From NCBI GenBank assembly GCA_017559825.1, contig JAFYQR010000122.1, positions 1 through 42,409 of the forward strand: a stretch of 42,409 nt of DNA. Direction: 5' to 3'. The position numbers and the translations under genes are program-made. Positions 1 to 42,409 of this stretch are shown here, in pieces. Numbering within the stretch: the stretch's first letter is position 1; every line of letters begins with the position of its first letter. This stretch comes from Thermoguttaceae bacterium. GTDB lineage: Bacteria > Planctomycetota > Planctomycetia > Pirellulales > Thermoguttaceae. The notes beneath the pieces were generated by a model. The model saw only the letters and a list, made by a program, of their open reading frames with translations. It was not told the DNA's origin and searched no databases.

Positions 1-1
1 C

Positions 2-3000
2 GCGGCGCGCGACGGCGCCGACCCGGACGCCGTCGTCGACGCGTTCAACGAATCGCTGCCGCTCGTCACGGCGCGCCTGAACCGTCCGGTTTACTCCGGA
101 ACCGGCGTCGGCGGCTTCACGCCGATGGAGGCGAAGGACGCGCAAATCACGCCGGACATGCTCGGCAATTCGGACATTCTCAATTTCGGCGGCGACGCGT
201 TGCGGATTCCGTTCGCGTTTTGGACGAACGCGGCGGCGCCGGACTTGGTTCCGTATCGTCGCGGGCCGAACTCGGCGCTCAGTTTTCGCTCGATGTGGGC
301 GCACCTGACCGACGCGAACTACGACGCCGCGCAACGCGAAGCGAACGGCGATTTGCGCTACGCTTGGCTGAACGGCGGCGTTTGGCGAACGAATCCGGTC
401 GCCTACGGTTTCCAAAACGGCGCGTACCTCGAGCCGCCGCGCTTGGCCGCTCCGTACAACGCCGCCGACCGCTTCACGCTTTTCCTGGCGAACTACAAGC
501 AGGCGCCGTTCGTCCGCTCCGGCGACTTGAGCCACGAGTTGTTGGATAATCGCGACCAAACCGTTGTTCCGTCGTTCCACCGTCCGGCGCTCTTCCAAAC
601 GCTGGCTTACGGCGGGTATTTGTCGATTTACGATCAAGCCTACGGCGCGGGCGGCTACTCCGAAACGGCGAGCGGCGCGCTCCTGACGGCGCTCGTTCGG
701 AAGCTGACGCCCCGTCCGCTTCCGCTCGACCACTGGAATTTCGACGGCGGCAACGACCGACTGCGCTACGACGGCGGGAACCCGAAATTCGCCGAAGTCG
801 AAGCGTTCGCTCAACGGATGGCGCAAGACGCTCCGGCGGCGAATCCTTACGACGTCGACGCCGACGGCGACGGCGTCCGCGAAGCGATTTGGATTCCGTC
901 CGGGCTTCCGGTGCGCGTCGACGAAAACGGAACGGCGTATACGACGATGTTCGCGTACACGATTCTCGACCTCGACGGTCGCGTCAACGTCAACGCGGCG
1001 GGAAACTGGGATCAACTTCCGAACAAGGTTCGCCAAGAGTCGCGCTTCGACGAGAACGGCGCTCAGTATTCCGACGCGTCGCAACCGTATAGCTACGTCG
1101 ACGAGTTGGCGCGCGTTTGGACGAACGAAGCGAGCGGCGTTACGATCGACGTCAACTCGCCGTTCTTCAACGCCGAAAACTTGGCCGCGCGTTTCGGTTG
1201 GACCGACGACTGGAACCTTCCGGTCGGAATCGCGCAACGCGGGCAAGGGCGCGGAACGTCGAACGTTCTCCTGTACGAAGCGCTTTCGCAAGCGTTTTCG
1301 CGTCGGTCGTCGAAAGACGTCGCGACGATCGCGTCGAACCTCCTTTGGCGCCGCAATCTGTCGCAGCGCGAAAACCCGACCGGGCCCGTCGACCAATCCG
1401 GCATGAACTGGAGTCTGACGGCGAAGCACGGTTCGCAACCGGGCGCGAAACTTAACGGACAAGAAACGGACGACGCGTTCGGCGCGCGCTACGAGTTCTT
1501 CCGATTCTTCGACCCGATTCGCCTTTATGATCCGAACAACGCGGACTCGAACGAAAACGACGCGACGCTCGCCGAGACGAAAACGATTTTCCCGTGGCGC
1601 GGCAAAACGACGCTCGGCGCGGACTTTTACGCGCTGAACGCGAACGCGGCGCCGGGCTTCGACTTCGCCGACGCGGCGTTCCGCTCCTACGACCCGTTGG
1701 GCGCTCAGATTTACACCTACGCGCCGCGGTACTCGAACAACCCGTATTGGGCGCGGCAAAACGGGCTCGGTTGGGCCGACTCGCCGTATTCGCTCCCGAT
1801 GTTGGAACGTCTGCTCCGTCCGTTCGACTCCGACGCGGCGAACCTGCCGTCGCAACTTGTCGACGACTTGGGGATGAACTTCGACCTCTTCGACGGCGCG
1901 ACCGACGACGTTTCGCGAACCGAGCGCCTGATCGCCGAAGCGCAACGGGCCGACGCGCGTCTCGCGCTGACGACGCTCAGCTCCGACGTGCCGTCGCCGA
2001 GCCTCGTCTTCCCGGACAACAAGCCGCTTGAAGAAGGCGACTATCGCGGCGGCTCGTTCGGGTTCGAGAACCTGATTCGCCGCAACGTCCGCGCCGAGCT
2101 GGAGCGCGTCTTCTTCAAGAAGGAAATCCACCCGGATCCGGAAAACGGAATCGCGTCGGACAACGCGTACCTTTACACCGGCGCGAACGCGCAAGTTTTC
2201 GAGGATAAAGTCGAGGAAATCTCGTCGTATCTGATCGCGATGCTCCCGCCGGAAATCGCCGCCGGGAAGAAGATCGACTTGAACGCCTTGGCGCGCAAAA
2301 ACTATTGGCTCGACGTCGAGTACAATAGCGGGAACCTCGTTTCGAGCGCCGACGTCGCCGGAAGCGAAACGCACAACGTCGGTCTCGTCAAGCGTATGGA
2401 AATGGCGCGAGGGCTTTACCTCGTCGTCATGACGCTTCTTTACGAAGACATGAACGCCGGAACGCTGTACAACGACGGTCTGCTCGACCGAGACGGCGAC
2501 GGCGTCGCGGACGACGCGGACGGCGACGGAAACCCGGACGCGGCGGGCGACCTGCTTCACGATTACGTCGAAGGCTCGTTCGACCTCCTGAAATTCCGCG
2601 GCGACGAAAAAGACCTCGTGGGACGGCAGCTGACCGCGACGCGGATCGCGCAGTGGTGCGTCAACGTCGTCGACTTCGCCGACCCGGACGCGACGATGAC
2701 GCCGTTCTTCTTCGACCCGACGCCGTTCGACGGTTGGTGGGTCGAAAGCAACGACTGGATTGAAGACCCAATGCGCGCGACGCTCGGCTACAACCGTTGG
2801 GAAATCGGCGCCAACTATACGGACGGCGACGGGAACGCTCGCGTCAATCCGGGTTGGGGAGCCGACGCGCCGGAAATTCGCTTCCTCTTCGCGCCGGTCA
2901 ACGGCGTTCCGACGGAGCAAATGGCGGACTTCTTCCTCAGCGCGCTCAACAACAGCAAAGACGCGGCGAACGACGCGACGAGCGGTTACCGCGACGCCGA

Positions 3001-6000
3001 CGGGAACTTCCCGAAGGTTGCGACCGTCGACGCTTCCGGCGTCGAAACGACGACCTTCGTCGACCGCCGCGCGAACGAGTTGATCGCCGAATGGACGAGC
3101 CGCGGAATCCAATCGCTGAAAGACCAATCGAGCGACCTCGGTTTTCGCCTCGCCTGGGGGATGGAACGCCCCGACCTCGTCCTGACGGAAACGCTCAGCT
3201 TCCACGACTTAGGGATCGCCGACACCGACAAGGCGCAAGACGTCGCGGACGGCGCCGACGACGCCGAGCGAAGCGGCGGCGACAAGCACTTCGACCAAGT
3301 GAAGCGTCCGGAAGGCTCGACTTACCTCGAGCTTTACTGCGCCGCGAACCCGAACGTTCCGCAATCGCCGGAGTTGTACGACTACGACGAAACGACGAAG
3401 CAATGGCGTCTTCGTTTGACGAAGAAAACGCCGATTTATAAGGACTCGCTCGGACGCGAACTTGAGTCGCCGGTTTGGCGCGTCGCGATTTCCGACAGCC
3501 GCGACCCGCGCGGACTCAACGTTCCGGGCGACGACGAAGGGGAACAAAAGAAGAACGCTCGTTCGAAGGCCGCCGTTTACCGCAAGGGGCGCAACGGCGT
3601 CCTCGATTGGCTGGCGTCCGGCAAGAAGACCGGAAACGGTCCGAACGAGCGGTTCCCGGACAACGATTTCAGCTTCTTCTCGATGCAGACGCGTCAATTC
3701 CGCAATCTGCCGACTCCGGCGGGCGAGCTGGAAATCGCGTCGATCGCCGACCTCGACCTCTTCCAAGGGTGCGACGAAGCGACGAACCAAGCGAAGGAAC
3801 CGAACGCCGCGACTTACCTCGCCGACTGGAAAGCGTTCAACCTCCGAAATTCGAACGTTCTCGGCCCGGCTTTCGCCGCGTCGCAAGACTCCCGCGTCGA
3901 CTCCGTCGCCGGCAAGCGCGCCGACGCTTGGAGCCTCCGCGAAGTCGAGCTCGATCGTATCCTTTGGTTCAACAAAGCGGAAGGCGACTCGACGAGCGAC
4001 AACAAGAAATTGGGGACGGCCGGGAAGTATCCGGACGCGCTGCGCACCTTCTGCAACGCGGCGGACGAAATCGTTTACCTTGCGCCGAACGAATATTTGG
4101 TCGTCGGTCCGGAAACGAAGCGTTCGCTCGGTTCGACCGCCTTCAACTCGACGGCGGGAGACGCGGAAGACCGTCGCTTCGGCGCGAAGCCGCTCGACTC
4201 CGACGTCGCGAGTTGGATTAACATCGACAACGGCCGCCACGGAACCGACTCCCTGACGAACGCGGGAACAGAAAACCTGTCGCAAGCGGGGAAACCGGCG
4301 CCGAACTACAAGTACATGGTCGCCGTCGCCAACATCGGCGGTCGCGGACTGAACATTTCGGAACCGCTTTGGACGTCGATCGGCGTCGACCCGTACTACG
4401 AAAACCAAGCGGAAAAACTCGATCCGACCGTTCTGAAGAACAATAAGATCGACGTCCGCGACGTCCCGTTCGAAATGCCGAAATCCTGGGGCGACCGCGG
4501 AACCGAAGGCGCCGCGTTTTACGACAATACCGTCGCGAACTACCCGATCGTCCAAGACAAGCTCTTTGGCGTCGGAACCGTTCCGGCGTACAAGTCGGCG
4601 TTCGTTCAACGCGTCGCCGACCCGAACCGCCCGTATCACCCGTTGATGAACCCGTATATCTCCGTCGACTGGAACGCGATGGACTTGACGGTCTTCACCG
4701 GCGAGTGCGTCGAAATCGACGACCTCGAAGGCGAAAGCTCGAGAAAGTTCGTCGACGACGAAGGCGTCGGCGAAGACGCGGACTACTTCGACAACGACGA
4801 AAACCGTATCGAGTTGGCGGAAAATAAAGCGCTGAACATTCCGGCCAAGGGAACGTTCGCTTACGTCGACGCGTTCTCGTCTCGTCAGTGGGGGAACTCC
4901 GCCCAACGCATGTTCGTCGGCGGGGCGCGTCCGGACGGCAAAATCCGTCCGAACGTTTGGGCGCGCGGCGTCCGACTCGGCGACGGCGATCGAGCCGGTT
5001 TGGAAACGCCGAACGACATGACCTCGACGCTGCGCGGCGACGGCTCCGGGAACAATATCCCGGCGCTGAAATGGATTCCGCGCCACACGCTCGGGTTCCA
5101 CAACGACCGCGGCCCGCTCGGGACTTGGGGCGTCGACGCGGACGGGAATCCGGCGTTCACGGAAAACGCCGCGTCCCTTTATTACAAGGGGCTGAACCAA
5201 ACGTACTCGTTCGCCAAGAACGCGTCGGTCGCGACGGCGGATCTGCCGTACCGCGCGGCGCCGCGGACGCCGTTCGAGCACCTCGTTTGGAACGACGCGC
5301 CGTTCGACAACCCGTTCGAGCTGGCGCTTGTTCCGGCGTCCGCGCCGGGCCGTTTCGGGCTCGAGTTCGTCCGCGCCGACGAGCAGTTCTCCTTGGCGAA
5401 GGCTTACGACGTCAAGGCCGGCAAGGAACGCGGCGAATCGCTTGGAACCGACGGCGTTTACGGCTTCGGCGATTGGTACGACAAAGCGGACGACGTCGAC
5501 GAAGGCTTCAAGCGTCGCGCTGGAAAAATCGGGCCGTACTTGAACTTCTTCGCGAGTTCGAAGCGCCCGGGCGAAGCGCTGAACCTCTGCCGCGCGTTGG
5601 AGTTTGTTTATACGCCGTCGCTTTACCTCGGGACGCAAAAGCTCGCCGGGACGGACAAAGACGGAAACCTGATCTCCGCCGGAGACGGGAATCCGCTCTT
5701 CTACTCGGCGCGTCGCGAGCCTGGAAAGATCAACCTCAACACGACGACGGAAGCGGCTTGGAAGGCGCTGTCGCCGCGTTCCGAGCGGGTCTCCGACGAC
5801 GCGAAGCTTCCGGGCTCGCCTTGGCGAGACGAAGCGTCCGACGACGGTTTCCTCGACGTTCGCAGCAACGCGATTTGGACGTACAACGCCGGGGATACCG
5901 ACGGCGACGGAAACGACGACTTCGAGGACGCGAACCGTCCGAACACGTTCGTTCCGTTCCAACCGGCGCATACGACGCCGCTTTGGGGGCAGCTCGACCA

Positions 6001-6622
6001 ATCGCCGGCGCCGCTTCCGATTTCGGCGACGTTGGCCGCGCAAAACGAAACGCGTTTGGACGACCGCGGAACGAACGGCGATCCGCTCTTCGACAACCTG
6101 CGAGAGCGTTACGCGACCGACGGCGGAGAGAAAGTCTACTCTTACGTCGACGCCGACAATAATCGTCAAACGACGACCGACCTCGATTGGCTTATCGCGA
6201 ACGATATCGCTTATACCGAGGTCGCGCTCGGCAAGCGCAACAACCTGTTCGAAGCGACCGCCGAAATGCAGCGGTTGAGCGGAACGACGACGAACCGCTC
6301 GAACGTTTTTGCGATTTGGGTTACGGTCGGCTACTTCGAAGTCGAGCGATGCAACCCGGGCGTCAACATGCCGAGCGTCGACCCGGACGGAAACGAGCTC
6401 ACGCTCGCGAAGCTGATCGACCCGAACTACAAGTGGCACGCCTACTACCAAGCGATTTACCCGGACGGTTACACCTACGGGAAAGAGCTCGGTTCCGAGT
6501 TCGGCGAAACGAAGCGCCGTCGCGGGTTCGCGATTATAGACCGTTCGATTCCGGTCGACTTCCGTCGCGGACAGTCGGCGAACTATCAAGACGCGATTTT
6601 GTTGCAACGCGTCTTGGACTAA
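2..6622 (+). CDS. Giant GspK/Verru_Chthon-like surface or secretion-associated protein (5' end outside window)
   Basis: The frame is open from base 2 to the TAA at 6622 (2206 visible codons), so the true start lies left of the window; the ATG at 125 is only the first in-frame Met. Two motifs recall the GR/K-[IV]-N-[VL]-N signature of GspK-like minor pseudopilins: GRVNVN near 978-995 and GKINLNT near 5722-5742. The C-terminus (about 6500-6620, RRRGFAIIDRSIPV) resembles the ending of large planctomycete/verrucomicrobial Verru_Chthon-type proteins as I remember them. Several acidic DxDxDG loops of the calcium-binding type occur at about 851-880, 2486-2551, 2815-2848 and 5894-5930. Apart from these loops the sequence is non-repetitive and rich in Asn, Asp and aromatics, like exported proteins. 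A role in a type II secretion/pseudopilus-like surface machine is inference; no catalytic motif is visible. Codon use matches the neighbours. Confidence 0.75.
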   Translation, partial: AARDGADPDAVVDAFNESLPLVTARLNRPVYSGTGVGGFTPMEAKDAQITPDMLGNSDILNFGGDALRIPFAFWTNAAAPDLVPYRRGPNSALSFRSMWAHLTDANYDAAQREANGDLRYAWLNGGVWRTNPVAYGFQNGAYLEPPRLAAPYNAADRFTLFLANYKQAPFVRSGDLSHELLDNRDQTVVPSFHRPALFQTLAYGGYLSIYDQAYGAGGYSETASGALLTALVRKLTPRPLPLDHWNFDGGNDRLRYDGGNPKFAEVEAFAQRMAQDAPAANPYDVDADGDGVREAIWIPSGLPVRVDENGTAYTTMFAYTILDLDGRVNVNAAGNWDQLPNKVRQESRFDENGAQYSDASQPYSYVDELARVWTNEASGVTIDVNSPFFNAENLAARFGWTDDWNLPVGIAQRGQGRGTSNVLLYEALSQAFSRRSSKDVATIASNLLWRRNLSQRENPTGPVDQSGMNWSLTAKHGSQPGAKLNGQETDDAFGARYEFFRFFDPIRLYDPNNADSNENDATLAETKTIFPWRGKTTLGADFYALNANAAPGFDFADAAFRSYDPLGAQIYTYAPRYSNNPYWARQNGLGWADSPYSLPMLERLLRPFDSDAANLPSQLVDDLGMNFDLFDGATDDVSRTERLIAEAQRADARLALTTLSSDVPSPSLVFPDNKPLEEGDYRGGSFGFENLIRRNVRAELERVFFKKEIHPDPENGIASDNAYLYTGANAQVFEDKVEEISSYLIAMLPPEIAAGKKIDLNALARKNYWLDVEYNSGNLVSSADVAGSETHNVGLVKRMEMARGLYLVVMTLLYEDMNAGTLYNDGLLDRDGDGVADDADGDGNPDAAGDLLHDYVEGSFDLLKFRGDEKDLVGRQLTATRIAQWCVNVVDFADPDATMTPFFFDPTPFDGWWVESNDWIEDPMRATLGYNRWEIGANYTDGDGNARVNPGWGADAPEIRFLFAPVNGVPTEQMADFFLSALNNSKDAANDATSGYRDADGNFPKVATVDASGVETTTFVDRRANELIAEWTSRGIQSLKDQSSDLGFRLAWGMERPDLVLTETLSFHDLGIADTDKAQDVADGADDAERSGGDKHFDQVKRPEGSTYLELYCAANPNVPQSPELYDYDETTKQWRLRLTKKTPIYKDSLGRELESPVWRVAISDSRDPRGLNVPGDDEGEQKKNARSKAAVYRKGRNGVLDWLASGKKTGNGPNERFPDNDFSFFSMQTRQFRNLPTPAGELEIASIADLDLFQGCDEATNQAKEPNAATYLADWKAFNLRNSNVLGPAFAASQDSRVDSVAGKRADAWSLREVELDRILWFNKAEGDSTSDNKKLGTAGKYPDALRTFCNAADEIVYLAPNEYLVVGPETKRSLGSTAFNSTAGDAEDRRFGAKPLDSDVASWINIDNGRHGTDSLTNAGTENLSQAGKPAPNYKYMVAVANIGGRGLNISEPLWTSIGVDPYYENQAEKLDPTVLKNNKIDVRDVPFEMPKSWGDRGTEGAAFYDNTVANYPIVQDKLFGVGTVPAYKSAFVQRVADPNRPYHPLMNPYISVDWNAMDLTVFTGECVEIDDLEGESSRKFVDDEGVGEDADYFDNDENRIELAENKALNIPAKGTFAYVDAFSSRQWGNSAQRMFVGGARPDGKIRPNVWARGVRLGDGDRAGLETPNDMTSTLRGDGSGNNIPALKWIPRHTLGFHNDRGPLGTWGVDADGNPAFTENAASLYYKGLNQTYSFAKNASVATADLPYRAAPRTPFEHLVWNDAPFDNPFELALVPASAPGRFGLEFVRADEQFSLAKAYDVKAGKERGESLGTDGVYGFGDWYDKADDVDEGFKRRAGKIGPYLNFFASSKRPGEALNLCRALEFVYTPSLYLGTQKLAGTDKDGNLISAGDGNPLFYSARREPGKINLNTTTEAAWKALSPRSERVSDDAKLPGSPWRDEASDDGFLDVRSNAIWTYNAGDTDGDGNDDFEDANRPNTFVPFQPAHTTPLWGQLDQSPAPLPISATLAAQNETRLDDRGTNGDPLFDNLRERYATDGGEKVYSYVDADNNRQTTTDLDWLIANDIAYTEVALGKRNNLFEATAEMQRLSGTTTNRSNVFAIWVTVGYFEVERCNPGVNMPSVDPDGNELTLAKLIDPNYKWHAYYQAIYPDGYTYGKELGSEFGETKRRRGFAIIDRSIPVDFRRGQSANYQDAILLQRVLD

Positions 6623-6723
6623 GCGTTTAGAAAACGAGTCGAGCGAACGGGCGCCGTCTCGAAAGGGGCGGCGACCGACGGTTCGACGTTAAAAAAGCGA
6701 CGAGCGTCGAACGACGTTCGACG

Positions 6724-6757
6724 AAAAGAGCGGGGGCTTGCTTCCGCTCTTTTTATT
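6724..6757 (+). terminator. Intrinsic terminator after the giant gene
   Basis: A perfect 10-bp stem (6724-6733 with 6744-6753, AAAAGAGCGG/CCGCTCTTTT) with a 10-nt loop runs into TTTTATTT. It lies 100 bp past the stop codon of the giant gene. Confidence 0.8.
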
Positions 6758-6903
6758 TCTTGCGTTGATTTCTGTTGCGGATAAACGCGGAAACGTGTCT
6801 CTTGCGACGGCGTCCGCCGGGCTTCTTTTAGCTTTTCCGCTTGCCGAGGCGGCTCGTTTGCGAGTTGGCGCAAACGAGCGGACGCGTCTTTTTACCGAAC
6901 CCC

Positions 6904-6931
6904 TTGGCGGCGCGGCGGAATCGTTTATAAT
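6904..6931 (+). promoter_or_regulatory. Sigma-70-like promoter for the quinone reductase gene
   Basis: TTGGCG (6904-6909), 16-bp spacer, perfect TATAAT (6926-6931), about 130 bp before the start of the flavodoxin-fold gene. Apart from this promoter and the upstream terminator, I see nothing in the gap 6623-7058. Confidence 0.6.
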
Positions 6932-7058
6932 AACGACGACGCGCTTTGCTTGAACGGCCCCGGCGTTTTCGGCGTCGGCGAACCGACGGCGCGTCGCGGA
7001 AAATCGAACGTCGGACGCGTCGAGCGTCTTGAAAATAGAAACGAAAAAAGAGGGAAGA

Positions 7059-7658
7059 ATGCCGTCGAACCAAGTTCTTATCGTCGTCGCTCGTCCGGAA
7101 GCCGAGAAAAGTTTTAACGGCGCGATCGCGCAAGCCGCCGCCGACGCGCTGACCGCCAACGGGTACGCGCCGGTCGTCAGCGACCTTTACGCCGAAAATT
7201 TTGATCCCGTCATGACGCTCGCCGAGGTGAACGAGCCGGTCGAAAAGGCCGACGCCGATATCCAAGCGCGGATTCAAACGGTGAAAGATTCGGTCGGGCT
7301 GATTTTCGTTCACCCGAACTGGTGGGGCGCTCCGCCGGCGATTTTGAAGGGGTGGCTCGACCGCGTCCTGCGCAACGGCTTCGCGTACGGTTTCACGGCG
7401 GACGGCCCTTGGCAAGGCTTGACCGACAAAACGGTTCAAGTTTTCAGCACGTCGAACACCCCGCGCGACGTCGAATTGAACGTTTACGGCGACCCGTTGG
7501 AGAACTTTTGGAAGACGATCGTTTTCGGTCTGACCGGCTCGAAGTCGTTTGAACGCCGCAACTTCGAGCAAATTATTTTGAGCGACGAAGCGCTGCGCGC
7601 CGCTTGGTTGGCGGAGGTCGCCGAGATCGTCGCTCGGCGGTTCCCGAAAGTCGACTAA
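7059..7658 (+). CDS. NAD(P)H-dependent FMN oxidoreductase, NQO/MdaB/KefF-like (Flavodoxin_2)
   Basis: A 199-residue soluble protein with a flavodoxin-like fold. The N-terminal strand NQVLIVVARPE is followed by a helix with the phosphate-contacting region. The segment HPNWWGAPPAILKGWLDR (about residues 88-105) is the family hallmark (P-x-W-W-x-x-PA-x-LK-x-W-x-D-R) that shapes the flavin and quinone pocket. Members transfer two electrons from NAD(P)H to quinones or related acceptors in the cytosol. I chose ATG 7059 because GAGGGAAG sits just upstream; the in-frame TTG at 7029 has no such site. The gene is a single unit with its own promoter and no visible partner. The exact substrate cannot be read from sequence. 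Confidence 0.85.
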   Translation: MPSNQVLIVVARPEAEKSFNGAIAQAAADALTANGYAPVVSDLYAENFDPVMTLAEVNEPVEKADADIQARIQTVKDSVGLIFVHPNWWGAPPAILKGWLDRVLRNGFAYGFTADGPWQGLTDKTVQVFSTSNTPRDVELNVYGDPLENFWKTIVFGLTGSKSFERRNFEQIILSDEALRAAWLAEVAEIVARRFPKVD

Positions 7659-7732
7659 GCGGCGCGGCGGTAAGGCGAGCGTCGGAGAAGAGCGTGTTTT
7701 CCGAGAAAATGAAAATTTTGGAAAAAAGCCCC

Positions 7733-7760
7733 TTGACCGACGCTCGAAACGCGTTATAAT
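7733..7760 (+). promoter_or_regulatory. Promoter of tRNA-Phe
   Basis: TTGACC (7733-7738), 16-bp spacer, perfect TATAAT (7755-7760), 35 bp before the mature tRNA 5' end. This is a strong stable-RNA promoter. Confidence 0.8.
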
Positions 7761-7794
7761 AGCTTTTGTCTTGACGGCAATAACGTTGTTAAGC

Positions 7795-7868
<74 letters not shown>

Positions 7869-7876
7869 CTTTGAAG

Positions 7877-7905
7877 ACGAACGGTTTGACGCCGTTCGTT
7901 TTTTT
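7877..7905 (+). terminator. Intrinsic terminator of tRNA-Phe
   Basis: An 8-bp stem ACGAACGG/CCGTTCGT (7877-7884, 7892-7899) with a 7-nt loop, followed by six T. Confidence 0.85.
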
Positions 7906-8268
7906 ATTTCTTGGCGCGATTTTGGCCGTCTCTCGCCGAGCGTCGACGTTTTTAGCGTCGCGCCGACGAGAAAAGCCGAGTCGAGCCGTCGATTCGGCGC
8001 CCGAAGCGGGGCTGCGCGTTCCGGCGTCTTGTCGTCGTTCCTTGGGGCGAGCTTGTTCGGCGTCGGACGTCTATTCTCGCGCCGCGTTTCGAGCGTTCTT
8101 TTCAAAGCGGGCGCGGTCGGCGTCGACGGCGAAAATCGCGCGGCGAAAACGTCGCGTCGACGCTCGAACAAACCGGCCTCGAAAACGCCGAAGAGGCGCG
8201 AACGGCGCGTTTCAAGTTCGTTTTTAGCGCGACATAACGATAAAAGACGCCGATTTAAACGATTCTGC
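7906..8268. other. Intergenic stretch with no recognisable feature
   Basis: GC-rich sequence between the tRNA terminator and the next promoter. The open frames here lack ribosome-binding sites and give arginine-rich translations typical of out-of-frame reading in this genome. I see nothing that supports a gene or RNA. Confidence 0.5.
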
Positions 8269-8296
8269 TTGATTTTTTTTAGTCGACGGGTATAAT
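8269..8296 (+). promoter_or_regulatory. Promoter of the GNAT gene
   Basis: TTGATT (8269-8274), 16-bp spacer, perfect TATAAT (8291-8296). The resulting leader to the ATG at 8480 is about 180 nt long. Confidence 0.65.
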
Positions 8297-8479
8297 AGTC
8301 TGCGAGAGCGGCGCGCCAAGAGCGACTCGATTTGTTCGCGGCGAATCTTAACGTTGGCGCCGAAGTCGTCGTCGACGCGTCTCTTAAGCGCGTCGACGAC
8401 GTTTTGTCGAGAAAAGCGCGGAAAACGACGGAGTTCGCGACGTCGAACGAACGCGCCGAAGCGAAGGAGGAGGCAACCG

Positions 8480-9589
8480 ATGGATATTCGACGTTTCAAT
8501 AATACGAACACCGCCCTCCGAGAAAAATATCTCTCTTTTTGGGGCCAAACGCTCGATCCGGCCTTCTACGAAGCGTTGGACGACGCCGCGTTGCGCCGCG
8601 CCGAACGTCCGACCGATCGTTTCGACGCGTCGCGCGCCGCGGATCGCGCTTTAAACGAAACGTTCACGCATTGGAAACTCTTCAAAACGGAGGCGCTGAA
8701 TAATTATTTCGTCGAACCGAGCGCGTCTTTTTGGGCCGTCGACGCCGCTCCGAGTCCGCTTGGATGCGTCCTTTCCGCGCTTGCGCCGAACGTCGACGAG
8801 CTCGACGGCGCCGACGCCGCGCTTTACGGGCCGTTCTTCTCGACCGGAGTCGCCGACGACGAGAGGCCGAGCGTCGCTCGAACGCTGATCGAGGCGGCGG
8901 AGAACGCGTTGCGCGATAAAGGCGTTCGCCGCGCGTTCGCCGGAGGCGCGCCGCCTCGCGTTTCGGAAGTCGGACGCGCGCCGACGGGGGCGCCGCTCAT
9001 GAACGGGATTTACGGTTTCGGTTCGCCGGTCGGTTTCTTCGATTCCGATCCGACGCGCCAGTTCTTCGTCGACGCCGGTTACGAAGCCGAGCGAGACGAG
9101 CGGGGCGGCGAGCGCGCTTTCGTCGAGCGACGAATCGACGCGGAAATGTTTTTGCCGAGCGACGAAGAGCTCGCGCCCGGTTGGCGGCTGACTCGGGAAT
9201 CGCGGCGCTCGGCGAACTGGCGCGCCGCGTCGATCGGACGCAACTTTTCCAATTCTCGACAGTTCTGCGTTCGCGGGCTCGACTCGACGCTTTTGGCGAT
9301 CGCTTGGACGTACGACCTGCTCAAACCCGGCTCGACGCCCGGCGAATACCGCGTTCAACGGGTCGTTTCGCGGTTGACGACTCGTAAGGAGTACCGCGGA
9401 CGGCGGTTGGCGTCGGCGTTGGTCGCGGCGCTCGTCGAGGACGCGAAGACGAATCGAAGAGAGGCTCCCGGTCGCGACGTCGAAATTTGCGCCGTCGTTT
9501 CGGCGACCGACGAAGCGGCTCGCGGATTTTGGAACGCGCAGGGGTTCGGTGTCGGACGCCGCTCGACGCCGCTTGTCAAAACGCTCTAA
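8480..9589 (+). CDS. GNAT-family N-acetyltransferase with probable tandem GNAT folds
   Basis: A 369-residue cytosolic protein. The C-terminal part (about 290-369) carries a GNAT acetyl-CoA region: strand RVVSRLTTRKEYRG, then RRLASALVAAL (motif A, with R/Q-x-x-G/R-x-x-S/A), and the late segment AARGFWNAQGF typical of motif B. The N-terminal half contains NGIYGFGSPVGFFDSDP and FFVDAGYEAERD, which look like a second, degenerate GNAT fold. Such proteins move an acetyl group from acetyl-CoA to an amine; the acceptor is unknown. ATG 8480 was chosen because AAGGAGGAGG lies directly upstream; the reading frame extends to 8354 but without a start signal. It is monocistronic. Confidence 0.7.
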   Translation: MDIRRFNNTNTALREKYLSFWGQTLDPAFYEALDDAALRRAERPTDRFDASRAADRALNETFTHWKLFKTEALNNYFVEPSASFWAVDAAPSPLGCVLSALAPNVDELDGADAALYGPFFSTGVADDERPSVARTLIEAAENALRDKGVRRAFAGGAPPRVSEVGRAPTGAPLMNGIYGFGSPVGFFDSDPTRQFFVDAGYEAERDERGGERAFVERRIDAEMFLPSDEELAPGWRLTRESRRSANWRAASIGRNFSNSRQFCVRGLDSTLLAIAWTYDLLKPGSTPGEYRVQRVVSRLTTRKEYRGRRLASALVAALVEDAKTNRREAPGRDVEICAVVSATDEAARGFWNAQGFGVGRRSTPLVKTL

Positions 9590-9694
9590 TATCGGCGGCG
9601 CGTCGTCGGACGAACGTTTTTACGCGCTCGAAGAAACGTCGGCGAAAAGGACGGGAAAAAGCGGAGGTCGGCGGTCGAAGCGCGGTTCGCCCCG

Positions 9695-9722
9695 TTTCTT
9701 TTTTGGAATTTTGCGGTATAAT
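9695..9722 (+). promoter_or_regulatory. Probable promoter of the OB-HD nuclease gene
   Basis: A perfect TATAAT lies at 9717-9722. The -35 region 16 bp upstream (TTTCTT, 9695-9700) is weak. It sits 90 bp before the ATG at 9812. Confidence 0.45.
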
Positions 9723-9811
9723 AAGGCGAAAAAACTCGAACGCAAGCGTTCGAACGACGCGCTCGACGGCGAACGCGTCGCAACGTTGTCGCGAAAACTA
9801 AGCGGGGGATT

Positions 9812-10777
9812 ATGAGCCGGCTTTTTGTTAATAAAATCAAAGAAAACGACGTCGTTTCCGAAACGTACCGCATCGCCGAGAAGGCGTTGCGTCCGAACAA
9901 AAACGGCGTTCTTTACCTGCAGTTTCTCTTGACCGACCGCACCGGAAGCGTTTCCGGGCGTCTTTGGAACGCGACCGAGGAGATGTTCCGCCAGTTCAAC
10001 GACGGCGACTTCGTTCGTTGCGAAGGAACGGCGCAACGGTTTCAAGGGAACATCCAGGTGATCGCGAGGAAACTGACGAAAGTCGACTCGAACGCCGTCG
10101 CGCTCGAAGACTTTACCCGCGACGCCGCCGTCGACGTCGCCGCGCTTTGGAAGCGGGTTCGCGAACTTCTTGGCGGAATGAAAAACCAGAAATTGCGCGA
10201 TTTAGCCGACTGCTTTTTGACCGACGACGCGTTCGTCGAGCGGTTCTCTCGCGCTTACGCCGGCGTCCGTTTGCACCACGCTCACCCGGGCGGGCTTCTC
10301 GAACACGCCGCGTCGACGATGGAGCTGGCCGCTCGAATCGCGTCCCATTACGGCGCCGCGCTCGACGCCGATTTGCTGCTTGTCGGCGCGTTCCTGCACG
10401 ACGTCGGCAAGACGGTCGAGTTGTCGGACGATCCCGCCGCGCCGGTCTACACCGACGCCGGGCAGGCGCTCGGGCATCCGTATCTCGGCGTCGAGATTCT
10501 GACGAAAAAAATCGCGGAAACGGAAAAGCTGACCGGCGAACCGTTCGACGAACGCCTCGGAATCAAGCTGAAGCATATGATTTTGTCGCATCATGGAACG
10601 CCGGAAAACGGCGCCGCGAAGGTGCCGGCTTCGCTCGAAGCGATGGCGCTCCACTACATCGACTCGCTCGACGCGAAGTTGGCGGAGTTCCAAAAGCACA
10701 TCGCGGAGGATCCGAACGTCGGCGGCGGGTGGACGAACTACATCCCGAGCCTCGAGCGCAAACTCATCAAGTTTTGA
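9812..10777 (+). CDS. YhaM-like 3'-5' exoribonuclease (OB fold + HD domain)
   Basis: A 321-residue cytosolic protein. Residues about 1-95 form an OB-fold nucleic-acid-binding domain (LYLQFLLTDRTGSVSGRLWN, then DFVRCEGTAQRFQG). Residues about 150-290 are an HD phosphohydrolase domain with the metal ligands visible in order: HHAHPGGLLEHA, FLHDVGKT (the HD pair), ILSHHG, and HYIDSLDAK. This order and length match Bacillus YhaM, a Mn-dependent 3'-5' exonuclease acting on RNA and single-stranded DNA. The start follows a GGGGG-type ribosome site. A hairpin separates it from hslV, so it is probably its own unit. Activity on RNA rather than DNA is inferred from the family. Confidence 0.88.
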   Translation: MSRLFVNKIKENDVVSETYRIAEKALRPNKNGVLYLQFLLTDRTGSVSGRLWNATEEMFRQFNDGDFVRCEGTAQRFQGNIQVIARKLTKVDSNAVALEDFTRDAAVDVAALWKRVRELLGGMKNQKLRDLADCFLTDDAFVERFSRAYAGVRLHHAHPGGLLEHAASTMELAARIASHYGAALDADLLLVGAFLHDVGKTVELSDDPAAPVYTDAGQALGHPYLGVEILTKKIAETEKLTGEPFDERLGIKLKHMILSHHGTPENGAAKVPASLEAMALHYIDSLDAKLAEFQKHIAEDPNVGGGWTNYIPSLERKLIKF

Positions 10778-10802
10778 CGCTTGCCGGCGGAGGAAAACGA
10801 CG

Positions 10803-10834
10803 AGCCGCGTTCGGAAACGGACGCGGTTTAACTT
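10803..10834 (+). terminator. Hairpin terminator between the nuclease gene and hslV
   Basis: An 11-bp stem (10803-10813 with 10818-10828, two or more G-T pairs) capped by a GAAA tetraloop, followed by TAACTTTT. The T-run is imperfect, so read-through into hslVU is possible. Confidence 0.6.
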
Positions 10835-10880
10835 TTGACGGTTTAACGATTTAGCGCATTGGCGGAAAAGGAAACGACGG

Positions 10881-11411
10881 ATGAAATCGCGCAGCACGAC
10901 GATTTTAACGGTTCGCAAAGACGGCGCGGTCGCGATCGGCGGCGACGGGCAGGTAACGTTCGGCTCGTCGATCATGAAGGCGGACGCTCGTAAAATTCGG
11001 CGGCTCTTGGACGGGCGCGTCTTGGTCGGGTTCGCCGGATCGACCGCGGACGCGTTCGCGTTGATGGAGCGGCTCGAGGCGCGGCTTAAGGATTATCCGC
11101 AAAACGTAACGCGAGCCGCCGTCGAGTTGGCGAAGGAGTGGCGCACCGATCGCGCCTTGCGTAAGCTCGAAGCGATGGCGATCGTCGTGTCGGCGGACGA
11201 AACGCTGCTTATTAGCGGAAACGGCGACGTCGTGCAGCCGACTGACGGGATCGCCGCGATCGGTTCCGGCGGGAATTACGCGCTCGCGGCGGCGAAGGCG
11301 TTGGCGGCGCGTTCGAGCCTGTCGGCGAAGGAGATCGTCGTCGAAGCGATGAAAATCGCGTCGCAAATCGATATTTACACGAACGACAATATCGTCGTCG
11401 AGGAGTTGTAA
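10881..11411 (+). CDS. hslV: ATP-dependent protease subunit HslV
   Basis: Proteolytic subunit of the HslVU (ClpQY) protease, 176 residues, the usual size. The N-terminus [11 protein letters not shown] contains the conserved TT; family knowledge says the short propeptide is removed so that Thr6 becomes the N-terminal nucleophile. GGDGQVTFG and [10 protein letters not shown] are the other HslV signatures, and the C-terminus [12 protein letters not shown] is typical. GGAAAC precedes the start. The stop is only 2 bp from the hslU ATG, so the two are translated from one message and assemble as a double hexamer capped by HslU rings in the cytosol. Confidence 0.97.
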
Positions 11412-11413
11412 TT

Positions 11414-13036
11414 ATGTTGGAATTGACGCCGCGTCAAATCGTCGAGGAACTCGACAAACACATCGTCGGACAGCGCGAGGCGAAGCGAGCCGTCGCGGTC
11501 GCGCTTCGAAACCGTTGGCGCAGACAGCGCGTCGCCGAAGAAATGCGCGACGAAATCGGGCCGAAAAATATGATGATGATCGGGCCGACCGGCGTCGGGA
11601 AGACGGAGATCGCGCGGCGTTTGGCGGCGATGACCGGGGCTCCGTTCGTGAAGGTCGACGCGACGAAGTACACCGAAGTCGGCTATTACGGTCGCGACGT
11701 CGAGAGCATGGCGCGAGAACTCGTCGAAAACGCCGTCGGAATCGTTCGAGCGGAAGAGCGGGAACTTGTCGCCGAAAAAGCGAAAGAGGCCGCGGAAAAG
11801 CGGCTCGTCGACGCGTTGGTCGAGAAGTTCGAACGGGAAAACCGCAAGGCCGAGCGTCGGTCGGCGGACGAAAGCGACTCCGCTGAAAGCGACGAGCAAA
11901 CGACTTCCGCGTCGACTTCGAGCGATCCGCTCGCGGCGGCGATGGAGGCGGCGTCTCGCGATCCAAAATTCCGCGCCGCGATGGAAGCCGTCCGCGACAT
12001 GAAGTTCGATCCGACGAACCCGACCGCGAGCTTCGAAGCGATGGCGAAAGCGGTCGACGAAGCGGTTAAGAACGCGCCGACGAACGACGAAACCGCGACC
12101 GTCGCCGAACCGCGAACCGACGCGAACGCGGAAGTAGCGAAACTCGACGCGGCGCCGAAGCGAATCGTCGACCGCAACGAAATCGAACGGCGGCTCCGAC
12201 TCGGCGAATACGAGAACGAAACGATTCCGGTCGTCGAAGAGCGGCGTTCGTCTCCGGTCGTGATGGGGGGCGTCGGGCTCGAAAATATGCAGGACGAAAT
12301 TCAAAGCATGCTCGAAAACCTCTCGCCTCGCCGTCGTTCGCGTCGGGAAATCCCGGTCTCGGAGGCGCGGGCGGCGTTCGTCGAACAGGAGACGGAGCGC
12401 GCGCTCGACAAGGAAAAGATCGACGCTCGGGCGATCGAGCTCGCCGAGAATTTGGGGATCGTCTTCATCGACGAGATCGACAAAATCGTCGGAAGCGAAG
12501 GCGGACGCGGCGCCGACGTGTCGCGACAGGGCGTCCAACGCGACCTGCTTCCGATCGTCGAGGGGACGACGGTGCAGACGAAACACGGCTTTTTCTCGAC
12601 CGAACACGTCCTTTTCATCGCGGCGGGGGCGTTCCATCGCGTGAAACCGAGCGACTTAACGCCGGAGTTGCAGGGCCGTTTCCCGATTCGCGTCGAGTTG
12701 TCGGAGCTGAAAAAAGAGGATTTTATCCGGATTTTGACGGAGCCGAAGAGCGCGCTGACGAAGCAGTACGTCGCGCTGTTGAAGACGGAAAACGTCGACT
12801 TGGTTTTCGAGCCGGACGCGATCGAAGCGCTGGCCGAGTACGCCGCGTCGACGAACGCGACGACGCAAAACATCGGCGCGCGCCGACTTTACGCGATGAT
12901 GGAGCTGTTGCTCGAAGACTTGAGTTTCGAAGCGCCGGAAATGGGGCTCGGGCGGGTCGTCGTCAACGCGGCTTACGTTCGCGAAAAGATCGACCGCGTC
13001 GCGAAAGACGAAGACTTGAGCAAATTCGTTCTGTAA
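11414..13036 (+). CDS. hslU: ATP-dependent protease ATPase subunit HslU, with enlarged I-domain
   Basis: AAA+ unfoldase that feeds substrates into HslV. The N-terminus (ELTPRQIVEELDKHIVGQ) is canonical; Walker A GPTGVGKTE is at about residues 57-65, Walker B VFIDEIDKI near residue 350, arginine-finger/sensor regions follow, and the C-terminal tail ending in LSKFVL is the segment that docks into HslV. At 540 residues it is about 95 longer than the E. coli protein (443). The excess lies in the intermediate (I) domain (about residues 150-300), which holds an acidic Ser/Thr/Glu-rich linker (11860-11930) and Asn/Asp/Thr-rich stretches. The core motifs are intact, so it should be active. It is co-transcribed with hslV. 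Confidence 0.96.
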   Translation: MLELTPRQIVEELDKHIVGQREAKRAVAVALRNRWRRQRVAEEMRDEIGPKNMMMIGPTGVGKTEIARRLAAMTGAPFVKVDATKYTEVGYYGRDVESMARELVENAVGIVRAEERELVAEKAKEAAEKRLVDALVEKFERENRKAERRSADESDSAESDEQTTSASTSSDPLAAAMEAASRDPKFRAAMEAVRDMKFDPTNPTASFEAMAKAVDEAVKNAPTNDETATVAEPRTDANAEVAKLDAAPKRIVDRNEIERRLRLGEYENETIPVVEERRSSPVVMGGVGLENMQDEIQSMLENLSPRRRSRREIPVSEARAAFVEQETERALDKEKIDARAIELAENLGIVFIDEIDKIVGSEGGRGADVSRQGVQRDLLPIVEGTTVQTKHGFFSTEHVLFIAAGAFHRVKPSDLTPELQGRFPIRVELSELKKEDFIRILTEPKSALTKQYVALLKTENVDLVFEPDAIEALAEYAASTNATTQNIGARRLYAMMELLLEDLSFEAPEMGLGRVVVNAAYVREKIDRVAKDEDLSKFVL

Positions 13037-13140
13037 ACGTCGCGACGGCGCGATTTAGTGTCGAGGCGCGGCGGGCGGCGAAACAAGCGGCGGCGTTTTT
13101 TCACGTTGCCGCGTTTGAAAAGTTTGAAAATTGATTGATT

Positions 13141-13182
13141 GACGCGTCGGCGGAGCTTTGCGGCTTCGTCGACGCGTTTTTT
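13141..13182 (+). terminator. Intrinsic terminator of hslVU
   Basis: An 8-bp perfect outer stem ACGCGTCG/CGACGCGT (13142-13149, 13170-13177) followed by a T-run. The whole element, loop included, is nearly identical to the hairpin at 15521-15564. Confidence 0.75.
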
Positions 13183-13392
13183 ATTGCTCGCGGCGACGTC
13201 GTGTGATTTTACGATGGAAGCGACGTCTTTGAAAAATTTGATTTCTGTTTGTTTTCAGAGCGTCGGCGGAGTGAAAACGGTTTCGTCGGCGTTTTGGGGA
13301 GAGCGTTGAGGGAAGGCGAGAGATAAAGTCGGCGGGTTTTGACGAATGTGCGATTTTATTTTTTTTTTTGGGGATTATGAGGGCGGAAATTT

Positions 13393-13433
13393 CCGTATGT
13401 CGCTCTTTTTTCTCTTCATACGGCGATTATAAT
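13393..13433 (+). promoter_or_regulatory. Promoter region with inverted repeat before the first Sel1 lipoprotein
   Basis: A perfect TATAAT at 13428-13433 is preceded by a 7-bp inverted repeat CCGTATG (13393-13399) / CATACGG (13417-13423) that spans the expected -35 position, where only a poor -35 (T-rich) is present. This layout could be an activator or repressor site. The rest of 13037-13502 holds the hslVU terminator and AT-rich sequence with no gene. Confidence 0.4.
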
Positions 13434-13463
13434 AGGCGACGGGTGCGTAAGTTGATTTCCAAT

Positions 13464-13497
13464 ACAGTTTTAAGAGGAAAACAGTTTTAAGAGGAAA
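13464..13497 (+). repeat. Perfect 17-bp tandem duplication carrying two Shine-Dalgarno copies
   Basis: ACAGTTTTAAGAGGAAA occurs twice in direct succession (13464-13480, 13481-13497). Each copy contains AAGAGGA. Only the second is at normal distance (about 8 nt) from the ATG at 13503. Confidence 0.9.
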
Positions 13498-13502
13498 ATA
13501 AA

Positions 13503-14285
13503 ATGATTCGCTCAATGAAAATAAAGTGTTACGTCGCGGCGCTAATCGGGCTTTGCGTCCTGTTCGCGGGATGCGGCGATTCGAAAACCAACGACGGCAT
13601 CGAAGCGGAAAAGACGGCGGAAACGCTTGACGGCAAGGCGGATAAGGCGACGGTCGGCGAGGCGGATAAGGCGACGGTCGGCGAGGCGGATAAGGCGACG
13701 GAAAGTTACCTCAAAGGGCGCGAGCTTGCGTTCGGCTTGAACGGGCGCAAAATTAATCTGGAACGCGGAATGGCGTTGCTTCGCGAAGCCGCCGATTTGG
13801 GCTCCGTCGACGCAAAAGGAGAGTTGGCGGAGCTTTGTTTGAGCGACGACTCGGGCTTGGGATACGATTTAGCCGTCGAAGCGGCGGAAGCGGGGAATCC
13901 GTTTGGGCAATTTGCGCTCGCGGTGTATTACCAAGAAGGAATCGAGGTTGTCCGCGATCGCGACGAAGCGTGGGAGCTAACAAGAAAAGCGTTTGTCGGT
14001 TTCAAAGAACGCGCGATGAAAAAAGACCCGCGAGCGACGTTACATTATTTGGCGTTAGCGAGTGAATTGGAATTGGAAACTTTCGAAGACGGGCAAATAA
14101 AAGAAATGTTGCGCGAGGGCGCTAACGCAAAGAGCGCGGAAGCCGCGTTGATGCTTGGAAAGTATTACAATAGAATCGAACGCGACGGCGACGGCAAAAT
14201 ATGGTTGCAACGCGCCGAAGAAGCCGAGATTGAGAAATTGGCGGATAAGTTGGGAGAGTTAGCTGAAATTCTGTACTGTTTTTAG
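13503..14285 (+). CDS. Sel1-repeat lipoprotein (first of a paralogous pair)
   Basis: 260 residues. The signal peptide ends in the lipobox LFAGC (Cys24), so the protein is predicted to be lipid-anchored after signal peptidase II cleavage. A short linker with the 8-residue repeat VGEADKAT follows, then a run of Sel1-like helical repeats (MALLREAADLGSVDAKGELA; VEAAEAGNPFGQFALAVYYQ; further degenerate units to the end). Sel1 repeats mediate protein-protein contacts; no catalytic site is visible. The start is set by the duplicated AAGAGGA; the internal ATG at 13515 is an alternative. The segment GRELAFGLNGRKINLERG aligns with GRRLTFGLDGSKVDSKRG of the next gene, which is clearly a paralogue in the same orientation, 77 bp downstream. 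The function is unknown. Confidence 0.8.
   Translation: MIRSMKIKCYVAALIGLCVLFAGCGDSKTNDGIEAEKTAETLDGKADKATVGEADKATVGEADKATESYLKGRELAFGLNGRKINLERGMALLREAADLGSVDAKGELAELCLSDDSGLGYDLAVEAAEAGNPFGQFALAVYYQEGIEVVRDRDEAWELTRKAFVGFKERAMKKDPRATLHYLALASELELETFEDGQIKEMLREGANAKSAEAALMLGKYYNRIERDGDGKIWLQRAEEAEIEKLADKLGELAEILYCF
13638..13700 (+). repeat. 24-bp in-frame tandem repeat (2.6 copies)
   Basis: Copies at 13638-13661 and 13662-13685 are identical and a partial third runs to 13700. They encode ADKATVGE repeats in the linker just after the lipid anchor, so copy number changes only linker length. Confidence 0.92.
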
Positions 14286-14362
14286 GTGTATTAGCCGCCG
14301 TTGACGCCGAAAGACGACGAGCGAACGGCGAAGCGTAAGAGTAAAAAGAAAGCGAGGATAAG

Positions 14363-15487
14363 ATGAATATTAGCGGAAAAAATTGGTCGCGTCGAACGAT
14401 TTTGGTCGCGTCGTTGAGCGCGCTTTGCGCCGCGTTCGTAGGATGCGGCGGAACGGATTCGCAAGGCGGAGGAAGCGGCGAAACGTCGACGGACGCGACG
14501 AGTATGTGGCAAGAGGGCCGCCGGTTGACGTTCGGGTTGGACGGAAGCAAAGTCGATTCGAAACGCGGCGTCGAACTCCTGCAAAAAGCCGCCGACGCCG
14601 GTTCGCTTGACGCGCAGGCCGATTTGGCGACGATATATGATTGGCCGGACGAGTTTGCGCCGATGATCGCGCGAGATGAAAAGAAGGCGATCGAATTGGC
14701 ATTGAAACCTGCGGAGGCCGGAAATCCCTTTGCGCAACTGGTGTTAATTGAGGCTTTTCCGGAGGACGTGGGCGGGGAAGAACTTCGAGCGAAATATTCG
14801 AAAACGGTTCTCGGAGAATTAGAGAAACGAGCGGAAAAAGGGGACGCGCACGCTAAGTTATGGATAGGTAGAATAATGCATATAGGCGGCGAAGCATATG
14901 GAATTCAACAACCTGATATTCAACAACCTGATAGGGAAAAAGCTAAGCGTTACTTGGTCGAAGCCGTTGAATCCGGGAGCGCCGAAGCGATGAGTTACTT
15001 GGGACGTACAGGAATATTATCGAAGTATGAACCGGAGCTTTCTGGGTTGGTCGCCGACAAAAACGAGGCGATGAAATATCTCCAAAAAGCCGCCGACGCC
15101 AATGCTGTGGGCGCGTTGATGCATTACGCGGAATGTTGTCTCGACGGAACGGTTGAACAAGATTCCGAAAAAGCGGTCGCGCTATTGCGCCGAGCGGCGG
15201 AACAGGGCTCGGTGAGTGCAAAGGCACTCCTTGGCGTATGTTACGCCGAGGGACTAGGCGTTTCGATCGACAAGAAAAAGGCGTTTGAGTATTTTTTGGA
15301 CGCCGCGAAGAGCGAATACGCGGCGGAATACGAACGGCGCGGCGCGATGATGAAAGTCGGCGAGTGTTATGAAGAGGGCGTCGGCGTCGAAGAGGATAAA
15401 GACGAAGCGCGCAAATGGTATCATAGGGCGGCCGCCGCCGGAGCGTTGGACGCGGACGAAGCGCTTGAACGCTTGGATGCGAATTGA
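14363..15487 (+). CDS. Sel1-repeat lipoprotein (second of a paralogous pair)
   Basis: 374 residues. The signal peptide has lipobox FVGC (Cys28), followed by a Gly/Ser/Thr-rich linker and Sel1 repeats through the rest: VELLQKAADAGSLDAQADLA, AMKYLQKAADANAVGALMHY, VALLRRAAEQGSVSAKALLG, and GVEEDKDEARKWYHRAAAAG, each about 36 residues. Predicted to be anchored in a membrane facing the periplasm and to act as a protein-interaction scaffold; no enzyme motif. The middle (about 14640-15060) uses more AT-ending codons (tta, cct, gca, ata, ccc) than neighbouring genes, suggesting relaxed selection or a different history. A 15-bp tandem duplication at 14903-14932 adds IQQPD twice. It is probably co-transcribed with the gene at 13503. 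Confidence 0.82.
   Translation: MNISGKNWSRRTILVASLSALCAAFVGCGGTDSQGGGSGETSTDATSMWQEGRRLTFGLDGSKVDSKRGVELLQKAADAGSLDAQADLATIYDWPDEFAPMIARDEKKAIELALKPAEAGNPFAQLVLIEAFPEDVGGEELRAKYSKTVLGELEKRAEKGDAHAKLWIGRIMHIGGEAYGIQQPDIQQPDREKAKRYLVEAVESGSAEAMSYLGRTGILSKYEPELSGLVADKNEAMKYLQKAADANAVGALMHYAECCLDGTVEQDSEKAVALLRRAAEQGSVSAKALLGVCYAEGLGVSIDKKKAFEYFLDAAKSEYAAEYERRGAMMKVGECYEEGVGVEEDKDEARKWYHRAAAAGALDADEALERLDAN
14903..14932 (+). repeat. 15-bp perfect tandem duplication
   Basis: ATTCAACAACCTGAT occurs twice in succession (14903-14917, 14918-14932), in frame, giving IQQPD-IQQPD in a loop between Sel1 repeats. Perfect identity suggests a recent event. Confidence 0.93.
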
Positions 15488-15520
15488 TGTAATATTGCGA
15501 GAGGATGATTTTAAGATTTT

Positions 15521-15564
15521 AAACGCGTCGGCTGAGCTTGCGGCTTTGTCGACGCGTTTTTGAT
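15521..15564 (+). terminator. Intrinsic terminator of the Sel1 lipoprotein unit
   Basis: A perfect 10-bp outer stem AAACGCGTCG/CGACGCGTTT (15521-15530, 15550-15559) followed by TT-G-ATTTTT. It is a near copy, loop included, of the hslVU terminator at 13141. Confidence 0.8.
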
Positions 15565-15700
15565 TTTTAGAATAAAGCGCGGGAACTCTAAAACAACGCG
15601 TTTGATTTGCTTGAATAACGTTTGAAATCTTCCGGCGAGCGATTTTGCGGCGCGGTGTCAATTTTTTCTCTATTTTTTGTCGCGAAACGTCGCAATTTGC

Positions 15701-15729
15701 TTGACGTCGCTTTTGGCCTTCGGTATAAT
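15701..15729 (+). promoter_or_regulatory. Strong promoter of the nine-module secreted protein
   Basis: TTGACG (15701-15706), 17-bp spacer, perfect TATAAT (15724-15729). The gap 15488-15806 otherwise holds only the upstream terminator. Confidence 0.8.
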
Positions 15730-15806
15730 GAGGTTATACGACGTTCCGAGACGCGGGAACGTCGGCGCGTTTTGGTTGCAAATCAAACGAAAACGGAGGT
15801 TAAGCG

Positions 15807-18800
15807 ATGCGCGATATGTTGAAAAAGGCGAGCGCGGCGCTCGGAACGCTCTTGACGGCTCTTCTTTGTGGCGCGGCGACGGCGTTTAGCGCGGACGATA
15901 AAACGTCGTATTTTCCGTCTATGCCAGACGAGCCGTTCGAGTCGACGGCGAATATCGACCCGCAAACGACAGTTTTTCTTTACTTAGCCGAAAGCGCCGA
16001 CGAGAATCTGCGCCGGATTTACGTCGAGTACAACAAGGCGATTCGGGCGGCGTTTATCGAGTCGGCGGGCGACGACGCGTTCGAGCGATTCCTCAAAGAA
16101 GAGGAAGAGCGGGAGGCGGCGAAGCTGGCCGAAATCGAGGAAACGGCGGCGCTCGAACACGACGCGGTCGTTCGCCAAATCGAAGCGGCGGCGAAAACGC
16201 CGGAGGAAAGGGCGTATCGTATCCGAGTTTTTTACAGAAATTTGGAGGTTCGCGCGCCGCGAACGCCCGAGGAAGAGCCGGAGGCGCGGAAACGAGCGAT
16301 TTCCAGCGAGGCGGAGCGTTATTTGCGCAAAATTTGGCCGCTTCGCCCGCAAGAACGCGTTCGACTTCGCGTCGCGCAAGAAACTTGGCGGCTGATCGAA
16401 AGCAAGATTTGGCCGGAATTTAGCGTCGATTGGGAAAACTTGAATCTCGACGGCGCCCGATTCGATTTCCGCCCGGAAGTTCTTTACGACCTCGACGCGA
16501 CCGGGCGGGGCTTCGAGAAATTCGGCGGTTGGCGCTGGGGGATTCCGGCGACGCTCGAACAGTTGAGCCAAACGAAGTCTTGGCGCGACAAGACGTTGCG
16601 CGGCGCCGATTTTTATCGCGTTTTCGCCGACGCGTCGTTCGCCGGTTGGACGCTCGAAAATTGCCGCTTTTGGGCGGACGAAAGCGGGCAAGGGACGGCG
16701 TTCGACGCCGCGTCGAAAGCGCCGGGCGTCGGACGGGAAACGCGCCGACCGGGCGAGCTTTGGCAAGGCGCGCAAACGGAAAACGCGGAGTCGGAGAACG
16801 TCGCAAACAGCGGCGCCGACGTCGGTTACGTTGGTTGCGATTTTGCCGGCGCGACGCTGAAAAACGTTCTTTTCGACCGCTCGGCGACGATTGCGTTCGA
16901 ACAATTCGCGGCGACGCGCAGTTTTAAGGAAGACGAAATCGCCGCCGAGTTCCGCTTCCCGCTCGACGGTTGGGACTTCGCCGGGAAAAACGTCGACGCG
17001 TTGCGAACCGTCGCGACGCTCGCGGCGGAGGTCGCGGCGCTTGCGGAACCGGGGGAGGAAACGGCGGAAAAACCGGTCGCGGACGAATCGGAGCGCGTCG
17101 TTTATCTTTACTTGAAGAAGGCGCAAAGCGAGAAAGCGCAAGAGATATGGAGCGCTTGGACGGAAAAAGTTCGAGCGGCGAAAGCGGAAAACGGGGCGTA
17201 TGTCGACGCGTTCGGCTTTTACGAACGAGAACGGAGCCCGAAGGCGCCCGTCAAAGCGATTTGGTCGTCCGACTACCGCGGAATCCTCGAACGAACTTGG
17301 GCGCGCGTTTTCGACGGAACCGTCGAAACGCTGGCGTCGGCGAAAATCGACGTCGATTGGGAGAACTTAAACCTCGACGGCGCGACGATTAGCGAAGCGC
17401 CGCGTCGATGCGTTTACGCGGACGAACCGGAGCTTTACGGCGACGCTAAGTGTCCGCTCTTTTACGACGACGTCGGAAACTGCGAAATCGAATACGGGAT
17501 TCGGACGACGCTCGCCGAGTTGCGACGAACCGTAAACTGGCGCGAAAAACGACTTAGCGAAGCAAACTTTGAGCGCGCTTGCTTCGACGAATCGTTCGCC
17601 GGTTGGACGTTGACGAGTTGTAACTTTGATACGCTCTTGCACGGCGGATTGGGCGGCGTCGAAAGAAGCGAAGAATGGTTGAAACGAAATCCCGACGGTT
17701 GCAAGCGCGCCGATTTTACCGACGCGACGCTCGACCGCTGTTTCTTTGACGACGCCGCGGCGATAACGTTCGAGCAGTTCGCGTCGACCCGAAGTTACCG
17801 CGAGGACAAGATTTGCGTTCATTTCTATTTTCCGCCGGACGGTTGGAATTTCGCCGGAAAGAATATCGGCGACCTCAACTCTCCTTACTTGGACGACTTT
17901 TCCTATTTGACGCGGCGCGCAAAACTTGACGGCGCCCGATTCGAGCCGAGTTCGAAGAATTATCCGAAGGGCTTGCCGGAGAAAGTTTGGCGCAACTCCC
18001 GCGCTTGCAAGGAGAAAGACTTGGCGGGCGCGACGTTTTACTCGACGCTCGGCGGCGGCGATTTTTCCGGGTTCGACTTGACCGGCGCGACGATGCGGGG
18101 CGTTCGCGTCAAGAGCCTCGACGGCGCGACGATTCGCGGACTGAAAGTCGTCGCCGGAACCAATTACGGCAATTCGGAACGGGAGCGGATCGAGTTTCGG
18201 CGCCAATGCGAATACGGCAAGATAACGAAGGAAACGATTTGCGCGACGAAAAGCTGGCGCGACAAGGACTTGCGCGACGTCGAGTTCAACTGGTTTTACG
18301 ACCTGACCGGCGTCGACTTCTCCGGTTGCGACCTGCGCGGCGCGACGTTCCGCTTCGCGAAGGGATACGGCAACGAGCTGGAAAAAGCGCCGTTCTTCGA
18401 AGACGTCGACTTTACCGACGCTAACATCGACGGTTGCAAGTTTTACGTCTTCGCGAAAGAAGACGAGCGCAGTTGGCCGACGCTCGAGCAGATTATGTCG
18501 ACCGAAACTTGGAAATCGGGCGATCTCGAACGCTTGAAGACGTGCGTCTTGCCGGACGAAGCGCAAAAAATCGTCGACCGCCGCCTTTTCGAAGCGAGTC
18601 CGGAGTTCGCCGCGAAGGATTTTAGCGGGAAGGAAATCAAGTTCCGCGATATGTCCGGTTGGGATTTAAGCGGTTTGAATTTGACGGGTTGTAAAATCGT
18701 TGCTTGCTCGCTTTGGGACGCGAACCTAACCGGCGCGATTCTCGACGGCGCGACGTTGCGACAGGATTACGCGCCGACCGCCAACGCGACGACGGAGCGT

Positions 18801-19241
18801 TTGCATCGCAAGCCGTTCTTGAATCTCGAACAGTTGGCCGAGACCGACAATTATCGGCGCAAAAGTTTCCGCGATTTCGCGCTTTGGGCGAACGTTCGGG
18901 ACGGTCGCTTCAGCTTCGCCGGGCTCGATTTAACGAACGCGAGCTTTACCGCTCAATTAGGCGGCTTCGACGCGAAAAAATGGGCGTCGCGCGATTTTAC
19001 CGACGCCGAGGTTGAAGGCGGCAATATGCTCGCCTATATGACGAAAGAGCAACTCCTTGCGACGAAAACGTTTAAGGAGGGGCGGCTCGATTACGAAGCG
19101 GTCGATAAGATTCGCGGGAGCAAGGAGCGCGTCGGGGCCGAACTTCGCGCCGAGTACGAGCGCCTGCAAGCCGAGAAAGCGAACGACGCCGAAAACGCGT
19201 CGGAAGCGACGGAAAACGGAGGCGACTCGACGGGCGAGTAA
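15807..19241 (+). CDS. Large secreted pentapeptide-like repeat protein with a recurring EQL/T-WRxKxL module
   Basis: 1144 residues starting after a good GGAGGT site. A Sec signal peptide (about residues 1-29, hydrophobic core then AFSA-DD) predicts export. The body contains divergent pentapeptide-like stretches (LSGLNLTGCKI, ANLTGAILDGATL, DFTDANIDGCKF) joined by a module of about 40 residues: [L/F]-E-Q-[L/F/I]-x-x-T-x-x-[W/F/Y]-[R/K]-x-x-x-[L/I], then F-x-G-x-x-L. Copies start near 16551, 16887, 17506, 17765, 17972, 18225, 18478, 18821 and 19040. The first two thirds also show a long internal duplication: the motif WENLNLDGA recurs near residues 207 and 516, with matching flanks, about 309 residues apart. 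Pentapeptide repeats form a right-handed beta-helix; here the linking module is extra. No enzymatic motif. It forms a single gene between its own promoter and terminator. Function unknown; cell-surface scaffold is a guess. Confidence 0.75.
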   Translation: MRDMLKKASAALGTLLTALLCGAATAFSADDKTSYFPSMPDEPFESTANIDPQTTVFLYLAESADENLRRIYVEYNKAIRAAFIESAGDDAFERFLKEEEEREAAKLAEIEETAALEHDAVVRQIEAAAKTPEERAYRIRVFYRNLEVRAPRTPEEEPEARKRAISSEAERYLRKIWPLRPQERVRLRVAQETWRLIESKIWPEFSVDWENLNLDGARFDFRPEVLYDLDATGRGFEKFGGWRWGIPATLEQLSQTKSWRDKTLRGADFYRVFADASFAGWTLENCRFWADESGQGTAFDAASKAPGVGRETRRPGELWQGAQTENAESENVANSGADVGYVGCDFAGATLKNVLFDRSATIAFEQFAATRSFKEDEIAAEFRFPLDGWDFAGKNVDALRTVATLAAEVAALAEPGEETAEKPVADESERVVYLYLKKAQSEKAQEIWSAWTEKVRAAKAENGAYVDAFGFYERERSPKAPVKAIWSSDYRGILERTWARVFDGTVETLASAKIDVDWENLNLDGATISEAPRRCVYADEPELYGDAKCPLFYDDVGNCEIEYGIRTTLAELRRTVNWREKRLSEANFERACFDESFAGWTLTSCNFDTLLHGGLGGVERSEEWLKRNPDGCKRADFTDATLDRCFFDDAAAITFEQFASTRSYREDKICVHFYFPPDGWNFAGKNIGDLNSPYLDDFSYLTRRAKLDGARFEPSSKNYPKGLPEKVWRNSRACKEKDLAGATFYSTLGGGDFSGFDLTGATMRGVRVKSLDGATIRGLKVVAGTNYGNSERERIEFRRQCEYGKITKETICATKSWRDKDLRDVEFNWFYDLTGVDFSGCDLRGATFRFAKGYGNELEKAPFFEDVDFTDANIDGCKFYVFAKEDERSWPTLEQIMSTETWKSGDLERLKTCVLPDEAQKIVDRRLFEASPEFAAKDFSGKEIKFRDMSGWDLSGLNLTGCKIVACSLWDANLTGAILDGATLRQDYAPTANATTERLHRKPFLNLEQLAETDNYRRKSFRDFALWANVRDGRFSFAGLDLTNASFTAQLGGFDAKKWASRDFTDAEVEGGNMLAYMTKEQLLATKTFKEGRLDYEAVDKIRGSKERVGAELRAEYERLQAEKANDAENASEATENGGDSTGE

Positions 19242-19265
19242 CGCGTCTTTGATTTTTTCTTTTAA

Positions 19266-19294
19266 GCGCCGTTAATCAAATTAACGGCGCGTTT
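19266..19294 (+). terminator. Hairpin terminator after the nine-module protein
   Basis: A perfect 10-bp stem GCGCCGTTAA/TTAACGGCGC (19266-19275, 19281-19290) with loop TCAAA, followed by a short T-rich tail. Confidence 0.7.
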
Positions 19295-19401
19295 GAATTT
19301 CTTGAATTTTGTTTGAAATTGTGTTCGGCGACGGCGGCGCGATTTTGCCGATTTGGCGTGAAGTCGAGCGGCGGAATTTTCGAAAAACGGCGGCGCGGCT
19401 C

Positions 19402-19430
19402 TTGCAATCGGCGTCGCGTCCCGGTATATT
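19402..19430 (+). promoter_or_regulatory. Promoter of the exported lactonase gene
   Basis: TTGCAA (19402-19407), 17-bp spacer, TATATT (19425-19430), about 105 bp before the ATG. Confidence 0.65.
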
Positions 19431-19535
19431 CTTATTAATATCGCGGCGGCGCTTTCGACTTGCGATGGCGAGCGAGCGCGGCGACTCTTTCAACCGGCGG
19501 CGAAACGGTCGCGAAATTCAACGAAAGGAACGAAA

Positions 19536-20840
19536 ATGGCTTTTTTATTCGGACGGAAAACCGGCGTCGGGCTCCTCTGCGCGTTGGCGGCGCTTTGCTG
19601 CGTCGGCGAAGCGGTTAAAGCGGACGACGTTAAAGGCGGCGATTACTGGGTTTACTTCGGCACGTCGACCGGAGGGACGACGCCGGAAATGGACGAAATC
19701 GGAGTGAAGCGCTCCGAAGGGATTTACGTCGGCAAGTTCGACGCGGCGACCGGCGCCGTCTCGGACGTTCGGCTCGCGTTGAAGGCGAACAACTCCGGGT
19801 TCATCGCGACCGTTCCGGAGCGGAATTTGCTTTATTTCGTTAGTTCCCGCGACCGAAAAGACGGCGGCGAAAACGTTTACGCTTGCAAGGTCGACCCGAA
19901 AACCGGCGATATTGAAGCGATGAACTTTATGTCGAACGACGGCGCGGCGGCTTGCCACGTCGCGGTTCGTCCGGACGGAAAGTTCGTTGTCGTCTCGAAT
20001 TACGTCAGCGGCGACTTCGTTGTTTACAAGACGAACGCCGACGGTTCTCTCGCCGAACAAACCGCCAAATATAAGGGGAAGGGCTCCGGCCCGAACAAGC
20101 GCCGTCAAAGCCAACCTTACGGGCACGCCGCGTATTTCGCCGAGTCGAACGGCGTTTGGCGCGTCCTGATGTGCGACCTCGGCTCCGACAAGGTTTACGT
20201 CGCCCGGCTGAACGAAGAGACCGGCGCGCTCGAAGAAGAAACGAAGGTTCCGTTCCTGTCGCTTCCGCCGGGCGCGGGGCCGCGCCACCTCGACGTCGCG
20301 AACGATAAAGACGGCGGTTTGGTCGTTTACGTCTTGAACGAACTCGACTCGACCCTCGCCGTGTTCCGTCCCGATTTCGAAAAAGGCGACCCGGGGCGCC
20401 TTTGCGTCGTCTCGACGCTCGAAGAGAAGTTCCGCGAAAAACTGACCGACGAAGAAACGCTCGTCGACGGGAAAGAATATACGTACGGTAATAAAACGGC
20501 GGAAATTTTCAAAGTCGCGCTCCCGAACGGCAAGACGGTCGTTTACGGAACGAACCGCGGGCAAAACACGCTCGTCGCGTTCGACGCGACCGAAACGCTC
20601 GCCGGGAAAGCCGGGGAAGAAGCGTTCCCGCTCGTTCAACGGATTTCGACGCAAGGCTCGTTCCCGCGGTTCTTTATGATCGACCCGACCGGCCGTTATT
20701 TGATCGTCAGCAACAAGAAAACCGGGACGTCGTTCGTCTTCGCGATCAACCAAGAAGACGGAACGCTGAAACCGACCGGCGCCGACGCGATCAAAATCGC
20801 TTGGGCGATGGCGGGCGGCTTCGTTCCTTGCGCCAAATAA
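19536..20840 (+). CDS. Exported lactonase-family seven-bladed beta-propeller (6-phosphogluconolactonase-like)
   Basis: 434 residues. A signal peptide (residues 1-28, ending VKA-DD) sends it out of the cytoplasm. The mature part fits the lactonase/YbhE-type beta-propeller: YWVYFGTSTGG start, GIYVGKFDAATGAVSDV blade, CHVAVRPDGKFVVVSNYVSGD, SQPYGHAAYF, PPGAGPRHLDVA, YVLNELDSTLAVF, and a late GSFPRFFMIDPTGRYLIVSN blade. Cytosolic relatives hydrolyse 6-phosphogluconolactone; exported planctomycete members more likely open other sugar lactones, which is inference. ATG 19536 follows AAAGGAA. It is monocistronic; the next gene begins 76 bp later. Confidence 0.85.
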   Translation: MAFLFGRKTGVGLLCALAALCCVGEAVKADDVKGGDYWVYFGTSTGGTTPEMDEIGVKRSEGIYVGKFDAATGAVSDVRLALKANNSGFIATVPERNLLYFVSSRDRKDGGENVYACKVDPKTGDIEAMNFMSNDGAAACHVAVRPDGKFVVVSNYVSGDFVVYKTNADGSLAEQTAKYKGKGSGPNKRRQSQPYGHAAYFAESNGVWRVLMCDLGSDKVYVARLNEETGALEEETKVPFLSLPPGAGPRHLDVANDKDGGLVVYVLNELDSTLAVFRPDFEKGDPGRLCVVSTLEEKFREKLTDEETLVDGKEYTYGNKTAEIFKVALPNGKTVVYGTNRGQNTLVAFDATETLAGKAGEEAFPLVQRISTQGSFPRFFMIDPTGRYLIVSNKKTGTSFVFAINQEDGTLKPTGADAIKIAWAMAGGFVPCAK

Positions 20841-20916
20841 CGACGCGACAAGCGTTGCAAGCGGGAAACGTCGAGCGCGCAAGCTCGGCGTTTTCGCGTT
20901 TTTGAAAAGGGGAAAA

Positions 20917-21309
20917 ATGAAACGATTATTTGGCGGCGGCGAGAAGCGAATGAGTAAAGCGGGAAATATTTTGCGGGAGACGAAGCGTTTCGAGGCGCTG
21001 TTGAGCGAAAACTTTGACGCGCAAGGGGCCGATTTGGCGGAAAAAACGAGCGCGGCGGCGGGCGAGTTGCCGAAGGGAATCGTCGAAAAGCTCCTTTTTC
21101 TCGCTCGGCTTCAAGCGCAAGCGCAGTCAGGAGAACGGATTAGCTCCGCCGACGCGAAACAGGCCGGATACTGGATCGCGGCGGTTCGACCGTATCTCGA
21201 TTACGGCGCGGCCCGCGGTAAGAGCGACCGGCTTCGACGGACGGTCGGTTTGGTCGCGCTCGCGGTCGCGGCTTACTACCTGTATCGCGTTTGGAAGCGT
21301 CGGATTTAG
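20917..21309 (+). CDS. Small protein with C-terminal transmembrane helix, unknown function
   Basis: 130 residues. The N-terminal about 100 residues are charged and helical (AGNILRETKRFEALLSENF, IVEKLLFLARLQAQAQSG), followed by a single hydrophobic helix TVGLVALAVAAYYLYRVW near the end and a basic tail (KRRI), suggesting a tail-anchored inner-membrane protein with the bulk in the cytosol. ATG 20917 is preceded by AAAAGGGG; the in-frame TTG at 20902 lies inside that site and is unlikely. I do not recognise the family. It may be co-transcribed with the lactonase gene 76 bp upstream, as no terminator lies between. Confidence 0.6.
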   Translation: MKRLFGGGEKRMSKAGNILRETKRFEALLSENFDAQGADLAEKTSAAAGELPKGIVEKLLFLARLQAQAQSGERISSADAKQAGYWIAAVRPYLDYGAARGKSDRLRRTVGLVALAVAAYYLYRVWKRRI

Positions 21310-21349
21310 TTTTAACTTGCCGTTATAAAACGGTTTAACGTTTTATGCG

Positions 21350-21387
21350 AAAGCGTTTCGGAGCGTCGGCTTCGGAGCGCTTTTTTT
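21350..21387 (+). terminator. Intrinsic terminator
   Basis: A 14-bp stem (AAAGCG 21350-21355 plus 21356-21363, paired with 21370-21377 and CGCTTT 21378-21383; three G-T pairs), 6-nt loop, then a T-run. It closely resembles the terminator at 22896. Confidence 0.75.
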
Positions 21388-21460
21388 GTGTCGCGGTTCG
21401 AAAGACGGAAATTCTTTCAAGAAAATCGCGCAGGTGGGACGCCCGGCGTCCTACCTTAAG

Positions 21461-21489
21461 TTGACGTCGGAAAAAATTGGGAGGATAAT
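21461..21489 (+). promoter_or_regulatory. Promoter of the frameshifted gene
   Basis: TTGACG (21461-21466), 17-bp spacer, GATAAT (21484-21489), 38 bp before the ATG at 21527. Confidence 0.6.
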
Positions 21490-21526
21490 GGTAAGCTGAA
21501 AACGCGGGCGGTCGGGAGGCGCGCTT

Positions 21527-22417
21527 ATGAGGCGGTTTCGCAAGATTTTGAAAAGAGAGCGAGAAACAAAAATGGCGAGCGGAGTAGAGTATCGGGAAAT
21601 TAAAGGGCGCGACGAAAAGATTCCGGTTTTTCAAAATCTTTCGCGGAGCGTTGTAAAGCGCGGCGCGGACAAGATTTATTGGTGGAAAAAGGAGACGGAA
21701 GCGGGGCGGTTCGGGCGTTGGGACGACGGCGTTTGGTTCGATTACGCTTCCGGCGACGTTCGCTTCGGCGAGAGCGTAACGCGGAGGAGCAACTCCGGTT
21801 GGGAGTACGGAACGTGGTTTTTAGGGAGGTTGAGCGAATGGCGCGGGCCCGACGCCGAGATCGAACCGCGTTTGGCGGCGAGGTTGGCGGAGGCGAGCGA
21901 GTTCAACGAAGGACTCGATTTTACCGGGCCGGAGGTGGAACATCCGTTTTTGGCGGCGGCGAACGAGGTCGCGCGGTTTTACGAGACGCGAGCGCGGCTC
22001 GCAAGGTTGGCGGAAGAAGCGGACGCGGCCGGTCGCAAATATTGGGACGACGATTGGCCGGAAACGCCGCCGGAAAAGCTCGCCGAGTCTCGACGGAGAA
22101 AAGATTGTTGGGACCTCGAAGACGGCGATCCGGCGATTTTTTCGGTTCCCGTCTGTTGCAGCGTTGAGGATTCGAGGCCGCTAAAAATCGGAGGGGACGC
22201 GCCCGAGCCGCAGACGAAAATTATTTTCGACGTTCCGAACTGCGCCCTCGTTCCTTATTATGAAACGCGTTCTCGCGAAATTTCGCGGCGTCGGAAAGCG
22301 GCGTTGGCCGACGCGTCGACGGACTCCTTTTGGGTCAAAAATATTTTGACAAAATGGAGCAGGATTTGGATTACGGGTTTAATTTTCACGCGAGTCGCGG
22401 CGATAGCGCGTTTTTAG
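21527..22417 (+). CDS. Unknown protein, 5' part of a probably frameshifted gene
   Basis: 296 codons from ATG 21527, which has GGGAGG 7 nt upstream; ATG 21572 is an alternative. The protein is soluble, rich in Trp, Arg and Glu (GRWDDGVWFDYASGDVRFGE; KYWDDDWPETPPEKLAESRR), without recognisable domains. The last about 30 codons before the stop change character (aca, agg, ggt, tta codons; hydrophobic IWITGLIFTR) while the -1 frame continues with normal coding sequence (see next entry). This suggests that the real gene runs 21527-22884, about 450 residues, and that one T has been lost in the TTTT run at 22328-22331. Confidence 0.55.
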   Translation: MRRFRKILKRERETKMASGVEYREIKGRDEKIPVFQNLSRSVVKRGADKIYWWKKETEAGRFGRWDDGVWFDYASGDVRFGESVTRRSNSGWEYGTWFLGRLSEWRGPDAEIEPRLAARLAEASEFNEGLDFTGPEVEHPFLAAANEVARFYETRARLARLAEEADAAGRKYWDDDWPETPPEKLAESRRRKDCWDLEDGDPAIFSVPVCCSVEDSRPLKIGGDAPEPQTKIIFDVPNCALVPYYETRSREISRRRKAALADASTDSFWVKNILTKWSRIWITGLIFTRVAAIARF

Positions 22418-22884
22418 GCGAGTTGAACGAACTAATCGCCGAAGCGCGCGCCGGAACGTCGAGCGAAGGAGCGGAGGCGGACGGCGAGTTTGCGCCCGCG
22501 ACGCGGTCGGACGCGCTTTCCGACGATTGGCGGGAGCGTTTGCCGTCGTTGCTCGATTATCGGTTCGAGCGTTGGCGCGCCGTTTTTAACGCGGCGTTAA
22601 GGATTTACGACGAGATTGTGAAAAGACCGGTTCGCAAGATGAAAGGGCTCGGCGTTTGGGTCGCGCCCGGCGACGGCGGAGCGACGGTCGCTTACTCGGC
22701 TCCGGAAAACGCGACTTGGGTGAAAATCGGAACACTTGAGGAATTGTACAAAGAAGGGCGCGTTTGGCGGGGCGTAAACAAGTCAAAATCGGATAAGAAA
22801 AGTTGTAAGGCATTGGCTCGTTACGATTTAGCAAAGAACGTTTTACGGCGTTTGGAAGCGTCGGCTTTAAGTCGCGAAAAATAA
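22330..22884 (+). CDS. Unknown protein, 3' part of the same probably frameshifted gene
   Basis: An open frame of 184 codons (first ATG at 22354) with normal local codon use. Neither the TTG at 22330 nor the ATG at 22354 has a Shine-Dalgarno sequence, and the frame overlaps the 3' end of the preceding one by 88 bp, as expected if they are one gene with a lost base. Contents: acidic helical start (GELNELIAEARAG), then WRERLPSLLDYRFERWRAVF, and a Lys/Arg-rich C-terminus (KSKSDKKSCKALARYDLAKN). No recognisable domain. A strong terminator follows 12 bp after the stop. Confidence 0.5.
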   Translation: MGQKYFDKMEQDLDYGFNFHASRGDSAFLGELNELIAEARAGTSSEGAEADGEFAPATRSDALSDDWRERLPSLLDYRFERWRAVFNAALRIYDEIVKRPVRKMKGLGVWVAPGDGGATVAYSAPENATWVKIGTLEELYKEGRVWRGVNKSKSDKKSCKALARYDLAKNVLRRLEASALSREK

Positions 22885-22895
22885 GATTTAGCGTT

Positions 22896-22932
22896 AAAGC
22901 GTTCCGGGGTTTTCGCCTCGGAGCGCTTTTTT
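22896..22932 (+). terminator. Intrinsic terminator
   Basis: A 14-bp stem (22896-22909 with 22916-22929, two G-T pairs), 6-nt loop TTTTCG, then a T-run. It shares its outer stem AAAGCG/CGCTTT and CGGAG strand with the terminator at 21350. Confidence 0.85.
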
Positions 22933-23064
22933 ATCGCCGTTCGCCGACGTTCAAACGGTCGTTAATACTAATTAAGGCGCAAAACGGCGGCGTCGGGGTT
23001 GCGACGATTGTTGACGGCGGCGCGACGGGAATTTTGCGATTTTTTAAAAAGACCGAGATTTTTC

Positions 23065-23093
23065 TTGACTTGCCGTTTTGCGGCGGATAAAAT
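23065..23093 (+). promoter_or_regulatory. Promoter of the DUF1559 gene
   Basis: TTGACT (23065-23070), 17-bp spacer, TAAAAT (23088-23093), 150 bp before the start. Between this and the terminator at 22896 I see nothing else. Confidence 0.6.
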
Positions 23094-23244
23094 CGACTTC
23101 GACGTTTGACGATAGCGTCGCGACGATTGGTGTTTTAGACTTCTTTTGAACGTCGCGAAGGCGACGGTTCGAGCGCGCGTTTGAGGCAAATAAAAACGCG
23201 AATCCGTTAGGAACCGAACGTTTAAAGCGAGAAAAGGTTGAGTT

Positions 23245-24315
23245 ATGCGAAGAAATTTAGGAAGAACGGGGGGCTTCACGCTCGTCGAATTATTGGTCGT
23301 GATCGCGATTATCGGTATTTTGATCGGGCTTTTGCTCCCGGCGGTGCAGGCGGCTCGCGAAGCGGCGCGGCGGATGCAGTGCGTCAACCATATGAAGCAA
23401 ATCGGCTTGGCGGTTCACAACTTCGAATCGGCGACCGGCAAACTTCCGCCGATCGACTTGGCGATGGGGCGCGCGTCGATTCTGCCCCTTCTTTGGCCGT
23501 ATATGGAACAAGCGGCGATTTACGACGTTCTGAAAAACTGGCGCGGCGCGAAGGATAAAACGTCCGGCTTCGGGCAAGACCTCTGCCGCTCCGACAGCGG
23601 AACCGGCGATAAATTCTGGCGCAGCACGGATTTTATGACGGACGAACTCCGCAAGAATTTCAGCTCGGTTCCGTTCGTGAAATGTCCGAGCCGCCGCTCC
23701 GGGGTCGCCGGGACGCCGCTGACGAACACGGCGCTGACGCACAACGGCGTTACGCAAAACGGGTTGCAGTCGTGCGCGTCCTACGGCCCGCTCGCCGACT
23801 ACGCGCCGGTCATTTACACCGAGTATAAGTCGCCCGCTTGCACGGACTTCCAATGGGTCGGCTCGACGGATTCTTACGCGTTGCACGGTCAAAACTTCTC
23901 GCCGTTCCGCCGCGCTATCGTTTCGGTCGCCGGCGACGAGCGCGCTTGGCAGCCGCGCGACGCTATCTCCCGCTGGATCGACGGGACGAGCAACCAATTT
24001 ATGTTCGGCGAAAAGCACATCCCGATCGGGATGCTCGGCGGCGATTCGACCGCTTGGCGCCACGACCAAAACTACCTCGCCGCGACGGACTCGAACGGTC
24101 GCGACTGGGCGCTCGGCCGCGCCGTTTCGGAAGCGTACCCGCTCGCGTCGCCGCGCGATTACACGAACGCCCAGCGTTTCTTCGGCTCTTGGCACGCGGG
24201 CGTCGTCAACTTCGTGATGGGCGACGGTTCCGTTCGTTCAATTTCGACGACCGCGTCCGGCAAGACGCTCGGCAAGTTCGCGCACGTCAGCGACGGCGGA
24301 ACGGAAGCGCTGTAA
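23245..24315 (+). CDS. DUF1559 prepilin-like protein
   Basis: 356 residues. The type IV prepilin leader [10 protein letters not shown] is followed by [18 protein letters not shown]: cleavage is expected after Gly10, with Phe11 methylated and Glu15 in the conserved +5 position. After the hydrophobic helix comes [14 protein letters not shown] and the DUF1559 body, ending in the family's [17 protein letters not shown] signature. Planctomycetes carry many such proteins; they are pseudopilin-like and probably surface or periplasmic, but their exact job is not established. The ribosome site (AAAGG) is moderate. The gene is followed 24 bp later by a small lipoprotein gene, a pairing common in this phylum, so they are likely co-expressed. 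Confidence 0.92.
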
Positions 24316-24339
24316 TTCGGCGGAAAGGAGACCAAAACA

Positions 24340-24768
24340 ATGAAAACGCGCAATCTCTCTTTAACGTTGATTTTAGCGACGGCGGCTCTCTGCGTCGGGT
24401 GTTCCTCGAACGTCAAGCTGACCGGGACGGTTACCTACTCGGACGACGGCGCGCCGGTCGAAAGCGGGACGATCTGCTTCGTTTCCGGCGATACGCAAGG
24501 GCGTGGAAACATCGTCGACGGCAAATATGAAATGAACTTCGGCGACCAAGCGGGAATCCCGGCGGGGGACTACCAAGTTTACTTTGTCGGCGTCGAAGCG
24601 GTCGTCCGCGAAAGCGAAACGCTGCCGGACGGTTCCGTTACCGATCCGGTTACCGCGCCTTCGATCGACGCCAAATATCTGTCGACGGAAACGTCCGGTT
24701 TGACGCAAAAAGTCGACAAATCGACGAAAACGGCCGACTTCCAACTCGACCGCAATACGCAACTTTAA
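24340..24768 (+). CDS. Small lipoprotein with carboxypeptidase-regulatory/transthyretin-like beta fold
   Basis: 142 residues with a lipobox LCVGC (Cys21). The mature part starts VKLTGTVTYSDDGAPVESGT, then GRGNIVDGKYEMNF and IPAGDYQVYFVG, the pattern of the small beta-sandwich lipoproteins that follow DUF1559 genes in planctomycetes (G-x-V-x-Y-x-D-G-x-P, then G-x-Y-x-I/V). Predicted to be anchored facing the periplasm. AAAGGAG lies 9 nt before the ATG. Binding or structural role is likely; no enzyme motif. Confidence 0.85.
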   Translation: MKTRNLSLTLILATAALCVGCSSNVKLTGTVTYSDDGAPVESGTICFVSGDTQGRGNIVDGKYEMNFGDQAGIPAGDYQVYFVGVEAVVRESETLPDGSVTDPVTAPSIDAKYLSTETSGLTQKVDKSTKTADFQLDRNTQL

Positions 24769-24821
24769 CGGCGGCCGCGCGAGTCGCTCGACTTTGCCGG
24801 TTTTGACGGCGAACGGTAAGG

Positions 24822-24859
24822 CCCGTCGGCGAACGTTTTGCTCTCGTCGGCGGGTTTTT
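24822..24859 (+). terminator. Intrinsic terminator of the DUF1559-lipoprotein unit
   Basis: A 10-bp stem CCCGTCGGCG/CGTCGGCGGG (24822-24831, 24845-24854, two G-T pairs), then TTTTT. Confidence 0.8.
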
Positions 24860-24894
24860 GGCGTTTCGAGCGTTTGCGCCGGCGGCGGGGCTTC

Positions 24895-24922
24895 TTGACG
24901 CGCCGCTTAAATAGGGTATACT
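24895..24922 (+). promoter_or_regulatory. Promoter of gcvPA-gcvPB
   Basis: TTGACG (24895-24900), 16-bp spacer, TATACT (24917-24922). Confidence 0.75.
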
Positions 24923-24930
24923 AACAAATG

Positions 24931-25092
24931 GAGACGCGGCGAAGCCGAGCGGAAACGCGGATTTTAATTTTGCCGCTTTTTGGGTTCGGACGGCGCTCGA
25001 CGCGCGTTAGCGGTCGACGGCGGTTCGACGCGTCTCGTCGGTTTTATCGACCGTTTTTAAACCTTTAACTCAAAAGACAGGTTGCGCTAACG
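24931..25092 (+). promoter_or_regulatory. Structured 5' leader of the glycine decarboxylase operon
   Basis: The leader is about 160 nt. GAGACGCG (24931-24938) can pair with CGCGTCTC (25029-25036), closing a GC-rich multi-hairpin region of about 90 nt. It is followed by GTCGGTTTTATCGAC and a TTTTT tract (25037-25057) that could act as a weak terminator. I could not find the conserved core of the glycine riboswitch, so I only propose a cis-regulatory RNA. The ribosome-binding site before ATG 25093 is weak (ACAGG). Confidence 0.3.
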
Positions 25093-26481
25093 ATGCGATA
25101 CGCTCCCAATCCCGACCCCGTCGTTCAGGAAATGCTGCGCGCGACGGGGCTCTCCTCGTTGGACGATTTGTTCGTCGACGTTCCGGAGGAAATTCGTTTA
25201 CAATGTCTGTTGCCGGAGAGCCGCGGAGCGACGGAAATGTCGGCGCGGCGGCAGTTGGAAGAACTCGCGTTGGCGAACTACACGGCGGACGACTCGCCGA
25301 TCTTCCTTGGCGCCGGGTGTTACGACCACTACATTCCGACCGCCGTCGACGCGATCGTCGGCCGCTCGGAATTTGTTACCGCGTACACGCCGTATCAGCC
25401 GGAGATTAGCCAAGGGATTCTGCAGGCGATCTTCGAGTACCAAACGGCGATTTGCCGCCTAACCGGGATGGACGTCGCGAACGCGTCGATGTACTGCGGC
25501 GGGAGCGCGTTGGCTCAGGCCTGCGTTATGTCGGCCGAAACGACGAAGCGCAAAATCGTCTTGATTCCGGCGACGCTGAACCCCGATTACGCTCGTATTG
25601 TCGAGACTTACGCCGGGTCCGGGCTTTTCGAAACGCGGACGATTCCGGAGCAAAACGGGCTCGTCGACTTGGGGGCGTTGAACGCGACGTTGACCGCCGA
25701 GGCGAAAAACGTCGCCGCGGTCGTTATCCAATACCCGAACTTCTTCGGGAACTTGGAGCGCGTCGGTCAAATTATCGCCGCGACCAAAGGCGTCGGCGCG
25801 CTTTCGATCATGTCGGTCGATCCGATCGCGTTGGCGATGCTCAAATCGCCGGGCGAATGGGGCGCCGATATCGCGGTCGGCGACGGGCAACCGCTTGGGA
25901 ACGCGATGAGTTTCGGCGGGCCGCACCTCGGTTTTATGGCGGTTACGAAGAAGTTGCTCCGTAAAATCCCGGGCCGCTTGGTCGGCGAAACGGTCGACTC
26001 GGAAGGGAAACGCGCCTACGTTTTGACGCTGCAAGCGCGCGAACAACACATTCGCCGCGAAAAAGCGAGTTCGAACATCTGCTCGAACCAAGCGTTGAAC
26101 GCGTTGACGGCGCTGGTTTACTTGGCGTTCGTCGGCCCGCTCGGCTTGAAGCAAGCGGCGAACGCGTCGCACCGAATCGCCTGCTACGCTCGTTCGGAGC
26201 TGAAAAAAGCCGGGTTCGAGTTCCAACACGACGCGCCGTTCCTCCGCGAGTTCGCCGTTAAGGTCGACAATCCGCGCGAGATGAACCGCTATCTCCTCGA
26301 ATGGGGCATTATCGGCGGTTGCGAACTGAAAGACGGGCTTCTCCTCGCTTTCACCGAAAAGCGAACGCGCGAAGAGGTCGACGAATTGGTCTACTTCATG
26401 AAGGACTTCCAATTCGGCGGCGCCGGGGAACGGTTGACGGTCGACGAAAACGACGGCGCGAGCGCGTCGGACGCCGAGTAG
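25093..26481 (+). CDS. gcvPA: Glycine dehydrogenase (decarboxylating) subunit 1
   Basis: N-terminal half of the split P-protein, 462 residues as usual for GcvPA. Together with subunit 2 it decarboxylates glycine and passes the aminomethyl group to lipoyl-GcvH in the cytosol. Family features: start [63 protein letters not shown], the [11 protein letters not shown] stretch, and [12 protein letters not shown]. Its role in two-subunit enzymes is structural and contributes to the active site, while PLP is bound by subunit 2. The stop is 16 bp before gcvPB, with a ribosome site AAAGGAG between. gcvT, gcvH and lpd are not in the window. Confidence 0.97.
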
Positions 26482-26497
26482 AAAGGAGCGCGCACGA

Positions 26498-27958
26498 ATG
26501 AAACTTCTTTACGAAAAACACGTTAAGGGAAGCAATTACTTCCGTTTCCCGCTCCAAGACCTGCCGGAAATCGACCTCCAAGAGACGCTTCCGGAGGAAC
26601 ACTGGCGCGAAACGCCGCTGGGGCTCCCGGAACTTAGCGAAGTCGAGGCGGTGCGCCACTTTACCGCGCTTTCGAAACGAGCGTTCGGCGTCGACGACGG
26701 CATGTACCCGCTCGGTTCCTGCACGATGAAATACAATCCGAAGCTTGGCGAATACGCGGCGCGTCTTCCCGGGTTCGCGAACGTTCACCCGCTCCAACCG
26801 GTTGAAACGGTTCAGGGCGCGCTCGAGTTGATGTACGAGCTGTCGCTCATGTTGTCGCAAATCGGCGGAATGGACGCGTTCACGCTCCAACCGGCGGCGG
26901 GCGCGCACGGCGAAGCGACCGGCATCATGATCATTCGCGCTTACCACAAACACCGAGGCGAAGACGAGCGACGTCGTGTCATTTTGGTTCCGGACTCGGC
27001 GCACGGCACGAACCCGGCTAGCGCGGCGAACGTCGGTTACGAAATTCGCGTCGTCAAATCGAACGAGCGCGGTCGCGTCGACCTCGAAGACTTGAAGGCG
27101 AAACTGGGCCCGGACGTCGCCGGCTTGATGCTGACGAACCCGAACACGCTCGGTTTGTTTGAAACGGACATCCTTGAAATTTCGCGGCTTACGCACGAAG
27201 CGGGCGGGCTCTTGTACTACGACGGCGCGAACCTGAACGCCATCATGGGCGTCGCGCGGCCCGGCGACATGGGTTTCGACGTCGTTCACTACAACTTGCA
27301 CAAGACGTTCGCGACCCCGCACGGCGGCGGCGGCCCCGGTTCCGGGCCGGTCGGCGTGAAGAAATTCCTCGAGCCGTTCCTTCCGTCGCCGGTCGTCGTC
27401 AAAACCGACTGCGGCGGTTACGACTTGGATTACGATCGTCCGCTTTCGATCGGCAAAGTGAAGACGTTCTACGGGAACTTCGGCGTCTGCGTCCGCGCTT
27501 ACGCTTACATTTTGTCGCTCGGTTGCGAAGGCGTCAAACGCGCCTGCCAGCACGCCGTCCTGAACGCGAACTACATTCGGAAGCAACTGGCCGACGATTA
27601 CGATTTCCCGATCGACGAGCTCTGCAAGCACGAGTTCGTGTGCGCGCCGAAGAAGCTCGAAGGCGGCTCCGACGTCCACACGCTCGACGTCGCTAAGCGT
27701 TTGATCGACTTCGGTTATCACCCGCCGACCATTTACTTCCCGTTGATCGTCGACGAAGCGATCATGGTCGAGCCGACCGAAACGGAAACGAAGGAGCGAC
27801 TCGACGATTTCATCGCGGCGATGAAGCAAATTGCGAAAGAGCGCCGCGAAACGCCGGACGTCGTCAAGGCGGCGCCGCACGGCACGGTCGTGAAGCGTCT
27901 CGACGAGACGCGAGCGGCTCGCAACCCGGTTCTGAAGTACGAGGAACCGCTTTCTTGA
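26498..27958 (+). CDS. gcvPB: Glycine dehydrogenase (decarboxylating) subunit 2, PLP-binding
   Basis: 486 residues, the expected size. The PLP-binding lysine is Lys269 in [18 protein letters not shown], the family signature; [39 protein letters not shown] and [13 protein letters not shown] are further conserved segments. It catalyses the PLP-dependent decarboxylation step of the glycine cleavage system with GcvPA. Start ATG 26498 follows AAAGGAG. It is translated from the gcvPA message and followed by a strong terminator. Confidence 0.98.
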
Positions 27959-27988
27959 ACCGCTTGGTTTAAAAAGGTTTAACCGACG

Positions 27989-28024
27989 AAAGAACGTCGA
28001 CTTCGCGTCGGCGTTCTTTTTTTC
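27989..28024 (+). terminator. Intrinsic terminator of gcvPA-gcvPB
   Basis: A 13-bp stem (27989-28001 with 28007-28019, one G-T pair), loop TTCGC, then a T-run. Confidence 0.88.
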
Positions 28025-28132
28025 TTGTCGTTTTTTGATTCGCGTCGGCGGTTTTGATTTGGGGCCGAAACGTCGCGAGACGGAAAAAAGAGACGATTTT
28101 TGAGCGAAAAAAAAGAAAGGACGAAACGAACG

Positions 28133-28231
28133 ATGGAAACGAAGGGCGCCCGAGCTGTCGCGTTCGATATGGACGGCTTAATGTTCGACGCCGAAGCGGT
28201 TTATTGGAAGGCCGTCGACGCAACGTCTTGA
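28133..28231 (+). pseudogene. Truncated 5' copy of the HAD phosphatase gene
   Basis: A 32-codon open frame (ATG 28133, TGA 28229-28231) with a good GAAAGGA site. Bases 28154-28221 match 28317-28384 of the intact gene at 65 of 68 positions and encode the HAD motif I region FDMDGLMFDAEAVYWKA, after which the similarity stops abruptly. It contains the Asp-x-Asp nucleophile motif but nothing else of the fold, so it cannot be an active enzyme. Either a remnant of a duplicated gene or a translated short leader ORF. Confidence 0.75.
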
Positions 28232-28265
28232 CGCGAATCAAGAAAAACGAAAAGAAAAACGAAAA

Positions 28266-28955
28266 ATGAACGGTAAAATGGAAGGGAAAAACGGTAACGT
28301 CGGCGCGCTCGCGGAGGCTGTCGCGTTCGATATGGACGGCTTAATGTTCGACACCGAAGCGGTTTACTGGAAGGCCGCCGACGCGCTTCTCGGGCGTCGC
28401 GGACATCAGTATACCGCCGAGCTTTGCGCGCAGATCATCGGGCGTCCGCCGGAACACTGTTTTCGTCTTTTCATCGAGCGTTTCAACTTGCCGGAAGATT
28501 GGCGAACGCTCCAGCGCGAATCCGAAGACCTCTTTATCGAACTCTTGAACGACGGTTACTCGACGACGCCCGGTTTGGAACGCTTGCTCGACGAGCTGGA
28601 GCGGCGGGCGATTCCGAAATGCGTCTGCACCAGCAGCGCGCCGCGAGTCGTTCGCGAAGTCTTGAAAAAAGACGGGATCGGCGAACGCTTCGACTTCGTG
28701 TTGACGAGCGAAGACGTAACGAACGGGAAGCCGCACCCGGAAATTTACGCGACGGCGGCGGCGCGGTTCGGCGTCGAGCCGAATCGCGCGTTGGCGTTGG
28801 AGGACTCCCCGGCCGGTTGCAAGTCGGCGAACGCGGCGGGGCTCGTTTGCGCGATGTTGCGCGCCGAACACAACCGAAACGCCGATTTCTCCGGAGCGGT
28901 TTGCGTCGTCGAGCGTTTGGACGCTCCGGAAATTTTCGCGTTGCTGCGCTCTTGA
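28266..28955 (+). CDS. HAD-superfamily phosphatase, beta-phosphoglucomutase-like subfamily
   Basis: 229 residues. Motif I FDMDGLMFDTE gives the nucleophile Asp22 and general acid Asp24; a helical cap follows (about 35-95); motif II is CVCTSSAPR; motif III Lys is in NGKPHPEIY; motif IV is ALEDSPAGCKSANAAG. This is the layout of cytosolic subclass-I HAD enzymes acting on sugar or nucleotide phosphates; substrate unknown. The start is uncertain: ATG 28266 and ATG 28278 both lack a clear ribosome site, whereas the broken upstream copy has a good one, so translation may be weak or coupled. Broken copies of its 5' and 3' ends flank it. Confidence 0.88.
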   Translation: MNGKMEGKNGNVGALAEAVAFDMDGLMFDTEAVYWKAADALLGRRGHQYTAELCAQIIGRPPEHCFRLFIERFNLPEDWRTLQRESEDLFIELLNDGYSTTPGLERLLDELERRAIPKCVCTSSAPRVVREVLKKDGIGERFDFVLTSEDVTNGKPHPEIYATAAARFGVEPNRALALEDSPAGCKSANAAGLVCAMLRAEHNRNADFSGAVCVVERLDAPEIFALLRS

Positions 28956-28992
28956 TTTTCGCGGGTCGCGGCGTTTCGGCCGTTTCCGCGCC

Positions 28993-29042
28993 GCCGATTT
29001 CTCCGGCGCCGTTCGCGTCGTCGAGCGTTTTGCGGCTTCGGA
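28993..29042 (+). pseudogene. Degenerate copy of the 3' end of the HAD gene
   Basis: This stretch matches 28881-28930, the last coding part of the HAD gene (region DFSGAVCVVER), at 43 of 50 positions, in a different frame relative to the gene. The flanks are unrelated. It lies in the noncoding gap 28956-29389, which otherwise holds the trkA promoter and leader. Confidence 0.65.
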
Positions 29043-29148
29043 ATCGTCTTTTCGACGACGAAGCGGACGACGCGGCGTTTTTTACTCGGTTGGGCGCGAG
29101 AAACAACGGCTTAAATAAAATAGAGAAGAACCGTCGTCGCGGCGCGTC

Positions 29149-29177
29149 TTGACTCGGCGACGAAAAAACGTTATACT
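29149..29177 (+). promoter_or_regulatory. Promoter of trkA
   Basis: TTGACT (29149-29154), 17-bp spacer, TATACT (29172-29177). The leader to the ATG is about 205 nt. Confidence 0.75.
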
Positions 29178-29389
29178 AACGCGAATTTTGTAAAACGTGC
29201 GGACGCGGCGGCGAATCGAGCGAGAAAACGAACCTCGAAGCCGCGACCGAAAAACGAAAGGCGAACCCGGCGCGACGAAGCGTCGGCGAGCGCGAACGGA
29301 AAAGAAACGGAGCGGCTCTTGCGAACGAAGTGCGGAACTTGCGGCGACGTCGGCGTTTGCGTCGAACGTCGCGAAACGAGGCGCGAGCG

Positions 29390-30733
29390 ATGCGCGTTTT
29401 AATTTTGGGCGGCGGAACCGTCGGCGGCTCCGTCGCGAAACGGCTTTGCGAACAACGGCGCGAAGTAACGATCGTCGAACGCGATCCCGAGCGCGCCGCT
29501 TGGCTCGACGACGAGCTCGACGCTCGCGTTCTTTGCGGCGACGCGTCGCAAGCGAGCGTTCTCTTTCAAGCGGGCGCGTCGACGGCCGACGTTTGTCTCG
29601 CGTTGACCGGACGAGACGAAACGAACGCGCTGGCCGGAAGCGTCGCGAAAGCCATGGGCGCTCGACGATCGACGGCGCGCGTCTTTTCGCCGTATTTTCG
29701 AGACTTGGCCGCGTTCGACTATCGTCGTCATTTCGGTTTGGATCGGTTGTTGAGTCTCGAATACTTGACGGCGATGGAGTTGGCGCGGCGGATTCGCGAG
29801 CCCGGCGCGATGCTGATCGAACACTTCATCGGCGGCGAGCTCGAAATGCAGGACGTCCTGATCGCGAAACCGTCGGCGGCGACCGACCGACCGCTGGCCG
29901 AGCTGCGCTTGCCTTCCGACGTTCGCGTCGCGGCGATCAACCGCGACGGCGCCGTCGCGATCGCTTCGGCGGACGACCGTATCGAAGTCGGAGACCGAGT
30001 AACGCTCCTTGGCGAACGCTCGCAGGTCGAAAACGTGAAAAAGCTCTTCCAAACGCAGTCGGTCGTGAAGCGCAACGTCGTCGTCGCGGGGGGCGGCGAG
30101 ACGGGCCTAAATATCGCGGCGGTTTTGGAGAAGCGGAATTATAACGTCAAAATTCTCGACTCGCGGCGCGAACGGTGCGAGTTTTTGGCGCAAACGTTGA
30201 AAAAAACGACGGTGGTCTTCGGCGACGCTCGTCGGCGCAACGTGTTGGACGAGCAGCGCGTCGGGAACGCCGACGCGTTCATCGCTTGCGCCGGAGACGA
30301 CGAGGACAACATCATGGCGTGCGTCGAAGCCCGCGAGCTCGGCGCGAAGTTTTTGGCCGCCGTCGTCGATCAGCCCGATTACGCGAGCGTCGTCGGCAAA
30401 CTCGGAATCGACGAAGTCGTCAGTCCTTACGAGGTGATCGGGCGGCAGGTCGAAGGCTTGATGCACACGGGCGCGCTCGTGTTTCAGAACTCGCGCCTGC
30501 TCGGCGGTTCGATCGACGTTCTCGAGTTGGAAGTCGAGGCGGATTCGCTCGCGACGCGTTTGCCGTTGAAAGATTTAGGGCTTCCGAAGCCGTCGCTGAT
30601 CGCCGCCGTCATTCGAGAAAACGCGGTCTTGATTCCGAACGCGACCTTTGAATTTCGAGCGGAGGACTCCGTGCTCGCGCTCTGCGACGCGCGGAACGTT
30701 TCGAAGTTCGTCGCGATTTTCGAGCGGGGATGA
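29390..30733 (+). CDS. trkA: Trk potassium uptake regulatory subunit TrkA (two RCK domains)
   Basis: 447 residues, close to the 458 of E. coli TrkA. It contains two tandem TrkA_N/TrkA_C units. The first Rossmann fold begins MRVLILGGGTVGGSVAK and ends its second strand in the acidic VERD; the second begins NVVVAGGGETGLNIAA with ILDSRRERCEFLA. Each is followed by a TrkA_C domain (about 135-220 and 365-447). It binds NAD(H) or nucleotides and gates a TrkH/TrkG potassium channel at the inner membrane face; no channel gene is in the window. ATG 29390 is chosen because the protein start coincides with the first beta strand, though the ribosome site (GCGAG) is weak. Confidence 0.93.
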   Translation: MRVLILGGGTVGGSVAKRLCEQRREVTIVERDPERAAWLDDELDARVLCGDASQASVLFQAGASTADVCLALTGRDETNALAGSVAKAMGARRSTARVFSPYFRDLAAFDYRRHFGLDRLLSLEYLTAMELARRIREPGAMLIEHFIGGELEMQDVLIAKPSAATDRPLAELRLPSDVRVAAINRDGAVAIASADDRIEVGDRVTLLGERSQVENVKKLFQTQSVVKRNVVVAGGGETGLNIAAVLEKRNYNVKILDSRRERCEFLAQTLKKTTVVFGDARRRNVLDEQRVGNADAFIACAGDDEDNIMACVEARELGAKFLAAVVDQPDYASVVGKLGIDEVVSPYEVIGRQVEGLMHTGALVFQNSRLLGGSIDVLELEVEADSLATRLPLKDLGLPKPSLIAAVIRENAVLIPNATFEFRAEDSVLALCDARNVSKFVAIFERG

Positions 30734-30988
30734 CGGCGCGGCGCTTTGTCGCTTTGGAAGCGACGAAAAAGTCGAAGTTTTCAAAACGCGAGCGAAAAGA
30801 GAAAAGGCGCTTCTCGACGGCGCGTTAAAAACGCCGGTTTGCGTCGCTTTTTCGCGAGCGGCGGTTTGGCGAAGCGAAACAACGTGAAAGCGCGTCTCGT
30901 CGGCGCGTTTAAAAAATTGAAAAAACGGCCGAAACGCGGTTTTTAGGATGAAAATCGTCGGTCTAAACGATAATTAAGGAGGGAAACG

Positions 30989-31918
30989 ATGCGTTTGTCG
31001 TCGGGGTCTTGGAAGCGAATCGCGGTTCTTTTGCTCGGCGTCGTCGCGTTCGGCGCCGTCGGGTGTTCGAATAGAACGAAGGAAGCCGCCGAGTTCTGTC
31101 GCGTCGGAATGCAGGGACTCGCCGAAAACGATTTGGCGTCGGCGACCGAGTGTTTCGCGAAGTCGCTCGAACTCGACCCGAATTTTGTTCCGGCGCTCGT
31201 CGGGCTCGGCGAGGCGAACCTGCGCTCGCAAAAGTACGCCGAAGCGGAAGCCGAGTTTTCGAAGGCTTTAGCGGTCGACGTCCGTTCGCTCGACGCGTTG
31301 AAAGGGCGGGGCGAGTCGTATTTGGGACAAAAAATGTACGATAAAGCCGTCGTCGATTTCGACGCGGTTTTGGAAATCGATCCGACGAAAACGACCGTTC
31401 GCGGCAACCGCGGTTTCGCTTACGTCGGGCTCGGCGAGCTCGACAAAGCGCTCGACGATTTGAACGCTTGCGTCGAAGAGGAGCCGACGTCGCCGAATTT
31501 TTATACGAACCGCGGCGTCCTTTATCAGAAACGCGGCGATTTCGACGCGGCGTTTGCCGACTTGACGAAGGCGATCGAACTCGAGCCGTCGAACCCGATC
31601 GCCAACGCGATTCGAGGAAAAATTTGCGCCGACGCCGGCCGCTGGGAGGACGCGCTCGCCGATTACAACGCCGCGATCGACAAGGACGCCGCGTGTTTTC
31701 CGGCGTACAAATGCCGCGGACTTTACTTCAAAAACGTCGCCGATTGGGAATCCGCGCTGGCCGACTTGACTCGCGCGATCGAGATTAACCCGAACGATCC
31801 GGAGGTTTACTTCGAACGCGCCGGGATTTACCGCCAACTGAAAGACGACGCGGCGTATCAAGCCGATATGGCGAAAGCGAGCGAACTCGACCCGAATATC
31901 GGCAAAATCGCCGAGTAA
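30989..31918 (+). CDS. TPR-repeat lipoprotein
   Basis: 309 residues with a lipobox GAVGC (Cys26). From about residue 33 to the end it is a run of about eight 34-residue tetratricopeptide repeats: AENDLASATECFAKSLELDP, GLGEANLRSQKYAEAEAEF, GLGELDKALDDLNACVEEEP, KRGDFDAAFADLTKAIELEP, DWESALADLTRAIEINPNDP. Membrane-anchored and facing the periplasm; TPRs serve as a protein-binding scaffold. A strong AAGGAGGG sits before the ATG. The 255-bp gap upstream shows no clear promoter. A terminator follows. Confidence 0.9.
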   Translation: MRLSSGSWKRIAVLLLGVVAFGAVGCSNRTKEAAEFCRVGMQGLAENDLASATECFAKSLELDPNFVPALVGLGEANLRSQKYAEAEAEFSKALAVDVRSLDALKGRGESYLGQKMYDKAVVDFDAVLEIDPTKTTVRGNRGFAYVGLGELDKALDDLNACVEEEPTSPNFYTNRGVLYQKRGDFDAAFADLTKAIELEPSNPIANAIRGKICADAGRWEDALADYNAAIDKDAACFPAYKCRGLYFKNVADWESALADLTRAIEINPNDPEVYFERAGIYRQLKDDAAYQADMAKASELDPNIGKIAE

Positions 31919-31945
31919 CGCGACGAATAACGCGAGCGGAAACGG

Positions 31946-31991
31946 AAAACGCGTCGAAACGGCGGGACAAACGTCGTTCGGCGCGTTTTTG
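31946..31991 (+). terminator. Intrinsic terminator of the TPR lipoprotein gene
   Basis: A 13-bp stem (31946-31958 with 31977-31989, one G-T pair) ending in a T-run. Confidence 0.75.
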
Positions 31992-32077
31992 TCGTCGAGC
32001 TGCGTCGCGAACGGAGGGCGGCGAAATCGCGCTTAGGGCGACTTTTTCGAAGGATAAAAGACGTTGAGGGAAAGGAA

Positions 32078-34630
32078 ATGAACGAGTTTAGCGAATTTGA
32101 CGGCGCGGAGCGTCGGGAACGCCGTTTCGACGGTTCGAACGTCGGCCCGAGCGCCGCTTTCGGAAACGGCGACGCGTTCGACGGCGATCCGTTGCGGGCC
32201 CCGGTCGCGTTCGTTAAAGGCGTCGGCGAGCGTCGCGCCGAAATTTTGCGTCGGCTCGGCGTCTTTCGAGCGTTCGACTTGCTCTTCTTTTTTCCCCGCG
32301 ATTATCTCGAAATTTCGCTCAAACGGAGCGTCGACGACTTGATCGAAGACGAAATCCAGTCGATTTGCGGAACGATCGAAGATTATCGAACGCGCTTTTC
32401 GCGACGCGGCCCGATCGTAACGCTCGACGTCGCGGTCGGCGACGAAGTCGTTCAATGTCTTTGGTTCAATCAAGCGTTTATCGCGAAAACGTTCCGTTTC
32501 GGGCGTCGCGTGATGTTGACCGGGAAACCGAAACGGAAATCCGGGACGCTTTGGCAGTTTTCGCATCCCAAATTGACCTTTTTGAGCGACGATTTCGAGT
32601 TTTCAGAGGGCGCGATTTCTACCGCTCTCGAAGAGGGCGCCGAAACGGGGGAAACGGGGAGCGCGACTTCCGACGACGAGCGAATTTTGCCGATTTACCC
32701 GCTGACCGAGGGGCTAACGCAGTATCAGATTCAAACAATAATCAAAAACGCGCTCGAAAAATTGCCCGATTTGTTGCCCGAGGCGTTTCCAACGGAGTAC
32801 CTAGCGCCGCGAAAGTTGGCGCCGATCGCCGACGCGATTCGCAAAATTCACTTCCCGGCGACGGCGGAGGAGGCGGCGTTCGCGCGGCGGCGTTTCGTTT
32901 ACCAAGAGCTGCTAATATTGCAGTTAGCGTTGGCGATTTGTCGCGCTCGGCGGCGAATCAATATGAAGGCGCCGCCCTTGCCGCGCAACGGTAAAATCGA
33001 CGCTCGCATCCGCTCGCTCTTTCCGTTCGAACTGACCGAAGCGCAAAACGCCGCGATCGCCGAGATTTCCGCCGACATGGGGCGCCCGGTTCCGACGAAT
33101 CGGCTTCTGCAAGGGGACGTCGGCTCCGGCAAGACGGTCGTCGCGATTTACGCGATGCTGCAGGCGGTCGCCAACGGAGCGCAAGCCGTTATGATGGCTC
33201 CGACGGAAACGCTTGCGCGGCAACACTTGCGAACGCTTGAACGCTGCTTGCGCGACGCGTCGACGAAAGTCGTTCCTCTTTTCGGCGGCCAAAAACCGGC
33301 GGAGCGCGCGGCGATTCTCGAGCAAATCCGAACCGGCGAGGCGCAAATCGTCGTCGGAACGCAGGCGCTCGTTTGCAACGAAATCGAGTTCGCGCGGCTC
33401 GGGTTGGTCGTCGTCGACGAGCAGCACAAGTTCGGCGTTAAGCAGCGGGCGTCGTTAAAATCGTCGCTAACGGCGGAACCGCACTACTTAGTGATGACGG
33501 CGACGCCGATTCCGCGAAGTTTGACGATGACGCTCTTCGGCGACTTGGACGTCTCGGCGATGCGCGGAACGCCGCCGGGCCGCCGCAAAACGACGACCGC
33601 GATCCTCGACGAGAAAAATCGACCGAGTTGGTGGAGCTTCGTTCGCGAAAAATTAGACGAAGGTCGGCAGGCTTACGTCGTCGTCCCGCGCGTCGACGAC
33701 GGCGAAATCGACGAGTTCGCGGCGCTCGACGGGTACGAGAAACAGAAAATTGAAAACGACGGAACTTTTTCGAGCGATTTCGATTTTTGGAACAGTTGGG
33801 AAGGCCCCGAGAAGGAACGCGCTTACGCCAAGGCGGAAGAAAAGCGAGCGAAAAAAGGAACGACGGGGAAGAGTAAGTCGACGAAGAAAAGCGCGAAAAA
33901 AGGGAAAAACGCGCAAGACGACGGCGACTCGAACGATTTTAATGGCGCCGAAGTCGGCGGCGGAGAGCGTTTGAAGAACGTTTGGTCGGTTTATAAAGAG
34001 TTGTCGGAGGGCGAGTTGCGCGGTTATCGGCTCGGCGTCGTTCACGGGCGGCTCTCGGCGGCGGAGAAAGAAGCGATAATGCTCGATTTCCGTTGCGGAA
34101 ATATTCAGGTTTTGATCGCGACGTCGGTCGTCGAGGTCGGAATCGACGTTCCGAACGCGACGCTGATGACGATCGAAAACGCCGAGCGATTCGGGTTGGC
34201 GCAGTTGCACCAGTTGCGCGGGCGAATCGGACGGGGGAAATTTCCCGGTTTTTGCGCCGTCGCTCCGACCGACGGACCCGATTTCGACGCCGACGACGGC
34301 GAAAAAGCGTCGAAAGCGGAGGCGAAGCGGCGAGCGGAGGCGCGCGAGCGGCTCGAGTTCTTCGCGCAAACGCTCGACGGATTCGAGTTGGCCGAAAAAG
34401 ATTTCAAACTGCGGGGGCCGGGCGAACTTTTTGGCGCTCGGCAGCACGGCGCGGCGGCGTTTCGCGTCGCCGACTTGAACCGAGATCGCGAAATTTTGGA
34501 GGAGGCTTGCGCCGACGCTAAAGAGTTGACGCGGCTCGACCCGGGGTTGGCCGACCCGAAGCACGCGGCGCTGCGCAAGCAGGTGTTGGCGAAATACGGA
34601 AGCGTTCTCGACTTGGGCGACGTCGGTTGA
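32078..34630 (+). CDS. recG: ATP-dependent DNA helicase RecG, with a lysine-rich insertion
   Basis: 850 residues against 693 in E. coli. The N-terminal wedge/OB domain (about 40-170) includes FVKGVGERRAEILRRLG and FFPRDYLE. Helicase motifs: Walker A LLQGDVGSGKTVVA near residue 345, the DEQH box (VVVDEQHKFGVKQR) near 446, MTATPIPRSLTMTLFGDLD, and the C-terminal helicase motifs VEVGIDVPNATLM and LHQLRGRIGRG, followed by the RecG TRG-type region with LRGPGELFGARQHG. RecG regresses stalled forks and remodels D-loops and Holliday junctions. Between the two helicase lobes (about residues 560-630, nt 33760-33960) there is an extra acidic then Lys-rich, low-complexity stretch not found in the E. coli protein. 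The start follows GGGAAAGGA. Confidence 0.97.
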   Translation: MNEFSEFDGAERRERRFDGSNVGPSAAFGNGDAFDGDPLRAPVAFVKGVGERRAEILRRLGVFRAFDLLFFFPRDYLEISLKRSVDDLIEDEIQSICGTIEDYRTRFSRRGPIVTLDVAVGDEVVQCLWFNQAFIAKTFRFGRRVMLTGKPKRKSGTLWQFSHPKLTFLSDDFEFSEGAISTALEEGAETGETGSATSDDERILPIYPLTEGLTQYQIQTIIKNALEKLPDLLPEAFPTEYLAPRKLAPIADAIRKIHFPATAEEAAFARRRFVYQELLILQLALAICRARRRINMKAPPLPRNGKIDARIRSLFPFELTEAQNAAIAEISADMGRPVPTNRLLQGDVGSGKTVVAIYAMLQAVANGAQAVMMAPTETLARQHLRTLERCLRDASTKVVPLFGGQKPAERAAILEQIRTGEAQIVVGTQALVCNEIEFARLGLVVVDEQHKFGVKQRASLKSSLTAEPHYLVMTATPIPRSLTMTLFGDLDVSAMRGTPPGRRKTTTAILDEKNRPSWWSFVREKLDEGRQAYVVVPRVDDGEIDEFAALDGYEKQKIENDGTFSSDFDFWNSWEGPEKERAYAKAEEKRAKKGTTGKSKSTKKSAKKGKNAQDDGDSNDFNGAEVGGGERLKNVWSVYKELSEGELRGYRLGVVHGRLSAAEKEAIMLDFRCGNIQVLIATSVVEVGIDVPNATLMTIENAERFGLAQLHQLRGRIGRGKFPGFCAVAPTDGPDFDADDGEKASKAEAKRRAEARERLEFFAQTLDGFELAEKDFKLRGPGELFGARQHGAAAFRVADLNRDREILEEACADAKELTRLDPGLADPKHAALRKQVLAKYGSVLDLGDVG

Positions 34631-34654
34631 GCCTCGACGAACGGCGCGAGAGCG

Positions 34655-34693
34655 TCGCCGCGTCGAAAAATTTCCTCGACGGCGACGCGGCGA
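34655..34693 (+). terminator. GC-rich hairpin after recG
   Basis: An 11-bp perfect stem TCGCCGCGTCG/CGACGCGGCGA (34655-34665, 34683-34693) located 25 bp past the recG stop. There is no T-run, so intrinsic termination is uncertain. The remainder to 34915 is AT-rich and appears noncoding. Confidence 0.35.
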
Positions 34694-34915
34694 AGCGCGG
34701 CGAGTTAAGATAGAGAGTCGACGCCGTTTCGCCGCGTTCGCCTTTGCTAATAGAGCGTTTCGCGAACGACGTTCGGCAAGAAAAAACGAGAACGAGACGC
34801 GCAATTTGCAAAAAATTTTTCGACGTTTTTAAGTAAAATTCGCGGAAAAAAAAGAAAAAAATTGCAAAAAACAGGCGGAAACGACGTATTTCGCAAAAAA
34901 TCGCTTCAATCGCGC

Positions 34916-34943
34916 TTGACGCGAATTAAAAAAGCGCTATGAT
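34916..34943 (+). promoter_or_regulatory. Promoter of rho
   Basis: TTGACG (34916-34921), 16-bp spacer, TATGAT (34938-34943). Upstream 34800-34910 is unusually A/T rich for this genome and could act as an UP element. Confidence 0.7.
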
Positions 34944-34948
34944 GTTTT

Positions 34949-35358
34949 TGTCGAAAGGTTTTAACGGCCGATCGACTCGTTCTTTAAGAGACGGTCTCGA
35001 ATCTTGCGAAACCGTTCATTTTCATCGTAAGAGCGGCGTTCTTTTTTTCGTCTTTGAAAACGCGTCGTTCTTCCTCGAAATTTGCGTCGCTTTCCGATTA
35101 AGCGATTGTTTTATCAAATTGCGAACGCAAATCGATAAGAGTTGAAAAAGGAACAACAAAACTTGTTGGTCGCGCCCGTCTTGCGGCGAGGCGACGAATC
35201 GAGCGTCGACTTGCGACGGTCGTCGAATTAACGTTGAAAACAATGGAAAACGCGCGTTAAAAAGATTAACGGCGAGAAAAAGCGGAGCTTTCGCGCCCGG
35301 TTGTTTTTTGCGCCGACGCTAATTTTTAAGGAAAACGCCGAACGGTCTGTTGAGCGAA
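34949..35358 (+). promoter_or_regulatory. Long untranslated leader of rho
   Basis: About 410 nt separate the promoter from the rho start. No credible gene is visible: the 68-codon frame starting in the -10 box (34939-35145) has no ribosome site. The leader carries the candidate attenuator at 35029-35048. In other bacteria rho is autoregulated through its leader, so a similar arrangement here is plausible inference. Confidence 0.4.
35029..35048 (+). terminator. Possible attenuator in the rho leader
   Basis: A short stem AAGAGC/GTTCTT (35029-35034, 35038-35043; one G-T pair) with a 3-nt loop runs into seven consecutive T (35042-35048). The stem is weak, so it may depend on conditions or on context. 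Confidence 0.35.
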
Positions 35359-36771
<1,413 letters not shown>

Positions 36772-36782
36772 AAAGAGCCGAA

Positions 36783-36817
36783 GCGAACCGTTTCGACCGA
36801 CCGTCGGAGCGGTTCGC
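36783..36817 (+). terminator. Hairpin after rho
   Basis: A perfect 8-bp stem GCGAACCG/CGGTTCGC (36783-36790, 36810-36817) followed by GGCGTTTCTTG. The same tail, GGCGTTTCTTG, follows the hairpin at 38414. Confidence 0.6.
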
Positions 36818-36924
36818 GGCGTTTCTTGACGAGGCAAGCGCGAGCGGAACGCGGCGCCGAACGGACGGCGACGACGTTTGAACGGAATTGCGAGCGTTTT
36901 TCAAAAACTTCCAACGCTCGCTTT

Positions 36925-37398
36925 TTAACGAATGCGCGGAGGCGTCGGCGCTGGAAATTCGAGCGCTTGTTCGAAAACGGAACGCGAAATCAAAATTTTT
37001 AACGGCGGACGGCGAGTCAGCGCGATCGCGACCGCGTCCGACGGACGAGCGTCGAGCAAAACGATTTTGCCGTTTTGATTGACGCGAATCTTGGCGTAAA
37101 AAACGCGTCCTTCGAGCCGGTCGATCACGACGTCGACGAAGGAGCCGCCGAGCGCCTCGACCGCTTGCGCGACGAGTTCGTGCGTCAGCGGACGCGCGCT
37201 CGGAACTCGTCGGCAGGCGCGGTCGATCGTCGTCGCTTCGAAGAGCCCGACCGTCAGCGGAAACTCGCGCGAACCGCGAAGTTCGCGGAAGAAAACGGTT
37301 TGCGTCGTCGAATATTCGCAGACGGCGACGCGAGACGGCGCGATTTCCAGCGTTTGCGAAAGTGTTTCGCGCCGACGGGGATCGTTAAAGTGGGGCAT
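36925..37398 (-). CDS. Bifunctional nuclease family protein (BFN/DUF151)
   Basis: 157 residues, the usual size for DUF151. The segments VFFRELRGSREFPLTVGLFEA, LTHELVAQAVEALGG, DVVIDRLEGRVFYAKIRV and LLDARPSDAVAIALTRRPPL form the family pattern (substrate strand, then D-x-RPSDA[VI]A[IL]A). Plant and bacterial relatives were reported to have RNase and DNase activity; the function in planctomycetes is unknown. It is on the minus strand between rho and the nucleotidyltransferase gene. Read on that strand, GAGGCGA lies just before the ATG (37396-37398). Confidence 0.85.
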   Translation of the reverse strand: MPHFNDPRRRETLSQTLEIAPSRVAVCEYSTTQTVFFRELRGSREFPLTVGLFEATTIDRACRRVPSARPLTHELVAQAVEALGGSFVDVVIDRLEGRVFYAKIRVNQNGKIVLLDARPSDAVAIALTRRPPLKILISRSVFEQALEFPAPTPPRIR

Positions 37399-37509
37399 CG
37401 GTTCGCCTCGTTGATTTTAGGAGGGCGTTGCGAAAACGTCGGGGCGTTTCGTCGAATCGACGGAACGCCGGAATAAACGTTAAAACAGGGGAAGTCGCCG
37501 CGTTTTCTC

Positions 37510-37539
37510 TGGACGCGAGCGGGTTTTCCTTATTATATT
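37510..37539 (+). promoter_or_regulatory. Possible promoter of the nucleotidyltransferase gene
   Basis: TGGACG (37510-37515), 18-bp spacer, TATATT (37534-37539), 90 bp before the ATG at 37629. Confidence 0.4.
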
Positions 37540-37628
37540 TAAGGCGATTTTGAGGCGCGAGCTCGAGTCGGCGCGATTTTTCAGCGTTGAAAAGGCGGTT
37601 CGCGAAGAAATACGGGGAGATTTTATCG

Positions 37629-38378
37629 ATGGAAAAAACGACGAAAAAAGCGGTGATTTTGGCGGCGGGCAAGGGAACGCGGATGAAGTCCGACCTGCCG
37701 AAAGTTCTCTTCCCGGTTTGCGGCAAGCCGATGATCGAGCGCGTTCTGGAAGCGTTGGAAGCGGCGGGCGTCGAAGAGTTTATCGTCGTCGTCGGCTACC
37801 GAGGCGATTTGGTTCGCGAAACGATCAAGCCGCGTCCGGGGCTCCGCTTCGCCGAACAAAAGGAGCTGCTCGGCACCGGACACGCGGTCATGTCGTGCCG
37901 CGAGGAGCTCGAAGGCTTCGACGGCCCAGTTTTCGTGATCGCCGGCGACAGCCCGATGTTGCAAAGCGAAACGGTCGCCCGCCTTTTCGACGAATACGAG
38001 AAGAGCGGCGGCGCGTCGTGCGCGATGGGAACGGTGATTAAGGAAAATCCGTTCGGCATGGGGCGTATTTTGCGCGACGAAAAGGGCGATTTCGTCGGAA
38101 TCGTCGAGGAGCGCGACGCGACGGACGAGCAGCGCAAGATTACCGAAATCAACATGAGCTACTATATTTTCAACGCGCCGGACTTGCTCGCGTCGCTTGG
38201 TTCGCTACGCGCCGACAACGCGCAGAAAGAGTATTACATCACCGACGTTCCGCGCGTCATGCTCGAAAACGGCAAGCGCATCCTTGCGCTGCCGATTTTG
38301 AAGGACGTCGAGCGGCTCGGCGTCAACACCGTCGACGATCTGCAAATCGTCGAGGACGCGATTCGAGCGGAGGCTTAA
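37629..38378 (+). CDS. NTP transferase, GlmU-type uridylyltransferase domain only
   Basis: 249 residues. The nucleotide-binding signature LAAGKGTRMKSDLPKVL is at 11-27, and the sugar-phosphate and metal sites follow: EQKELLGTGHAV, VFVIAGDSPML, IVEERDAT, EINMSYYIF, and NAQKEYYITDVPRVM. This is the fold and motif order of the N-terminal half of GlmU, which makes UDP-GlcNAc from GlcNAc-1-P and UTP. The left-handed beta-helix acetyltransferase half (about 200 residues) is absent, so the acetylation step must come from another protein, or the substrate differs. ATG 37629 is chosen after GGGGAG; TTG 37587 is in frame but unsupported. A terminator follows. Confidence 0.88.
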   Translation: MEKTTKKAVILAAGKGTRMKSDLPKVLFPVCGKPMIERVLEALEAAGVEEFIVVVGYRGDLVRETIKPRPGLRFAEQKELLGTGHAVMSCREELEGFDGPVFVIAGDSPMLQSETVARLFDEYEKSGGASCAMGTVIKENPFGMGRILRDEKGDFVGIVEERDATDEQRKITEINMSYYIFNAPDLLASLGSLRADNAQKEYYITDVPRVMLENGKRILALPILKDVERLGVNTVDDLQIVEDAIRAEA

Positions 38379-38413
38379 ACGGCGGTTTGGGACGATCGTA
38401 GCGAATAAAGCGG

Positions 38414-38444
38414 AAGCGACGCGGCTCGACGGGCCGCGTCGCTT
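38414..38444 (+). terminator. Terminator hairpin after the nucleotidyltransferase gene
   Basis: A perfect 12-bp stem (38414-38425 with 38433-38444), loop TCGACGG, then TGGCGTTTCTTG. Confidence 0.7.
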
Positions 38445-38883
38445 TGGCGTTTCTTGCTGCGAACAACGAGAAAAATTGGAAAATTCGGAATTTTCGTCAA
38501 CTCGACGGGGCTCGAGAACCGAAAATAACGACAAAAGCGAAACGTCGGGAGAGCGCGGCGCGTTCGGCAATTTTTGCGTCGAGCGTCGAGGAAAAAACGA
38601 CGTTTTTCTTCAAAAACGACAAAATCGTTGCAGAAGCGAACGACGAAACGCCGATAAACTTTCCGGAAGATATTCCGGAGACGCGGACGTCGAGGAGCGG
38701 TTCGCGTCGTTAAAACGGTTAATATCGGTTTATTTATCGACGAAACAACAACGCTTCGAGCGGCCGCGAGCGCGTCTCGACCGAGACGGGGAGCGGACGT
38801 TCCCGACGACGAGCCCGAAAGAGGCGCGCGGCGGCTTCGGCGGCGACAAGCGCAAACGTTTCATATCAAGGAGGAGACGCGCG
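38445..38883. other. Noncoding stretch before the small lipoprotein
   Basis: Open frames here have no ribosome sites and their translations are not protein-like. A promoter for the gene at 38884 is presumably here but I cannot place it. The last 15 bases hold its strong AAGGAGGAG ribosome site. Confidence 0.45.
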
Positions 38884-39102
38884 ATGCGTAAAATGTTACT
38901 GACGCTGGTCTGCGGAGCGATGTTGATTAGCTCCGTCGGTTGCGTGTTGCCCGGTTATTCCGGCGACCCGGCCAAACGCACTCAACAACTTTACAACACT
39001 TCGGAAGACCTCCGGCAAGCCGAAGACACGTGGGAACGCGTTTGGATGATGGATCAACCGAGCCACATGACGCCCTACCGCACGCACGGCGGGATTACCT
39101 GA
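38884..39102 (+). CDS. Small conserved planctomycete lipoprotein
   Basis: 72 residues. Lipobox SSVGC places Cys20 as the lipid-bearing residue. The mature peptide starts VLPGYSGDPAKRTQQL and ends in DQPSHMTPYRTHGGIT. I recall this ending from short proteins of many planctomycetes, always of unknown function. AAGGAGGAG lies 9 nt before the ATG, so the start is secure. Anchored facing the periplasm. Too small for a catalytic role; a structural or regulatory part of the envelope is a guess. Confidence 0.8.
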   Translation: MRKMLLTLVCGAMLISSVGCVLPGYSGDPAKRTQQLYNTSEDLRQAEDTWERVWMMDQPSHMTPYRTHGGIT

Positions 39103-39198
39103 TAACGAAGCGCCGTGTCGCGCCGTTTGACGAAAACGGACGCGACGGGGAGAGCGTCGCGATCGGCGAGCGGTTTCGTCGGTCGAGCGCGTTTCTTG

Positions 39199-39230
39199 AA
39201 AACGTCCGTTGTTCGCAACGGGCGTTTTTT
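39199..39230 (+). terminator. Intrinsic terminator of the small lipoprotein gene
   Basis: A 13-bp stem (39199-39211 with 39216-39228, one G-T pair) capped by TTCG, then T-run. The gap 39231-39416 shows nothing else. Confidence 0.88.
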
Positions 39231-39416
39231 CGTTTCTTGACGGTGGAAAAGGTAGGAAGAAAAAGGGGAAGCGGCGGTCGCGGCGCGTTAAAATCGGCGA
39301 AGCAGGCGGAAACGGTCGCGGCGAGCGGAACGAAGTCGGCGCGAAACGACCGCGGCGGAGGCGTTAAAGTCGACGGGAAACGCCGCGCTTAACGTCGAGC
39401 GAGGCGTTCGGGACGT

Positions 39417-39453
39417 AAAAAACGCGTTCGACGGGGAAACGTCGAACGCGTTT
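39417..39453 (-). terminator. Intrinsic terminator of pyrB-pyrC
   Basis: A perfect 14-bp stem (39420-39433 with 39440-39453), 6-nt loop. On the minus strand it is followed by six T (complement of 39417-39422), 110 bp past the pyrC stop. Confidence 0.85.
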
Positions 39454-39564
39454 AAGAGGAATTTAACGGCGCGTCGGTTGAACGCTTGATTAAAGGAAAA
39501 GCGTCGTCGACGCAAAAAAAAAGCGGCGACTTAGGCGACGCGGCGACCGAACGAAACGCGACGG

Positions 39565-40857
39565 TTAGCGGCGGTCGAAGCGGATTTCGCCGGCGACGAT
39601 CGTCGCGACGGCGCGGCCCTTCATGCGGCGGCCCAAATACGGCGAGTTCTTGCTCTTCGAGTTCATCTCCGATTCGACGAAGTCCCATTCGAGCGTCGGG
39701 TCGATCACAACGACGTCCGCGTCTGCGCCGACTTCGAGCGTTCCCTTCGGAATCCCGAGAATCCGCGCCGGATTGAGCGACATTTTCTCAATCAACCGCG
39801 GCCAAGTCAACAAGCCGGAATCGACGAGCGTTTCGATCGCCAACGGAAGCGCCGACTCGAGCCCGACGATTCCAAACGGAGCGATGTTGATTTCGCGGTC
39901 TTTTTTCTCCGGAGCGTGCGGCGCGTGGTCGGTCGCGATCGCGTCGATCGTTCCGTCGACCAAACCGGCGACGCAAGCGTCGACGTGTTCGCGGCCGCGC
40001 AACGGCGGATTCATCTTGAAATTCGACTCGAACGAACGGAGCTCCTCGTCCGTCAGCGTCAAATGGTGCGGGGCGACTTCGGCGGTAACGCGGACGCCGC
40101 GCGCTTTCGCTCGACGAACCGCCGCGACGGCGCCCTTCGTCGAAATGTGCATGACGTGCAGACGAGCGCCGACGCTTTCGGCCAACGCCAAGTCGCGGGT
40201 AACCATCACGTCCTCCGCTTCCGCCGGAATCCCGCGCAAACCGAGAACGGTCGAGACGAGCCCTTCGTGCATGACGCCGCCCTTGGCCAAGGGCGCCGAT
40301 TCCTCGTGGCAAAGAACCGGCTTGTCGAACATGAGGCAATATTCGAGCGCGCGGCGCATCAGCTCCGAATCTTCGATTCCCGAGCCGTCGTCGCTGCAGG
40401 CGACCGCGCCGCTTTCGAAGAGAATCCCGAGTTCGGCGAGCTCTTCGCCTTTGCGGCCCTTGCTAATGCAGCACATCGGGTAAACGTTGCAATGGCGAGC
40501 GCGTTCGGCGAGTTCGCGAATGAGCGCGACCGTCGCCGGGGAGTCGATCGGCGGGTTCGTGTTCGGCGGGCAAGCGATCGACGTAAAACCGCCGGAGAGC
40601 GCGGCGAGCGTTCCGGTCGCGATCGTTTCCGCGTCTTCGCCCCCCGGCTCGCGGAGGTGAACGTGCATGTCGATCAACCCCGGCGCGACGATTTTGTCGG
40701 TCGCGTCGATTTTGACGGCGTTTTCGGGGAGTTGCGCGGCGGCGTCGGCGCCGAGGGCGGCGATTTTGCCGTCGACGATCAGGAGGTCGGCGACTTGGTC
40801 GAGGTTTTGCGCCGGGTCGACGACGCGTCCGTTTTGAATAAAGAGAGCGTTGCTCAT
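39565..40857 (-). CDS. pyrC: Dihydroorotase (class I)
   Basis: 430 residues. It cyclises carbamoyl-aspartate to dihydroorotate, third step of pyrimidine synthesis. Metal-binding motifs: DMHVHLREPG (His65, His67), DDGSGIED (Asp in place of carboxylated Lys, as in class I), LCHEESAP, LHVMHIST and ATDHAPH. The Cys-Asn-Pro-rich turn GFTSIACPPNTNPPID is typical. The start ATG (40855-40857) is 44 bp past the pyrB stop; the longer in-frame reading upstream overlaps pyrB and lacks a start signal. Its ribosome site (GAGACAAC) is weak. It is translated from the pyrB message. Confidence 0.97.
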   Translation of the reverse strand: MSNALFIQNGRVVDPAQNLDQVADLLIVDGKIAALGADAAAQLPENAVKIDATDKIVAPGLIDMHVHLREPGGEDAETIATGTLAALSGGFTSIACPPNTNPPIDSPATVALIRELAERARHCNVYPMCCISKGRKGEELAELGILFESGAVACSDDGSGIEDSELMRRALEYCLMFDKPVLCHEESAPLAKGGVMHEGLVSTVLGLRGIPAEAEDVMVTRDLALAESVGARLHVMHISTKGAVAAVRRAKARGVRVTAEVAPHHLTLTDEELRSFESNFKMNPPLRGREHVDACVAGLVDGTIDAIATDHAPHAPEKKDREINIAPFGIVGLESALPLAIETLVDSGLLTWPRLIEKMSLNPARILGIPKGTLEVGADADVVVIDPTLEWDFVESEMNSKSKNSPYLGRRMKGRAVATIVAGEIRFDRR

Positions 40858-40901
40858 TGTTGTCTCGATTTCTTGTTGGCGTTCGTTAATTCGGCGAGGG
40901 A

Positions 40902-41885
40902 TCAAGAGCGGCGTTCCGCGACGGCGGTCAGCGTCGCCCAAAGCGCGGCCATTCGCACCGCGACGCCGTTCGTTACTTGGTCGAGAATCGCGGAGTGCGG
41001 GCCGTCGGCGACGTCAGGAGTGATTTCGACGCCGCGATTGATCGGGCCCGGCGCGAGAACGAGGACGTCGTCTTTGCAGCGGGCGAGGCGGTCGGCGTTC
41101 ATCGCGTACAGGTGGGCGTACTCCGGAATCGACGGGAACGGACGGACGACTTGCCGCTCGAACTGGACGCGCAGGAGGTTGAAAACGTCGACGCGAGGCA
41201 AGATCGCGTCGAGCGAATACGAGTATTCGACGCCGAGTTCGGCCCAATGCGGCGAAACGAGAGTCGACGGGCCGCAAACGATCGGTTTCGCCCCGAGTTT
41301 TTTCAGCGCGAAGACGTTCGAGCGAGCGACGCGGCTGTGCGCTATGTCGCCGACGATCGCGACCGTTTTCCCTTCAAGCGAGCCGAGGCGTTGGCGCATC
41401 GTCAAAATATCGAGGAGCCCTTGCGTCGGGTGCTCGTGCGCGCCGTCGCCGGCGTTGACGATCGCGCAGTTTTCGAGGTTTTGCGCCAAAAGTCGCGGCG
41501 CGCCGGGGCAAACGTGGCGAACGACGACCGCGTCGACGCCCATCGCTTGGATGTTTTTGGCGGTGTCGATCAGCGTTTCGCCCTTCGAGAGGCTGCTCGT
41601 CGCGGCGGAAAACTCGATGACGTCGGCGCCGAGGCGGCGTCCGGCGAGCCCGAAACTGACGCGAGTGCGCGTCGAGTTTTCGAAGAAAAGATTGACGATC
41701 GCTTTGCCGGTCAACAGCGCGATTTTGCGTTGGTTTTCCGGATTGTCGAGAACGTCCTTGCGGAAACGGTCGGCCAAATCGAGCAAGATCGTCAGTTCTT
41801 CGACGCTAAGGTCTTCGAGACCGAGGAGATGCGGACGCGTCCAGCCGGAAGGAACCGGCCCCCAATTTTCTTTTGTGTAAAGCAT
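40902..41885 (-). CDS. pyrB: Aspartate carbamoyltransferase catalytic subunit
   Basis: 327 residues, standard length. It makes carbamoyl-aspartate from carbamoyl phosphate and aspartate in the cytosol. The carbamoyl phosphate loop STRTR is at residues 71-75 ([12 protein letters not shown]); [12 protein letters not shown] supplies the Ser/Lys loop from the neighbouring subunit; HPTQGLLD and [13 protein letters not shown] are further signatures, and [12 protein letters not shown] is typical of the bacterial class associated with dihydroorotase. No pyrI regulatory subunit is near. The start codon ATG 41883-41885 (minus strand) follows AAAGGAAA/GAGAA. First gene of the pyrB-pyrC unit. Confidence 0.97.
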
Positions 41886-42054
41886 TTCTCGACGTTTCCT
41901 TTTTTGACGTTTCCTTGGAGCGAACGACCGTCGCCAAACGGCGCGGAGCGGGGACGCGTTTTGAGCCGAACGTCGCGGCGAGACGGCGTCGACGGAGAAA
42001 AGTCGGCGGACGGCGGCTCGCGAGACGACGCTTGCGGACGAAAACGCGTCGTTA

Positions 42055-42084
42055 ATATTTTGCCAAAATTTTCGAAGACGTCAA
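42055..42084 (-). promoter_or_regulatory. Possible promoter of pyrB-pyrC
   Basis: On the minus strand TTGACG (42084-42079) is followed after 17-19 bp by AT-rich AAAATATTAA, a weak -10. The rest of 41886-42125 holds nothing I can identify. Confidence 0.35.
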
Positions 42085-42125
42085 AGGGGAACGACGATTT
42101 TGCGGCGAATTGCGTTCTTTTTTTA

Positions 42126-42158
42126 AGAAAAAAGCCGCCTTTATAAGAAAGACGGCTT
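42126..42158 (-). terminator. Terminator of the right-edge repeat gene
   Basis: Stem AAGCCG/CGGCTT (42132-42137, 42153-42158), one mismatch, then CTTT/AAAG (42139-42142, 42148-42151). On the minus strand it is followed by TTTTTTC, and it lies about 30 bp past the stop of the minus-strand gene. Confidence 0.7.
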
Positions 42159-42189
42159 GGGGTATAAGCGGAGCTAATTTCGGCGACAA

Positions 42190-42409
42190 TTAACGCGCCG
42201 CCGCCGGGGCGTTTTCCGTCGCCGGAGCGGCTTCTTCGAGCGGGGCGTTTTCCGTCGTCTGAGCGGCTTCTTCGAGCGGGGCGTTTTCCGTCGCCGGAGC
42301 GGCTTCTTCGAGCGGGGCGTTTTCCGTCGCCGGAGCGGCTTCTTCGAGCGGGGCGTTTTCCGTCGTCTGAGCGGCTTCTTCGAGCGGGGCGTTTTCCGTC
42401 GCCGGAGCG
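42190..42409 (-). CDS. C-terminal end of a protein of 12-residue tandem repeats (5' end outside window)
   Basis: The minus strand is open from the right edge to a TAA at 42192-42190, about 72 codons. It reads as perfect 12-residue units APLEEAAPATEN or APLEEAAQTTEN, five complete plus a partial one, then APAAAR and stop. No start codon is in view. The composition (Ala, Glu, Pro, Thr, no aromatics) suggests an extended, disordered, probably extracytoplasmic tail. The codon bias matches the genome. The domain upstream is unknown; a terminator follows. Confidence 0.8.
   Translation of the reverse strand, partial: APATENAPLEEAAQTTENAPLEEAAPATENAPLEEAAPATENAPLEEAAQTTENAPLEEAAPATENAPAAAR
42211..42409 (-). 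repeat. 36-bp tandem repeat, at least 5.5 copies, extends beyond the window
   Basis: The period is exactly 36 bp (copies mark at 42211, 42247, 42283, 42319, 42355, 42391). Units differ only at the four bases that switch Pro-Ala to Gln-Thr. Order from 42211: PA, QT, PA, PA, QT, PA. Confidence 0.95.

Follow-up and report, generated by a model that had tools for sequence, protein, structure and literature searches.

The window, by which we mean the whole analysed stretch of 42,409 nucleotides (contig JAFYQR010000122.1 of a Thermoguttaceae bacterium, assembly GCA_017559825.1), carries a gene for an apparently exported pentapeptide-repeat protein of 1144 amino acids, whose features are collected in Table 1. 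The reading frame starts with ATG, and its N-terminal signal segment, read by eye, lacks a lipobox. Comparison with four orthologues gave a dN/dS of 0.38-0.48; this is therefore a real coding gene under purifying selection, and the long open reading frames on the opposite strand are superfluous as an explanation of anything. The Pfam profile PF00805 scores 57.7 bits against a curated cut-off of 20.2 (E 8e-16), and five stretches each pass the pentapeptide profile alone; by this sequence test the protein is a member of the known pentapeptide-repeat superfamily. Its longest regular run, at residues ~936-986, comprises nearly ten pentapeptides, most other patches being shorter. No PEP-CTERM end was detected (PF07589 gave no match, and the C-terminus is acidic and hydrophilic), nor was a cell-wall or outer-membrane anchor found.

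Two Sel1-repeat proteins are encoded upstream of this gene, at 13503-14285 and 14363-15487; the latter has a lipoprotein-like signal and matches Pfam Sel1 with an E value of 3.8e-36, and the former falls just under the Pfam cut-off. On the other side, 19536-20840 encodes an exported seven-bladed lactonase-like beta-propeller (PF10282), which 18 of 20 genomes in the genus encode. Farther away, a 2165-aa open reading frame (125-6622) has no Pfam match at E 0.001 and is overlapped by an opposite-strand frame of 1132 aa (3209-6607).

Along the 1144-aa protein we located nine EQL-type modules, in line with the preliminary description, which had counted about nine; at each of the nine sites AlphaFold2 places two short helices. 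The motif given there, [L/F]EQ[L/F/I]xxTxx[W/F/Y][R/K]xxx[L/I], reflects a real pattern but is too strict as written, since it matches literally at only four places (residues 250, 364, 655 and 893), whereas a relaxed form matches at eight. Among 2000 shuffled sequences the relaxed motif occurred 0.002 times on average and at most once, which rules out chance or composition as its source. A position matrix built exclusively from other planctomycete genera and scanned without gaps gave seven of the nine sites scores that at most 1.7% of shuffled proteins reach; those at 567 and 723 have diverged too far for the matrix to detect and are backed by predicted helices. Similarly, a module profile derived from other genera recognised the protein with an E value of 6.2e-20 in a search of 201 sequences, and the same profile found one weak domain in 200 shuffles. 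Alignment of 23 modules, from the window and from other genera, gave the consensus xTxEQLxSTASYxxxxLxxxxFxxxxLxGWDFxxxxLxxxxF, in which a T is the single invariant column; the insert itself can be summarised as [LIF]TxEQ[LF]xxTxS[WYF]KxxxL. In the orthologue comparison, 82% of positions were invariant within the modules versus 73% in the rest of the protein (p 0.02). We found no Pfam or NCBIfam model that covers the module.

Table 1. Features of the pentapeptide-repeat gene and its product, in window coordinates
Feature	Position	Strand	Basis
Exported pentapeptide-repeat protein with helical modules (putative), 1144 aa	15807..19241	+	ORF; PF00805 E 8e-16; dN/dS 0.38-0.48
Shine-Dalgarno-like GGAGG	15795..15799	+	7 nt upstream of ATG, from sequence
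Putative Sec signal peptide, residues ~1-29	15807..15893	+	By eye; cleavage near ATA-FSA-DD
Putative recombination junction, paralogue-1 type upstream, paralogue-2 type downstream	15937..16016	+	Windowed identity, three relatives
Predicted N-terminal long-helix domain, residues 66-204	16002..16418	+	AlphaFold2, mostly pLDDT 70-84
Duplication copy 1, residues 155-401	16269..17009	+	BLASTP
Module 1, ATLEQLSQTKSWRDKTL, residues 248-264	16548..16598	+	Matrix scan; predicted helices 250-254, 257-260
Module 2, IAFEQFAATRSFKEDEI, residues 362-378	16890..16940	+	AlphaFold2; matrix scan
Predicted second long-helix domain, residues 442-510	17130..17336	+	AlphaFold2
Duplication copy 2, residues 475-692	17229..17882	+	BLASTP
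Module 3, TTLAELRRTVNWREKRL, residues 567-583, diverged	17505..17555	+	Relaxed motif; predicted helices 569-572, 576-580
Module 4, ITFEQFASTRSYREDKI, residues 653-669	17763..17813	+	Top match to phylum-wide matrix; profile; AlphaFold2
Module 5, LPEKVWRNSRACKEKDL, residues 723-739, diverged	17973..18023	+	Predicted helices 725-729, 732-736
Module 6, ITKETICATKSWRDKDL, residues 806-822	18222..18272	+	Profile; matrix; AlphaFold2
Module 7, PTLEQIMSTETWKSGDL, residues 891-907	18477..18527	+	Matrix; AlphaFold2
Most regular pentapeptide-repeat stretch, residues ~936-986	18612..18764	+	Best Pfam, NCBIfam and PDB sequence matches
Module 8, LNLEQLAETDNYRRKSF, residues 1005-1021	18819..18869	+	Matrix; AlphaFold2
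Module 9, MTKEQLLATKTFKEGRL, residues 1078-1094, then predicted C-terminal helix	19038..19088	+	AlphaFold2; matrix
Terminator-like 11-bp inverted repeat with 3-nt loop	19266..19290	+	Followed by T-containing tract, to 19299; just 3′ of stop

The helices and the solenoid are predicted features. In the full-length AlphaFold2 model (pTM 0.40) the paired short helices at all nine modules lie within a pentapeptide beta-helix, so that the helical-looking insert of the preliminary description is borne out, in prediction, at every site. A separate model of residues 696-1110 reached a pLDDT of 80.7 and a pTM of 0.74 and has paired short helices at all five modules, between strands spaced by five residues; the alignments behind the models were shallow (13 and 17 rows), that for 696-1110 being thinner over the last 40 residues, as the helper rows span ~658-1067. 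The closest known structures by sequence are pentapeptide-repeat proteins and synthetic solenoids, and by fold again pentapeptide-repeat proteins, with Z scores of at most 8.1 and low TM values, in the range of generic solenoids. The N-terminal duplication that had been put at about 309 residues apart over two thirds of the protein is real (residues 155-401 against 475-692, 35% identity, E 2.7e-32 by BLASTP), but it spans the first 60%, with an offset that falls from 320 to 291. Each duplicated half is predicted to consist of a long-helix domain and a solenoid with two modules, and from about residue 696 a third part follows, a longer solenoid stretch with five modules. The preliminary description places a module ahead of each patch of pentapeptides; the last copy (1078-1094) leads into helices instead.

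How the module sits in the repeat was read from its relatives. In 37 canonical modules from other genera, hydrophobic centres keep a 5-residue period as far as position -8, then fall at 0, 5, 11 and 16, and afterwards return to that period; positions 0, 5 and 11 belonged to the selection of these modules, and the flanking register did not. Positions -8 and 16 thus lie 24 residues apart, and a T stands at +8 in all 37. Spacings between successive modules in 24 proteins were most often 69 (28 times), 89 (12), 109 (3), 129 (6) or 169 (2) residues; a spacing of 138, which is 2 x 69, also occurs in canonical members and probably reflects one missed copy. In total, 52 of 115 spacings equal 9 modulo 20, where about 6 would be expected. 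With each value counted once per protein the figure is 36 of 95; 43 spacings equal 4 modulo 5, of which 36 fall on 9 modulo 20 and none on 4. When one spacing was drawn at random per protein, a mean of 11 of 24 lay at 9 modulo 20, against 1.2 expected; the proteins are related and their repeats duplicate, so binomial p-values overstate the certainty of these counts. In a second class the steps are mainly 207 bp, that is, 69 residues. One turn of a pentapeptide beta-helix is made of four pentapeptides (PMC8145042), and the simplest reading of spacings of 9 + 20n is therefore a 9-residue insert added to whole turns, which would return each insert to the same face. This placement is inferred from sequence arithmetic on the relatives. 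In the window protein the spacings, taken from relaxed-motif positions and modelled helices, are 114, 205, 86, 70, 83, 85, 114 and 73, and do not follow the 9 + 20n rule; the same-face argument accordingly rests on the relatives, and the window protein is best seen as a less regular, degenerate member of the module family.

The module is real and conserved. Within Planctomycetota, to which the genome sampling was confined, the module profile had matches in 33 of the 144 genera sampled from the order Pirellulales (58 of 396 genomes), in 3 of 294 genomes sampled across the phylum and in 6 of 198 in another class. Seven pentapeptide proteins from phages, plasmids and cyanobacteria were scored with the same profile, none convincingly. 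The relatives are metagenome-assembled Thermoguttaceae sampled in the colon or rectum of goat, water deer, roe deer and water buffalo; the order- and class-wide searches rule out a gut-specific module, and with it the suggested speciality of gut planctomycetes. Most canonical members begin with an apparent signal peptide, after which comes an IF/YRW or IYQWE segment; many have a PEP-CTERM end and some a dockerin. Among them are a 2553-aa frame with 12 modules by motif (L110) and, from another class, a 2029-aa frame with 20 profile matches among those listed (L133). The genome of the window encodes two further module proteins, L041 on contig C169 and L042 on contig C65; in the latter the repeats are followed by an additional C-terminal domain of ~200 aa.

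The locus itself also differs among relatives. In related species, two to four tandem paralogues of ~460-1850 aa lie between the upstream flank and the lactonase gene, where the window (15540-19536) has a single gene. The upstream region and the first 45-70 codons of this gene match paralogue 1, the remainder matches paralogue 2, reaching 89% DNA identity, and the sequence past its stop codon matches the flank beyond paralogue 3. The two patterns meet in an 80-bp segment (15937-16016), over which the window is 90-97% identical to paralogue 1 and to paralogue 2 alike. Judged from these sequence matches, deletion by recombination between repeats would be the simplest account of the mosaic gene. 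It is unlikely, in our estimation, that a short-read assembler instead joined two similar paralogues in a genome that really has the full array. The window is probably a metagenome-assembled contig, like those of its relatives, and the junction lies just where the paralogues are so alike; against this, an artefact would need two joins, the first inside the gene and the second linking the end of gene 2 with the flank that lies past gene 3, the reading frame of the mosaic is intact, no further array copy was found in the same genome, and in a second species (L077) the fusion ORF is a different one, 1147 aa long. Of 20 genomes sampled from the genus, only 7 showed the array. In six genomes, the window's included, the lactonase is 82-100% identical to that of the window and the array or a remnant of it adjoins the lactonase gene; in twelve others, with lactonase identities of 52-62%, no such gene lies within the stretches of up to 1.5 kb covered on either side. 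Lactonase sequence identity separates the species with the pentapeptide array from those without.

With PF00805 proteins in general, the window protein shares a significant profile match, the 5-residue hydrophobic period, a modelled beta-helix and its best PDB matches; unlike them, it has a recurring two-helix insert, long helical domains, a length of 1144 aa and apparent export. Planctomycete pentapeptide proteins with PEP-CTERM or dockerin ends (L012, L015, L108, L118) have the module and an apparent signal peptide in common with it, but they often show 69- or 89-residue spacing and long regular pentapeptide runs, whereas the window protein is the more degenerate one and has neither kind of end. 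Isolated helical or loop inserts are known in SopA, AlbG and QnrB1, and in SopA short helices replace one solenoid face (PMC8145042). In SopA and NleL, however, this replacement occurs a single time, in an E3 ligase that is a type III effector, whereas the window protein has a repeated, conserved module, is apparently exported and lacks that catalytic domain. AlbG, QnrB1 and HetL likewise have loops or insertions between coils, and no structure matches better than AlbG (Z 8.1), but theirs are one or two unrelated loops rather than a repeated module, and AlbG and QnrB1 are gyrase-related. A pentapeptide relative described in 2026, the 'Knotted Solenoid' fold, is reported in that paper from Brevundimonas only and is typically 100-160 residues long (PMC13123833), which rules it out as the identity of the window protein. 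The preliminary description had called the module undescribed and thought of a distinct repeat architecture. For the module, the first of these agrees with our searches; the protein belongs to a known superfamily. The fold family and single helical or loop inserts are known, and what would be new is the conservation of such an insert and its return at intervals of whole turns, which we did not find in Pfam, NCBIfam or the literature searched. In that literature we found no paper joining pentapeptide repeats with PEP-CTERM, and the papers on planctomycetes or Pirellula apparently concern other subjects.

Based on these results, we consider it probable that the protein is an exported solenoid with helical inserts, which in canonical members would line up as a same-face ledge, and that it serves as a non-enzymatic scaffold through contacts made by this ledge. 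The ORF product would fold into two units, each a helical domain plus a solenoid, and a third, longer solenoid stretch; its nine inserts would each form two short helices, with the solenoid carrying on at both sides. In canonical members, 9 residues added to an integral number of 20-residue turns would set a regular ledge on one face. The scaffold would act outside the cytoplasm and make specific contacts via the helical ledge, not the rod, with a partner that may be another copy, an envelope component or a glycan. We infer this location and this binding role from sequence and analogy: export because of the apparent signal peptide and the PEP-CTERM relatives, contact because of the module conservation described above, together with analogy.

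The modules might instead be capping or stop elements, each ending one short beta-helix and starting the next, so that the protein would be a string of capped domains. Pentapeptide-repeat proteins commonly have helical caps (PMC8145042), the full-length model does not form one confident rod, and the spacings in the window protein are irregular. Yet the modules, which the preliminary description had suggested might cap the beta-helix, appear inside it, with the 5-residue register resuming straight after each; the relatives' spacings are quantised in 20-residue turns, which independent domains would not need; and the 696-1110 model holds together across five modules. We regard capping as an improbable explanation. 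An adhesin or fibre on the surface of gut planctomycetes, diversified by recombination among tandem copies under pressure from host, phage or competitors, is doubtful too. The apparent signal peptide, the tandem paralogues of related species, the mosaic state of the window gene and the presence of the array in only part of the genus are compatible with it, but the protein has no cell-wall, outer-membrane or PEP-CTERM anchor, its dN/dS points to purifying rather than diversifying selection overall, and the module also occurs in planctomycetes of many other genera. A DNA-mimic protein that binds gyrase, as do MfpA, QnrB1 or AlbG, would belong to the same fold class, and the top structural matches include AlbG and MfpA; an apparent signal peptide, a fivefold length, large helical domains and scores far below the NCBIfam cut-offs (22.5 bits against 360 for mfpA, 26.6 against 460 for SmQnr) make this reading extremely improbable.

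Few solenoids are simpler than those built of pentapeptide repeats, whose inserts have mostly been treated as one-off loops. Beyond the ledge-bearing scaffold proposed for the window protein, we suggest tentatively that undescribed exported solenoids across Planctomycetota may carry a linear comb of similar helical teeth on one face of the rod, with up to ~20 teeth per protein, and so form a class of natural scaffolds for one-sided display. If this is true, an insert placed at whole turns would be a natural rule for setting helices on one side of a beta-rod, useful both for understanding the exported proteins of planctomycetes and for scaffold design, and it would give a name and a profile to many proteins that are now labelled only 'pentapeptide repeat'.
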